The notes under the pieces are model-generated. The model was not told the origin of the DNA. It saw nothing but the letters and a program-made list of their open reading frames with translations, and ran no database searches. Shown here piece after piece: positions 1 to 64,000 of a stretch of DNA of 64,000 bases. The translations under genes and the position numbers were made by a program. The stretch's first letter is position 1. Every line of letters begins with the position of its first letter. Origin of the DNA: Capsaspora owczarzaki ATCC 30864 (taxonomy: Eukaryota; Opisthokonta; Filasterea); contig NW_011887303.1 in NCBI RefSeq assembly GCF_000151315.2, positions 826,409 to 890,408 of the forward strand. The letters run 5' to 3'.

Positions 1-976
1 CCTCGCGTTGTTGAGATTGTACTTTTTCGGATTCGGCCTTGAGCTCTGCCTCGCTTGCCAATGGGACGACGTTACTCGTTGGAGTTGGATCTGCTGGTTG
101 CTCTGGCTCTATCGACAATGGCAATTGAATCGCAGCACTCGGGTGACCAGCAGGTCCTTCGCCATGAACACACATGTACGACGCGCGGAATTGGTACGTT
201 GCACCCGGTTCAAGCGCACCCACCGTCACGTACAAGGACGTTGCGCCGACCGAGTACGACGACAGTACTGCCGATGGAGCCCATCGCAGGTCCTGCTGCT
301 GGTCGTCATTATGGTTACCGCCGACCGACGTTGATGGTGGCTTGTCGAGCGACTCTGCGCCCGGACCCGTCGGATTCCATTGATTCTGTGCCAGTTGTAG
401 CTATTTTCAAGCAACAATGATACAAAAACAAAAAACAACAGCCATATGAATCGCGCGGTTCAAGTTCAAAGGTGACCGAATCGGTGATCGGTGAGGGTTA
501 GGGCACTTCAACCCCCCCCCCAACAAGACGCAAGACGCAAAACCAAACAAAACCAAAAGAGTGACTCACTTGGAAGACTCTGCATGAGCAGTTGTAGACG
601 CGTGAAGCGAGGAACTCGGACGAGTACTCTGCCGCGCGCAAACCCGTCTGGAACGTCAGCAGCGCCTGGCTTGGCTGGAACTGCATTGGCGACGCCACCG
701 GCTGCAGGATTCACACACAAACACACACACATATAAACAAAGGGGGTTTCCAGCAGTCGGATGAAGGTCAGTCTCGGACCATGAAGTCCCAATCCAATGC
801 TGGAACATTGAAGCGTGTGTGGAATGCTTCTCCGACGGCACTTTCACTTCTCTCGCGGCTGTCTGTCGACCGCTCGTGACTACCTTGGGTGGTGCCGGGA
901 TTGGCTGCAGTGACTTGCCGGCAAAGAGCAGCGAAAGGGCGACTGCAACCCAGCCAACTGCGTGCTGCGGCTGCAT
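1..976 (-). CDS. Secreted or membrane protein with fibronectin type III domain (partial, runs off left edge)
   Basis: Exons on the minus strand: 884-976, 570-701 and 385 down to base 1, all joined in phase 0. The first exon gives a signal peptide (MQPQ..., hydrophobic core VAVALSLLFAG). The third exon holds the second half of a typical FN3 fold: a strand ending LYVTVGALEPG, then the Y-x-F-R-A strand and a GEGPAGHPS loop. The sequence then becomes charged and helix-forming (SEAELKAESEKVQ), probably the start of a coiled coil. FN3 domains bind protein partners outside the cell, so a cell-surface or secreted role is inferred. The rest of the protein, including any membrane span, lies beyond the window. 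Exon layout resembles that of the divergent neighbour at 1352. Confidence 0.6.
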
Positions 977-1300
977 TCGAAGGAAGGAATTGGGGAAATG
1001 CAAAAAATCTAAGAAACGGAAAAAAAAGAAAAATGAAAAAAAAAAAAAAAAAAAAGATGGATTGCTTTGTGCTTTGTGTTTGTCGAAATCAAGAGCGATC
1101 GGGTTGACCGTGTACCTGAGACGACGGATGGGAGGGAGGAGGACAAAGTGTACTGTAGATCTACCAAGGTCAATCCATGACACTCGTGAGCAATCCTAGA
1201 CAAAGCCAAATCAATCCACAAGTGAATCAACCATCACCATTGTGTACTGTATTGGACTGCATTGATCCAGATCTCCATACATTTGCATTGCTGCTCAGTT

Positions 1301-1333
<33 letters not shown>

Positions 1334-1351
1334 CATTTTCATTGTTCTCTA
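977..1351. promoter_or_regulatory. Shared divergent promoter region
   Basis: A 375-base gap lies between the start codons of two head-to-head genes. It holds an A-run near 1038-1054 and a T-run at about 1302-1333. No TATA-like element can be named with confidence. Open frames through it are homopolymer artefacts. Confidence 0.4.
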
Positions 1352-4300
1352 ATGCAAAAGTACTGGCTGGCATTGCTGGCGCTCGTCGTCCCGTTCATTC
1401 TGCCGCCGACCGTCACGCGACCCGTCCAGGTAAAGAGCAACAACAGTAACAAACAACAGTAACAAACAACAGTAACAACAGCAACAGTAACACGAGTGAA
1501 AGCGGGAATGCGCCATGATGATCGCAGTTCTGGGACGCTCATCCACTGGCAGCCGGCTCACTGTGCTTGATTCATTGATGTTGCCTATGTGTGTGCGTGT
1601 CTGCGTGTTGCTGGGTTGTCGCAGCCGGTGGCATTCCAGGTCAAGTGGAACAGCGCCAACGACGATGGCTCGAGCCGGGTTTTGCTGTACTCTGGGACAG
1701 CGTCGCTCGCAGACGCGTCGTTGCAGGCACCGGCGGGATTGGGCTCTGACGATGGGACATTCGAGATGCTGTTCGTGTCGATCGGCCATGGCGGGCTCGA
1801 GCAAGGCGCACTGCAGTCAGGCTGCTTTTCATTGTTCGAGGTAAACCCGACGCTCCAATTTTCCGCTCAGATTGCGCTCAGATTTACTCAGATGGGGTGA
1901 ATCAATCAAATTCACTTGCTCCATTTTTTTGGTTTTTCGTCCCCTTTTGTTTGTAAAGCGATCGAGTGCCAGGCATCCATTCCGCAGACTCGATTTGCCG
2001 TGCTTCGATGCTCAACCCCAGTCCACTTCGACCGACGTGCTCATCCCTGTAGAGTACTTCAAACAGCCACGATATGCTTCTGCTACCCGCACTGGGTCCA
2101 GCCAACCCGCTCAAACTTCCGACCAGGAGTCGCAACTGCAATCCTCGCTGTTCAACGTGCAGCTGACAGTGGCGCTGCAACTGACGACGGGCGCCGAATC
2201 AGCTGAAAGCGAGCCGAGCCAGTGGATTTTAGTGGATTTGTGCACTGATGAGCACCCGTCCGATCTAGCCGCCGACAGCGAGGCGAACGAAGACGCGCAG
2301 CCCGCCTTGTCGCAGGTGAACCGGTTTGTTGAGCACATTGGCCTCCCGACTCCGACGGCAGGGGCAGCAGGGTTGGTGCAGTCCGTAACCGAGCAGACCG
2401 AAGCAGCCCCTGAACCTCTGTCGTTGGTGGCGGGTGCTCTGCCGTTGGCTCGACTTCGAGCCGAGCTTGAACGCGAGTCTGAGCGGAGCCGCTTGCTCCA
2501 ACACGCTCTTCATCAAACTACGGCATCTCTGCATCGCTCGTATACTGGACTGAGCCAGTGTCAAGAAAAGTTGCAACGAAAGACGACGCTACCAGAGGTT
2601 CTGTTGCCGGCACCAGCCCACCACCCTGGCGCTGTGGTCGAGCTTTCGCACGACCCGCTCGACCCAGAAGAATGCAACCCAGAGCCGGTGCTAAAACATC
2701 TGGGACCGGTTCGCCCAATCCTGCTGTTCCACGCTTGCCGACAGTACTTTGACCAGTACGACTTGACGATTGAGCAAACAGTCGATTTTCTCGCCGCAGC
2801 TCTCGTTTCGTGCCTTGCGTATGCTGTCATTGCCTCCATTCTCTGTGCAGTTCGTGCCAGCCTCGTCAAGCAGTTGGAAGCGGAAGCGGGCACACTACGC
2901 CAAGAGCTCGAGGAAGTGACAAGCCACGGAGACATTCAAAACCAAAGAGCCGTCGCTGCTGCTCAAGTTGCTCGGACTCGCATTGCAGAGCTCGAGTTGA
3001 AGGTTGAGCTTTTGGAGGCAACTCTTGCAACCAAGCAGCAGACCGTGCAAAGTGACGGCGAACCCTCCGCTACAACCGGCATTGCTACAACCGCACTGGA
3101 TGAACTTTCGGAACTGAGCCCTGCGCAGTCGGAGCTCGCTCGTGGATTAGCATCGTTTGTCGCCGCCACGCGCTCGTTGAGCGCCGCCTTGTCTTCCGGC
3201 GCCGAGAACGGGTCGATCGCCTCTGCATCCATCACCTCCTCGTCCAATCTGGTCGACGTCACTCTAGATGAGCTGCAAGAGGAGGGCCAAACGAACGCGC
3301 CCGGCAGCGAAGACGCTCAAAGCATCTTGAGCGAGACTGTTCAGCACCTTGGTGGATTGACAACTGAGGTGAATGGCGAATCGGATTCGGAATCGGTTGC
3401 TGTCGTCGCGGTCGTGGCCGAGCCGGTTGTGGCCCGCCCTGCCAACCTGGACGCAATTGCGCTCACTATTGCGGCTGGCCAGATTGCCTCCGAGCGCGAA
3501 GCTAGAATGAATGCCGAAGCCCAGCTCGTGCAGACCGTTCAGCATAGCGAGTTTTTGCAAACCCAGCTGGACATGATCAACGAATTCTATGCAAAAGCGC
3601 GTTTGGATGCACAGACGGCTCGTGATGATCTGGCTGTCAAGGAGGCTGTGTTTGAAGCAGAGCTGGAGTCGAGCCGCCACGAGCTGTTGCAAGCGCGTGT
3701 CACTGCGGCGCAAGTTCAGTCGCAGCTCCAACATCAGGCCACTGAGAGTGCAATTCGCTCCCTGGATCGAACAGACGACGAAAGCGGCGCATTTGAGATT
3801 GCTTCGCTCTCGAGGGGCAGTTTGTCAGCAACAGCAGCAGCAACAGCAATTGACTCGAACGGCCAGGAACCACACACGCCAACAGCTGGCGGTCGCTCAT
3901 CGAAAGAGCGCATCCTGGATTTGGAGCAGCGACTTGCTGCGTCCGAGGCTGAGCTCTCCACCTCGCTTGACCAGCACCTGACATGCATGCAGCAGCTGGA
4001 ACTGCTCACGATTGCCAACACGCGTGAGCGCGACCGCCACATTGCAACGTCCATCGAATTGGAAGAGCTGCGCCGCGTGCACCAAGAGACAATGGAGCAG
4101 GTCGACGAGTTGAGGGCGCAAGTGACGGAGCAGTTGGATCGCATGCAATTCCAGACCGAAGAAACAAAGGAGAGCCGTGCACAGCTGCTGGCCGACCTGC
4201 GAGACTCGCGCACGCGTGCCCAGGATTTGGCGGGCCAAGTGGCGGAATTGAAACGCCACAATTTTGATCTTGCGCACACTTTGTCCGAATTCCAGCTTCA

Positions 4301-5207
4301 GGAGAACGGCGAGAAGGGTGGCGATCACGCAGCTGGTCAAGACGAGCTGCTCTTGCTCGAAGAGGACCAGCAGGCCTCAGCAGCGGCGCAGACGTCTGCT
4401 CCAGCAGATGCCTCCTTGCCGACAGTGATTGTCATTCCTGAGAGCACACAAGAGGCAGCGGCTGGGCCCAACCCCCAACATGACGCGCGTCCAGACACGA
4501 TCGAATCGTTGCGAGAGGAACTAGCACACGCCTCACGGCGCATCAAAGAGCTCGAGTTCGAACTGACCACGGCTGCGACGGAGCACAATCTTGACATTGA
4601 TGACGACTTGGAACGCGACGACGAGAGCGAAGACGAAGTTGTCGATGTTGACGACCAGCTGGAGGAGGAACTGCTGGAAACGTACGAGACGACGGCACCC
4701 ACCACGCCACAAACCTCCATGTCCTCTCAACAGAGCTGGAAGCATGGTGGTGGCGCAGTGTCGCCTGCCGATCTGCTGGCGGTCAACTCGGGTGGTCGGA
4801 GCAGCCGTCGCGTCGGTGCGTTGGCTGGAATTCCTTTGGTCGGAGTGTCGCCGGCCCCAGGCTCGCCCGTCCCCACACGGTTTCCGCGCGTGTATGACGC
4901 GGCGACTCCTCAAGGCAACAAGCTGGCCCCGAGCGTCTCTGCTTCGCCGTATGCGGGCGACTCGCTGCAACTGAGCAATGCCATGCAAGCCTTGCGCTCT
5001 CGTCCACGCGCCTCCTCGAGTGTCTCGACCACATCTTCCATTGGTCGTTCCATCGGTGGAGCCAGCACGGCTCCGCGACCCAATTACTGCCATGCGATGG
5101 TTCAGACGGAGCATTTCCTGCTCGACGAGTTTGTGCGCCGAACCGAAGGCAAAAATTCCCTGCTGACACTCTTCGACAAAATCGCCAATGGCACTGTGAT
5201 GCAATGA
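1352..5207 (+). CDS. Uncharacterised single-pass membrane protein with long coiled coil
   Basis: Exons 1352-1429, 1625-1840 and 1959-5207, all phase 0, give about 1180 residues. The N-terminus is a signal peptide (MQKYWLALLALVVPF). A region of about 340 residues rich in beta-forming stretches follows, presumably lumenal or extracellular. A clear membrane span lies near residues 373-396 (FLAAALVSCLAYAVIASILC). Everything after it is Glu/Gln/Leu-rich heptad sequence up to about residue 930, then an acidic patch and a Ser/Pro/Gly-rich tail. The layout is that of a type I membrane protein whose large cytoplasmic coiled coil could tether or scaffold. I recognise no family. Signal and span are seen; topology is inferred. 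A golgin-like or ER-tether role is possible but unproven. Confidence 0.75.
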
Positions 5208-5346
5208 CCAGGGGAGGCGTGATGACAGGTGTGAATGAAATGTGTGGATCAGGCATGCAATATATTGTTCACAAACAAAACGAATCAAGCGTTTTTTGGT
5301 TTTTCGCGCGCGCGCTCTCTTCACACTCTTTTTCTAAATTTCTGAT

Positions 5347-7356
5347 TCACCAATGGAAGTGAAAGTGTGTGTGCGAGGAGACCTGCCTCGGTCTGCGACT
5401 TGGGATCAAGTACGGCGAGTTTCTGTGATTGTGCAAAATGGCCAGAGAAGGAAGGTGAGATGCGCGGCTCAACTCCCCCCCCCTTTGGGCAACATAAAAA
5501 GTCATACACTTGTTGCCGTGGACAAAGTAATCACGGTACTCCTTGATACCGAAGGCGAGGGTGAATGGCTTCACGGCAATGTTGATGGCAGCCATTCTGC
5601 AATAGGGAGAAAACCAAACAGGAGAAGGCGAAGGCTGGTGAGCAAACAGGTGCAGGTCGGATAGTACACAACAAACGGGAGGGCTAAAACGTACGCCAAT
5701 GAGAACTTGTCGCGGGCCACTGAACAAAGAGACATACAAGGGATAGCAAAGCATACACACAGAATGAGCTGCCGGTTTCACGCAAAAACAAAACGCAACC
5801 CGTTTCTTTTTGCAAAGCTGCAAATGCTTTGCTTACGGCCGTTGGAGTACGCTTCGCCAAAAACGCCCAACACGCAGATATCAGTGACGATGGAGAACAA
5901 CAGGTAGGCGAGCAACTGTGAAACCAGACAACCAAAGCAAAAGAGTCAGACAATCGATGCAACTGTGACTCGTACTGAGTGGGGTTGCGTACAATGGAGA
6001 AGAGTTGGCGATTCTTGGGCTCAATGCAGACATGGAAGATGCCCATGGCGATGAGCAGCATGTTGGCAAATTGGTATGTCCAGGAAAATCCTGTGAACAA
6101 GGCCCTACAGACAGACAGACAGACAGTGGAAGCAGGCAAAGTGAGAGACGACAACCACCCCAAAAAGAAACATGGTGTTTGCTTCAACAAGGTGCGGGTT
6201 TTGGTGCGACTGTTTTGTTTACCAAGTGAAGAAGCACATGTGCAGCGCAAGGAAGATCTTGTGCTTGACGTCCGGCAGCGCGTCGAACATGGCCAGCGAA
6301 ACCATGAAGGCTGGTTTGTCATCGTTTGATGTTTGGACAACGAAGGCAACAACAACAAAAAAAAAAAAGCACAGACCATTCGTTGTTAGAAACCCATTCA
6401 AGAGGTGAGTTGAGTCAAGGTGTGGTCGCGTGTTTGCAGATGAGTCAGGCAGTCAAGTCAGTTCGTCCGTAGCTTTTTGTCATTTTTTCATCATCTGCTT
6501 CATTTTCATCCACTTTTTTCAACTTTGTTGTTGCTGAAATTTTGTCCTTGTCTCAGTTTGTTTCCTTCTTTGTCCCGCTTTTTTTTTTTTTAATTATGGA
6601 AGTTGTCATTCCGTTTCTACTTTTGTGATTTTTTTTCTACTACTGTGAGTTCAAACACGAGCCCCCTTCCCCCTTCTCTTCCCCCTCTCTTCCATCCCTC
6701 CTCTCTCAGCCCAACCTCTCAAATCTGTCAAATCGCTCAAATCGCTCAAATCGCTCAAATCGCTCAATTCTACCTCACTGAATGGCTTTTTTTTTTTTGC
6801 CCTATTTTTTTTTTTTTTGAATACCATTCCAATTCCTACTCATTCAAAAATCCTCCCTCCTTCTCTCTTTCTCTCTCTCTCTCACTCTCGAACCTCCTTC
6901 TCTCTCTCTCTCTATCAATCTCTCTCTCTCTCTCTTCGTCTTGCTTCCCTTGGCTCGCTCGTTTCGCTCGCGCCACACATCAACAGACACCATTGGCCAC
7001 TCGATTCTGTCAGTGGGGGGTTTTTCGCACATACCTCCGCATCCAAAGCTGCCAGCGCTGCCGTGCGCGCCGCCGGTTGCCTTGCGGTGGCTGCTTGCGG
7101 GCATGTCGATCGACGTCGTCACTGGCGGCTGGCCCGGCGCCGGCTGCGGCGACGTGTAGGTCGATGAGACATTGTCCCCTTGCACTGCGTACGGCGTCGC
7201 ATACGTCGCTGTCGAGCCGGGCCGCGCTGCAAGCGGCTGAGTCGACACCGCACCAGCGCCAGCATCACGGGGCGCGCCAACGTCTTCGTAGTCGTCCGAG
7301 TCGTGCACGGCAGCGGGGTCGGGCTGACCCTTGTTGGCGTCGTCGTACTGCGTCAT
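5347..7356 (-). CDS. AGTRAP-like multi-pass membrane protein
   Basis: Seven exons: 7035-7356, 6223-6310, 5993-6104, 5837-5915, 5695-5719, 5510-5596 and 5347-5422. Phases are consistent; 262 residues. The first exon is a Pro/Thr/Ala-rich soluble tail of about 107 residues. The rest has four hydrophobic helices. Two stretches look like the animal type-1 angiotensin II receptor-associated protein: W-A-L-F-T-G-F-S-W-T-Y-Q-F-A-N-M-L-L-I-A-M-G, and the C-terminal A-I-N-I-A-V-K-P-F-T plus a Tyr/Arg-rich end. Family members are small Golgi/endosomal membrane proteins that influence receptor trafficking. Exon 5 is only 25 bases. The long N-terminal tail is not in the animal protein. Gene structure is firm; the family call is moderate, resting on remembered similarity. 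Confidence 0.65.
6729..6767. repeat. Short tandem repeat, 9-base unit AAATCGCTC
   Basis: Four to five copies of AAATCGCTC lie within the long first intron of the AGTRAP-like gene. The surrounding intron is strongly pyrimidine-rich on the plus strand, with (CT)n at about 6860-6940. Confidence 0.8.
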
Positions 7357-8240
7357 AGTTTGTCACTATCTGAGAAGAAGAAGAAGAAGAATGAAACGAA
7401 CAAAAAATGTTCAAGAGGACTGATCGTGTGAAGATCGATCGAAGAACGACAATAAAAAGGGCATCGATTTTGAGTACAATGTGAAAGAAACCTAAGAGAG
7501 TGGATGGAGCTCAGAGACCAGGACGAAGCAGAGGAAGAAGGAGGAGAACGCGCATTGGTGAATGGTTTCGACTCGTGAGGCCCGGCGCGTGCGTGAGGCT
7601 CAAACAAGCAAGCAGGCGAACAAAAGCGGGAAAGGGTCTTCCAGAGAGCTGAACTATGGAACGAAGAGGCGCATCACATCCACAACGTCACCATGTGCGT
7701 TTTGAACGAGCGGCAAAGATGGTTGGTTTTTGGGTTGTTTGCGTTGTTTGTTGTATTCCAAGTTCACTGCGCACTTTGACGAAATCATTGCACCATGCCG
7801 ATCTCACCAGATCAAGTCATTCCAAAGTACAGTATTGCGAGATGTAGAGAGGTTTGTGTGACAAGGGAAACGCCGTTGGAGCAAAGGCGAATCCGAAACG
7901 CATAGATCAATTTCGACCGACTGAGCGTCCACGTCCAGCTGGACAGGTACACGCCGCCAGCCATTTCGCACCAGTTGAAATACGAACGTTTGATCGGCCA
8001 ATGCAAGTTCAGCTTTGGCAGGCACCAATCGGCGGCTCAAAGCAGAATGCTGGATGTGTTTTCAATCCGGCTCTAGGCTTTCTCTCGTTCACTGCGCGCA
8101 CCCAATTCGCATCTCCAAACCCCCAGATCCAGTACTGTACGAAATACAAACTCATTCTGCCCTTGCTCGTTTTCATCGTGCACTCGCCGTTTTTTGCCAA
8201 CTACAGTAGCTCAGTCAAATCCCAATCCATCCCATTCACC
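7357..8240. other. Intergenic region between divergent genes
   Basis: An 884-base gap separates the AGTRAP-like gene (minus) from the SLC35F6 homologue (plus). No supported coding or RNA gene was found. It probably carries both promoters and 5' leaders. Confidence 0.5.
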
Positions 8241-8626
8241 ATGGTCAAGTTTGCCGTCTCGCACAACGCGTTGCTTGTGATTGGGATGCTGCTCACGGGC
8301 TCCATCAACACGCTCTCCAAGAAGGCCCAAAACCAAGTCTCGTACGATGTGTGATTGTTCTTGCATGATTCCTATGCTGAACAGCTCAGAAATCTCAGTG
8401 TTTGCGCCACCACACCATGTCCCCACCATGTGTGTGTTTGTCTTGTTGAGCAGGTCGGAGGGCATCGATGGCACAGTGCGCACCTTCTCCAAACCATGGC
8501 TGCAGACCTTCTTCATGTTCATCGGTGAGTCTGGTGCTGTTGAACTTGCGAACCCCGGGCGACGCGACAGGCGACAGGGGGCGAAATCAGGCTGCGACAC
8601 GACCCAACAACAGCTCACTCGTCCCG

Positions 8627-8657
<31 letters not shown>

Positions 8658-9918
8658 CTCTCCCGTCTCTCTTCCTCAGGTGAATCACTGTGCCTGATTG
8701 GACTCTACGTCCAACGCCGCCGCGAGACAGCTGCACGGCTTCAGATGCTGTCGGCGTCCGTCAACCAAGACCCGTTCGCGTCAAGTTACGCGTCGCCCGA
8801 CCCGGCAAGCAGCTCGCTTCTGCCACGGACAGCGGCAAGCAAGAACGCCGATGTGGACACGAGCAAGCACGTCGATCGAATTACGCACAAGCGGACGTGG
8901 CGGCAGGTGCTCATCTTTCTCATCCCGACCTGCTTTGATCTCACTGGCACGACCCTCGCCGGCATTGCATTGCTGTACTGCGCCGCTTCCGTGTGGCAAA
9001 TCATGCGCGGGAGCATTATCATTTTCAGTGCTGTGCTTTCCGTGCTCTTCCTGAAGCGCACGCTGGGCCCGCACAAGTGGACGGGCCTGTTCATTGTGTT
9101 TTGCGGTCTGGCGATGGTCGGCGTCGCCTCTGTGCTTGCTGACAGTGGCGATGACAGCCACCCGACGTCCGAGGTCGTCCTTGGCATTGCTCTCAACCTT
9201 GCTGGCCAGCTCTGCTCGGCCGGCCAAGTCGTTGTCGAAGAAAAGCTCATCAAGGCCGCAAACTACCCTCCAATGGAAGTGGTGGGCCGCGAGGGCCTCT
9301 TTGGTGCCCTCATCTCCATGTTTGTTGCGCTGCCTATCGTCTACTTTATTCCCGGCAGCCAACCCTCGGAAGTTGGCAGCCACGGCTCCTACGAAAATGC
9401 CCTGGACGGCTTTGTCCAAATGTACCACAGCGGGGCTTTGATTGCATTCGTCGTCGTGTACGTGTTTTCGATTGCATTCTACAACTTTTTCGGGCTCGCC
9501 GTCACCAAGGCCATGACGGCCGTTCATCGGACGTTGATTGACGCCTGTCGCACCGTGCTGGTCTGGCTCGTTGGTCTGGTCATTTACTACGGCATCACCG
9601 ACAGCCTCGGCGAGCAATGGACGAACTATTCCCCACTTGAAGGTTTGTTTGTGGACGGGTGTCTATTTGTCCTTGTCTTGTTGTTTTGAGTTTTTTTTTT
9701 TTTTTTGATGGGGTGCTGACCCATCTGAGTGAGTTGGTTTCATTTTTCATTCTGCTGCTCCAGTGGCCGGATTCCTGACACTGGTATTTGGAACGCTGGT
9801 CTACAACAATATTGTCAAACTACCTGGATTCAAGCACGATGTACCACCACCGACATGCAGCGAAACCCAACCGTTGCTCAGTCCGAATCTGAATGCGGGC
9901 AACCCTCAAGTTGTTTGA
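8241..9918 (+). CDS. SLC35F6: Solute carrier family 35 member F6 homologue
   Basis: Exons 8241-8350, 8454-8524, 8680-9642 and 9764-9918 give 432 residues. It is a drug/metabolite-transporter-superfamily protein with about ten hydrophobic helices. It follows the animal SLC35F6 closely: a start with TGSINTLSKKAQ, the C-F-D-L-T-G-T-T-L-A helix, QIMRGSIIIFSAVLSVLFLKR, the VVEEKLI stretch, GREGLFG, YFIPGSQPS and TVLVWLVGLVIYYG. The animal protein sits in lysosomal and mitochondrial membranes and its substrate is not settled. The phase-2 junction between exons 1 and 2 uses a GTGATT donor at 8351; the other donors are ordinary. A (CT)n tract precedes exon 3. Confidence 0.9.
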
Positions 9919-10231
9919 TGAATACAAAGTCACGTTCAATGTTACAACTCTGTGTAAATGTGGTTTCGGTGTGTCTTCCTTGAATTGACTGAATTGACTG
10001 AATGGCTGACTTGACTGAATTGACTGAATTGACTGAATTGACTGACTTGACTGGAGTGACTGTCTTGATGTTGAGTTTGGAAAGTGGCAGCTGACATACG
10101 AAATCTCTCCCCAGTTTTGGATTTTCACTCTCTTTTGATTGTTCACTCTTTTTCTCTTGTTTTCTCACTCTTTCTCTTTGTTTCTCTTTTCCTTTACGCT
10201 GCCGTCGTCACTTTAGTCACATTCACACGCA
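9919..10231. other. Intergenic gap with 9-base tandem repeat
   Basis: This is the 3' end of the SLC35F6 gene and the leader of the bHLH gene. Between 9980 and 10062 the unit GAATTGACT recurs about nine times with small variations. Nothing else was recognised. Confidence 0.6.
9980..10062. repeat. Tandem repeat, unit GAATTGACT
   Basis: About nine 9-base copies, some imperfect (GAATGGCT, GACTTGACT, GGAGTGACT). It lies about 170 bases upstream of the bHLH-hemopexin start codon. Confidence 0.85.
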
Positions 10232-10249
10232 ATGCAGTCGACGGGCGGC

Positions 10250-10281
<32 letters not shown>

Positions 10282-10423
10282 GCAGCAGCAACTCCACTCT
10301 TTGCCGCTCACGATTGCAGGCCTCGCTGAGCTCGCTGCTGCCAACAGCCACGGCCACGGCCACAACCCGAGCAGCAGCGGCAATCCCAGCATGTTCTCGC
10401 TCACGGGCAGCGGCATTGGCCCC

Positions 10424-10454
<31 letters not shown>

Positions 10455-13037
10455 CCGGCGCCGGCGGCAGTTCGTACGTCGGCTCTGCGGTTTCAATGAC
10501 GCTCGCAGCCGCAGCACAGCAGCAACAGGCCCACGCAGCAGCAGCAGCGGCGGCAGCAGCGGCAGCAGCAGCAGCATACTCACCGCACTACATGCAGCAG
10601 CTGGCGTACATGCACAGACCCCCGCAGGCGCAGCTTTTGCAGCAGCTCCATTCGCAGTCCGACGCCTCGGCCTGGGGTCAGCAGTCGCTCTTCCCCGTCC
10701 AGGTGGCCTCGGCTGCGTCTGCTGCGTCGCTCGCCGGCTTCAACCACGCTGCCGTGCTCGCCTTGCAGCAGCAACAGCAACAACAACAAGCACTTCATCA
10801 GGGCGCGAGTGCTGCTGCTCCTGGCTTCAATGGGATTGCTGCACTGGACGGCCTCCACTCTGGACTTTTCCCCTCATCAAGCCAGGGCCAGAGCCAGAGT
10901 TTCATCCAAAACCAGCTGCTGCAAAACCAGCTGCTCCACAGCCAGCTCCAAAGCCAGCTGCAGAGCAGGCCCAACAAGGGCACGAGCGTGGTCTCGTCCG
11001 GCGCCGGATCGACCGCGTCGTGCGTTGACAACGATGACTTGTCTGCAATGTCATCGTCGTTCGACTTGGAGGGCGACCGTGGCGATCTGTCTGCAGGCAC
11101 AGGCGACGAGTACACGGATGGCATGGGCGACGACGACGACGACGACGACGACGAAGATGACATCTCGGACATGGAAGAATTTGACACGCATCTGTTTGGC
11201 GGAGCGCCCGGAGCGAGCTCATCCTCGTCGACCGCAGGTGGAGTTGCTGCAATGTCGGCACAGGCGCTCGCTGCGGCAGCTATCTCCGCTGCGTCGGCGC
11301 CCACAGCGACAAAAACCGCCGCCGCCGCCGGGAAACGCTCCAAACATCCAGCACGTGACGCTGCAGCGGCTGCCATCTCGCACGCCGACGACGCGAGCAC
11401 CATGAGCATTGTGCCAATTACGCCAGACTTGCTTGTGGACGCTGCCGCCGCGGCTTCGTCTGCGCGCAGGCGCAAGCGACCGGCCGACGGCACCATGCTC
11501 GAAACCCTGCCGACCGAAGCCGTCGCACAGGCCGTCGCCAACGCCGTGCAGAGCTTGCACGAAACGATTGGCTCGCGCAAGCGCGCTCGTCGCACAGAGT
11601 CCTCGGAGGAGACTGCGCATCGCATCATGCGCCGCGAGCTGAAGCGCGCCATGAAGTAAGAAAGAGGGGGCGGATGGGGGTTTTCAGTTTTTGTTTGATT
11701 GGTGTTTTGTGAGACATGCCACTCACACCAAACCTTTGTTTCGTGTTCTCCTCTTTTGTCGTTGTCGCTGTGTCTGCAGTAAGGAAGAGAGGCGCAAAAA
11801 TCACATTGTCATTGAGCAAAAGCGACGCCTCATTCTGAAGCAGCGATTTGACGAGCTCGAGATGGCCGTGCCGAGCTGCAAAGATATCAATCCAAATCTC
11901 AAGGTTGCACGACAGCCCTACATTCTCAAACTGGCGATCGAGTACATCAACCATCTCCAAACCCAGAGCGATCAGGCCAACAACCGCATTCTGGAGCTGG
12001 AGGCTGTGAATCAGGCTCTGAGCGCAGAGCGCCGCATTCTTGTTGATCTTGGTCTGGAACGTCGTCGCGTGCTGCTTGAGATTGCTGCCCGAGCGAACGG
12101 CTTTTTGGTATGGGTGATTTTGGAGTTGAGGTTTCTTTTTTGGCTCGATTGAGGCTGCTCGTTCTGACGACTGCTTTTTTTTTTGCTTTGCTTGGTTTGA
12201 ATTGCTCCCTCTAGTCTTACGTGAAGCAAGGCAAGCGAAAACTGTACGTGTACGTGGACCGAATTTACTTCCGCTACGACCTGGACGACGAAGTGATCGA
12301 TTTCGGCTATCCGCGCCCCATCAACATGACCAACTGGGTCAATGTGCCCTTCTCCCGAATTGACTCTGCCGTTATCTGGCAAAATAACAAGGTTTGTACA
12401 TGGAACAGGCGTCAGTTTGAATGTGGCGATTGGACTAAGTTTTTGTACATTGTTTTTCTCTGTGTGTGGGTGTGTGTGTTTTTTTTTTCTTTTTTTTTGT
12501 GCCAGGCCTACTTGTTTAGCGGAAACTACTATGCTCGGTACGACACAAGTCTCGAACGTGGCGATGAAGGCTACCCGCGCCTCATCTCCACCGAATCCTT
12601 CCCTGGATTGTCCTTTACATCGATCGACGCCGCAGCCAACTGGGGCAACGGCAAGGTGTGATGACACAAAATGCCGCTGCCAAACGCGCATGCGTGTGAG
12701 CGCTTTGCAGAGATTCTCAGCCCCGACTGACTCATCTTTTGGCATCTGCTCTCAGGTCTATTTTTTCAAAGGGCGCGAATACTGTCGGTATGACATTGCG
12801 CTGGATCGCCAAGATGCCGGCTACCCGAAATTGATTGAAAAGTACTGGCCAGGCGTCTTCCCCGAAGGTGTCTCGTCCGTGCTCAAGTACAACAGCTCTA
12901 CGGCGTACTTTTTCCGCGACAACAAGTACATTGCGTTCAATGTTGGTGCGGATTGCGCAGAAGGAGAAGCGAAGGTGCTCGAGTTGACCAGCAGCAAGCT
13001 GTTCTTTGAGCGATTGGAGGAGGAGCCGCTCTTGTAG
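10232..13037 (+). CDS. bHLH-leucine-zipper transcription factor fused to hemopexin-like repeats
   Basis: Exons 10232-11655, 11780-12107, 12215-12391, 12506-12655 and 12756-13037 give 786 residues. Residues 1-470 are low-complexity (poly-Gln, poly-Ala, a run of Asp, then RKRARR). The bHLH starts near residue 475. Its basic part (KNHIVIEQKRR) has His483, Glu487 and Arg491 in the positions of Max/Myc-type E-box (CACGTG) binders, followed by helix-loop-helix and a heptad zipper to about 575. Residues 585-786 are hemopexin-type beta-propeller repeats, each with a Y/V-x-F-x-G/D-x-x-Y-x-R-Y-D core (YFRYD, YYARYD, YCRYD). Introns 3 and 4 fall in phase 0 exactly between repeats, after Asn-Lys and Gly-Lys. 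The 107-base gap between bHLH and hemopexin exons is intron-sized and leaves no room for a second promoter. Confidence 0.85.
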
Positions 13038-13469
13038 TCAGAACCTATTTGCCTATGGATTGCTTGTATTATTTTTTGGTTGTTTGTTGTTGTTTTTGTT
13101 TTGTTGTTTTTTCGATTCAGGGGGAAAATGCATTGCAGTGTGCTTGTATTGCTGTACACAAGTAAATTTATCTTTAATTCTTCTCGGACAGTTGTCTTTG
13201 ACGACCGGTTGGTGCGAGAGTGGTCGTTCTGAATTGTGAGAAAAATCCAGCAGACCCAGTTGTGTCTGCAACGGAATAGTTCACCTCCTACATGTATATG
13301 CCCTTGATGAAATGTCTAACTTTACTAAAAGGTCAGCGAGTCTACAGGACAACAGGAACAGAACGTACACGCCAAGACACTGATGGGGTTTGAAAAACCA
13401 ATAAATAATCCGAGAAAGCTCGTCAACAACCTACACAAATCGTCATAGATCACATCCCAGTCCAGAAAT
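13038..13469. other. Intergenic region between convergent genes
   Basis: A 432-base gap between the stop codons of the bHLH-hemopexin gene and the G-alpha gene. It is AT-rich with T-runs and probably contains both 3' UTRs. No gene is supported. Confidence 0.5.
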
Positions 13470-15800
13470 CTACAAGCTCTCGTAGGCCCAGCGTGGTGGA
13501 GAAGAGGACTGCTGCGCGTCAGTGCCGCTCGGCCCGCTAATGCTCGGTCGAGGACTGGATGAGGCCGAGATTGGCGGAGAGCCCACCGAGTGTTGGTGTG
13601 CAGATCCGCGTTGTGCGTTGTCTCCGCGGCGTATCGTACCAGCACTCCGCGACGAGCTTGCTCGCGGGGTCAGAGCCGCGTTCTGGCGCATTTCTTGCAA
13701 AAAGGCCAAGCCTGCGTTGAGCGACTGCTCGATGGTTGGCTTGTGGGTGGCACAGGTCAATTCAACGTGCACTTTGCGATCCACGTTGGCAGCTCGTTCT
13801 AGGAATAAGTTGCGAATGTATGTGGCGCTTGCTCCAACATCGGAATCGTCCCCTGCCCAAAAAAAAAAAAAAAAAAAAAAGCAATTCCGTGCTTCGAACT
13901 GAGTGCTCGCGAGCACACAACGTGGCACTCAAGCCAACAATACCAAATAGGACTCGTACCAATGTACCCGGGCAAAAACTGGCGAAGTGGACGAAGTGGG
14001 ATTTTGGTCGAGAACAAATCAAACTTGTTGAGCAAAACGGTGAAAGGGACGTTCTCGAGATGCGGGTCGCGTAAGAGAGACTCGAACAGCTCCAGTCCAT
14101 CAGTTAGCAACAGCGACTTCTGCAAGACGAGAGTTCGAAAACAAAAGAGTGAGCCACCAAAACGCAATTCGTCCATTGTTGCTGCCATTCCGTGCTCGCG
14201 CTTACCGGCGATTCTTCACCATCAGCAGCTTCGTCCAAATTGTCAAAGGAGTCGGTTGCAGGCAACGTGTCTTGATATGTTTCGTCATAACTGCTAAGCG
14301 ACACGAAGAACACGACGCCAGAAACGCCGTCAAACAGATGAATCCACTTTCGCCGCGCCGACTTTTGTCCAGCGACATCGATAAATCTGGCGATGATGCA
14401 ACAGCCAGAAAGTAATAGGAGAACGAGGAGCGGATGATGGAGTGAGCGAGAAAGATTCGACTGTAAGATTGTTTCGGCAAAGTTGGCTCGAACAAGGAAT
14501 ATAACCTTACGTCCACTTTTGGCTCTTGATGACAAAGTTATGCTCGACCACACCCAGTGTCTTGACGCGCATGCGAATCACGTCCTGCTCACAGGGAGTG
14601 AACGTCGGTTCGCTAATGCGATCAATTTCGTTGAAAAAGCTGCGAGTGATGCCAAAACAAAAACCAAAAGCCCAAAATGAGCACGCCTTACTTGATGTGT
14701 GCCCACAGGGCAACATGTGCATTCATCGCATCAAGCCCACGCTACAGTACGAACGCACTAGATGGCGCAATCTGGCACGGGAAACGGAAGCTCGTTCCGT
14801 CGCTCAAAGCAAGTTCGAATCGAAGTGCTAAAAGCCCACAGGGTTTTGACTAGTGGATAGACGTGGCACTGGAACTTGTCATCCGTCCAAGCGATCACTG
14901 GCGGGGCGAATGAGTGCGGCAGAACCTGGGTTGTTGGCGCCGCGTTGTTGGATGCCGCAAATCCGATCAGCTCCTCCACGTAAGACTGTGTGCAAGTCGA
15001 GGCAAGTAGTACATTGTTTGAAAAGACCACCACAGTGAGATCATAACAGTGCATACTTTGGCATACAATGCTTTGACTGTCTTTTGGGGTGACTTTGTTG
15101 ACGAAAGTGTCTCAAAAATCTCGAAAAAAACAAAACTGACCTGAAATTGCGACTCCATTGGGATGGCTAGGATTTGCAATCCCTTGATGAGGGCGAGCAT
15201 TGCGTCGAGTACATTATCGTAGATGCTAAACTTGTATTCCGTCCTGTCGTCCGACGAGAAGCCGCCCGCATAGAGGACGCGCATCTGCTTGAGCAAGGTC
15301 GTCTTGCCCGTGTTCCCGCCACCTGCACCCAAGGGACAAAAAAAGCGCGCCCGCCGAATCAGTCAGTCAGTTGAGAATCGTACGATACACACTTGGTGCG
15401 AATTCAAGCCAGGGCCAGAGCCAGAGCCAGAGCCAGAGAGAGCAAACAGTGACGTGCGAATCGAATCCCAAACAACCACAAAACCACACACTCAACCAGC
15501 ACAACCACAACAGCTCCTCAGCGACGACGACTGACGATGAGTGAATGAGTGAATGGAGAATTGGCAGGGCTGGAAACACAGCAAGCGGGCGGTACCGAGA
15601 GTGAGGACGCGGTTGTCTTGGAGCTGGCGCTGGTTGTCTCGAGCAAGCCACTCGTCAATCCGCAGCGACTTGACCATCGACTCGAAGAACGTCCGGTCGT
15701 CCCCTTTCAGCTTGGACACCTTGTGCAGGATTTTGGTCCACTTTTGCTCATTCTCGGCATCGCTTGCAGACGGCGTCAGCAGCGACGACGGGTCCAGCAT
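13470..15800 (-). CDS. Divergent heterotrimeric G-protein alpha subunit
   Basis: Seven exons: 15596-15800, 15141-15322, 14759-14985, 14511-14639, 14206-14386, 13960-14119 and 13470-13852; 488 residues. GTPase signatures in order: P-loop G-G-G-N-T-G-K-T (family norm GAGESGKS), the helical domain with LW-x(6)-I-x-x-C-F-E-R-R, switch I with the catalytic Arg in R-M-R-V-K-T, switch II D-V-A-G-Q (norm DVGGQ, catalytic Gln kept), WIHLFDGVSGVVFFV, the guanine-specificity motif NKFD, and TCAT. It lacks an N-terminal Met-Gly myristoylation signal. After the alpha-5 helix it carries a Ser/Pro-rich tail of about 75 residues where normal G-alphas end and contact receptors. It presumably binds GTP, but receptor coupling may differ. 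Confidence 0.85.
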
Positions 15801-16506
15801 TGTTGCTTTTGTTCTTGAAGGTGGTGATTGAGATTGAACAATTGAAAATTTTAGAGTGACGGTGCGTTGCTTCGTTTGGCAGTGGGATTCGAGTTAGTGG
15901 AGGAACGTTGGAGATTAGGTTTGATTCCTTGGGGGCGGGGGGAAAGGATTGTTTGGCGGTGTGGTTTGAGTGAGTGAAGCGCGTGTTTGAGAGGTGAACG
16001 ATTGGCGAATTTTGGCAGTGTTTTTGAGCGTGGTGTTTTGTGGGTTTGTTTCGTTGTTTTCGTGTTGCTCGTTCGATTGCCAGGGAATTGAGGGGCTTTT
16101 GTTGGGTGAGAGGACGCCGGGAGCACGTCGCTGGTGCGGGGCGAAACGGAGACAAGGGCTGGAGGCAGGTGTCGGATTGAATTTCGGAGAAAAGCCCGCT
16201 GCTTCTTTTTGTTTGTTTGTTGTTGTTTGTTGTTGTTTGTTACCGGAATTGGAACATTGAGCATTCTGAGATTGGCGTGTCAGCAAAAGCAGTGTGCCGA
16301 TTCGTTGAGAATAGTTGATTCCTTTTTGGAGGTGCTCGTGGTGCACAGCTCAGAATTTGCCGTCGCCTTGCTTCGCACCTTTACAACTCAATCGCTTGCC
16401 TGCACAACTGTAATCTTGCTCTCTTTCAAAATATATCTGTTGGCTCGCATACAATATCACCAAGATGCAAATCATTTCTTCAACGCGCTTGCAAAGCACA
16501 ACACGC
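15801..16506. other. Intergenic region upstream of the G-alpha gene
   Basis: A 706-base gap between two minus-strand genes, holding the G-alpha promoter/leader and the ARF 3' UTR. Open frames seen here lack motifs and conserved composition. Confidence 0.5.
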
Positions 16507-17091
16507 TTAATAGTCGACGGAGGCCGGCTGGGACTTGAGCATTCGCGCAAGCTCCTGCAGTCCTTCAACCAGGCCTTGACCAGTCTTGGCACAGCATGGC
16601 TGCACGTGCCATAGACGCTGGCGATGGGTGCTCTTGAACAGGCCAAGTTGCTCGGCCATCTCGTTGGCAGAAACCGATCCGGAAACATCTTGCTTGTTGG
16701 CAAACACCAAGATACATGCCCGCGCAAGCTCATCCGAGCTCATCACCTTCTGCAGCTCATCCTGGGCCTCGAACAGACGCTCGCGGTCGGCGCTATCGAC
16801 GACAAAAATGACCGCGTCCGTGCCGTGGTAGTAATGGCGCCAAAGCGGTCGGATTTTGTGCTGGCCGCCGATATCCCACACTGTCATGGTAAGGCGGTTG
16901 TGTTGGATGGTTTCCACATTGAATCCGATGGTGGGCAGCGTTTGGACGGCCTCGTCCAACTTGAGCTTGTACAGGATGGTGGTTTTGCCGGCCGCGTCCA
17001 GGCCGATCATGACAATGCGCGCTTGGCGGTTGCTAAACACAGACCCGAGCGATTCAAGGGCTTGAGAAATCTTGCTAACGAGGAGACCCAT
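16507..17091 (-). CDS. ARF-family small GTPase
   Basis: Intronless, 194 residues, slightly longer than ARF1 (181). It begins Met-Gly, so myristoylation at Gly2 is expected, followed by the amphipathic N-terminal helix. Motifs: P-loop GLDAAGKT at 30-37, switch I ending [15 protein letters not shown] in switch II, and NKQD for guanine binding. Members recruit coats and lipid-modifying enzymes to Golgi and endosomal membranes. The usual SAK/CAT-type motif is here C-A-K-T-G. The C-terminus is extended by about a dozen residues. Whether it is ARF1-type or an ARL cannot be settled by eye; the switch regions are closer to ARF. The lack of introns is unusual in this window. Confidence 0.88.
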
Positions 17092-18222
17092 GTTTTGCTT
17101 GATGGATTTGTTTGTGGGAGGTTGTGTTGATGTGCGTTGGAAAAAACAAAGGGTTTGTGCTTTTCGTGTTCGATCTTGGTTGCCCTTGCTCGTTCGAAGT
17201 GGTCGACAGGAAAAAGTAGACTGAGGAGTGCTTTTACTTTCGGTGAAGGAGCATTGCTATTTAAAGGGAAGAAGGTTTCCACTGAAGTCAGCGGCCGCGT
17301 TGGCAAGTGTCGACGCGGCCGGTATGACCTCACTGTTTCGGATTGTCAGATAACAAACAAAAAACCAGGATTGAATCCAGTTTCTTTGTCTCAGTAAGTC
17401 TTGCGTCATGGTTATTATTAGCAACTCATTCAAAGCATGGTGCAACATGTGTGTGGAAGGTCGAGGAGCGACCGATCAAGGGACGAGCGTGGGTGGAGCG
17501 TTCATCTTTGTCAAAGCTGACCACAGCTCACGATCTTGAGAAGAACGAGGCATTGAGCTGCCACGCCTATGAGGGCGGATGCACTGTCATTGCTATCATT
17601 AATTATGATGATTTGGTGCGGACGAAAGGGACCTCTGATGTGGCAGGGCGTGAGAAATGCGCCGAGCTCACATTTTGCAGACGCTGTGCCTTAGGTCATC
17701 CAAACACAAGGTAAGACGCGTCTATCTTCCACCTACTTTGAGCGTGCATTAAAAGATATAGTTTTACAACATTTGCGGATGAGAAGACGCGATTTTTGCG
17801 AGTCACAGGCAAAAGTTTGAGGTGTCTGAAACTTTGACGTGCGATTGTTGTCAGTCGCGGAAACCCTTTGAAGATACGTCCCCGCTTTTGATGAAAATCT
17901 ATTGTAGAGATGTGTTTTGATCTTTTGATGCCGGTTTGGATTGGAAAACGTGCAGTGTGTGCAAAAACAATACACTTTCAAAGATCAAAACAATATGAAG
18001 CCAGCGCACACCAATTTTCAAATCTGCCGAAATCGGCGCGATTCAGCCATCCACCGACACCATCGGCATGCAAAACACGCGGGCATCCGATTTTCAAACG
18101 AATATCGGCGGATTGTCTGAGATCACCAACTCATCATCAATTTCGCTTCTCCAATTCCAACGCTCAGTCATTTCCCACCACGATCGACCGGTCCTCACGT
18201 CTTCACCCACAAAATTACCAAG
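17092..18222. other. Long intergenic region between divergent genes
   Basis: 1131 bases between the ARF gene (minus) and the small membrane-protein gene (plus). It contains a 123-codon open frame (17343-17714) that starts at TTG and shows no motif, so it is not called. Nothing else was recognised. Confidence 0.45.
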
Positions 18223-18618
18223 ATGGAGTACGCTGCACCTGCGCTGTATTGGTTTGCTGTCGCGGGCGCTGGTGGCGCATGCCTGAAGCACTGGCTCACG
18301 CCCGAGACAATGCTGCGCGAGCTGACGCCGGTTGCCTTTCGCGGCGGTGCAACGCTGTCGCCCGAAGGTCGCTGGTGGGGCTCGTACGCCGCCGGAGCCA
18401 TGAACCTGGGCATCTTTGTCAACGGCGTGTGGGTTGGGCTCTACGGCGACCGAGTTGCCCGCCAGGGTCACTTGCTGGGGACGGCAGCGTTGTTTGCCGG
18501 ATTTGCCGCTGCCTGGGCGACGCAGGGCCACACGACCGGCATGAAAAACCACCGTGCACAGGCAGTCAAAGTGACGTGCATTGGCGCTCTTATTCTGACT
18601 GGGTTTCTTCTCCAGTGA
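18223..18618 (+). CDS. Small multi-pass membrane protein, unknown function
   Basis: Intronless, 131 residues, with four hydrophobic segments (about residues 6-20, 50-70, 80-97 and 114-130) separated by short polar loops. The loops are Arg/His-rich near the end. Codon use is GC-rich at third positions, like the neighbouring genes, and the ATG lies in a good context (AAGATGG). I do not recognise the family. Size and topology would suit an organelle or ER membrane protein. It sits 182 bases upstream of methylmalonyl-CoA epimerase on the same strand. Confidence 0.65.
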   Translation: MEYAAPALYWFAVAGAGGACLKHWLTPETMLRELTPVAFRGGATLSPEGRWWGSYAAGAMNLGIFVNGVWVGLYGDRVARQGHLLGTAALFAGFAAAWATQGHTTGMKNHRAQAVKVTCIGALILTGFLLQ

Positions 18619-18800
18619 GACGATGTGAGACGATGATCAAGCAAGGAGTGATTTTCATTTTGACAAGCAAATTCACGTATCCAGTCCGATGCTGATGCTG
18701 GGATTGTATCGATGCCGATGCTGTCCAAGTGCACTTGTTGAATATACACACTCCATTTTAGTTAGCATTCCGCACCCCAGTCGTCCGTTCACATTCAACC

Positions 18801-19711
18801 ATGTTTGCTGCTGCAGCTCGTGTTGCCGTGCGCGCATTGTCCACTGCCGCCCCGATTGCCGCTCCCGCCTCCGCTGCCGCCGCCAGCGCTGTACGCATTC
18901 ATTCATTCATGCAATCCAGGAGAGTCGTGGCGTGTCGGGGTCGGGTCGGGTCGGGTGTTCCTCGTTCACGAACGATGTGTTTCCCTTACAAGCCGTGATC
19001 CGCCTGCTCACGCTTCGTACTGTTTGGCGTTAGGCCCCTGCAAGCGTCTGGAAGCTTGGCAAGCTCAACCACGTCGCCATCGCCGTTCCCAAAGCCGAGC
19101 CCGCGCGTGCCTTCTACCGCGACGTTCTCCAAGCCAAAGTCAGCGATATTCAGGTATATGATGAGACGAGTTTGCGCGTTTTCTGAGACAAGGATTGTTT
19201 TGTTTCGACCAAAGCAAAAAAACGGATCCGGTTGTTTAACGTTTTATTCAACGAAAAGGCACTGACTGGAGATGGTTTGTCTCGTTTTTGCATTGCGAAT
19301 CCAGCCGCAACCCGAGCACGGCGTCTACACAGTCTTTGTCGAGCTTGGCGACACCAAGATTGAGCTGCTCGAGCCCTACGGCAAGGATTCGCCAATCCAG
19401 AACTTCCTCGACAAGAAGCCCGATGGCGGTTTGCATCACATTTGCATTGAGGTACTTTTGGGAGGATTTGGAAAGAAAGGAAAAAGAAAAAAGGTTTGAC
19501 AGGACTCTGTTCTCACTTTGGGGGGTGCTCTTGGTTTGTTTGCCACAAACCCAATCAGGTCACCGACATTCGCAAGGCCATGGCAGATCTCGCCGCGCGC
19601 AAAATCCGCGCTCTCAGCAAAGAGCCCAAGATTGGCGCCCACGGCAAGCCAGTTGTCTTCCTGCACCCCAAGGATTGCAACGGCGTTCTCGTTGAGCTCG
19701 AGCAGGCCTAA
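18801..19711 (+). CDS. MCEE: Methylmalonyl-CoA epimerase, mitochondrial
   Basis: Exons 18801-18890, 19034-19153, 19305-19451 and 19559-19711, all phase 0; 169 residues. The first exon is an Ala/Arg-rich mitochondrial presequence. The rest follows the human enzyme almost residue by residue: WKLGKLNHVAIAVPK, EHGVYTVFVELGDTK, the GGLHHICIE metal-site strand, and HGKPVVFLHPKDC ending VELEQA. It interconverts (2R)- and (2S)-methylmalonyl-CoA in propionate, odd-chain fatty acid and branched amino acid breakdown. Its vicinal-oxygen-chelate fold binds a divalent metal through the His and Glu residues in those motifs. One donor is GTACGC and another GTACTT, a pattern common in this window. Confidence 0.96.
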
Positions 19712-20301
19712 CCTGGGTGTTGCTGCTCCTTGTGTTGTTGGACAAAATCGAAGAGTGGTTGGAGCTCGTTCGGACTTGATTTTGTTCTGCCCAATATTCT
19801 GAAGTACATGATATTGTTTTTGGCATCTCTTCTAGCATGTGCTTCAGGAGTAATTTTCGCTGATGCTCCGGTCAGGTGGGAGCAGGAACACACCAAAATC
19901 GCTCGCTCCTCGTTCTTCCGTTTCTGTCTTGGCGATCGCTGGCACAGCACTCGTTGTCTATGAACCAGCGTTCACAGAATCTCCCAAGCACACAAAAAAC
20001 CGCGTAGGTGACCTCACCCAGCACATGTTCACGCGGCGGTTTGTGACGACAACATTTTGTCCATTTTTGCAATTCGTGTGAGATCCCATTGTCCTACTTG
20101 GCTCCCAGGCGGCAGTTGCCATCGAGTTGTATGGTGTGGAGTGACGTGCCTCTAAAACACGTGCCCCAGCTCTGGAGCGAGCGAGACTACAGCAGCCAGA
20201 TCACAAATTTATGAATGTTGCTTTCAAATAGCGATTCCAAAACAGAACAAATTTTTTCCAGTCCTTCATTTTTTTTTTAAAAACAACAAAAGCACCACAA
20301 A
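19712..20301. other. Intergenic region
   Basis: 590 bases between methylmalonyl-CoA epimerase and the annexin gene (same strand). No gene or repeat is supported. Confidence 0.5.
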
Positions 20302-22690
20302 ATGGCTTATGTAAGGACTTTTAAACTCGTCAACGATACTCTTCAGTGAACTGTTTTTTTGCTTTTCCCCTTCAAATTTTGATCTGACAACATTCCCCAC
20401 TTTTTCCTTGATTCACCCTTTTTCAGCCCGGCTACCCCCCTCAAGGCGGCTACCCACCGCAAGACAACAACTTTGGCTACCCTCCGTCGGGCGGCTTTGG
20501 CTACCCACCCCAGGGCGGCTTCGACCCCAACGCCATGCCTCAGGTACCGCTCACAGTCGAGCAAAGAAAGATTCGAAAATTTATGATTCTTTTTTTTTTC
20601 TTGTTTTTTTCAAATTTCGACGCTCAAACACAAATTTGATTCTTTTTCTTTCTGTTTTGATTTTCGTTTCCAATCGCGTTCGTTGAGCGTCTCTTTTTCG
20701 CGTTTTTTGGTGTTGCTGCTCGTCTTACGCAGCAATGAGTGGGGGCGGTCGAGGGAGGAGGTGTTGTTTGAGTGACTCGAGCATCACGAACGCACTTGAA
20801 CGCACTTGAACGTTTCTTTCTTTCTTTTTTTTTTTTTGATTCTTTTTTTGCCATGATTTCGTTTCGTTCCGTTTTGCTTTTTGTTTCTGCCAATGCCGTT
20901 GTGCAAAGCGCAGCAGTTGCAACCTGCAGTCCTTTGCGACAATCCATTTCATTCCATGTCATTTGACTGCAGCGCGAAACTGAACGAAAAAGCACAAAAT
21001 CAAAAAGCAAAGGAAAAAAAAAGAAAAAAAAAAGCGAAAACAACCTCAAAATGGAAGTCGAATCCGTTTTAGGACGCAAATCTGTGACGTCAAAACCAAG
21101 ATTTTGGATGCATTTCGACGACCAAAATTGGTCGAACTGTGTGTATGTGTGAAATGTCTGAAATGCTTGTGCAGAATCTCACCGCGTTCAAAATCACGCT
21201 CTGGTTGCTGCGATTTTCAGGCAATGCCGTACGGTGGTCCCCCGCAGGGCTATGGCACTCCGCCGCCCCAAGGCTACGGCGCACCTCCGCAGGGCTATGG
21301 CGCACCTCCTCAGGGCTATGGCGCCCCTCCTCAGGGTTATGGGGGTTATGGTGCTCCGCCGCAGGGATACGGCGCACCTCCCCAGCAAGGCTACGGCGCA
21401 CCTCCCCAGCAAGGCTACGGCGCACCTCCCCAACAGGGCTACGGCGCACCTCCGCCGCAACAGGGCTATGGTCAGCCTCCCCAACAGGGCTATGGTCAGC
21501 CTCCCCAACAAGGCTATGGTCAGCCTCCTCAACAAGGCTACGGCCAGCACCCGCCCCAGCAGGGCTACGGCCAGCAGCCTCCTCAGCAGGGCTACCAGCA
21601 GCAAGGCCCTCCCCAGCCGGCTGGTCAGTCGTACGCACCTGCTCCGGCCGCAGCCCCGGCTCCCGCACCTGTTGCTGCCGCTGCTCCGGCGCCTGCCGCT
21701 GCTGCTGTCGCTGCCGCTCCCGCCGTCCCGGCCGCTCCAGTGTACACTGGCACGATCGCCGCACGCACGCCTGGCTTTGACCCCGAGAAGGATGCCGAGG
21801 TTTTGCGCAAGGCCATGAAGGGCCTTGGCACGGACGAGGCCGCCATCATTGGCGTTCTCGGTGCCCGCGCCGCCCACGAGCGCAAGCGCATCATGATTTC
21901 CTTCAAGCAAATGTACGGCAAGGATCTCATCAAGGACCTCAAGAGCGAGCTCTCGGGCAACTTTGAGAATGCCATTCTGGCGCTCTTGCGCACCCGCGCC
22001 GAGTTTGACGCCTGGTCGCTCCGCAACGCCATGAAGGGTGCCGGCACCAACGAGAACTGCCTGATTGAGATCATGTGCACGCGCACCAACCAGGAGATTG
22101 AGGAGATCAAGCGCGAGTACAAGGCCATGCACAACCGCGACCTCGAGAAGGACCTCGTGTCGGAGACCTCGGGCCACTTTAAGCGCCTCCTCGTCTCGAT
22201 GGCCACTGCTGCCCGCGACGAGTCGACCACCGTCGACATGGACAAGGCTCGTGCCGATGCTGCCGCTCTCTACGCTGCCGGCGAGGGCAAGTGGGGCACG
22301 GACGAGTCCAAGTTCAACCAAATCCTCGCTGCGCGCTCCCCAGCGCATCTGCGCGCCGTGTTTGACGAGTACCCGCGCACCTCGGGCTACGCCATCGAGC
22401 GCTCGATCGAGCGCGAGTTCTCGGGCGACATTAAGAACGGTCTGCTCGCCGTTGTCAAGTCCATCCGCAACCGCCCCGCGTACTTTGCCGAGCAGCTGTA
22501 CAAGTCGATGAAGGGCGCCGGTACCGACGAGACCACCCTCATCCGCGTCGTCATTTCCCGCTCTGAGGTCGATCTCGTCCAGATCAAGGAGGAATTCTTG
22601 CGCACGTACAACAAGACGCTCGCCAAGATGATTTCGGACGATATTTCGGGCGATTTCAAGCGCTGCATGATCAAGATTGTTGGCAACTAG
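20302..22690 (+). CDS. Annexin with long Pro/Gly/Tyr/Gln-rich N-terminal tail
   Basis: Exons 20302-20310 (nine bases, encoding Met-Ala-Tyr), 20427-20543 and 21221-22690; 531 residues. The first 200 or so residues repeat units like APPQGYG and QPPQQGYG, as in animal annexins A7/A11 and the Dictyostelium annexin. The core (about 225-531) has four annexin repeats. Each has a type II calcium loop: [24 protein letters not shown] and MKGAGTDE, with the downstream Asp/Glu partners. Such proteins bind acidic phospholipids in a calcium-dependent way and act in membrane fusion and organelle tethering; the tail is prone to self-association. The 677-base second intron is one of the longest here and is AT- and homopolymer-rich. 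Confidence 0.95.
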
Positions 22691-23052
22691 AAGCAAAAAA
22701 AAAAGAAGACAAAAGCAGCACTCTGCGATGTGTGAACAAGAAAAAAAAAAAAAAGGCCCATGCAAGCCACAGGGAAAAAAGTTTGTTGTCAAAAGAAAAG
22801 AAAAGCAAAAGCCACGAAATGTGCATTTTTGTGGGGTGTTTTGTTGTTAAAATGAATGGTTATCTTCTCCAGCTTTGACTGTTTGATTGCACAGCGACTG
22901 GAAGGTATCAAGTGTGAGAGCAGACCAAATCAACGACTTCACATCTGCCAAGTCCCCCAATTCCGCTATTGCATTATTTCAACACTGCATTCTAAGAATT
23001 CTCCTGTTTGTTTTTTCAAGTCTGAGATTCCACTCTTCGTTTTCATCCACAA
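22691..23052. other. Intergenic region
   Basis: 362 bases between the annexin stop and the ATP synthase b start, same strand. An A-run lies at about 22741-22755. No gene is supported. Confidence 0.5.
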
Positions 23053-24544
23053 ATGGCTTCGTTGATCGCTCGTCGCCTTCCTCTGCTTGGTAAAGAAAAA
23101 AAAAATCCAATAAAAAGAAAAAAAAACCGGAGAGGTCCTCTTCAACTCTCTGGGCCGTCGCCCGCGTCCGATGGCAGATCAAACCAATTGCCCACCCATC
23201 CGGCAGCCACTCTCCCCGTCCCTCGCTCTCTCTCTCTCTCCCCTCCGTCCCTCGCGAGATCCGTTTGCGGTTGAGCGTGGTTTTTGGATTTGACTCTTTT
23301 TTTTTTTTTTTTTTTTCAATGGAGCTCCACACGCTTTTTTCCCCTATCCTATCATGGACTTTTTTTTTTTTTTTGTTTCCTCGTTTTTCTTTCATCGTTG
23401 CTGATCGCCAGCCAGCCAGCACTTGTGCCTTCCATCGACAGCAAGTCCATCGACCATTGACCTTTCCTCCTGCGTTGCCAGCAGTGAGAACAGCGAACAA
23501 GCGAGAGCAGAGAGAGAGATGATCGAGCGTGAGATCTCGCTTTTTTTTTTTTTTTTTTTTGCGATCTCTGTCCTTCTGCATCGTCCTGCTGCTGCTGCTG
23601 TTGCTGCTGTTGCTGCTGCTGATGGCGGTGTGAGCGCGACCTTCTTCCACTCCAAGTGCAGTCTCACAGTCTTTTTTTACCTCCCATTTGCTGGGAGATG
23701 CATCGCTGTGCTGATTCAACGACCATCCATCTGTATCTCACTCTCGCTCTCTCATCTTCCTCGTGCAGCGGCTTCCTCTGCCCGAGCATTCTCGTCAAAG
23801 GCCGCTGGTGCCCGCGCGCTCGGTGCCTCGGAGGCCCCCAAGAAGCCCGAGGAGCCCAGCAAGGGCGGCCTTGCCAAGCTGATCAGCGAGAAGACCGGCA
23901 ACACTGGCGCTCTGCTGCTCGCCTCGGGTCTGGCTGCTGTCGGCATCTCGAAGGAGATTATCATCCTGCACCACGAGACCATCATGGTCGGCTCGTTCGG
24001 TCTTGCCGCCTACTTCATCTACAAGAACATCAAGCAGCCCGTTGCCGAGATGCTCGACCAGGACTACCAGGCCTCCGTCAACTCGCTCCAACAGTTCCGC
24101 GACGTCCAACGCGAGAAGCTCGCCAAGGACCGCAAGGCTGCCGAGCAATACCTCAACACCACCGATCTTGTCCAGGATCTCCGTGGCTTCTTGAACAACG
24201 TACGCGAAGCGGTTTATGATTATTATTATTATTGGTTTTTTTTTGGATTGTTTACATTGGATCAACTCACTCTCCCCTGTTTTCTTCTTCTTCTTCCAAA
24301 CGAACAGCTTAACGAGGTTGACGCTGAGGTCCGCGCTCGTGAGCAGTACGCTAACGTTGCCGCCGAGCTCAAGAAGTCCCTTGACTTGGCTGTTTCCGTC
24401 GTCCAGGCTGCCCGCCGCCAGGAGCAGCTCGATTTGGCTGACGCCCTTGAGCAAAGCCTGCTCAACCAGGGCTTGTCGAAGGAAGACGACGCGGCCTACC
24501 TTAAGAAGTGCCTGAGCGACCTTGCTGCCCTTGCCCCCAAGTAA
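23053..24544 (+). CDS. ATP5PB: Mitochondrial F1Fo ATP synthase subunit b
   Basis: Exons 23053-23089, 23769-24199 and 24308-24544; 234 residues. Exon 1 is a short basic start (MASLIARRLP), and exon 2 continues a mitochondrial presequence (SARAFSSKA). Two hydrophobic segments follow (GALLLASGLAAVGIS and IMVGSFGLAAYFIY), then the long charged helix of the peripheral stalk. The pattern ISKEIIILHHETIM and the VQREKLAKDRKAAEQYL stretch are characteristic of eukaryotic subunit b. The protein links Fo in the inner membrane to F1 through the stator. The first intron is 679 bases and highly pyrimidine-rich; the next donor is GTACGC. Confidence 0.9.
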
Positions 24545-25095
24545 ACGTTGTGTGTCTTGTGTTGTTTGTTTTTTCTTCCTTTTTTTTTTTCTTTCCCCAT
24601 GATTGTGAATCCCCCCCCCCTTTTTATCATTCTCCATCCAACTTGACGGACTGATGGGTATTGCGTTTCCCCGTGTCTGCTAATTTGATGCAACAAACTA
24701 AACTGCAATACATGAAGGTTCGTTTCGACCTTTGCATTCTCGTTTCATCGGCATGAATGGGGGTTTTGATCACCAGCATTTGCACAACAGAATCGTGTTA
24801 AGGATAACAACAACAAACACAAAACCACACACAAATAACAAAAATCATGCTTGGCAACAGAAAAAGCAAAAATCAACACAGTTCAGAGCGGAACTACACC
24901 AAACAAGAACAAAACAAGGCAAGAAAAACGAAACAGGACAGCGACAGAAAGGGACGGGACAAAGAGGAGGAGGAGGAGGAGGAGGCGGGGGGGGGGCTTT
25001 TAAGAATCGATCAAATATAGGAACAAGCAAAAAAAAAAAAAAAAAAAAAAAAAGAAAAGAAGAAAGCTACAAGAGAAAAAAACCAGAAAGGTCAA
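24545..25095. other. Low-complexity gap between convergent genes
   Basis: 551 bases between the stops of the ATP synthase b gene and the phosphotransferase gene. It contains a C-run at 24610-24620, a GGA repeat at about 24966-24986 and an A-run at about 25029-25051. No gene is supported. Confidence 0.6.
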
Positions 25096-27467
25096 CTATA
25101 CGGTCGTCGCTGACCCGGGCTTGTCGTGGGGAATAGTCAAGACATTGATTTGGAGCGCGGACGTTATTTGGTGGGTGGCAAAGTAAACATAGTGGCCGAA
25201 GGCGGCAAGAGCGAGCAGGAGGGTGACAACGCCAGCAACGCCTTCCTCATAGTAGGGCTCGCCGGTGAAGCGGACGCCGAGATGACGGTTGATCAATGGC
25301 AAGAAGAGCAGGAGGAGCGGACGGTGGAAGGCCGGGTAGGGCATCCGGCACATGTGCGAGAGAATAAGCTTGCAGACCGTCAAGGCAAAGAGCAAGCCCA
25401 CCGCGCCGAATGGAACGTAGAGGTTGCCCTTGGGCGCATAGTATTCGTTCGCAACGGGGATGCAAATCCACCACAGGGCCATGAAAATGATGAAGGCAGC
25501 GGGGAAGAGGGTCAGGAGCGCGCCGGAAAAGCCGCCCTGGATGTGCGCGGGCATTGGCAGCTGCGCTTGACGACGGAAGCGCGTGTAGACACGGCGGAGG
25601 GCGTCCAGGCAGGCAATGATGGCGCCGGCGAACGTCACGTAGAGAACAATGTGTCCGCCAGCGTTGGCGCCCTCGTACCAGAAGCCGTCCCACATTTCAG
25701 GGCCAATCACTGCGGTGGCGAGGTAGAGCATCCAGACGACCGTGATGCCTTCGTCGGCGCCGTTAACCACAGCCAAGTGCATTTCGCCAGTGTAGTACTC
25801 GTCCCAAGTGGTCATAAAGAAGACGGCATAGGTGCAGCAAATGAGACGGATTGCGTTCATGTGTCCCAGCTGCAACACAACAGCAAAGGTGGCGGTGGCG
25901 ATCGTTGCGTTAAGGGCGTCGCAGCCGTGATCGAGGAGCTGGCCAAAAGGAGACGAGGTACCGGTGCGGCGCGCCTGCACGCCGTCCATGTTATCGAGCG
26001 TTTGGTAGGCAAAGAGGCAGAACGCCGCCCACACGTACATCCACGTCGGCGCGGGCTCGTACATGGCGCGGCAGTGGCTGTAGATTGGAATAAAGCCAGC
26101 GATCGTGAATGCGAGGCCGACCAGCGTGAGGACGTTCGGGGCGACCCACGTTGGCACATAGCGTTCCACGAGGTGGATGGCGAGCGGGCGGAGCACCTTG
26201 TTGTAAAGGATGGACGAGTCACGGCCACTGGCGGGGAAGAAAGAAGGAAAAAAAAAAAAAAAAAGAGACAAAAAGTGCAAAAGCAAGCGCAGGAGAGGCA
26301 GAGTGAGATGAACAGGTTCAAGATGTCAACAAAGCAAACGACAAGAAAAGAGAGTGAAAGTAGACTCCGTGTGGGCAAGGTCGAGAGTAGGACAGACGGT
26401 TGGAACGAGCGCAGTGTAGCACAGAGAGAAAAAAAAAAAAGGCAACAAGAGCTTTCAACTGAGTCGGCTCCATTGTTCCCAAAGAACAGCACAAGCAAGC
26501 GCATTCAATAGAATGAGGGCTAAGCGAGAGAGAGAGAGCGAGGAAGGAGGCAGGAAGAGGAGGACGAGGAGGAGGAGCCGATGGGTGCACGCTGCTTTCA
26601 GGTCGCGGTGCCCTCCTCGCTGCAGCACTCGCCACCACTCCGCTCCCGTCAACGCAAGGGGTAGAGCGTTGGATAGTAACACCAGCAGCCAACAACCCCC
26701 CTCCCCCTCAATAGCGTAATGAGCAAGGAGAAAGAGCACAAAGAACAAAAAAAAAAAAAGCTCAAAACTGCAACGTCGACCACGAGAGCGTTCTAGCTCG
26801 CGAGTTGGAGCGACAGAGAGCGGTAGCGCGACAGAGAGAGAGAGAGAAAGTGAGAGAGTCGAAGGCAAGAAGAGTTGAGCAGCAGAGCGCCATACAAACA
26901 GCAGAATGAAGGAAGAAGAACAAGACAAAAGAAGCGCAGAGTGTGGGATGCTAATAATAATAAAAAAAATAAAAAATAATAAAAAATAATAAAATAAAAA
27001 ATAATAAAAAATTAAATACGCAGCCACAACAATACAAAAAACCATACAAAACGCATGGAAGAAAAAAAAAAAAAAAAAAAAAAAGAAAGAAAGAAAAAAA
27101 AAAAAACGTTGGTGCTCGTTTGCTTTGCTTTCTTTTGCTCTGCTTCGCTGCATCATGAACAGCAGCACTACTGATGGTAGGACGAGTGCCCGACTCTGTC
27201 TCTGTCTCTGTCAGTGTCTCTGTCTCTTGTCGCTCTATTTCGCTGAAAAACAAAAAACCAAAAAAAAAAAAAAAAACAGCTTTGTGTTTCAAAAACTCAC
27301 TTGTACTTGTGCTCTTTGAGAGCAAAGACGCCGCGGTCGGTGATGTAGTTGTGGTTGAACTGGTCCGACCAGGGCAGCATCGATGCGGACGAGGGCGTCG
27401 ACGACAGCGGCGATGCAGAGCTGCCATTGCCGCCATCCAGCTTGTGGAGCGACGACGTGGAGCTCAT
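25096..27467 (-). CDS. Choline/ethanolamine phosphotransferase (CDP-alcohol phosphatidyltransferase)
   Basis: Exons 27301-27467 and 25096-26227; 432 residues. The catalytic CDP-alcohol motif D-G-x2-A-R-x8-G-x3-D-x3-D is intact (DGVQARR...FGQLLDHGCD, about residues 137-159). The lead-in ALKEHKYNG...SILYNKVLRPL and VPTWVAPNVLTLVGL match CEPT1/CHPT1 enzymes, which transfer phosphocholine or phosphoethanolamine from CDP-alcohols to diacylglycerol. Eight to ten membrane spans follow. Substrate preference cannot be read by eye. The single intron is 1073 bases, unusually long, and includes an AT-only stretch and long homopolymers. The ATG at 27467 is the first in frame. Confidence 0.92.
26950..27110. 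repeat. AT-only and homopolymer stretch in intron
   Basis: About 26950-27020 consists almost entirely of TAATAAAA-type units, followed by A-runs at 27061-27084 and 27092-27107. It stands out from the GC-rich surroundings and lies inside the phosphotransferase intron. Confidence 0.75.
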
Positions 27468-28185
27468 CTTTGTTTTGTGTGGAGCGGGTGTGCTGCTCGA
27501 CAAGGAAGAGAAAAAGAGAGAAAGAGAAAATAGTCACGGAAGATGGCTTGGTGGTGTGCTGCGAGAGAAGACAGGCGACGAGGCAGCACAAGCGAAGGAC
27601 GAAGAAAAGCAAAGGAAAAAAAAAAAAAAAAAAAAAAAAAAGACTGAAAAAAAAAAGTTGATTGTTTTGGTTTTTGGTTGCCAATCGAAACGCGAGCGAG
27701 CTGTTCCCCAGCATCCATACACGCGTCGTCGACTGGAATGACATTGACCAAGGGCAACAACAATACATCCAAGGTCAGAGGGATTGGGAATTGGAGAAGG
27801 AGTGAGGGACGGAGGGACGCAAACCGCTCTGCTGCTGCGTCACGCTCGACGTCTCAAACAGTTCTGTGACGTAAAAGTTTGCGGTGGTTTTCGACACAAG
27901 TGGCATGCTATTCTTGGAGTCCCACCCACAAACAAACAAAGGGGTTTCCATGCGTGCACGCGACCGGTCACTGCAGTCTCAGGGTGTTTGAAAGAAAGCA
28001 GTCAACTATGCTTGGCGCTGCTCCCAAAGGACTTGTGTGTGTGTGTGTGTTTTTTGGTGAGGCAATGCTGCTGACTGCACTTTGCAGACAAGCCATAGCA
28101 AAATCAGGGCAGCTTTGGCATGGACTTTGAGTGATTTTGGTTTATTTCCGTTCGTAATGCTCTTTGCCAACGTGTAGAACACGCC
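27468..28185. other. Intergenic region
   Basis: 718 bases, including an A-run at about 27617-27640 and a short (TG)n at 28037. It holds the promoter of the phosphotransferase gene and the 3' end of the F-box-like gene. No gene is supported. Confidence 0.5.
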
Positions 28186-28713
28186 TCAAAATGTGCTCTG
28201 GAGATTGGTCGCTAAAATCCCCTCGTATCCGACATAGAGCGACTCGTATCGCACTCGGTGGGACAAGGAGGAGCTGGGTCGCACTTGAACTTGCCAACCC
28301 TCGCGCATTTGTCGGATGATGGGAAGATTCGCAGGCCAGATTGTCACAAGCTGAACGGTATCAACAAAGGTAGGTCTCACAGCCGCTTCGGATTGAACAG
28401 CACCTTGCGCATCTCGGACAACCACATCAAAAGCAACATCGCCAACGACGAAGGGCTGTGTCTGCCAGTCACGAAGCACTTGAATCGCCTTCACCCGGAT
28501 TGAAGTTCCACTCGTGCTCAAAGGCACCGAGACTTCCAGATTATCCTCCTCAAAGTAGTCTCGCTTGGTATGCTGCACACCTTGCCAGTAGTGCGCCTCG
28601 TCCATAATACGCTCGGCAAGCTCGACTGGTAGCATTGGTAGAGACGCAGACGGATGATTCAATTCCGGACCGCTGATCAGCACGCTAAACACGAGCTCCA
28701 GGTCTGTTGCCAT
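28186..28713 (-). CDS. Hypothetical protein with F-box-like N-terminal motif
   Basis: A 175-residue open frame from the ATG at 28713. Near residue 27 it has L-P-M-L-P-V-E-L-A-E-R-I-M-D-E-A-H-Y-W, which resembles the first helices of F-box-like domains in fungal proteins (L-P-x-E-L-x-x-R-I-x-D-x-A-E-Y-W). The rest is a compact alternating-strand region with no family I can name. An AG just before the ATG (at 28715-28717) could be a splice acceptor, so an upstream leader exon is possible. Joining it to the LRR gene upstream puts it out of frame with a stop within ten codons, so I treat them as separate. F-box proteins recruit substrates to SCF ubiquitin ligases, but that role is only a suggestion here. 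Confidence 0.55.
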   Translation of the reverse strand: MATDLELVFSVLISGPELNHPSASLPMLPVELAERIMDEAHYWQGVQHTKRDYFEEDNLEVSVPLSTSGTSIRVKAIQVLRDWQTQPFVVGDVAFDVVVRDAQGAVQSEAAVRPTFVDTVQLVTIWPANLPIIRQMREGWQVQVRPSSSLSHRVRYESLYVGYEGILATNLQSTF

Positions 28714-28800
28714 TGCTGCTCGGGGAGGCAAAGAAAAAGAAAGAGGGTTTATCTGGTGGAGCATGCTGCGCGACAAACAAACAGCAAGCAACCAAACCAG

Positions 28801-30565
28801 TCAGCCGGAGCACACACATGCCAGTTCGGAGGAAGCACTGCATGAGCAGGAATTGTCTCTCACGTGCAAGAACGACTTACTAGACCGACGTCGTGCTGTT
28901 TGCTCTGCGTACCTCTTCGATCGCTTGAACAGCAACATCGCTAATGCAATTATACGACAAGCTATTTCGTCAAGGGTGAGCAAGGTGACATCGAGGCAAG
29001 GTAATGGCTGACCCTGGCTCAATGGCCGAGACGAGCAAAGCGCACAACATCTTACTGGAGAGCAGTGAGCGTCGTGTTCACTTTGAGAGCCTCAGCAATC
29101 GCCTGTGCTCCAGCATCGCCAATCAGATTTTCACTCAGACTGTCCAAATCTCCTCCTCCATCAGTGAGCCACTCTCAATGCCATCTGAAACCATCCACTC
29201 ACAAGCACAAATAACTTACATGAGCACACTCAACCTCTTGTTCACTTTGAGTGCCTCGGCAAGCGCCTGAGCCCCACGACTACCGATTCGATTCACATTC
29301 AGACTGTCCGTCCCCCTTCATCAGTGAACGTTCTGAAGTCGAGAGTCATGAGATGCCTTACCCGAGTACAGTCAGCGCTGTGTTGACTTTGAGTGCTTCT
29401 GCAATGGCTTGCGCTCCAGCATCGCTAAACTGATTCTCTTCCAGACTGTCCGTCCTCTTCATCAATGAGCCACTCGGAATGCTCTCTGCTGTAACCCCGC
29501 TTCTCACATGCATCAGTCAAAACAGGATGCCGTACAATAGCGTCGTCAGCGTCTTGTTCACCTTGAGCGTCGCAGCAATCGCCTGTGCTCCAGCATCGTC
29601 AATCTGACTCCTCCACAGACTGTCCCTTCAGTAAGCGCCCTCGGCTAGAAAACAAATCACCCACTTGCAAGCATCAATGCTTTACCCGAACTTTTTCAGC
29701 GTCGTGTTCACTTTGAGTGCTTCGGCAATCGCGTTCACGCCAGCAACGCCAATCGGACTCTCCCCCAGACTGTCCGTCCCCTCTCCATCAGTGAGCCCCG
29801 TCGAATGCCCTCTGGCTGAAAACTACGCCCTCACAACGTGAAGCGTCTTACTCGAGCGAAGTCAGTGTCGTGTTGACTCTCAGTCCCTCAGCAATCGCCT
29901 GCGCGCCCACCTGGCCAATCTGATTCTGACCCAGACTGTTCAATCCCAAACCATCCGTGAGCGCTCGTTGCTGGAATCACTCGCTCACATGCTTCAGTCA
30001 AAGTGAAGTGCCTTACGAAAGCTCCGTCAGCGTCGTGTTCACTTTGAGTGTCGCAGCAATCGCCTGCGCGCCAGCATTGCCAATTTGATTCTCTTGCAGA
30101 CTGTCCATCCCTCCATCAGTGAGCCATTCTTACCGTCCTCTGCGGATCATCCACTCACACGCATCAGTCAAAGTGAGATGCCTTACTTGAGCCAAGTCAG
30201 TGTCGTGTTCACTTTGAGCGCGTCAGCAATCGCGTGCGCTCCAACAGCGCCAATCTGATTCTCGTCCATCCTGTTGCTCCTCCGTCAGCGACCACTCTTG
30301 CGGAAATCACCCGCTCACACATGTATCAGGTCGGGATAGAGAGATGGATGCCTTACTTGAGCGTAGTCACGGTCGTGTTCACCTTGAGTGCCTCGGCGAT
30401 CGCCTTTGCTTCATCGTCCCCAATCAGCTCGTGGTTCAAACTGTCTCCGATTCCCGTCAGCATGCGCTGTCACAATTGGCAATAAAATGTGTGTTTTTCT
30501 TACGAGAGCTCCCAAGACGCAAACTTGACATTGTGGGTGAGGTCGCGCAGAATTTGATCCAGCAT
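28801..30565 (-). CDS. Leucine-rich repeat (RNase-inhibitor/NLRC3-type) protein, one repeat per exon
   Basis: Exon 1 30504-30565 (MLDQILRDL...), then nine exons of exactly 84 bases: 30357-30440, 30187-30270, 30017-30100, 29852-29935, 29686-29769, 29536-29619, 29362-29445, 29220-29303 and 29056-29139. An 81-base degenerate exon 28881-28961 follows, then a tentative terminal exon 28801-28837. All introns are phase 2. Each 84-base exon encodes one 28-residue repeat of the form N-x-I-G-D-A-G-A-Q-A-I-A-E-A-L-K-V-N-T-T-L-T-x-L. About 311 residues in total, almost nothing but repeats. Such solenoids bind proteins; no kinase, NACHT or membrane domain is visible. Introns also resemble one another, which suggests recent duplication of exon-plus-intron units. 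The 3' end is the uncertain part. Confidence 0.75.
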
Positions 30566-30723
30566 TCGTCTGGATTTTCCAACAAAGACTGAATCGAAGC
30601 CAGCTGATACTTCGGGCCACCTCACGTTCCAAAATCAACTCGCTTTTCAAATTAAAAGGTTTAAACCCACCCAACTCTCAGAGCTTCCTGACGATGCGCA
30701 AGTTGCGACTGCGACAGGCCGGC

Positions 30724-30856
30724 TGTTACGAACTAGGCTCAGCCTAGTTAGGCTTCCCCTCATTCTTCACTATATTCTTAGTACACGATACTTCCGCATT
30801 CTATTCTAGCATACTTTAGTAGTGATACGGGTTATGTTCCGGGTAAGGTCGTAACA
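30724..30856. mobile_element. Solo-LTR-like (or MITE-like) insertion with 5-base target duplication
   Basis: The 133-base element starts TGTTACGA and ends TCGTAACA, perfect 8-base inverted ends of TG...CA type. It is flanked on both sides by the same five bases, CCGGC (30719-30723 and 30857-30861), as expected of an integrase-made target-site duplication. The interior is AT-richer than the flanks and contains a 19-base palindrome (30731-30749). TG...CA ends with a 5-base duplication suit a solo LTR left by recombination of a retrotransposon. The short length leaves a MITE or another small element possible. No coding capacity. Confidence 0.7.
30731..30749. repeat. Perfect palindrome within the LTR-like element
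   Basis: Nine-base arms AACTAGGCT and AGCCTAGTT around a single C, seven bases inside the element's left end. Confidence 0.9.
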
Positions 30857-31093
30857 CCGGCCTTTTCCCCTCCAATTTTTTTGCGAGCCACTTCTGGACT
30901 TCACGCAGCTTAAAACTTTTATTATTGAATTCAAGTTGTTCGTTCACATTCACTCTCTCAAAGGTTGCGCAAATAAAGCACCCACAGTAGCCCCTGAGCA
31001 CCTCAGCTAAACCCTGACGAAGGTTTTCCCCGCCCTAATTTGGGTTGAGATTAGTTTACTTTGTCCAAGTTGAGCCAGTCGCACGAAATTCAG

Positions 31094-31384
31094 ATGGCCG
31101 ATATCGAGAAACGCATCGCCCAACGGCTGGCTGTCCGCATTGCTAAACGTCGCGCAAAAGCCCAAGGCGTTGCGATCGTAATCGACTTTTTCGGAGGATG
31201 TGGCGTGGCATCGGCGCTCAACGAGGCTCAGCAGCTCATTAACGATGCTCAGGACGTTCGAGCGGCAGCTCGACTCACTGCGCTTCTCTTGACTCGTGAC
31301 AAAGCCGCACTCAAGAAGCAGCTGCAAGGCTTGGGTGAAGATCAGCTTGACAAGTGGATTGACCAACAGATCAAGGGCATTTGA
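31094..31384 (+). CDS. Small alpha-helical protein, unknown function
   Basis: A 96-residue frame from the ATG at 31094 (MADIEKRIAQRLAVRIAKRR...) to a stop at 31384. The composition is strongly helical and amphipathic, with a basic N-terminal helix, a short hydrophobic centre (VAIVIDFFGGCGVA) and a Leu/Gln/Lys-rich C-terminal helix. The frame extends upstream without an ATG, and a CAG directly precedes this one, so it could be an internal or terminal exon. A longer antisense frame covers the same bases, but its composition is less protein-like. No family is recognised. Confidence 0.4.
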   Translation: MADIEKRIAQRLAVRIAKRRAKAQGVAIVIDFFGGCGVASALNEAQQLINDAQDVRAAARLTALLLTRDKAALKKQLQGLGEDQLDKWIDQQIKGI

Positions 31385-31830
31385 GCACTGATACGATTCG
31401 CTGCGTGGAAACAAGGAGCAATGTTTTCTTTGACTTTTCGGCTTCGAGCTTCTGGGCTGGCGTGTCGCTCCATGGCTTCCTTTGTGCTCGCTACTATCTG
31501 CGCTTGACTTGTTGCTATCGTGTGTTTGCATTCTGCTGTCCAACCTTGATAAAAGGCAGCCCCAAGGGACTTGCTTTCACGGTCTGCTTAGATTTTGACG
31601 TGTTTTTTTTTTTCTTTTCTTTTTCTGGTTTGTGTTTTTTCCTGCTTGATTGCAGGGTTGCGATTAGCTGTTGCTCAACTGTTGCTGTTCACATTTGTGC
31701 GCAAACCCATTCCTACTCCCATCGACCAACAGCAATCAACTCGAGAGAAAGCGAACAAAAAAACAAAAAAAAAAAATCCGTGATGTTGTCAAGATGACAA
31801 TGCGACCAGCGACCTGCAACGCCGCGTACT
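31385..31830. other. Intergenic region between convergent genes
   Basis: 446 bases with T-runs near 31602 and 31614 and an A-run near 31770. No supported gene. Confidence 0.45.
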
Positions 31831-32062
31831 TTAGAAGCACTCTTTCATGAAGTTCTCCGTGCTGGCCATCCCACCTATGATCATGAAAGCGCCCCATGGC
31901 ATGCAGCGAATCTTTCTGAGCATTGTTTTAATTTTTTGTTTTGACAAACCCCCAAAAACAGACATTTCCCCAAAAAAGGGCGCTGACCAAATTTAGTCTT
32001 ATGCACATCTCTGCTGTCGTTGCCTCAGGCAACCATGCAGCTCGTTGTGCTGTTTTCGACAT
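31831..32062 (-). CDS. Possible 46-residue micro-protein with one membrane-like segment
   Basis: Two exons, 32007-32062 and 31831-31915, join in phase 2 across a 91-base intron (donor GTGCAT, acceptor CTCAG). The result is a 46-residue protein that starts MSKTAQRAAWLPEATT and ends FMKECF. The middle (CMPWGAFMIIGGMAS) is hydrophobic enough for a short membrane span. The size and layout resemble small mitochondrial inner-membrane subunits, but I cannot name a family. Support is limited to clean splice signals, frame consistency and sensible composition. Confidence 0.4.
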
Positions 32063-32726
32063 TACGCCAGTGCCGCACTGGGGCGCGAGGTGGCGCGAGC
32101 ACAAGAGACGGTGAAGAGTTTTTGTTTTCTGCAAAAGTTTCCTCCATTTCCAGCCTTGAAAGAGTCCCGCGAGACCAGTGCCGTCCGAAATTTACCATCG
32201 AAAAAACAAAAGCAAACTCGAGAAATAGTCCGAATTGGAAGCAGGCTCCGCAAAGTGCATTGTTGAGAATGCGAGCAACTGTGCAAAGTTGAAAATAGTT
32301 TCACGAGGCTTTGACATTTCACCATCACAAACCGCAACAACGAGAGCCAAGAGCATCAACACAACAACCCAAAAACAAACAGCGAGCGAGTGTCTGCGAG
32401 CGAGACGAAACGCGACACCAAAAACCGCAAACAAACTCGACTCCACAAATACACTCTGCGCTTGCTGAGATCGTCAGGAGAAACGACTTTCAACAAGCGA
32501 GTGCATGTGATACATCCAGCAATGCCAGTCCCGCTACCGACAAGGAATGAAGGTGGCAATGTTTGATTTTGTAAGGAACGATGGCTGCTTTCATCATTGT
32601 GAGTTTGGCTGTTTTCGGCTCTTTTTTTTTCGATCGCTCACAAACCACCCGTCACACAGTTCCAAGATGCGTGCTTCCTGCTCATCGTCATCACTACGGC
32701 AAAAACAAGGCCTCGTGGATTCAGCA
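32063..32726. other. 3' region of the selenoprotein H gene and promoter of the micro-protein
   Basis: 664 bases without a supported coding gene. The part just below 32727 is the 3' UTR of the selenoprotein H homologue, where a SECIS element is expected. A loose ATGA...AA...TGA spacing occurs on the minus strand at 32691-32651, but the flanking stems pair poorly, so it is not called as a SECIS. Confidence 0.4.
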
Positions 32727-33567
32727 CTACTGTATGAGCTGGCGAATGTCCGCGACCAGCTTGGCGCCGTCCGGGAACTTGTCGTTGCGCGGCGGTCCGC
32801 GCTTGACGCCAGTCCACACAAGCGATTCTATCGGAAGACCAGTGAGACGCAGTTTTTGAGTTATCATGCCAACGCACCCACGCAAGGCGACCACGGTTTG
32901 GTTTCGGTGGGCGTGTAAACGTGGTCTGAAGAGTTACCTGCGCCGCCCAGCTGCATTGTGCACTCAAAGCTGCCACGTCGCGGTTTGTTCGGATTGATGA
33001 GAATTTCAGCATCCGGGAAAGCCTGCGTCGAGAGATTTGTGCGAGTCAAAATTTTCTGCGCAACCAATCCTTGTTACAATCGTTACGACGAAACACAAAT
33101 AAGGCCCTACCTCCTGAAGTGTGTCGCGCAGCCCGTTGGCCCGCGACGCGTACGTTCGTCAGGAATTGCTAGATGGAAACGCAACATTGGAGCTCGAGTG
33201 AGCGTGATACTGGACCAACAAGTGTTCATCCATCATTGAGCGCGAAGCCGTGCAGCTTTTACCATCGTTCAATCACAAAGCGCAACCCCAGCCGAGGTTT
33301 CTTGTCAGCGTGCACGGATGCTTCCTGCTTGATTGCCGAAGCACCACCAGCAGCAGGGGCAGTCGCAGTAGCCGTCGAATCAGTTGAAGCAGCACCGTTG
33401 GCTTGGAACGCAATCTTGCTCTGGACGAGCTTCTTGTCATCGACGCTGGCGTCCTTCTTCTTCTCGGTCTTGACGGCAATCGACTTGGATGGCGCAACAA
33501 TGTCGTCGTCGTCGTCGTCGTCGTCGAGCCGCGCAGTCGCTCGAGTTCGGCGAGCGGCACCCGGCAT
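32727..33567 (-). CDS. SELENOH: Selenoprotein H homologue with in-frame UGA (selenocysteine)
   Basis: Exons 33263-33567, 33111-33168, 32938-33022 and 32727-32827; 182 residues counting selenocysteine. Residues 1-100 are a basic/acidic nuclear-type tail with an Asp run (DDDDDDDD). The family core follows: VIER-C-N-S-[UGA]-R at 102-105, matching the CxxU redox motif (CTSU) of animal selenoprotein H, then INPNKPRRGSFE and VWTGVKRGPPR...KFPD. The UGA at 33159-33161 lies inside exon 2 with good coding on both sides and correct splice phases, so it is read rather than terminating. Selenoprotein H is a nucleolar thioredoxin-fold oxidoreductase. A standard gene caller would truncate or skip this exon. 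Confidence 0.9.
33159..33161 (-). other. SELENOH: In-frame UGA predicted to encode selenocysteine
   Basis: The TGA codon occupies the U position of the C-x-x-U motif of the selenoprotein H family. Reading frame, splice phases and downstream similarity all continue through it. Confidence 0.88.
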
Positions 33568-33743
33568 GACTGAAGCAGCAATACAATGTTAGACTGAGCA
33601 GCTCTGCTCGGATTGCGATTGTAGTGAAGATCTCCAATTACACGACAGTATAACAAGAAAATCCACAAGCAACGATACATCGCACACAATCAACCAACGG
33701 AGGAAAACAAAGAAAAAAAAGCGGTGGAAAACGAGGATGTTAA

Positions 33744-35949
33744 TTAGCTGGAGTGCGCCTTGGCAGCTTCGTCGGCAGCAGCGGCAATATCTCGGATGGC
33801 ATTCTCAACCTCGCCTTCAGAGTGGCCGATATTGAGTGCAATGCGGATTGCCGGAGGTCGCTGGACTCGCTCATAGTCCTCAATGTAGCGGGCACGGGTA
33901 AGGACGACATTCTTGTCGTTCGCCTATTGAACAACAGAGAGTAAACAGGATGAGCAAAGCGCCCTTAAAACAAACGACTGTATGCACAAGCCAAGCCATG
34001 CCAAGCCAAGCAAAAACGAAACATACCTTGGAAACAATCAAATCGAGCAGCGCCTCGTCGGCAGCTCGTCCCTTGGTCTGCTTGACAGTGAGGAACTTCA
34101 TGGGTGCGCTAGCATCGCCGCTGACGACGAGATGGCGTCCAAGCGCCGTCGAGAGCTTGGCGTGAATGGCCTTGGAGCGAGAGCGGAGGGTGGTGAACAT
34201 GTCGGGCGACTTTTCCATTGCTTCCAAAGCGCACAACGCTGCCGAAGCAAGGAGCGGAGGAAGCGAGGCCGAGAAGCAGTAGCCCTGCGACGAGAGACGC
34301 TGGTGGTCCATGACGAATGTCTTGCCGTACGAGAAGCCACCAATCGAGCCGACAGCGTGTTCGAGAGAGGAGGTCATGATATCAATGTCCTCGGGCTGAC
34401 GCAGAAGAAGGCAGGAAGAAAGAAAATCAGGCAACAGAGGAGGCATGAGCGATCGAGCAAAATCAGGGTTTTTTTTTTTTACAAAAAAAGCAAGCGAAAG
34501 AACGTACCGAAATGCCAAAGTGCTCAGTAATGCCACGGCCATGATCGCCGAGGACGCCAAAAGAGAACGTCTCGTCGAGCATAATGCGGACCTTGTACTG
34601 CCATTTGAGCTCGACAAGGCGCTTGAGAGGAGCAATCTCGGCAGTGTTGGCATAGAGGCCCTCCACAACCACAAAGCGACGAGAAAGCTTGGCCTTCTTG
34701 GCAAGCTACGCAAGTTTCAACCAATGAGCAAACCAATTAAGTAATTGCAAGAGAGGCAACAGACTTCAAAAGGTCCCCCCCAAACAAAACCACAAAGCGG
34801 TCACAAACCTTGGCATCCTCGCGCTGCTGCTCAATCAAAAGACGCTCGAGATCGGCCATGTCGTTGTGCTTGAAATACTTGACGGTGCTGCGCGAGGCGA
34901 GAACACCCTGCGCGAGGGGGAAGGAGATGGCCTCATCAACAAACAAAATGTCGCCACGCTTGGAATAGGCGGGGATGACCGATGCGACAGTGGAGAAGGC
35001 GTACGAGTACAGCACAGCTTCTTCCGTTTGGGTGAACTTGGCCAGCTTGCTCTCCAATTCGAGGTGGACGTCAATGGTGCCGTAAAAGCCGCGTGGACCG
35101 CATGATCCGACGCCATACTTTTTCAGCGAGGTGACAGCCGCATCCTCGACCTTCTTGTTGCCCACAAAGTTCAAAAAGTTGAACGAAGCAAGGTTGATCT
35201 TTTTCTGGCCGTCGATCTGGACAAAGGCAGCAGCGGGACTTTCAAAAAAGAAAACGAAAGAAAAGAAAACAAATGGCAAATGTCATCAAACAAGGAGAAT
35301 GAGCACAAAGTGCTGAAATCACAGGAATAGTGAACATGCCAGACAGAGAGAGAGACATAAAGTCGCAACATACCCTTGAACAACAGGGACGACGACTGGT
35401 TCAGGGCCGCTCACGGGCACAAGCGGTTCGGGTTGCCACTCTGCGATAATCTCTTCCACCTCCTGTCGATTCCAAGCCAGCAAGAAATGAGCGCGAGTGT
35501 CACACGCACCCTCCCCCTCCTCCTCCCACGTCCCCTCTAAACTGTCGGGTACCTTGGCAGTGAGCTTGGGCCCCTTGTCCTTGGACTTGTCCGACTTGCG
35601 AACGACGAGCCACAGGATGGATAATACCAACAGACCCTCAAGAATGAGATGGTATGCCGGAGCCTGTTTGGTATCACGGCACAACGCAGTACACACACAT
35701 GTCAGAGATCCAGAGATCAGAATCACTGGATCAAGATTGATCCAACAATGATAAAAACCAACAACAAAAAAACCGGCCACGTCCTCACGAAATCCCGCTC
35801 CAATCCAATCCTCAGCTCAGTCGTCCGGCTGTCGAAAGGGACATTGAAACACAAAAGGGGCGCGATGCTTTACCTCGTAGAACGCATGGTGGAGCAGCTC
35901 GAAGATGGGTCCGTGCGATGGCAGCGAAGGGACGTACGACAGCAGCCTG

Positions 35950-35980
<31 letters not shown>

Positions 35981-36577
35981 TGCAATAGCAATAGCAATGG
36001 GAAGTCAAAAAAAAAAAAAAAAAAAAAGTGAGCGAGAAATTGGCCACGCAGACAGACAGACAGACAGCCCCAACCCCCCAGAGTGAAGAGCAAAGCCATG
36101 GGTGAGTGAGTGAGTGAAGATGAGAGATGAAGCACGCAATGGCAGGGAAGGCGGCTGAGATCACTGCGCTGGAGGGAGGAACTAGCTGGATCGAGAGAAG
36201 CTTGAATGAAAAAGAAAAAAAGAAAAAGAAAAAAGAAAAAGAAAAAGTAAAGGGTGTTCTTTTGTTGTTGGATTGGAGCCCGGCGAAGACCGTGGGGCAC
36301 AAGTCACAAAGGTGGCTTGGCTTGTGATCACACTCTGAGTAGAGCAACGGCGTCGAAAGAGGCGTGGGGATTGGCTGCGTTGTGCGGAAGACCACTCGAT
36401 TCGATTGGCAACAGTTCGACGTCCAACGACGCGCTCTCACTGCACTTCAACAGCCAAGCAGTGACGTCTCAGCGTGGAACAGACGGTTGGATGTAGAGTC
36501 ACGTACTTGGCGAGGAGAAGGTTGGCAATCTCCAGCAGACTCAGCTGCGCGACCATGTCGGCGTCGGCAGCGCTCAT
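33744..36577 (-). CDS. SPTLC1: Serine palmitoyltransferase subunit 1 (LCB1)
   Basis: Eight exons: 36507-36577, 35874-35946, 35553-35663, 35374-35462, 34809-35238, 34508-34705, 34027-34395 and 33744-33923; 506 residues. It follows SPTLC1 throughout: [20 protein letters not shown] (the N-terminal membrane helix), [10 protein letters not shown]-like [85 protein letters not shown] and [21 protein letters not shown]. Like other LCB1 proteins it has the PLP-transferase fold but no catalytic lysine, and pairs with LCB2 to condense serine with palmitoyl-CoA, the first step of sphingolipid synthesis in the ER. The N-terminus is about 30 residues longer than in humans. Confidence 0.95.
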
Positions 36578-36978
36578 TCTTTGAGTCAAGCGGAGGGGGG
36601 GGGGGAAATGGAGAGTGAGCACAATAATGCAACAGCAATAATATACACGATGGGTTTGAGTGGCATCGAGCTTGAGGATGATGAGAGGGAGCGATTGGAA
36701 AAAGCAAAGATGGGAAATACTATTGTTCATATTTTTTAAGCCATGATAAAACACACACACACGAATCGCTCCAAACAAACATCAGCACACAAGCAACAAT
36801 GAGAAATTACAAGCAATCAGCAACCAGCCCACACGGTCCATCAAGAACAAAACGTGGAGCAAGACAGACAAAACAGAAATGTTGCTAAACCATGGTTGAA
36901 AACCCCTCCAGTGACGAGTATGGCAAAGCTGTCAAAAGCGCCTGCACCAAAATTCACCTTCTTGTAGGGTGTGCTTCC
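36578..36978. other. Intergenic region
   Basis: 401 bases between the SPTLC1 start and the CHCHD2-type stop (both minus). It carries the SPTLC1 promoter and leader; nothing else was recognised. Confidence 0.5.
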
Positions 36979-37803
36979 TTAGTTGATGCCATAGGAGACC
37001 TTGCATTGCTTGAGGACGTCAGAGTAGCCCGAGCAGAGGCCAATGTCGCGATCGTGGGTCTTGATGCAGTCGAGGAACTGCTGGAGCTCGTACGAGCACA
37101 CCTGCGAGTTGTTGTTGTTGTTGTACATGGGCGCTTGTTGTGCCACGGGTGCAGGTGCGGCCTCGGCAGCAGCGGGCTGGCTCGACGACGAGCCGCCGAA
37201 CATGCCAGTGACGGCGTGGCCGATGGTGTGTCCCTGGCGAAAGCAAGCAAAACAAAGGAGCAAGGAAACTCAGTACTTCAGCATTGAAAGCAACAGCGCA
37301 AGGAGAAGTCAAAGAAGGGGGGAGGGAGATTGCGTTTCCAATGCAGAGCCCATAGAAAAAAAAAAAAAAAACTCAATGGAAATCCCATACAAAAAAAAAA
37401 AAAAAAAAAAAAAAGGAAGGATCTCGATCGTCTTGGCGGTTTTTGATGCTGCATTTGCTATTGTTCCGCTCTTCTGCACTTGACTTCCGCACTCGACCAG
37501 AGCGTGTTCTTGCATCAATCTCAAACACAGCGGGTGGGAGGAAGGAGAGAGGGAGAGAGAGAGAGAGAGAGAGAGACGTACAACGGCGGAACCGACAGCG
37601 ACACCGGCGGCAGTCGTGGCCATCTGGGCAAAGAGGCCGGGCTGCTGGGGCTGGGGCTGCATGGGCATGGGTGCGTGGTGCTGGACGGGCGCGGGGTGGT
37701 GCGGGGCAGCAGCGACGGGGGCAGGCGCGGCAGTGCGGGCAGGCGCAGGGGCGGCAGTGCGGACGGGAGCGGCCTTGGCGGCGGGAGCAGAGCGGCGAGG
37801 CAT
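36979..37803 (-). CDS. CHCHD2/CHCHD10/MIX17-type twin CX9C mitochondrial protein
   Basis: Exons 37582-37803 and 36979-37233, phase 0; 158 residues. The N-terminus is Ala/Pro/Arg-rich (MPRRSAPAAKAA) and can act as a mitochondrial targeting sequence. The middle has the conserved glycine-rich helix GLFAQMATTAAGVAVGSAV and GHTIGHAVTGMFGG. The C-terminus carries two CX9C motifs (C-SYELQQFLD-C and C-SGYSDVLKQ-C), which form a disulfide-linked helical hairpin after import through the Mia40 pathway. Family members sit in the intermembrane space and affect MICOS and respiration. The donor is GTACGT. An A-run and a (GA)n tract lie in the intron. Confidence 0.93.
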
Positions 37804-38219
37804 TGTGACTGGAAGTGGAAGTGGGTTTGAGGTTTTATGAAGAGTGAGCTCGGACTGAAATACAACTTGGCACACTATAAATATGGGAGGTAGGAGGGTG
37901 AGGGCGTTGGTTAGGGTTGGTGCGATTGGAAGCAAAGACAGAGAGACCGAGCGTTAACCAGCCATGCAGCATGGAGGAGGGTTGAAACCGACAAAGGAGC
38001 ATTGAATAAGAATATAGTACATAGTTATGGTGACACGGCAGCGGAGCAGCGACATCCAAAGTCCAGCACAGCGACATTCAAAGCACGATTTGGTCGCTCC
38101 CACCATCAGCGTCGCGTCGCGTCGTGAGCCTCCATTATTTTGAAAACCCAAATCATGCCAGAGCCAAGAGGCATGACAGATAGTAGCTCCACAGCCGTCC
38201 AAAGAAGCCGACTTTGCGC
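37804..38219. other. Intergenic region
   Basis: 416 bases between two minus-strand genes. It contains the CHCHD2-type promoter and the dephospho-CoA kinase 3' UTR. No gene is supported. Confidence 0.5.
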
Positions 38220-39196
38220 TCAGCGGGCATCGCGCGAAAAATAGTACCACCCACTTGCGACCGCAACGGCACTTGCTGCTAGAACAGCGGGCGAAGGAAT
38301 TGTCCAGAGCGTCTGCAGCTCTGCAAACACTGCCCGAACCTGGTTGCGCGTGGCTTCGAGACTGCCCGAGTTGTCAATGACAATATCTGCTCGTCGGCGC
38401 TTCTCCTCAATCGACATTTGCGCATTCATGCGACTCCGTGCGTCCGCCTCGCTCATGGAATTGCGAGCCATCAGTCGCTGCAGCTCGGCCTGTTCGTCGC
38501 AGTAGACGACAACCACGCGTCGCAGATAGCGAAGCAATTGGCCGCCTTCAAAGAGCAGCGGGACGTCCAACACTGCAATGCGCTCTCCTGCTCATTGTGG
38601 TTTTTGTTCCCGCCGACGTAGAATACCAAGCGACACCACGGGCAGCGATTTCAAACAGACCATGGTCCAAATCAGATGTACAAAACGGGGTGGTCGGTGA
38701 GCCAGACATCCACCGATGTTCGATGTTCGAGCGCTCGCAATTCCAACAAACCGTCGTCGTCGCGCGACCGCCAATCGTACCTCGAATGTAACACTTGAGA
38801 ATCTGCCTGAACATTTCCCGGAAGACAGCGGGATGGACAGCTCCGTTGAGCTGCCGTCGCTTGTCTGCGTCGTTGAAGATGAGCTTGCCCAGCGCGTCCC
38901 GGTTGATGGTCTGATCAGGCAGCAGGATTTCCCGGCCAAAGATCTGAACAATCTGCTTGTACGCTGGCTTTCCCGGCTCGACCACTGACAAAAAAAGCAA
39001 CGCAGCAGCAGCAGCAGCAGCGGAGTGAGTTCGTGATGACCAGTCTCTCAATCTCTCACAGCTCTCACTTGGCTCGCTCACCTTGTCGCGCAATGAGGTC
39101 TGCGTCAATGACAGGAATCTTCAACTCGTCCTGCAGCATCTTGGAGACGGTGCTCTTGCCAGTCGCAATGCCGCCAGTCAATCCGATCAGCAGCAT
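38220..39196 (-). CDS. DCAKD: Dephospho-CoA kinase
   Basis: Exons 39082-39196, 38781-38984 and 38220-38587, all phase 1 junctions; 228 residues. The Walker A motif is GGIATGKS at 8-15. Other family stretches: [20 protein letters not shown], the HPAVFREM lid region, and [11 protein letters not shown] followed by VVVYCDEQ and Q-L-Q-R-L-M-A-R-N. The enzyme phosphorylates the 3'-hydroxyl of the ribose in dephospho-CoA, the last step of coenzyme A synthesis. The C-terminus ends with a hydrophobic helix ([18 protein letters not shown]) and a short basic tail, as in the tail-anchored DCAKD proteins. The start at 39196 is the only ATG giving an intact P-loop. Confidence 0.94.
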
Positions 39197-39488
39197 TGTT
39201 GTTGTTGTTGGGATTTCTGAGAATGTCAGAGAATGCGACTGAGCTCCACCCGATTGTTTGAATACATACGTGTATGAATATATACTTGCCAATTTCGAGC
39301 AAACGCTGACTGTTCCGTCACCAACGTGCTAGATTTACAACATTTTGTATTTTGTGAGGACAAACAAACAACAGCAAGAACCGAAGGGCCGTTTACAAGT
39401 TACGAGAGCTCCTGTGGAGCAAGCTATATAGCAAGCTGTGAGGCAATCTGTGAGGCAAGCTGTGTGGCATGGCAACAAGCTGCATCCA

Positions 39489-40298
39489 CTACCAAGCGCG
39501 TGCAACGATACTCGTCAAGTTGCCGTCCTCGTTGGCAACATATTCATCAAGATCAGCCGACGCCTGGCGCCAACGGCCATGCCGACGCTGACTCTCACAC
39601 CGAAGAAGTGACCCTTCAATGCGGATGTTGCGGGACGTGAGGCTGAAGTTGACGCCTGCCATCAGAGTCCCGTCAATGTTCTCGATACTCTCGTCAAGAT
39701 TCAAGCAGGATTCTTTCCAGTCACGACCGTCACCAGTCAAACACTCTGCGTACAGCATGTTGTGGTCCAAGCGAACGTTGCGGGAGCTTTGCGACAAGAT
39801 ACGACGCGGCGCCCGCTCATGAGCGACTGGTGTTTGAGCAATCGTCTGCTTCCTGGTGACCTTCTTTTTGCGATTCTTCTTGTTGTCGTCCTCACTGTAG
39901 TCAGAGTCATTCGTGTCGTCGTCATCGTCGTCAGCATCCGTTTGACGCGACTTCTTGGGCGTTGCGGTCTGCTGCTTGTCCTCGGCCATTTCAGAAGCAA
40001 GACGCTTGGTGGTCACGCCACGGGAGGTTGAGCCCGTCTGCCTGGGTTTGCGAGCACGGAAATTGTAGCCCTTAACCAGCGTCTCTTGCTGTTTCTCAGC
40101 AGGAGTGGCGGGAGTGGCAGGAGTGGCAGGCGTGGCCTCAGCAGTGGTAGCTTGAACGGGCGCCTCGATCTGAGGGCCGTCCTCGTTCCTTGCGTCGGCG
40201 ATCCTGGACCTGTCACTGATCTCTGTCTCTGGCGTGGTAGTCCTTGCAGCACGCACTGGAGTTGAGGCAGGAGTACCCGAGGGTGCCTTCGTTGCCAT
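39489..40298 (-). CDS. Cyanovirin-N homology (CVNH) domain protein with charged, nuclear-type N-terminus
   Basis: Intronless, 269 residues. The C-terminal 104 residues form two tandem CVNH half-repeats: S-Q-S-S-R-N-V-R-L...L-Y-A-E-C...L-N-L-D-E-S-I-E-N-I-D-G-T-L, and S-L-T-S-R-N-I-R-I...L-L-R-C...A-D-L-D-E-Y-V-A-N-E-D-G-N-L. These match the strand order and the (I/V)-x-N-x-D-G-x-L signature of cyanovirin-N, whose relatives bind high-mannose glycans. Only part of the usual cysteine pairs are kept. The first 165 residues are disordered-looking, with Thr/Pro repeats, an Asp run and basic clusters (KKNRKKK), and there is no signal peptide. That suggests a cytosolic or nuclear protein, odd for a lectin fold. 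Glycan binding is inferred only from the family. Confidence 0.85.
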   Translation of the reverse strand: MATKAPSGTPASTPVRAARTTTPETEISDRSRIADARNEDGPQIEAPVQATTAEATPATPATPATPAEKQQETLVKGYNFRARKPRQTGSTSRGVTTKRLASEMAEDKQQTATPKKSRQTDADDDDDDTNDSDYSEDDNKKNRKKKVTRKQTIAQTPVAHERAPRRILSQSSRNVRLDHNMLYAECLTGDGRDWKESCLNLDESIENIDGTLMAGVNFSLTSRNIRIEGSLLRCESQRRHGRWRQASADLDEYVANEDGNLTSIVARAW

Positions 40299-40837
40299 CA
40301 GGAAAACTGAACAGGAACGACAAACAAACAAACAAACAAAACTCGACTAAGCTCAAAGCAACTCAGTGCTCAGTCACTCCTTCAGTCACTCCTCGCTACA
40401 AGTAGTGGCCACGAACAAGCGTAACACACTGGCACTGTTCATTTTGTCATTTGTTGCCGCGTTTCGTTGTTTGTTGTTGATTGTCTGAGTTGTTCTGTTT
40501 GTTTTCAGTCACTCCTTCAGTCACTCCTCGCTACAAGTAGTGGCCACGAACAAGCGTAACGCACTGGCACTGTTCATTTTGTCATTTGTTGCCGCGTTTC
40601 GTTGTTTGTTGTTGATTGTCTGAGTTGTTCTGTAGCAACATTTTAACTTTGATCAACTTTAAAAATGTTGTATTGATTTTGAATTTTCAAACCTCTGAAA
40701 TCCACTCCCTCTTCTCTCTCTCTCTCTTCCACACACTCTGTATTGTAGGTGACTACAGTCCAAAGACCAAGCGCTCGTGTGTTTGAACTCAAATCCAACC
40801 CATTAGCATTAGAAAAAACAAAACCATCGTGCACAAA
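40299..40837. promoter_or_regulatory. Divergent promoter region with duplicated 128-base segment
   Basis: 539 bases between the CVNH gene (minus) and the RhoGAP gene (plus). It contains the direct duplication 40371-40498 / 40506-40633 and a (CT)n tract at about 40714-40730. No core promoter motif was recognised. Confidence 0.5.
40371..40633. repeat. Near-identical 128-base tandem duplication
   Basis: Bases 40371-40498 recur at 40506-40633 with one visible difference (CACACT versus CGCACT), separated by seven bases. The copies begin with two CAGTCACTCC-type short repeats. Near identity indicates a recent event. Confidence 0.93.
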
Positions 40838-43561
40838 ATGCAGCAGCCGACGAGCTTGGAGGGCTGGACGACCGTCCCAATGCAGACCGGCGACAAGGCG
40901 TACCTGAACTCTGCCGGAAGCGAGATCTGGGCGCCGCCGTCGTCTGCGCGTGCAGGTGCAGGTGCACAGTCAAGCACGGGAGGCAAGCCGAGGCCCATGT
41001 GCGGCACGCTGCGCGTCGGCGTGGTGGACGCCAAGCTCGCTGGAGCCAAGGAGCAGGACTCGCTCGTCGTCATCGCCACAGACCAGCACGGCAAGCTCGT
41101 CCGCAAGGCACAGACAGACCCGCGCTTGAAAACCAACGCTCCGAGCTGGTTTGAGTACTTTGACGTCTCGGTCGACTATGGCCGCTTTGCCCACCTCTCC
41201 ATCCGCCAGCCGCCGCGCGGTTTGCTGAGGTTTGGCAAGGTAAAAGAACACACAAACAACTCAGTGCTGCTTGGCAGCCGAGCCACCTTGTAACCCGGGC
41301 TCACGTTGAAGTGTGATTTGACATTTTGCAATCATAGGGTGAAGAGTTTGCGCGCGGCGTTGTCGACCTGACGCCCCTCCTCGATGGCACACAGCATGAC
41401 GTGCGCCTCAACCTCGTTCCCGCGGGCCAGATTCACCTGAAATTGTTGTAAGGCAGGCAGTATCCTTGATGCTTTTTGTTGTTGTTGTTGACACATTCGG
41501 GATGACTCAACAACCTTGCTGCTGCTGTCAGCTTCTCGGACGAGTCGGGCATGTTTGGCTTGGACCTCGCGGCGACCGTGCGTCGCGAAAAGCGCACCAA
41601 CATCAACGTGCCCTTCATTATCGAGGCTTGCGTCACCCATGTCGAGAAAAATGGCCTCGACAATGTCGGCATGTACCGCATTTGCGGCACCAAGACCGCC
41701 GTTGACGCGTTGCGCGCGCGCTTCAACCAGGCCGGCGCGCAGACCAAGTTCGCTTTCGGAGAAGACGAGGATATCAACAACGTCGGCAGCTTGCTCAAGC
41801 AGTACCTGCGCGAGCTTCCCGAGCCGCTGTTCACGTATGCCAAGTTTCACGACTTTGTCGCCGCTGTCAACATGATTGATCGCGACCTCGAGGCCAAGAA
41901 GGACGTCTTCCGCCAACTTATCCACTCGCTTCCCATTGTCAACCGACAAACCATCGTCTACTTGATGCTTCATCTGAGCCACCTTGCCAACAATTGCAAT
42001 GAAAACAAGATGACCCCCACCAACATTGGCACGTGCTTTGGCCCCTCTGTGCTGGCGCCGCCGCCTCCCATCGTCAAGAAGGGCTCCAAGCCGCAGCCAG
42101 CGGATGTCGACATGGCCACTCTTGCGGCTCAGGCTGGCATTGTCAAGTTTATCATTGAGCACTGGGCGGATCTTGCCATTGAGACTGCCCCTGCGCGCCG
42201 CGTCATCGCCGCATCCAACATTCCGGCTGGTTCTCCAGCCTCCGCCGCCGCCGCCGCCGCTGTGGGTGCATCCGTCCCGCCCAAGCCCGAAAAGCCGTCG
42301 ACCGCAGGCCGTCCTGCCCGTGGTTCCCTCAAACTGCCTTCGTCGGAGCCCAAGCCCACCTCCTCGCAGTTCTCTGCCTCGGACAGCATCCAGGCTGTTC
42401 TGTTCCTCAAGTACGACAAGGACAAGAGCCAAAGTCTCGACAAGAAGGAGTTTTCCGCGCTCTGTGGCGATCTTGGCTTGAATGCTGAGGAGGCCAACCA
42501 ACTGATGGCTGATGTGAGTTGTAGCCGACCGCGTGTTTTGTTGTGGAGACGTTTGATGGCTTGGTGTTGTTCTTTTTGATTCCTTGTGGGATGCGCCTCC
42601 TCAACGTTTCTCTTTCTCCCCTCACCACCCTTTACCTTTCCCGTTCCCGTTTCCCATCCTTCCCATGTTACAGGTCGATGTCAACCGCGACGGAAACATT
42701 AGCTTTGATGAATTCCAGGGTCTCACCGACAAAATTGAAGTTTTCGTGGCCGCCAGCCAGGGTTTCCGCAGCAACAACAAGCGCGCACTTTCTGTTCAAA
42801 TGTCTGCCTCCAGCGAGCTCGAGGCGGGTGTTACTGGCGATCAGTCGCCCGAGTCTGTGCTGACTCGTGCCGCCGTGTCACGCGCGCAGTCTGTCGCCGA
42901 AATGTCCCCCGAAGAGGAGGCTGAGGAGGCCATGGCGAACGGCAGCAATTCCATCCGAGCGCTGTTCCAGGTGAGATACATCAGATTGCCCCCTGCCCAG
43001 TAGTCCTTGACATTCCATTGCACGTTCGTTCTGTTCATTGATTGTTTTTCTGACCATCTGCGTTTTTGCTTGTCGTTTGTTGGGATGCATGGGCAGCGGT
43101 ACGACGAAGATGGCTCCGGTTCCATCGGTGCCAGCGAGCTGGGCAAGTTGCTGTACGATGCTGGCCATCGCTTGACTGACGACGAGCTAAAGTTCGCCGT
43201 CCAACGCCTTGCAAACAAGGAGAATGAAATCACCTTCTCGGCATTTGCCGAATGGTGGGCCAAGGATGACAAGTTCCGCGGCCTCCACTTGACCGACACA
43301 CAGCTCGAGCATCTGCATCGAGCTGCACAGTACTTCCAGCACTTTGACGTGGATATGAGCGGCGTCTTGTCGCGCGAGGAGTTTTCAGCCCTGTATGCCG
43401 ACTTGTCTCATTATGGCCTGTCGCTTCCGTCGGAGAAGGAGTGCTTCCTCAATCTGGACAAGGACCGCGACAACACTGTCTCTTTCAACGAGTATGTGCA
43501 ATGGCTGCTCGAAATCGGCTCGCTCGAACTGTCTGAGGACCTCCCCAACACGAGCGTTTAA
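40838..43561 (+). CDS. C2-RhoGAP-EF-hand protein
   Basis: Exons 40838-41239, 41338-41447, 41532-42513, 42674-42970 and 43097-43561; 751 residues. A C2-like beta sandwich (about 55-172; TLRVGVVDAKL...LIHLKL-type strands) is followed by a RhoGAP domain (about 178-400). The GAP has the arginine finger in G-M-Y-R-I-C-G, LLKQYLRELPEPLF, and LMLHLSHLA...NKMTPTNIGTCFGPSVL. Five EF-hand loops follow: DKDKSQSLDKKE, DVNRDGNISFDE, DEDGSGSIGASE, DVDMSGVLSREE and DKDRDNTVSFNE. The protein should stimulate GTP hydrolysis by Rho/Rac/Cdc42-type GTPases, with calcium sensing through the EF-hands and lipid binding through C2 as inferred inputs. Confidence 0.92.
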
Positions 43562-43876
43562 CAACGAGGTCTGGTCTGGGTTTTCGACATGTTGCGTTTT
43601 TCTTGTTTTGTTTTTTTGTTTTTTTTTGTCAGATTGTTCGATTGCATGCACTTTTTCTCTCGTTGTAACCTTGGTGATGTTTTTGGCGCCAGCAAACCAA
43701 CCGAGAGTTGAACCGCGTTCTGTTTTTTGCTTGGTGATCATGGGTGACTTGATTGGATGATGCAGTACACATACACACACACACCAACACACATGCATCC
43801 ATACAAATCCCATCGAATCAACGTCAAACATGTTGGCTAGAGTCCCCTCTTTCCTCTTCGTACACTGCAACTGCAA
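43562..43876. other. Gap between convergent genes
   Basis: 315 bases between the stops of the RhoGAP gene and the E2 gene, with T-runs near 43608-43628. No gene is supported. Confidence 0.5.
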
Positions 43877-45082
43877 CTAAGCAAACAGGTGCTCGATCGC
43901 TTGCTCGACGTTGCCTTTCGCCTTTGCCAGCGCTGTTTTGCACTTTGCTTCATCAAAGCCCATGTCCATGAGTTGCTTGATCTTGACATCGTCTTCTGAT
44001 ACGCCCGCTGTCCGTGACCCAAAGCAAGAAACAAAAAACAAAAGAAAAAAAGAAAAAGAAAAAGGCCATTGAGCTCTTTTCGAAGCAACAACACACAGCA
44101 AGCCATTCAGTGCGCTCGAGTTCACTCACGTCTTGCGTAAACGTCAGTCCAATACTTGGCAGTGCGATTGTACTCTTCTCGATTGCTGCGATACTGATTG
44201 GCAACAACTGCATCTTGTGGATCGTCGGGCTCGGGCGTCGACATTAACGCCTGAATGGACAGCATGACCGTCCTCAATGTCATTGCAGCCGCCCATTGGT
44301 CCTTGAGGATATCCAGGCAAATCACTCCGGTTTGCGAGCTCACGTTCGGGTGCCAGACCTTGGTTTCAAATTTCACAATCGGTGGGTTGAACGGGTAGTT
44401 TTGGGGAATATCAATCAGCAATTGGAACACGCCGCCCTCGAATGGGGTTCCAAGCGGTCCCGGGATCTACAGGTTATTCATTCATGAGGGTGGTGGTTGG
44501 TTGTACCAAGTCACGAAGAGTGAGTTTAGCAGCGAATTGGTGCATTCGATTGATGAAAGGCTCCAGCCAAAGAGCGTTCCTTCAGCTCGCTGCACCCTTT
44601 TGCTCTCGGCTAGTCCATGCTCAAACCAGCATAATCGTTGTGTCTTTGGCTTGTTGTTTCGCCCTGAGCTCGAAAGCGGCCCGGGGGGGGGGGAAAGCTT
44701 GCCTCATTCATCGCAACTCACCTCGCCACGCAGCTTGACAAACGAGTCCTCCACAAGAGAGAGCTTGATGTTGCAGGACTTCATCTACAGGAGCAAGCAG
44801 CAGCAGCGGCGACCGGCGGCGGCGGTGGGAGGGAGGAAGGCGCGAAACAATCAAAGAAACGGAAGGACAAGCAATTGATAGGTGCAGCGGATGAAAATTA
44901 GTTAGATTTCCGTATGAAATGGAGCTTGAAAGGCGGAGACACGGACTTACGCCTTCGTCAGACTGGCACTCGACATACTCTTTCTTGACCCGCGCGATCG
45001 CCTGTGCTGGGTGGTTGACGCCGCCGCTGCTGGACGACGACGAGACTGCTGCGCTTGTCGGGGCTTGCTTGCGACGGAACAT
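43877..45082 (-). CDS. UBE2K: Ubiquitin-conjugating enzyme E2 with C-terminal UBA (UBE2K/Ubc1 type)
   Basis: Exons 44951-45082, 44722-44784, 44130-44466 and 43877-44007; 220 residues. The UBC fold is intact: GPLGTPFEGGVFQL, the YPF-x-P-P motif, KVWHPNVSSQTGVICLDIL with catalytic Cys115, then QALMSTPEPDDPQDAVV. The final exon encodes a UBA domain (IKQLMDMGFDEAKCKTALAKAKGNV). This E2-plus-UBA layout is typical of UBE2K/Ubc1, which builds Lys48-linked chains. The N-terminus has an extra Ser-rich segment of about 20 residues. It shares a 318-base divergent region with SPF45. Confidence 0.94.
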
Positions 45083-45400
45083 GTTGTGTGTGTGTGTTTG
45101 TGATGAGAGCTGTCCAGTAAAATGCAAGCAAAACGACTGAGACAAAACAAATAGACTGTTCTCAGCTTTTCTGAGCGAGTCGCTTGTTGACTTGGCAATG
45201 GTTTCACATTGAATTTCTCGCGAAACGAGGCTGCCATTTCTTGTCTGAGATTGTCCGAGTGAACTCAGAGCTCAGCTCAGAGCTCAGTCTCTTTCCTTCC
45301 TTCATACCCGCTGCTTCTACCTACTGCTCGGCCTTCAGCTCCCCCAAGTCGTCCGATCGTTTCATTCTTGTTGTCTTGCCTCTGTTTAGGCGGCTGGCAC
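45083..45400. promoter_or_regulatory. Divergent promoter region of the E2 and SPF45 genes
   Basis: 318 bases between two start codons. A CTGTTTAG at about 45383-45390 just before the SPF45 ATG could be a splice acceptor of a leader intron. No other element was recognised. Confidence 0.45.
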
Positions 45401-47534
45401 ATGTCGCTGTACGACGATCTCCCTGCACCCAAGAGCAGCAGCAGCAGCAGCAACGGGTCATCCGACGCTGTCAATGCTGCTCCGTTCCATCTGGCGCTCG
45501 GATCCGCCACGCCAGCGACCGCAAAGCCAGTCGTACCCAATGCGCTGCCAAAGCTAGCACCGTCGAGCATGGCTCCGCGGCAGGCGCCTGCGTCCATCAC
45601 GGCGGCGGCTGCGTCTGCGGCCAAGCTGCTCCCAGCTCGCGTTGCTGCTGCTGCTGCTGCTGCTGCAGGCAAGCCACCCGCATCCGCCGTCGCCACTGTG
45701 TCAGCCGGAAACGCCGCGAGTGCATCGCAAGCAGGTGCTGCAGGAACAAGCGGGACCAAGCCATCCTCCTGGTCTGCTGGCGCTGGTGGTTTCATTGCCC
45801 CACAGCTGCTCAAGAAGCGACTCGCTGCTCAAAGCGATCTCAAGGCCACAACAACAGCTGCGCCTGTGGATGCTGCAGCAAGTGCTGCTACTGTCGTGGC
45901 GGCAACCACAACCGAGCCAGCCACCGCCAGCACCACGACAGTTTCAGCCAAACCCTTGCCTCCAAGTGAGCCAACAACGTCGGGTTGGACTGCGATTCCC
46001 GCTGCAGCTGCACCAGCTGCTGCCAAGGACGAAGTCTCAGAACCGTTTATAGCGACTGCGGCATCGCTGGAAGAGGTGCTGCACGAGTACCAGCCAACAA
46101 GACCGTTCAATTACGACGTGATTATGGAGGAGCGCGCGCGCATGCAGGCAGAGCGCGGTGGGAGCGATGATGACGACCACAGGGGCAGTCCACGAGCATC
46201 ACGCAGCTTAGAGCGCTCTCGGCGAGGGCGGCGATCATCCCAAAGTCGTAGTCCCTCTCCCGAATCGCCGTCAACTTCTCGAAGCGTTTCCCCCATCAGT
46301 CCTCGCGGCTCTCATCGTCGTCCATATGCATCACGGCGCTCTCGCTCCCGCTCACACTCGCGCTCGCCCTCCCGATCCCCTTCCCCTCGTCGATGGCGGC
46401 GACGTTCGAGCTCGCGATCACGATCGCGCTCGCGCTCGCGCTCTCCTTCTCGTGGCGGTCGAGGTCGTTCCCCGATGGGTCGATCACGGTCTCCCACAAG
46501 ACGTCCAGCACAGCACTTTGTATCATCCGCACACTCTCGGTCTCGTTCCCGCTCCCCTTCCCGTCGAAAGTCGTGGCGGTCCCCAGCTCGCTCCCGTTCC
46601 CGTTCCCGTTCTCGTTCCCGCTCACGGTCGCCAGCCCCTGCGCGCAAGCGGCCACGTTCGAGATCTCGGTCTGGCTCACGTTCTCCCACGCGTCGACAGC
46701 ACTTCAACCCGCAGTTTGCACCTCCGCCGGTTGAGAATGTGCCGCTTCCTCACAACCAACCACCATCACCCGCACAACCGCCGGCACCAGCAACCACGGC
46801 TGCTCCCGTCGCCGCAAATGCAGGTCTGACCATGAGTGAATACAACGAAAGAATCAAGCTGTCTGGCGAGGAGGCATACCAACGGCGGTTGAAGATGAGC
46901 ATGGGATCGACATCTCATTCGCCCTCGTCAACGACGACAAGTGCCCCTGCTTCTTCCGCCACCGCATCATCCGGAACTGTTGTAGAGCGAATGATGGGCA
47001 AGATGGGCTGGAAGAGCGGGCAGGGTTTGGGCAAGGACGAGCAGGGCATCAGCACTCCGCTGTTGGTGGCTAAAACCGGCAAGACCTCTGCCACCATTGT
47101 GCAGCAGCAGCAACAAACCCACCAGCGCGCCACTTTGGTCGTGTTGCTTGAGAACATGGTTGGCCCTGGCGAAGTTGACGACGATCTCCAAGCCGAGGTG
47201 ACGGAGGAGAGCGAAAAGTTTGGCAAAGTCAAGCAGTGCCTTGTGTTTGAAGTCCCCAACAAGCAAGTTCGTGATGATCAAGCCGTTCGGATATTTATCG
47301 AGTTTGCCTCTGAAGTTGCCGCTGTTCGAGGTACGGGAAAACAACGAGTGTTGAGTGATGAAGGATGGGGTGGTTTGTCGTCCGCCAGATGAATTTTCTC
47401 AATTTTCTCGCTGATTGAATTGTTTCTATTTAGCTGTAAACGAATTCCATGGTCGGTTCTTTGGCGGGCGGCAAGTGCGTGCTTCCTTCTTTCCGGTCGA
47501 GCGGATGAGGAAATTCGATCTCGCACCTCCTTAG
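45401..47534 (+). CDS. RBM17: Splicing factor SPF45/RBM17 homologue with expanded RS region
   Basis: Exons 45401-47330 and 47434-47534; 676 residues. It starts MSLYDDLP as in the animal protein. A long Ala/Ser/Thr-rich stretch follows, then about 170 residues of Arg-Ser dipeptides (roughly 266-435). A G-patch (about 525-563; MMGKMGWKSGQGLGKDEQGI) precedes a C-terminal U2AF-homology RRM (VVLLENMVGPGEVDDDL ... AVRIFIEF ... GRFFGGRQVRASFF). The second exon supplies the R-F-F motif needed for binding UHM-ligand peptides. SPF45 acts in 3' splice-site choice, particularly for short introns. The RS region is much larger than in the human 401-residue protein. Confidence 0.93.
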
Positions 47535-47699
47535 TTTTGCAATGCCTGGTGTCGTCGTACTTGAGAATTCTCGAATGATAATGCCATAGAATTGCACATG
47601 TAATCATTTCGCAGGCATACAACGTAATGCATACAAACACACGCACGCATAAAATGCCATGTAGATGGAGTGCAACACAACACAATGTCTTTACAGTCG

Positions 47700-49855
47700 C
47701 TAACGTCGCGGATGCATCTCCCGATCCACATCACCAGCACCGGACTTGCTCTTGCTATTCACACCCAGACCGCACTTCAACAGCGCGACGCGCATCAGCA
47801 GGGCCTTGGAAGCATAGTCATACTCTTCTCCAAACTGCAAGGCGCGGTGGAAGGTGGCGCTTCGCGTGTCGACCTGTCGCGCATACAAGACCTTGTTGTG
47901 GCTGTCGATGCGTGCGGAAATCTGGCCGGCAATGATCAGGGCGACAAGCTCTTGCTCCAAATCTGCAATGGTCGTTTTGAACGCGGTGGCCATCTTGGAC
48001 ATGTCCACCGACAAGAAGGGCGAAGCATACTGTTGCATGGCGCGCGATCGAATGAGCGCAAATAGAGCGCTGACGTGCGGATTCAAATGAATGTCCGCCG
48101 CCAGATCGTCGTGCAGCGAGCTCATGATGGTCAGAACGGTGGCATAGCGCGAGTGGTAGAACGCCTGGATGAGTTCGCGCACTTCCGGCACAAGCTCCAA
48201 GAACTGTCGGAAGTTTGGCAGATCGATCAGCTTGGACTTGATTTCAGCACTGTTCGGAAGAAGGAGATAGAAAGGGAGAGAGAGAGAGAGAGAAAGGGAG
48301 AGTGAGAAGCGATCGAGGGGGAAACACGGGCGAATGAGCACGCAAGCCCCATGGAATGAAATGCACAGATGCAATCAACATACCGGTCGAACGTGGCCAA
48401 GCCGCAGAGGGCGCCAAAGATGGCAATGTCTTGCGCCGCAATCACCTCGCTAAAGTTGCCGCAGATGTCAAACGAGACGTCCACAAAAACCTTGCCTGCC
48501 TGATTGAATTGACGCTCATGGAGCTGTGCCAGAAGGACAAGGAGGGGAGAACAAACGAAAACAACAAGGGGCGTGAGCCGTCACCAATCAACAGAACGAA
48601 AATACAAAAAAAGAACAAAAAAAAAAAAAAAAAAAACCACGACAACCCCCCCCCAAAAAAAATCCCAAACTAAATCCATCAAAGTCTCACCAAGTACAGC
48701 CCACGGCAAGCGGCAAGCTTGGCTTGCGACAGCGCATCGCAGGAAGGGTCGGCAGCCGCCGCCTCGCCCTTGGCCAGGTAGGCGGAGACGGTGGTCCACA
48801 GGGAGGCCTCCATATTGACCTGGATGACGGAGAGGCACACTTGCATCATGTGCTTGGTGGTCGTGCAGTAGTCTCTTGCGCGTGTGTAGCACTTGACCGC
48901 CTCAGAGAGCTCGCCACGGTCGTAAAAGTGATCACCAAGATCCGTGTTGCCCATTCGAATGGATTCCTTGATGAACGTGTTGCGATGGCCCTGAGAGAAG
49001 GTGTTGGGGGGTGGGGTTGGGAGATTTGGCACAAGTTACACGACCGTAGATGTGAGCAATAACGCGACACCGCGCAACCAACACGGAAACTCTTTGACAA
49101 CAGCGGGATACTCAACTCGCAAATCCGTGTCCAGGCGCTCAAACAGATTTTGCGCTTTGCGGAAGGTGGCATCGACCCATGCCGAATCGACACGGTCTTC
49201 CGGGCGCGAGACGTTCGCCGCAGCTCTAAAGTGCACAAACCAGAGGTGATGAATTCAAACTCGTTTTTCGTTTTCATCGAACCAGGCACAGCCCTCAAAT
49301 CGGGCGAAAGACAAACTTACGCTGCAACACGGAGGTCTTCGCCGACAGCCTCGTACAGCTTGGTGTTGAGCGTCTTCTTGAGGTCGTGCATTGCGCTTCG
49401 GAGGGCATCGACGCGCAGGTCGGGGCAGGTTGCCGCAATGAAGAGCAGGCGGATGATGCGCGCGTGCCCCGTGTAGTTGGATGCATAGATCTCGAGATCC
49501 TGTCCGCACGCCAGTCCAAAAAGGAGCAAGGTGATGCAGGGGGTGAGTGAGAGAGTGATGGACAAAACGTCAGCACAAACAGTCGTCGCCACTTTGGGCC
49601 AAAGCGACGCGCTCTGCAACGCCCCACAAAGCAGCACGAGTACAGCAAGGCAAAATGAGTCGTACCAGTCGGGGATGCAAGCGCAGCGGAGTGCTCGGGA
49701 GCAGCCGATCCAGGGACGAGAGCGCCGCTGAGGTCGTTGCTGCAGGCGCTGCAGGGCCAGTCGACGACGTCTGCGATACCCCAAGGAGCACACACAGAGA
49801 CACAGATGGAAGAGCGCAAGAGCAAATGTGAGGACGCGGGCACAGAGCGAAGAAT

Positions 49856-49888
<33 letters not shown>

Positions 49889-49967
49889 CCAGAAAAAAAA
49901 AAGAGCGCGAACAAGCTGAGAACCAGACTTCAAAGCACCAAAAACCAACCTCCATCGCAGTCGCCAT
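47700..49967 (-). CDS. GPS1: COP9 signalosome subunit 1
   Basis: Seven exons: 49950-49967 (18 bases, MATAME), 49666-49770, 49321-49499, 49099-49225, 48691-48990, 48384-48523 and 47700-48249; about 472 residues. Matches to CSN1: DLEIYASNYTGHARI, the RLDTDL to IKESIR...DLGDHFYDRGEL segment, AVKCYTRARDYCTT, IAIFGALCGLATFDR, and the PCI domain with IRSRAMQQYASPFLSVDM and GQISARIDSHNKVLYAR. CSN1 is a scaffold subunit of the complex that removes NEDD8 from cullins. The donor closing exon 4 (GTCAAA at 49098) is the weakest boundary. It is divergent from CDK5RAP3, with 260 bases between the start codons. Confidence 0.93.
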
Positions 49968-50140
49968 TGTCGAACTGAGAAATGTGGGAATCGAAGCAAT
50001 AATAACAATAATAGACTGGACGTGATAGTGATGATGGATTTGCAGCAACACACACACACAACAGCACGATAACTCTCAATCTGAGCTTTGCAGTATTTGT
50101 TTGTTTGGTCTCTGCATGTGTTTCTTTGTGAATGCAGTCT

Positions 50141-50141
50141 T

Positions 50142-50190
<49 letters not shown>
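50141..50190. repeat. Long T homopolymer in divergent promoter
   Basis: About 50 T in the gap between CSN1 and CDK5RAP3, with an opposing A-run (49858-49886) inside the first CSN1 intron region. Confidence 0.85.
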
Positions 50191-50191
<1 letters not shown>

Positions 50192-50227
50192 TTTGATTTT
50201 TTGTTTTTGCCATTGGTGTGTGTGACC

Positions 50228-50355
50228 ATGTCAGCACAGCAACAGAGTGGCGTCGTGGACGAGCAGCTCATCCCAATTGACATTGCATACAATCGGTTGC
50301 TTGGTACGCTCCACCCGACCTCTTGTCTGCACTCTGAGTGCTTCGACTGACATTG

Positions 50356-50389
<34 letters not shown>

Positions 50390-52796
50390 GCTGTTTTGGT
50401 TTGGTCGTCAGAGTGGCTCGTGGATCGCAAGCGCATCGTGCGAGAGTGGCAGTCGGAGCTGCCGGCCGTCCAAGCCAAGATCAGCCTCGCCATCCAGGAC
50501 ATGCCAGACGTCCCCGAGATCACGTCAATCCTACAAGAAGGATCGTGTAAGCCAGCCTTGGATCGCAGCGGGTTTGCTCAGAGTTGCTCGTCTGCCGCCG
50601 GTCACAGCTCACGTCTCGCTCTAACGTTGTTCCATACTAAAACTTTTCGTTGCGTTGCTGCATCACCTGGCTTGCCGTCTGGCTGGCAATGAACAACACC
50701 GACAGTCATCAATTACTTTCATTGCGTTCGTATTGTCGAGCTGCTCAAGGTTTCCGAGTCTGGCTCCAAGAACATTTTCGGCCAGTACTCGTCAAAGCGC
50801 ATGAAGGTAACTACTGTGTGGGAGACGCTCCGAGTTTCGGTAGCATGAAGCCTTCGCGATTACGAAGGTTGATGCGCCATGGCGAGGGTTGCCTGAGCTA
50901 CCACGCAAAGAGAATTCTCGCATAACTTTTGTCGACTTTTTCTTGTTTTTCTGTTGGGCAGGATTGGGTTGATATTGTCAAATCGTACGAGAAGGGCTGG
51001 ATCTGCCTGGGCGAGATTGCGCACGTCATTATTCAAAACGTCAACTACGAAGTGCCCGAGATGAAGCGGCAGCTGACTCGCGCTCAGCAGCAACTCAAAG
51101 TAAGACACAATGAGAACACTGAATCGTTTTTCGGAAAGTCGTGCTCACGCGCTCACCCTTTGCTGTTCGTTCAACAAGGAACTCGATTTGAAGGAGGCCT
51201 CACTCATGTCTAGCGTTGCACAACACAAGGCAGCATTCCAAGCATCTTGCAAAGACCTCAAGATCACTGTATGGAAGCGACGCTTTCTTGTTTGCTGTTT
51301 TTGCTGGTTGTGCTTCTCTGGACACCTCGTTCTCACACTCCTTCATGCTCAACTAGGGGCAAAACGTCACTTCCGAGTTGCTCGAGTTGGTCCACGAGCT
51401 CGGGCCGCTGTACAAGTCCATCGTGGAGATGGTTCGCCAACCGAAATTCCGCCAAGCGTGCGAGCTGTATCGCGCGTTTGTGCAGGCGACATTTGCCGAA
51501 GGTGGTTCCGAGCAAGCAGCAGCGCGTCTGCCCATGGCTGCATTCCTGCAAGACAAGGGCAATGTGACTGTCCACGAGCTCCGAACGGGCGAGCATATCG
51601 AGGTGGCGGAACATGCTCCAGCAAAGTCTTCAGCCGCTGCTTTGGCTGCTCCAACAGAGCTTGCACAGGCGACAGAAGACGCAGCGGCGATCGATTGGGG
51701 CAGTGGAGGTGTTGAGGACGATATGGTGGTGCTTGACGATGGTGCGGACATCAATTGGGATGTGGTTGACGACGCCGGCCTCGCGGAAGGCATCATCTCG
51801 CTCGACGATGTCTCAAACGCCGGTATTGAGACGGTTGTTCAGGGTGACACTACCACTCAGACTGAGGCCCCAGTTGCCGACGCGGCTGCAGTGGCGAGCC
51901 TGGACTTGGCGCCCGAAGTTGTGACGGCAGATGCGGCTTTCTCCCACGAAACTGTCTTGGAAAACACCGAGACCCGCAATTCCTTTGTCAATGATTTGCT
52001 CGAGGTAAAAAGCGACAATCGTGCTTGGCGGGATGGCAATGTTTTGCGTTCTGTTTCTCTCTTTTTTTTTCTTCGTTTCGCGCCACGAGCTCATGTTAGA
52101 TTCTACTTGTTTTGATTGAAAACAGCTCCAATCCTTCCTGACTCAGCGCGCCAGCGAGCTGGGAGCCCAGTCGACCGTGTTGGCCATGCACATGTTCGTG
52201 TCCGCAGCTCCGATTCTTCAAGACCAGACTGCTTCGAGTGTTGCGGCATATCTCGCGTCTGTCCAAGAGCCCCTTCAACTACTGACAGCATCACGAACGC
52301 AACAGCTTATCTTGTTGAAGGCGTCTCCTCGGTATGTGTCGCTTGACTGAATTGACTTGTCGTTCTTGAAGTTGTTTTGTTGACCGTGTCCGGGGTTTTT
52401 TTTGGTTGATGTTCTTGTCTTTCATGGCAAAATATTGCAGCTACGTTGACCATCTTGCCGAGACGCTGCTGCACGAACTCAAGGCGGCTCAACGCATGCA
52501 GTCGCGCATCAAAGACGTCGAAGCGCGCCGCGTTGAGGTTGGCTCGCACCAGGAGACCGTGCGACCAAAGCTAGCCCAGCTGATTGCTCAAACCAAGGTT
52601 CTTCAAGCTCAGGTACAGTGTTTTGTGAAAGCTTGGTCATTTTACGTTCTTGGTTGGGGTTTGTTGATCAAGATGTGTGTTGGTTTGCTCACTGTGCTTC
52701 ATCATCATCGTCCGTACCTTTCAGATCGAGGGCGAGCTGTCACGTCAGTACAATGGGCGCAAGGTGCATATCATCGGTCAAATCAACACAATGTAG
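50228..52796 (+). CDS. CDK5RAP3: CDK5RAP3 (C53/LZAP) homologue, UFMylation complex subunit
   Basis: Nine exons: 50228-50303, 50412-50546, 50706-50806, 50962-51099, 51179-51268, 51357-52004, 52126-52331, 52441-52612 and 52725-52796; 545 residues. It tracks the human protein: PIDIAYNRLLEWLVDRKR, INYFHCVRIVELLK, NIFGQYSSKRMKDW, QNVNYEVPEMKRQL, the NVTVHELRTG stretch, ETRNSFVNDLLE, and a C-terminal SRQYNGRKVHIIG. The acidic middle contains I-D-W-G, I-N-W-D-like patches that correspond to the shuffled ATG8/UFM1-interacting motifs of C53. The family joins UFL1 and DDRGK1 to form the UFM1 E3 ligase at the ER and takes part in ER-phagy. Confidence 0.95.
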
Positions 52797-53011
52797 TACT
52801 GGGCAGCTTCTGTTTTCCAAGCCTGACAGCTGTTTGAATAAAACAATCTTACAGAAAATTCACGCTACACACTCCAGCTCCAGCTCCAACTCCATTCCAT
52901 CGTTGCAGCTTTACATAGACCTCGAGCAGTCACCATCTTTTCTCAAAACTTGGATGATTCGAGTCCGCAGTGCCGTGCCAGATCAGTCGTGTTCTGTGTT
53001 TTGGTCTCGGA

Positions 53012-54919
53012 ATGTCGATTGCGGCCGCCGTCGTTCTGCTGGCTGCGCTTGTGCTCGTGGCTGCCGTTGCACGGCTCGCTCTGATGCGCAACCCCATGAC
53101 CTACACTGCGTATCTCAAGCGCTCTTCTCGGCGCCTCAAGTCGGATGGGGCGATCGCTGCAACTGGCACGGGTGAACTGCCCGACTCACCGCAGCCGCGC
53201 GTGCTCGTGATTGGCGCTGGGTTTAGCGGCCTTGCAATGTGCGCTGCCCTCAAGCGTCACGGCATTCCATTTGATTGCGTCGAGCGTGCACATGGCGTCG
53301 GTGGCAACTGTAAGCATTGCGGTTGACTGATCCGATCATGATCCAATTTGGCGACGCTTTGAGCCAAAATTTGGTGCTCGAATTTGACCCTTGCTGAGCG
53401 ACTCGACGGTTGTTGTTGGCTCTCATCTGCTGCACAGGGCTCCATGGAACATACGACAATGTGCACATCATATCATCGCGGAAGACAACAGAGTACAAGG
53501 TACGTGTGTTCTCAAACAACGAGCCATTCATCGTTCGTTTCCTCTCTCTCTCTCTAACTCGTTTGTCAAACACACTGCAATGACAGGACTTTCCCATGCC
53601 CGAATCGTACCCCGATTTTCCATCCCGCGATCAAGTCCTTGCGTATTTGGAATCGTACGCGGCACATTTCAAGCTGAATGAGCACATTCGATTCAACACC
53701 GAAGTCTCTTCGATTGAACCTGCCGAACGCCAGCCCGGGTTTTGGAAGGTGTCCATCGACGGTGGACTGGATGGTCAGCGCGAGGAGAAAGTCTATGGTG
53801 GCGTGTTTCTCTGCAACGGACACCACTGGGACATGAGGTTTGCATCCTACCCTGGCCCCTTCACTGGCGACGTCATCCACAGCAAGCAGTACAAGTCACC
53901 CAGCTCGCTTGCTGGAAAGCGCGTCTTGGTGATTGGTGGCGGAAATTCCGCGTGCGACATTGCTGTCGAAGCCGGACGGATTGGAGCAGCCTCTCACATT
54001 TCCATGCGGCGAGGGTACTGGTTTTTGCCACGAACCATCGCTGGAATTCCGGCGGTGGAAATCATTCGTCCGTGGGTTCCAATCTGGGCTCAGCGTCTAC
54101 TCATCCGCGCTTTTGTCAAGCTATCGATTGGCTCGTAAGTCGCCGTCCCACTTTCGATGCGAGCATCCGATACTAAAGCCTGTGTTTTTCGGTTGTGTTT
54201 GCCCTGCTTTTTTCGTTTGGAATGGTAGCTACACAAGTTACGGATTGCAGGTCCCCGACCACAAAATATGGGACCATCATCCCACCATCAATACCGAACT
54301 GCTGCATTACCTCAAGTTGGGCAAGATTGCTCCGCATAGGTTTGTTTTTTTGCTGAGCGGATTCGAACGTGACGAGGGTTGCGCTCGTAACACTCACCGA
54401 CCCCGCGACATCGCTCTTGGCTCAACCTTTTCATGCAGTGACATTACTCGCTTTGCAGAAAAGACAGTGTTCTTTTCCGATGGCACGAGCTGCGAGGTGG
54501 ACTTGATCGTTCATGCGACTGGCTTCAATGTAAGCTTAAAGCCCTTGCGCAGCGACCTGGTTGCCACTGAGGTGTCCCCTCACAATGGAAGAACGTACTT
54601 CCAGTTGGTCGATGGCATGTTCCCCATCGATCAACGCAACCTTTATGTTGTCGGAATTGGACAGCCCCGATATGGCGCTGGCTCACTGCTGACCGTGGTG
54701 ACGGAGCTGGCTGCGGAAATGCATCTTCTTCAGCCTTCAGTCAGTCGACCCGTTGGCAGCCTGCTCGCCGCGGTAGGCGGAAAGCGACTGGCTCAGAAAA
54801 AGTGTGTTGACGCGCACTTGATCGACCCCATCGATGCGTTCAACAAATGCCTGCTCGTGCTAGGCATTGTGCCCCATCTCGCCAAAATCGACCGCCTTCT
54901 GCAGCTGATTGGTCGCTAA
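53012..54919 (+). CDS. Flavin-containing monooxygenase-like protein
   Basis: Exons 53012-53309, 53438-53499, 53587-54134, 54229-54339 and 54439-54919; 499 residues. The N-terminus is a membrane anchor (IAAAVVLLAALVLVAAVARLAL). Then come the FAD-binding G-x-G-x-x-G (VIGAGFSGLA), the FMO/BVMO fingerprint F-x-G-x3-H-x3-Y (FTGDVIHSKQY), the NADPH-binding VIGGGNSACDIA, and the ATGF motif near the end. Such enzymes use NADPH and oxygen to oxidise soft nucleophiles or, in YUCCA-type members, to decarboxylate keto acids. The substrate cannot be told by eye. It lies 215 bases downstream of CDK5RAP3 on the same strand. The start at 53012 is the first ATG. Confidence 0.9.
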
Positions 54920-54926
54920 TAACGAC

Positions 54927-54928
54927 GG

Positions 54929-54971
<43 letters not shown>

Positions 54972-54972
54972 T
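54927..54972. repeat. (TG)n microsatellite
   Basis: Nearly uninterrupted TG repeats just after the FMO-like stop codon. Confidence 0.9.
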
Positions 54973-55056
54973 TCCGTTGTCTGTGTCTGATTGTTTTACA
55001 CAAGTCCTGTGAATAGCAAATACAACAAAATTAACTCGCACACCAACCAAGAAAAC

Positions 55057-56463
55057 TCATTTGGGTCGCAGTATGGCATCCATTGATCCAGGCTCCTTGT
55101 CATTGATCCGGAAGGTGACAATGTAACGGCTGTTGTCGTCCATTTCGTGTAAAATCACGTCCTCATCAATTTCCCAAACGTCGTCCTCAAAGATCGCGTC
55201 AGCTGGCTCCGATGCTGCGGTTTCTTCAAAAGCAGTTGAAACTCCACCCGCGGCACCATTGGGTGAGTTCTGGAGCTGATTGCTGGCGGCTGGCAGGGCG
55301 CGCGACATTTGCGAGAACGAGTACCGCGAATCGGAATCATGCACGGTGTTTGTGCCGATTGTGGTGGCGTCTTGGAGGGTATCCGTGACACTAGCCACAC
55401 GCGCAAGCTTGTCGTTGGTTGAAGGGTGTTTCGCGCCGAGCAGCGGAGACGCAGTGGCGGTGTGTGGCGCACCCTTCACAACCGACCTCATCGACGCATC
55501 ATCTTCTGACGCAGAGGTGGCTGATGGCGGAGTGTCGTTTCGTCGTTTTTGGGCTGGAGTTGAGGGAGCCGCTGACGAGCGTGCATCCGACGGGACAGGT
55601 CGGTGACTCTCAGAACTAGGAATCATGGGAGTGAGCGACAGTGCTTCGAGCAACGATTCGGCCGCATCGCCCGTCATTGCCACAGCACTGCGATCACTCT
55701 CCGTCTCGGGTGTTGGCGCTCCGATATGCAGCCCAGCAGCAGCAGCCTCAACTTCGGCTGACGCGAGCGCGCGAACCGGCTGGCCGCTCGGAAGATCGGT
55801 GACATCGGGTGATTGCGCGGTGATTTTGAGACGCTTGGCCAGCCCAGCAACCTTAAAGTCCAACCGCCGCGTGGTCATGCATAATCGACGCAAGGGCAAG
55901 CGAACAGCAAACTTGGTCGCGATGCCCAGCGACAGGCTTTCGAGTGTGTTGGTGCTCTGCAGATAGACTCGACGGTACAGCTGCTCGCCTTCCGCTTGGA
56001 CCATGATGCACTTTACTGCTCCCAGACGACACGACGCAAAGAGCAAAGAGTCAGTGTGACCAAAAACAAACAGCAACAAAAAATTCAACGACCAGTTGGT
56101 CAACCGGCCGTTGTCCCCACTGCTCGCAAAACTCCAAAGCAAAGCACGATGACATACAGATTGACTGCGATACAGCCCGCTGGTCTGACCCCTTGATCAA
56201 GTTTTGAAGTCGAATTGCGGGTATGTCGCCCACAATTTCTCGCAAATCCGCTCGCGATAAGGCGGCCACTTCTTCGCCGGAGAAATCTTGCAGACCATCC
56301 GTGACGCTTGCGGAAAATCGCTGACGAAGTAGCCACGTCTGCAGCTGTGACGGTGAGAAAGCGCTGTCAAATCCTGCTCCGTTTGGGGCTGAAATGAACA
56401 AAAAACAGTAGGACAAACCAGTGAGTGCATCGCACTGGCTTTGGAGAGAGGGGGAGAGAGAAA

Positions 56464-56536
<73 letters not shown>

Positions 56537-59067
56537 CAACTGAAGCAGACGACCAACAATTTTTGTGTGCCAATATACCTTTGATGGAAACGCGCGAGGC
56601 AGTCCGGCGAGTACTGGGGCTGGTGCTCAGTCCGCTCATGTATACGGCGCCACCATCCAGGCCCGGCAGCGTCCCGGGCGTGTCCACCATCGGAAGAAAG
56701 GACGGATTCAAGGGCCAGGTTGTGGTTGAGTTCGGCAAGGTTTGGAAGACAAACTGTGGCGAGATACCCGGCGAAAATCGCAGCTCACCAAAATTCGTGG
56801 CAGGGTTGGCCGCCATCTTTTTTGCAAAAGTCGCATCATCGCGCCTTCCAGCCAGGAACGGCGGTGAATTTGTAATGTCGACTTCTCGTACACTTGGCCA
56901 CGCCGCTGTCACTTCATGGGTCTTCTGAGCGCCAGAGGAAGTTGTTGCAGGAAAGTCGCCAGACGACGGATTGCCAGATGCAGTGATGGATTCAAAACCG
57001 AGCTCCTCAGCTGCAAGAAACTGTTTGTGTGACTCGACCGCAGAACGAGAGCTGGATCCATTGCGATGCCCCTCGGGCCCGGGCAAGGACGATGAAACGC
57101 TCGAAACATCAAACGCACTTAGGGCTCGGTCCTCGACCAAGCCTGATGACGCATTCATGGGAAGACGAGCTGCGTGTGCTTCACGAGATAGGAGTCCTTG
57201 ATGGGGACTGCCTGCGTGGCCACTTCGGATCGCATCGTCTAGAAGATAGTCCTTCAGTGATGCATGCTGAATCAGACCATCGCTGAGAGCATCAATGGTG
57301 CCGGGACTGAGTACGTCCATTGCGTTGGGGAGAAAGTCACTCAGACTGTCAGGACTCAGTAGAAATCGTTCGGGATCGGCAGAATCGCGCAATTGTTGCT
57401 CGAGGGCAAGCTTGCTTGAAAATGGCGAATCCATGGGCAGCCCGAGGGGCCGAGCGGGAGCTGCTGGCCATCGAGCGTCGGGCTTGGTGGCAACGGATGT
57501 CACCGGGCTTTTGGGCAACAGGACAAACGACGCGCCACCGCCAGGCAATGGCACGGCTTTGGCTGGAGACAGAATGGTGGTCACTGAAAGTGGGAGACCT
57601 TGGTTTCGGCGAAGGTCGTTTTGAAATTGCTTTTCGGCACCCTAATTGCAGAAAGCGTGAACGAGGAACGTGGTGCGCGCGGAAACCAAGCAGCAATGCC
57701 GGACGCGAGCGACAAACGGCGAACGTGCCAACCAACCAACCAACCAACAAACAACCAAACAACCAACAAACAACCAAACAAACAAACAAACAAAAAAAAA
57801 AAAAAAGTGAGGATGACAGCCATAGGCCGACACAGCAGAACGCCCAACCAAAAAACAAAAGTCCAAAGACATACCTTCTTGTACACTTTGATCATGGTGA
57901 ATGCAGAAGAGATCAACGTCATTCCTTGGATGGTGGTCGGCCCGCGAGCAGCATTCGGACCAATGACCGCTGGGGCGTCGCCGCTAGATCGGTACGTGTC
58001 AATATGCAATCGAAGCGGAACTCCCTTGCTATTACGCGACGCACCCACTTCGGTGGAGAGGCAATTTAACACAATATAAATGGCAGCGCCTCGAGCAGCG
58101 CTCCACGAAAAGGAGACGGCATTGGGTCCCACAGGTTTGATCTCGGCAATTCCGTTCGACATGGATGACGCTACAGCACACGGTCAAGGATAGAAGCCAG
58201 TGGGTAGGCGATCTTCCAAACTCAAACCAATCCGATCATGGTGCAGACACACTTACCAATCTCGACGGCAGACGTTTGGCTGGTTTCGGAAACCCAGTTG
58301 TTCCATAGCTCGGTTTCTCGTAGCTCGTCCTTATGGTCATGAAAGTGCACATAAATGATGGATCTGCGAATCGCGGTGGTGAGTTTCACGCTCAAAACGT
58401 TGTTGGTGCGCAAATGGCTTGCGAAACTGAGTGAGAATTCGTACCTCAGAGCAGAGCTCGATGACGACGTTGAATCAGCGGGGTCGATCATACTCGACGC
58501 TGCTGCCTTTGCATTGAAGACTTCCGGCTTGACATCGATCAAACCCGGAGTCGGTATCGATGCGAATGAGGACGACGACGGACGTGCACTGGTCGACGTT
58601 GGCAAAGCGGACGACGACGGTGCCTGGCGCCAAAGCTCGTCTTCTTGAGCATGCTGCTGGGCTTGGTCACTCGCGGAATCGAGCAGTGGATCGTGTCCCA
58701 GCGCCTGCAGCGTGAGTCGGTACTGCCGCTGACGATCGAGATACGTCACCGGCAGCTCCGTCACGCTCCTCGTCTGCTTGGCGTTCAGCTCGTACACAAA
58801 TCGCAGCGACGGAGGCAATGCTGGTGTCTTTTCGTGCCTCACCAGAGCGGCCAGCGGGTCTGCTTCGATGGTGGCGGTCGCGGCGGTCGCGGCGGCGTCT
58901 GGCATTGGCTCAGCTTGCGCGTCACCGGTTTGGCCACCTCCTGCTGCTGCTGCTATTGCGTGTGCAGGGCTTGCAGATGCCAGTGACGACGACAATGCTC
59001 GCAAATTCAATGCTGCATCGTTATCGGCGCCCCGGGACTGTGAGGCGTCGACGGACGTCTCCTTCAT
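55057..59067 (-). CDS. CP2/Grainyhead-family transcription factor with SAM and ubiquitin-like C-terminal domains
   Basis: Five exons: 58257-59067, 57875-58170, 56579-57641, 56158-56388 and 55057-56018; 1120 residues. The CP2 DNA-binding domain spans roughly 85-385: L-R-F-V-Y-E-L-N...T-Y-L-D-R-Q-R-Q-Y, the V-H-F-H-D strand, S-F-S-W-S, K-G-V-P-L-R-L-H-I-D-T-Y, and T-M-I-K-V-Y-K-K-G-A-E-K-Q. A disordered Ser/Pro linker follows. Exon 4 encodes a SAM-like domain (Q-L-Q-T-W-L-L-R-Q-R-F...D-F-S-G-E-E-V...I-R-L-Q-N-L-I-K-G). The last exon has strands like the C-terminal dimerisation domain of TFCP2. The SAM domain suggests the TFCP2/LSF branch. These factors bind paired CNRG-type sites. The exon 4/5 junction is the least certain. 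Confidence 0.88.
56471..56532. repeat. (GA)n microsatellite in intron
   Basis: About 30 GA units after an A-run, inside the third intron of the CP2-family gene. Confidence 0.92.
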
Positions 59068-59299
59068 TTTATACAGAAGGGGGTCGGAACGCCTCCTCGC
59101 TCAGACTGAGACTTGAAAGAAGACAAAGAAAGAAGGCGACTGCGCAACGCATGACAAACAAGGATCAGCGACGAGTGCATGAGGGGAAATGGGCTTTTTT
59201 TTTTATCAAGCGACAAGCGACATGGAATCACACATCAACACAAGATCGGAACAACCAAACGGAAAAAAAAAAAAAAAACACTCAAGTCAGGATGGCCGC

Positions 59300-60783
<1,484 letters not shown>

Positions 60784-61970
60784 GGTTTTCTTTTTTCTTG
60801 TTGCGGGCTATGGATGTGGGGAGAGCAGAGCTTTGGACTTGGGTTGTGTCTGCCGTGCGCTTCAGCCGGAATATCGGTGGCCAACGCGAACGACCTGCAC
60901 CAAAAAGACAAACGCCACATTAGTGCAGTGAGCAACGTCGAGACGTGGAGTGATGGAGTGGAGCTGGTGGTTGGATGAATGTTGGCTGGGATTGCATTGG
61001 GACAAGGAATCCCTGCCTCTGCACACGCTCTGCACGCCGCCGACACCAGTCACACAATGGGCTGATAGTGAATGGCGATAGTGATAGTAGTGATGATGAC
61101 GTTGACGACGTTGACGATCAAAGTCACTGGTCAAAAGAACAAAAGCAAAACGGTAAAAAAAAAAAAAAAAAAAAAAGTTTTGGCGCCAAAAAAAAAAAAA
61201 AAAAAAAAATCTGTTTTTTTGAATGGACGATCGCAGCGCTTTTGTTTGAGGACTTTGCGACTGTGCCAACGAGCTGAAGTACGTGCGCGTGTGTGTCTAG
61301 GATGATAGGATGAGCGATCGACACGCAGTCCCCCCCGCTTGTCTCAGACCAAGACGGCGATCCGACTCGGAAATGCTGATGCAGAATAATTCCACGAGGG
61401 GACAGCTCTGCGTTGCACATCCCGCCCTGCCTGCTGCCTGGCGCGTCGTCGAACAGCAGCTCAGAAAGCAAGGCGGGGTTGCGATGGGACGGGACGGGGT
61501 GGGGTGGCCGCGCCAGGAGGGAGGCCGCGAGTGGTTCAGGCGAGGTCGAGCGAGACGCGAGGAAGGGATTTTGACAAGTCAAGTTGCATTACCAAAAAAG
61601 CGAAAAAAAAAAAAGAATGATTCAGAGTCGCTGAGAGCAAAAACAGAGAGTTTCAAAATGGTGGAGCAGCGCCCGGAAAAAAAAGAGCCGGGTCGTAGAC
61701 GGCCAAACAAACACCAGGGGAAGACCGAGCATAAACAGCAAAAAAATAGGGCAGGAGGGGATCTTTTCTAGCAGGACAACCGAGTGTGGACTGTGGAAAT
61801 CGAATCGCTCGTTGGATTGAACATGAAAAACAATCACACATCAACGTGAAAAAACTTCGGAAGAAAACAGGACGGAGCGGACAACGACGGAGAATCACAG
61901 ACGGAAAAACAAACATTCAGCAAAACTTGCAAAACAACAACAGGCCGAGCGAACACACCGAATTCGCAAT
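60784..61970. other. Long intergenic region
   Basis: 1187 bases between the WDR5 start and the LRR-receptor stop, both minus strand. It has A-runs at about 61155-61176 and 61190-61209. Open frames here are homopolymer-driven. No gene or RNA is supported. Confidence 0.5.
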
Positions 61971-63530
61971 TTACGCGGAATCGACATGCCCGGGCTGCGT
62001 GGAAGATGCGACATCGATGGTCGCGTAAGTAGTCGGGGAAGATGCGGGCGGGACACGAACTGACGAGGCGTTGGGCACGGACGTTTCGGCATACTGCACG
62101 TCCGACAAACCCACAGAGGCCTGGGGCGTTGATCCAACAGGCTCGTACAAGGCGTGGTCGCCAGTCGCAGACAAGGTTTCATAGGTGGGGTTCGCAACGT
62201 TTGCCGCAGCACCAGCAGACTTGGAAGTCGGCTCCGCACTCTCGCGAAGCTTGGTGGCCGAGCTGGTGGTTGCCAACGCAGTTGACGAGCGACGACGCCG
62301 AAGGGCCACAACCAGCGCAACCAGCAGTAGGAGAGCCAGCACGCCAAAAATGACTCCAAGAATAATCGGCAAAGAGGATGAAGCATCATTTGGTTTGGCG
62401 GGAGCGTTGGACGCCGCAGATGCCGCAGATGTCTGCCAAACAGACGAGGCGCTGGCGGCTGACGCGGATGCTTGCGATGCAATTGACGCTGAAGACGCCG
62501 CTGCGACGGAAGCAAATGATGCCGAGGAAGCGGAAACAAGAGACGCAATCGAGGCCGAAGCCGCTGAGGCAGCCGTGACAACGGAGGCAAGCGAAGCAGA
62601 CTGCGCCGATGCGACCGAGGCGACGGACGCAACCGATGCAGATCCAGTGGAAGCAACCGAGGCAGCCGAGGCAGCCGAGGCAGATCGCGAGGACGCGACT
62701 GAGGCGATGGACGCTTGTGTCGCAGCCGACGCGACCGAAGAAGCCAAGCCAGAGGCGATGGATGCGAGCGAGGCGGCCGAGGCAGATTGGGTGGACACGA
62801 CTGAAGCGATGGACGCAATTGATGCGTTGGTCGCAGCAGATGCAAGGCAGAAGCCGCTCATCATCACATAGCCGTCATAGCACTGAGTGCAGGGATCGGA
62901 TGAAGTACATGTCAGACAGTTGGCTCCGCAACACGAACCGGACCCAGAGGCGTAGCAGGTGGCACAGGCTGTATCACACGCTGCAGTACAAAATGTCAGT
63001 GAAGAATGATCACAGGTACAGTCCAGTCAAGGCGGAACTTACGGTACGGTACGGATGCACTGCCGTATGTGCTGGGCGGAGCGACAATGTTGCCATTAAA
63101 GGTAAAGTTGTTGGGGCTCAGGTAGAGATTTGACTGCGACAAAGACAAGCCGTTTGGCAAGCCCTTGAACAGACCAGGCGGCAACGTGGTGTATGCATTG
63201 TTGTTCAAAGGCCTACAAGAATCGCAAAGTAAGAGGCGAATCGAGTCTGCGCAATGGAAGAACATAGCTTGCTTACACGGAAGTCAGCGCAGTCAGGCCT
63301 GTGAACGCGTTGGCTGGAATGCTGGTGATCAGGTTGTTGGACAAGTATCTGCAGATCAGGTCGCCAACAAGTAAGCTGGTTGTGCAGGATTCTATTCGTT
63401 GTGTTATTTTCTTGCTTACAGGTTGCCCAGCGCAGTCAGGCCTGTGAATGCGTTTGCAGAAATGCTGGTGATCTGATTCTGTTGAAGATATCTACACAAG
63501 AACGAGCGAGAGAGAGAGAGAGAGACAGAG

Positions 63531-63597
<67 letters not shown>

Positions 63598-63995
63598 AAG
63601 CATTCGCGAGTGAACGATATGCCGTGCTTGCGAATGATTGATCATGCCTTTGCTTGCTTACAAGTTGGTCAGTGCGCTCAGGCCTGTAAATACAGAGGAA
63701 GAAATGCTGGTGATCTGGTTCCGAGACAGCGTTCTAAGAGACACAAAACGAATGAGTCCATGGTGTGACGATTCCTGTCTTTGCTTGCGTACATTTGTGC
63801 CAGCGCAGTCAGGTGTGTCAACGCAGGAATGCTGGTGAGCTGGTTGATTCGCAGAGATCTACAGATATTGGCGCGAACGAGTGAGGGATTCGAGCTTAAT
63901 TCGTTTCGTCTTTGCTTGCTTACAAGTACTGGAGCAAAGGCAAGTCTGCGAAAGCATTTTCGGCAATGCTGGTGATCTGATTGTCCTTCCAGGTC
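61971..63995 (-). CDS. LRR receptor-like membrane protein with cysteine-rich module and tyrosine-motif tail (partial, 5' part beyond right edge)
   Basis: Exons seen (5' to 3'): 63924-63995, 63793-63858, 63662-63733, 63420-63491, 63277-63348, 63043-63212 and 61971-62980. The first five are phase 2 and each encodes one LRR of about 24 residues (N-Q-I-T-S-I-x-A-N-A-F-T-G-L-T-A-L); all are 72 bases except one of 66. The last exon begins with a Cys-rich growth-factor-receptor-type segment (C-D-T-A-C-A-T-C, C-C-G-A-N-C, C-T-Q-C). An Ala/Ser stalk of about 120 residues, a membrane helix (LPIILGVIFGVLALLLLVALVVAL) and RRRR follow. The cytoplasmic tail of about 85 residues has Tyr motifs NPTYETL, ALYEPV, DVQYAET and TTYATI. 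No kinase domain is present. Confidence 0.85.
62395..62870 (-). repeat. Ala/Ser-rich low-complexity stalk coding sequence
   Basis: Irregular repeats of A-S-V-A-S and S-A-S-A-A-S type encode the juxtamembrane stalk of the LRR receptor. They suit an extended, probably O-glycosylated spacer. Confidence 0.7.
63508..63597. repeat. (GA)n microsatellite in LRR-receptor intron
   Basis: About 40 GA units lengthen one of the otherwise short introns between single-repeat LRR exons. Confidence 0.92.
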
Positions 63996-64000
63996 CTACG

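Follow-up and report, generated by a model that had tools for sequence, protein, structure and literature searches.

Gene structure of the locus

The window, a 64,000-nucleotide stretch of the genome of Capsaspora owczarzaki, a unicellular organism that is probably closely related to animals, contains on its forward strand a candidate gene (positions 10232–13037) in which a bHLH-zipper region is followed in frame by a hemopexin propeller. Its five exons, with boundaries set by eye, are separated by GT-AG introns of 124, 107, 114, and 100 bases and join into a single frame of 786 residues; the coordinates and the 107-base intron given in an earlier sequence-only reading of this DNA are exact. 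Exon 1 (10232–11655) encodes a low-complexity N-terminus with Q/A-rich runs, an acidic tract (residues 293–318, positions 11108–11185), and basic NLS-like clusters (RRRKR, residues 412–416; RKR, residues 449–451), and ends at the donor GTAAG. Inspection of the N-terminus by eye revealed no signal peptide. Exon 2 (11780–12107) carries the basic region, the helix-loop-helix (residues 479–535, positions 11790–11960), and leucine-zipper-like heptads (residues 534–576, positions 11955–12083), and runs to residue 584. Beyond intron 2 (12108–12214, GTATGG...CTCTAG), exon 3 (12215–12391) corresponds to hemopexin blade 1, exon 4 (12506–12655) to blade 2, and exon 5 (12756–13037) to blades 3 and 4 and the stop codon, all on the plus strand. 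Intron 2 is in phase 0 and the frame is open throughout, bearing out the matching splice phases described previously for the bHLH/hemopexin join.

Introns 3 and 4 lie at equivalent spots in successive blades, each in phase 0 after an AAG lysine codon (12389–12391 and 12653–12655). Intron 3 (12392–12505) has 114 bases, a number divisible by three, and contains no stop in frame; if retained, it would separate blade 1 from blade 2 by 38 additional residues, of which many are hydrophobic. Just 5' of the gene, about nine TGAATTGAC units stand in tandem at positions 9981–10062. The neighboring frame at 8736–9641 (plus strand) matches a nucleotide-sugar/SLC35-type transporter (E = 4.3e-11), and the frame at 13799–14215 (minus strand) has a partial G-protein alpha match (35.1 bits, below the cut-off of 48.8).

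The bHLH-zipper region and the hemopexin propeller

The in-frame pairing of a bHLH-zipper with a hemopexin propeller, which the sequence-only reading had proposed, is upheld by Pfam, with both families above their cut-offs in one frame. HLH matches residues 479–535 with 28.1 bits (cut-off 20.7, E = 1.7e-6), the C-terminal part matches Hemopexin with 100.7 bits (cut-off 21.3, E = 4.1e-29; two stretches pass alone), and these are the sole families at E values up to 1. Judged by these profile scores, both domains are far above chance.

Against a profile of 24 other bHLHs from the same genome, the bHLH region scores 32.7 bits over its full length (24 of the 30 fetched bHLHs were used for the profile and the tree, omitting L043, L044, L045, L046, L047, and L049, with cores shorter than 44 residues). 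Group B (E-box) bHLHs carry His, Glu, and Arg at basic positions 5, 9, and 13, and H483, E487, and R491 fit this H-E-R arrangement. The zipper heptads are present and imperfect (L534, A541, L548, L555, L562, R569, and I576). In phmmer searches of the PDB, the region is matched better by MITF (E = 4.6e-6) and TFEB (E = 1.2e-4) than by Max (E = 0.006). Its nearest match in its own genome is L026, a bHLH with the motif HIQAEQKRR (E = 1.6e-6), whose own best match is Max. In the tree of the genome bHLHs (26 rows), which has one starred branch, the region is unplaced. The earlier description of this part as a Max/Myc-like bHLH-zipper can thus be kept as far as the bHLH-zipper is concerned, but the assignment to Max/Myc is too specific, given the PDB ranking and the unplaced position in the tree.

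Four hemopexin repeats are discernible by eye in the propeller, which in phmmer searches of the PDB matches MMP-14 (E = 4.6e-16) and vitronectin (E = 6.4e-15). Classical heme-binding hemopexin uses histidine ligands (bis-His), and the 202 residues of the propeller include no histidine at all. On this ground we reject classical bis-His heme binding, and heme sensing, one of the functions suggested earlier, is disfavored in this form; binding of a metal, of another ligand, or of a protein is possible. In MMP-type hemopexin domains, a disulfide joins blade 1 to blade 4. This bond cannot form here, because the two cysteines of the propeller lie in blades 3 and 4 and blade 1 has none.

A second gene with the same domain order

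The genome search covered 27.46 Mb in 29 contigs, which also yield two Runt and six T-box matches, in keeping with Capsaspora owczarzaki. With the Hemopexin profile (PF00045) and E values up to 0.001, it returned at least three matches, two in the gene described above and one on contig C17 (C17:291904-292026, minus strand). With the propeller as the query and E values up to 10, five matches were found, all within these two genes, so that the C17 gene is the one hemopexin gene detected in this genome besides that of the window. This second gene (C17:290928-294035, minus strand) can be modeled as seven exons with GT-AG introns, with boundaries again set by eye, encoding 801 residues in the order Ala/Gln-rich N-terminus, acidic tract, bHLH, hemopexin, and SAM; as in the window gene, the acidic stretch precedes the basic region. 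The order bHLH-hemopexin-SAM is unusual in itself. Pfam identifies Hemopexin (E = 2.5e-14, two stretches passing alone), SAM_1 (E = 4.6e-13), and SAM_2 (E = 5.2e-8). The SAM match (residues 644–701) has four residues in exon 5, the others being encoded by exons 6 and 7, and thereby supports those exon joins.

The bHLH of the C17 gene is a weaker match. Its HLH hit (E = 0.0057, 16.9 bits) falls below the Pfam cut-off of 20.7 and covers the basic region and helix 1 only, and it is missing from the 31 HLH matches in the genome. Against the profile of 24 genome bHLHs, it scores 22.2 bits over the first half only, compared with 8.0 bits for the best of 2000 shuffles. Its best PDB match is USF (E = 0.025), and its basic region shows by eye the same H-E-R pattern as the window gene.

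Compared pairwise, the propellers of the two proteins match with E = 2e-28 and 35% identity, and the bHLH regions with E = 0.006. In both genes, an intron in phase 0 immediately precedes blade 1; the propeller of the C17 gene lies within one exon, unlike the split propeller of the window gene. In genome searches with E values up to 10, the C17 bHLH is not among the 13 matches of the window bHLH, nor is the latter among the five matches of the reverse search. The two bHLHs are not sisters in the tree, where that of C17 groups with L033 (88/80); their sisterhood is not supported, and the test does not reject a clade uniting them either (p-AU 0.345). By their shared domain order, the two genes would form a small two-gene family.

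Continuity of the frame across intron 2

We consider it very likely that the fusion of the bHLH-zipper and the hemopexin propeller is real. The join is inferred from DNA and is backed by the second gene with the same domain order. The acceptor TAG of intron 2 stands in frame immediately before exon 3, and blade 1 is already under way at the first in-frame Met of that exon. Consequently, the propeller cannot start in exon 3, which, with a stop immediately upstream and no start codon to take in the whole of blade 1, must be spliced to upstream sequence. The propeller exon of the C17 gene is built alike: it has no in-frame ATG ahead of blade 1, and a stop lies two codons upstream of it.

The bHLH and hemopexin parts might instead belong to separate neighboring genes, or mostly to separate transcripts, with retention of intron 2 yielding a bHLH-only protein and the propeller being translated from another start. 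Such a division would draw on the frequency of intron retention in Capsaspora, where, according to a passage of PMC3870316, 11.6% of the examined introns are retained at 20% or more in at least one stage. Retention of intron 2 would end the protein 14 residues beyond exon 2, after the zipper, and a frame within the intron (from the ATG at 12110 to 12214) reads by eye as a short hydrophobic, signal-peptide-like stretch. However, this stretch terminates at the TAG right before exon 3, whose first Met comes too late to restore blade 1, only 107 bases free of AATAAA separate the two parts, and the second gene shows the same order with a SAM domain further downstream. We therefore regard separate genes or transcripts as highly improbable, and the signal-peptide-like frame as probably a chance product of a T-rich intron. 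Within a continuous fusion, intron retention could remove the propeller from the protein. In cystic cells of Capsaspora, bHLH factors are among those raised, although the passages of PMC3870316 that describe this do not name the present gene.

Bacterial proteins resembling the propeller

With the propeller as the query, 22 bacterial loci are recovered among 70 stretches. The best of them is 43% identical to it across 180 residues and scores 150 bits (BLAST), compared with 96 bits for the C17 propeller and 72 bits for MMP-14; the bacterial loci were found via peptides of the propeller, and their closeness stems partly from this selection. By these scores, the propeller is closer to bacterial hemopexin-like proteins than to the two MMPs compared. 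An unrooted hemopexin tree of 18 rows splits the two MMP rows from the other 16 at 100/100. This tree includes 14 of the 22 bacterial loci; L059, L062, L063, L064, L068, L070, L072, and L073 were omitted as short, partial, weaker, or in the wrong frame. Among the seven bacterial reading frames inspected, L062 and L064 are wrong frames, and the N-termini of L052, L054, and L059 are signal- or Tat-like by eye. None of seven candidate stretches from viral contigs was confirmed.

A bacterial origin of the propeller is likely on this comparison, which comprises peptide-recruited bacterial loci, two MMPs, and the Capsaspora genome itself. The tree that holds the two Capsaspora propellers together, as possible sisters, scores 0.69 log units above the free tree (p-AU 0.545). 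By BLAST bits, 17 of the 22 bacterial frames match the window-gene propeller better than the C17 propeller does, and 9 of the 22 match the C17 propeller better than its Capsaspora counterpart does, which makes two separate captures possible. In an extended scenario, horizontal transfer brought in a propeller of bacterial type, which came to reside in the nucleus and now serves a new bHLH subfamily of two genes as its regulatory domain, sensing a ligand or metal; as a whole, this appears unlikely to us. If true, these would be the first transcription factors to use a hemopexin propeller as their sensor, and one of the two would oligomerize through SAM.

Discussion

With moderate confidence, we propose that the window gene encodes a nuclear group B-type E-box bHLH-zipper factor in which the propeller serves as a protein-docking or dimer-stabilizing module. 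From the sequence we infer that the exons are spliced in vivo as modeled, that the protein is nuclear and binds E-boxes, and that the propeller has a docking role. The protein would dimerize via its bHLH-zipper and bind E-boxes in the nucleus, and its Q/A-rich, acidic N-terminus would provide activation. As hardly any linker appears to separate the zipper from blade 1, a homodimer would present two propellers at the end of the coiled coil, and each presumably four-bladed propeller could act as a docking or dimer-stabilizing platform for co-regulators. In known proteins, SAM is an intracellular oligomerization module. A docking or dimer-stabilizing role is the best fit and accords with the added SAM domain of the C17 gene and with reports on nuclear MMP-3, whose hemopexin-like domain is described in a passage of PMC5554797 as being needed for transcriptional activity in the nucleus.

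Alternatively, the propeller may bind calcium, another metal, a polyamine, or heme ligated by residues other than histidine, thereby altering bHLH-zipper dimerization, DNA binding, or location. An ion channel runs through the center of hemopexin propellers, and small ligands are bound by some of those from plants. Predicted heme binding is discussed for a plant hemopexin in part of PMC8586548, and a passage of PMC2266911 presents the photopexins of bacteria as putative heme binders. By eye on the alignment, both fusion genes retain the inner-strand Asp in blades 2 and 3 but lack it in blades 1 and 4 (several bacterial rows also lack it in blade 1), and with Asp in only these two blades, ion binding is possible but not clear. 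Whereas the C17 propeller contains three histidines, that of the window gene has none, and without histidine or a blade 1 cysteine, neither heme sensing through the known ligands nor a disulfide of the MMP type is likely. Taking both sides together, we see ligand sensing as a tentative and rather doubtful alternative.

The propeller might also be a degenerate passenger, derived from a bacterial-type donor and without present function in the factor, as could be suspected from the loss of the inner-strand Asp in blades 1 and 4 and from the fact that only two Hemopexin stretches pass alone in each gene. This is improbable in light of the two copies, which have diverged to the identity given above and yet have each retained an open frame and a Hemopexin match above the cut-off, a combination that points to lasting selection.

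Hemopexin propellers have mostly been described as extracellular modules, whereas in this genome they are detected only on two putative bHLH factors and look bacterial. If this reading is true, these genes would be a clear case of domain capture producing a new kind of transcription factor, and they pose the directly testable question of what a propeller does on DNA. The sequence-only reading was aware of no published transcription factor of this layout, and among the matches listed in open-licence titles and abstract beginnings, a scope outside which the Capsaspora genome paper and the 2011 transcription-factor survey lie, none describes it.

With the group B bHLH-zippers (MITF/TFE, Max, USF, and MLX/Mondo), the window protein shares the H-E-R basic region and the HLH, followed by zipper-like heptads in imperfect form. 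We know of no group B bHLH-zipper with a hemopexin domain, and the tree does not place the protein in any of their subfamilies. With bacterial hemopexin-like proteins of the photopexin type, the propeller shares the repeat pattern NWGNGK-YFF...RYD...GYP, although the bacterial set compared here is without the photopexins themselves. In contrast to the window protein, the six bacterial proteins scanned with Pfam have Hemopexin and no DNA-binding family above the cut-off; a PaaX_C match in L052 is sub-threshold (19.4 vs. 22 bits). With the hemopexin domains of MMPs and vitronectin, the propeller shares the hemopexin repeats, of which four are discernible by eye. Unlike MMPs, the protein has neither a protease domain (Pfam finds no Peptidase M10 in it, and there are 0 matches across the genome) nor the blade 1 cysteine. 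An MMP-like or secreted protein was considered and rejected on these two grounds, on the N-terminus as judged by eye, and on the SAM domain of the C17 gene. A further parallel, nuclear MMP-3, is a moonlighting secreted protease, whereas the window protein would be a dedicated bHLH factor.
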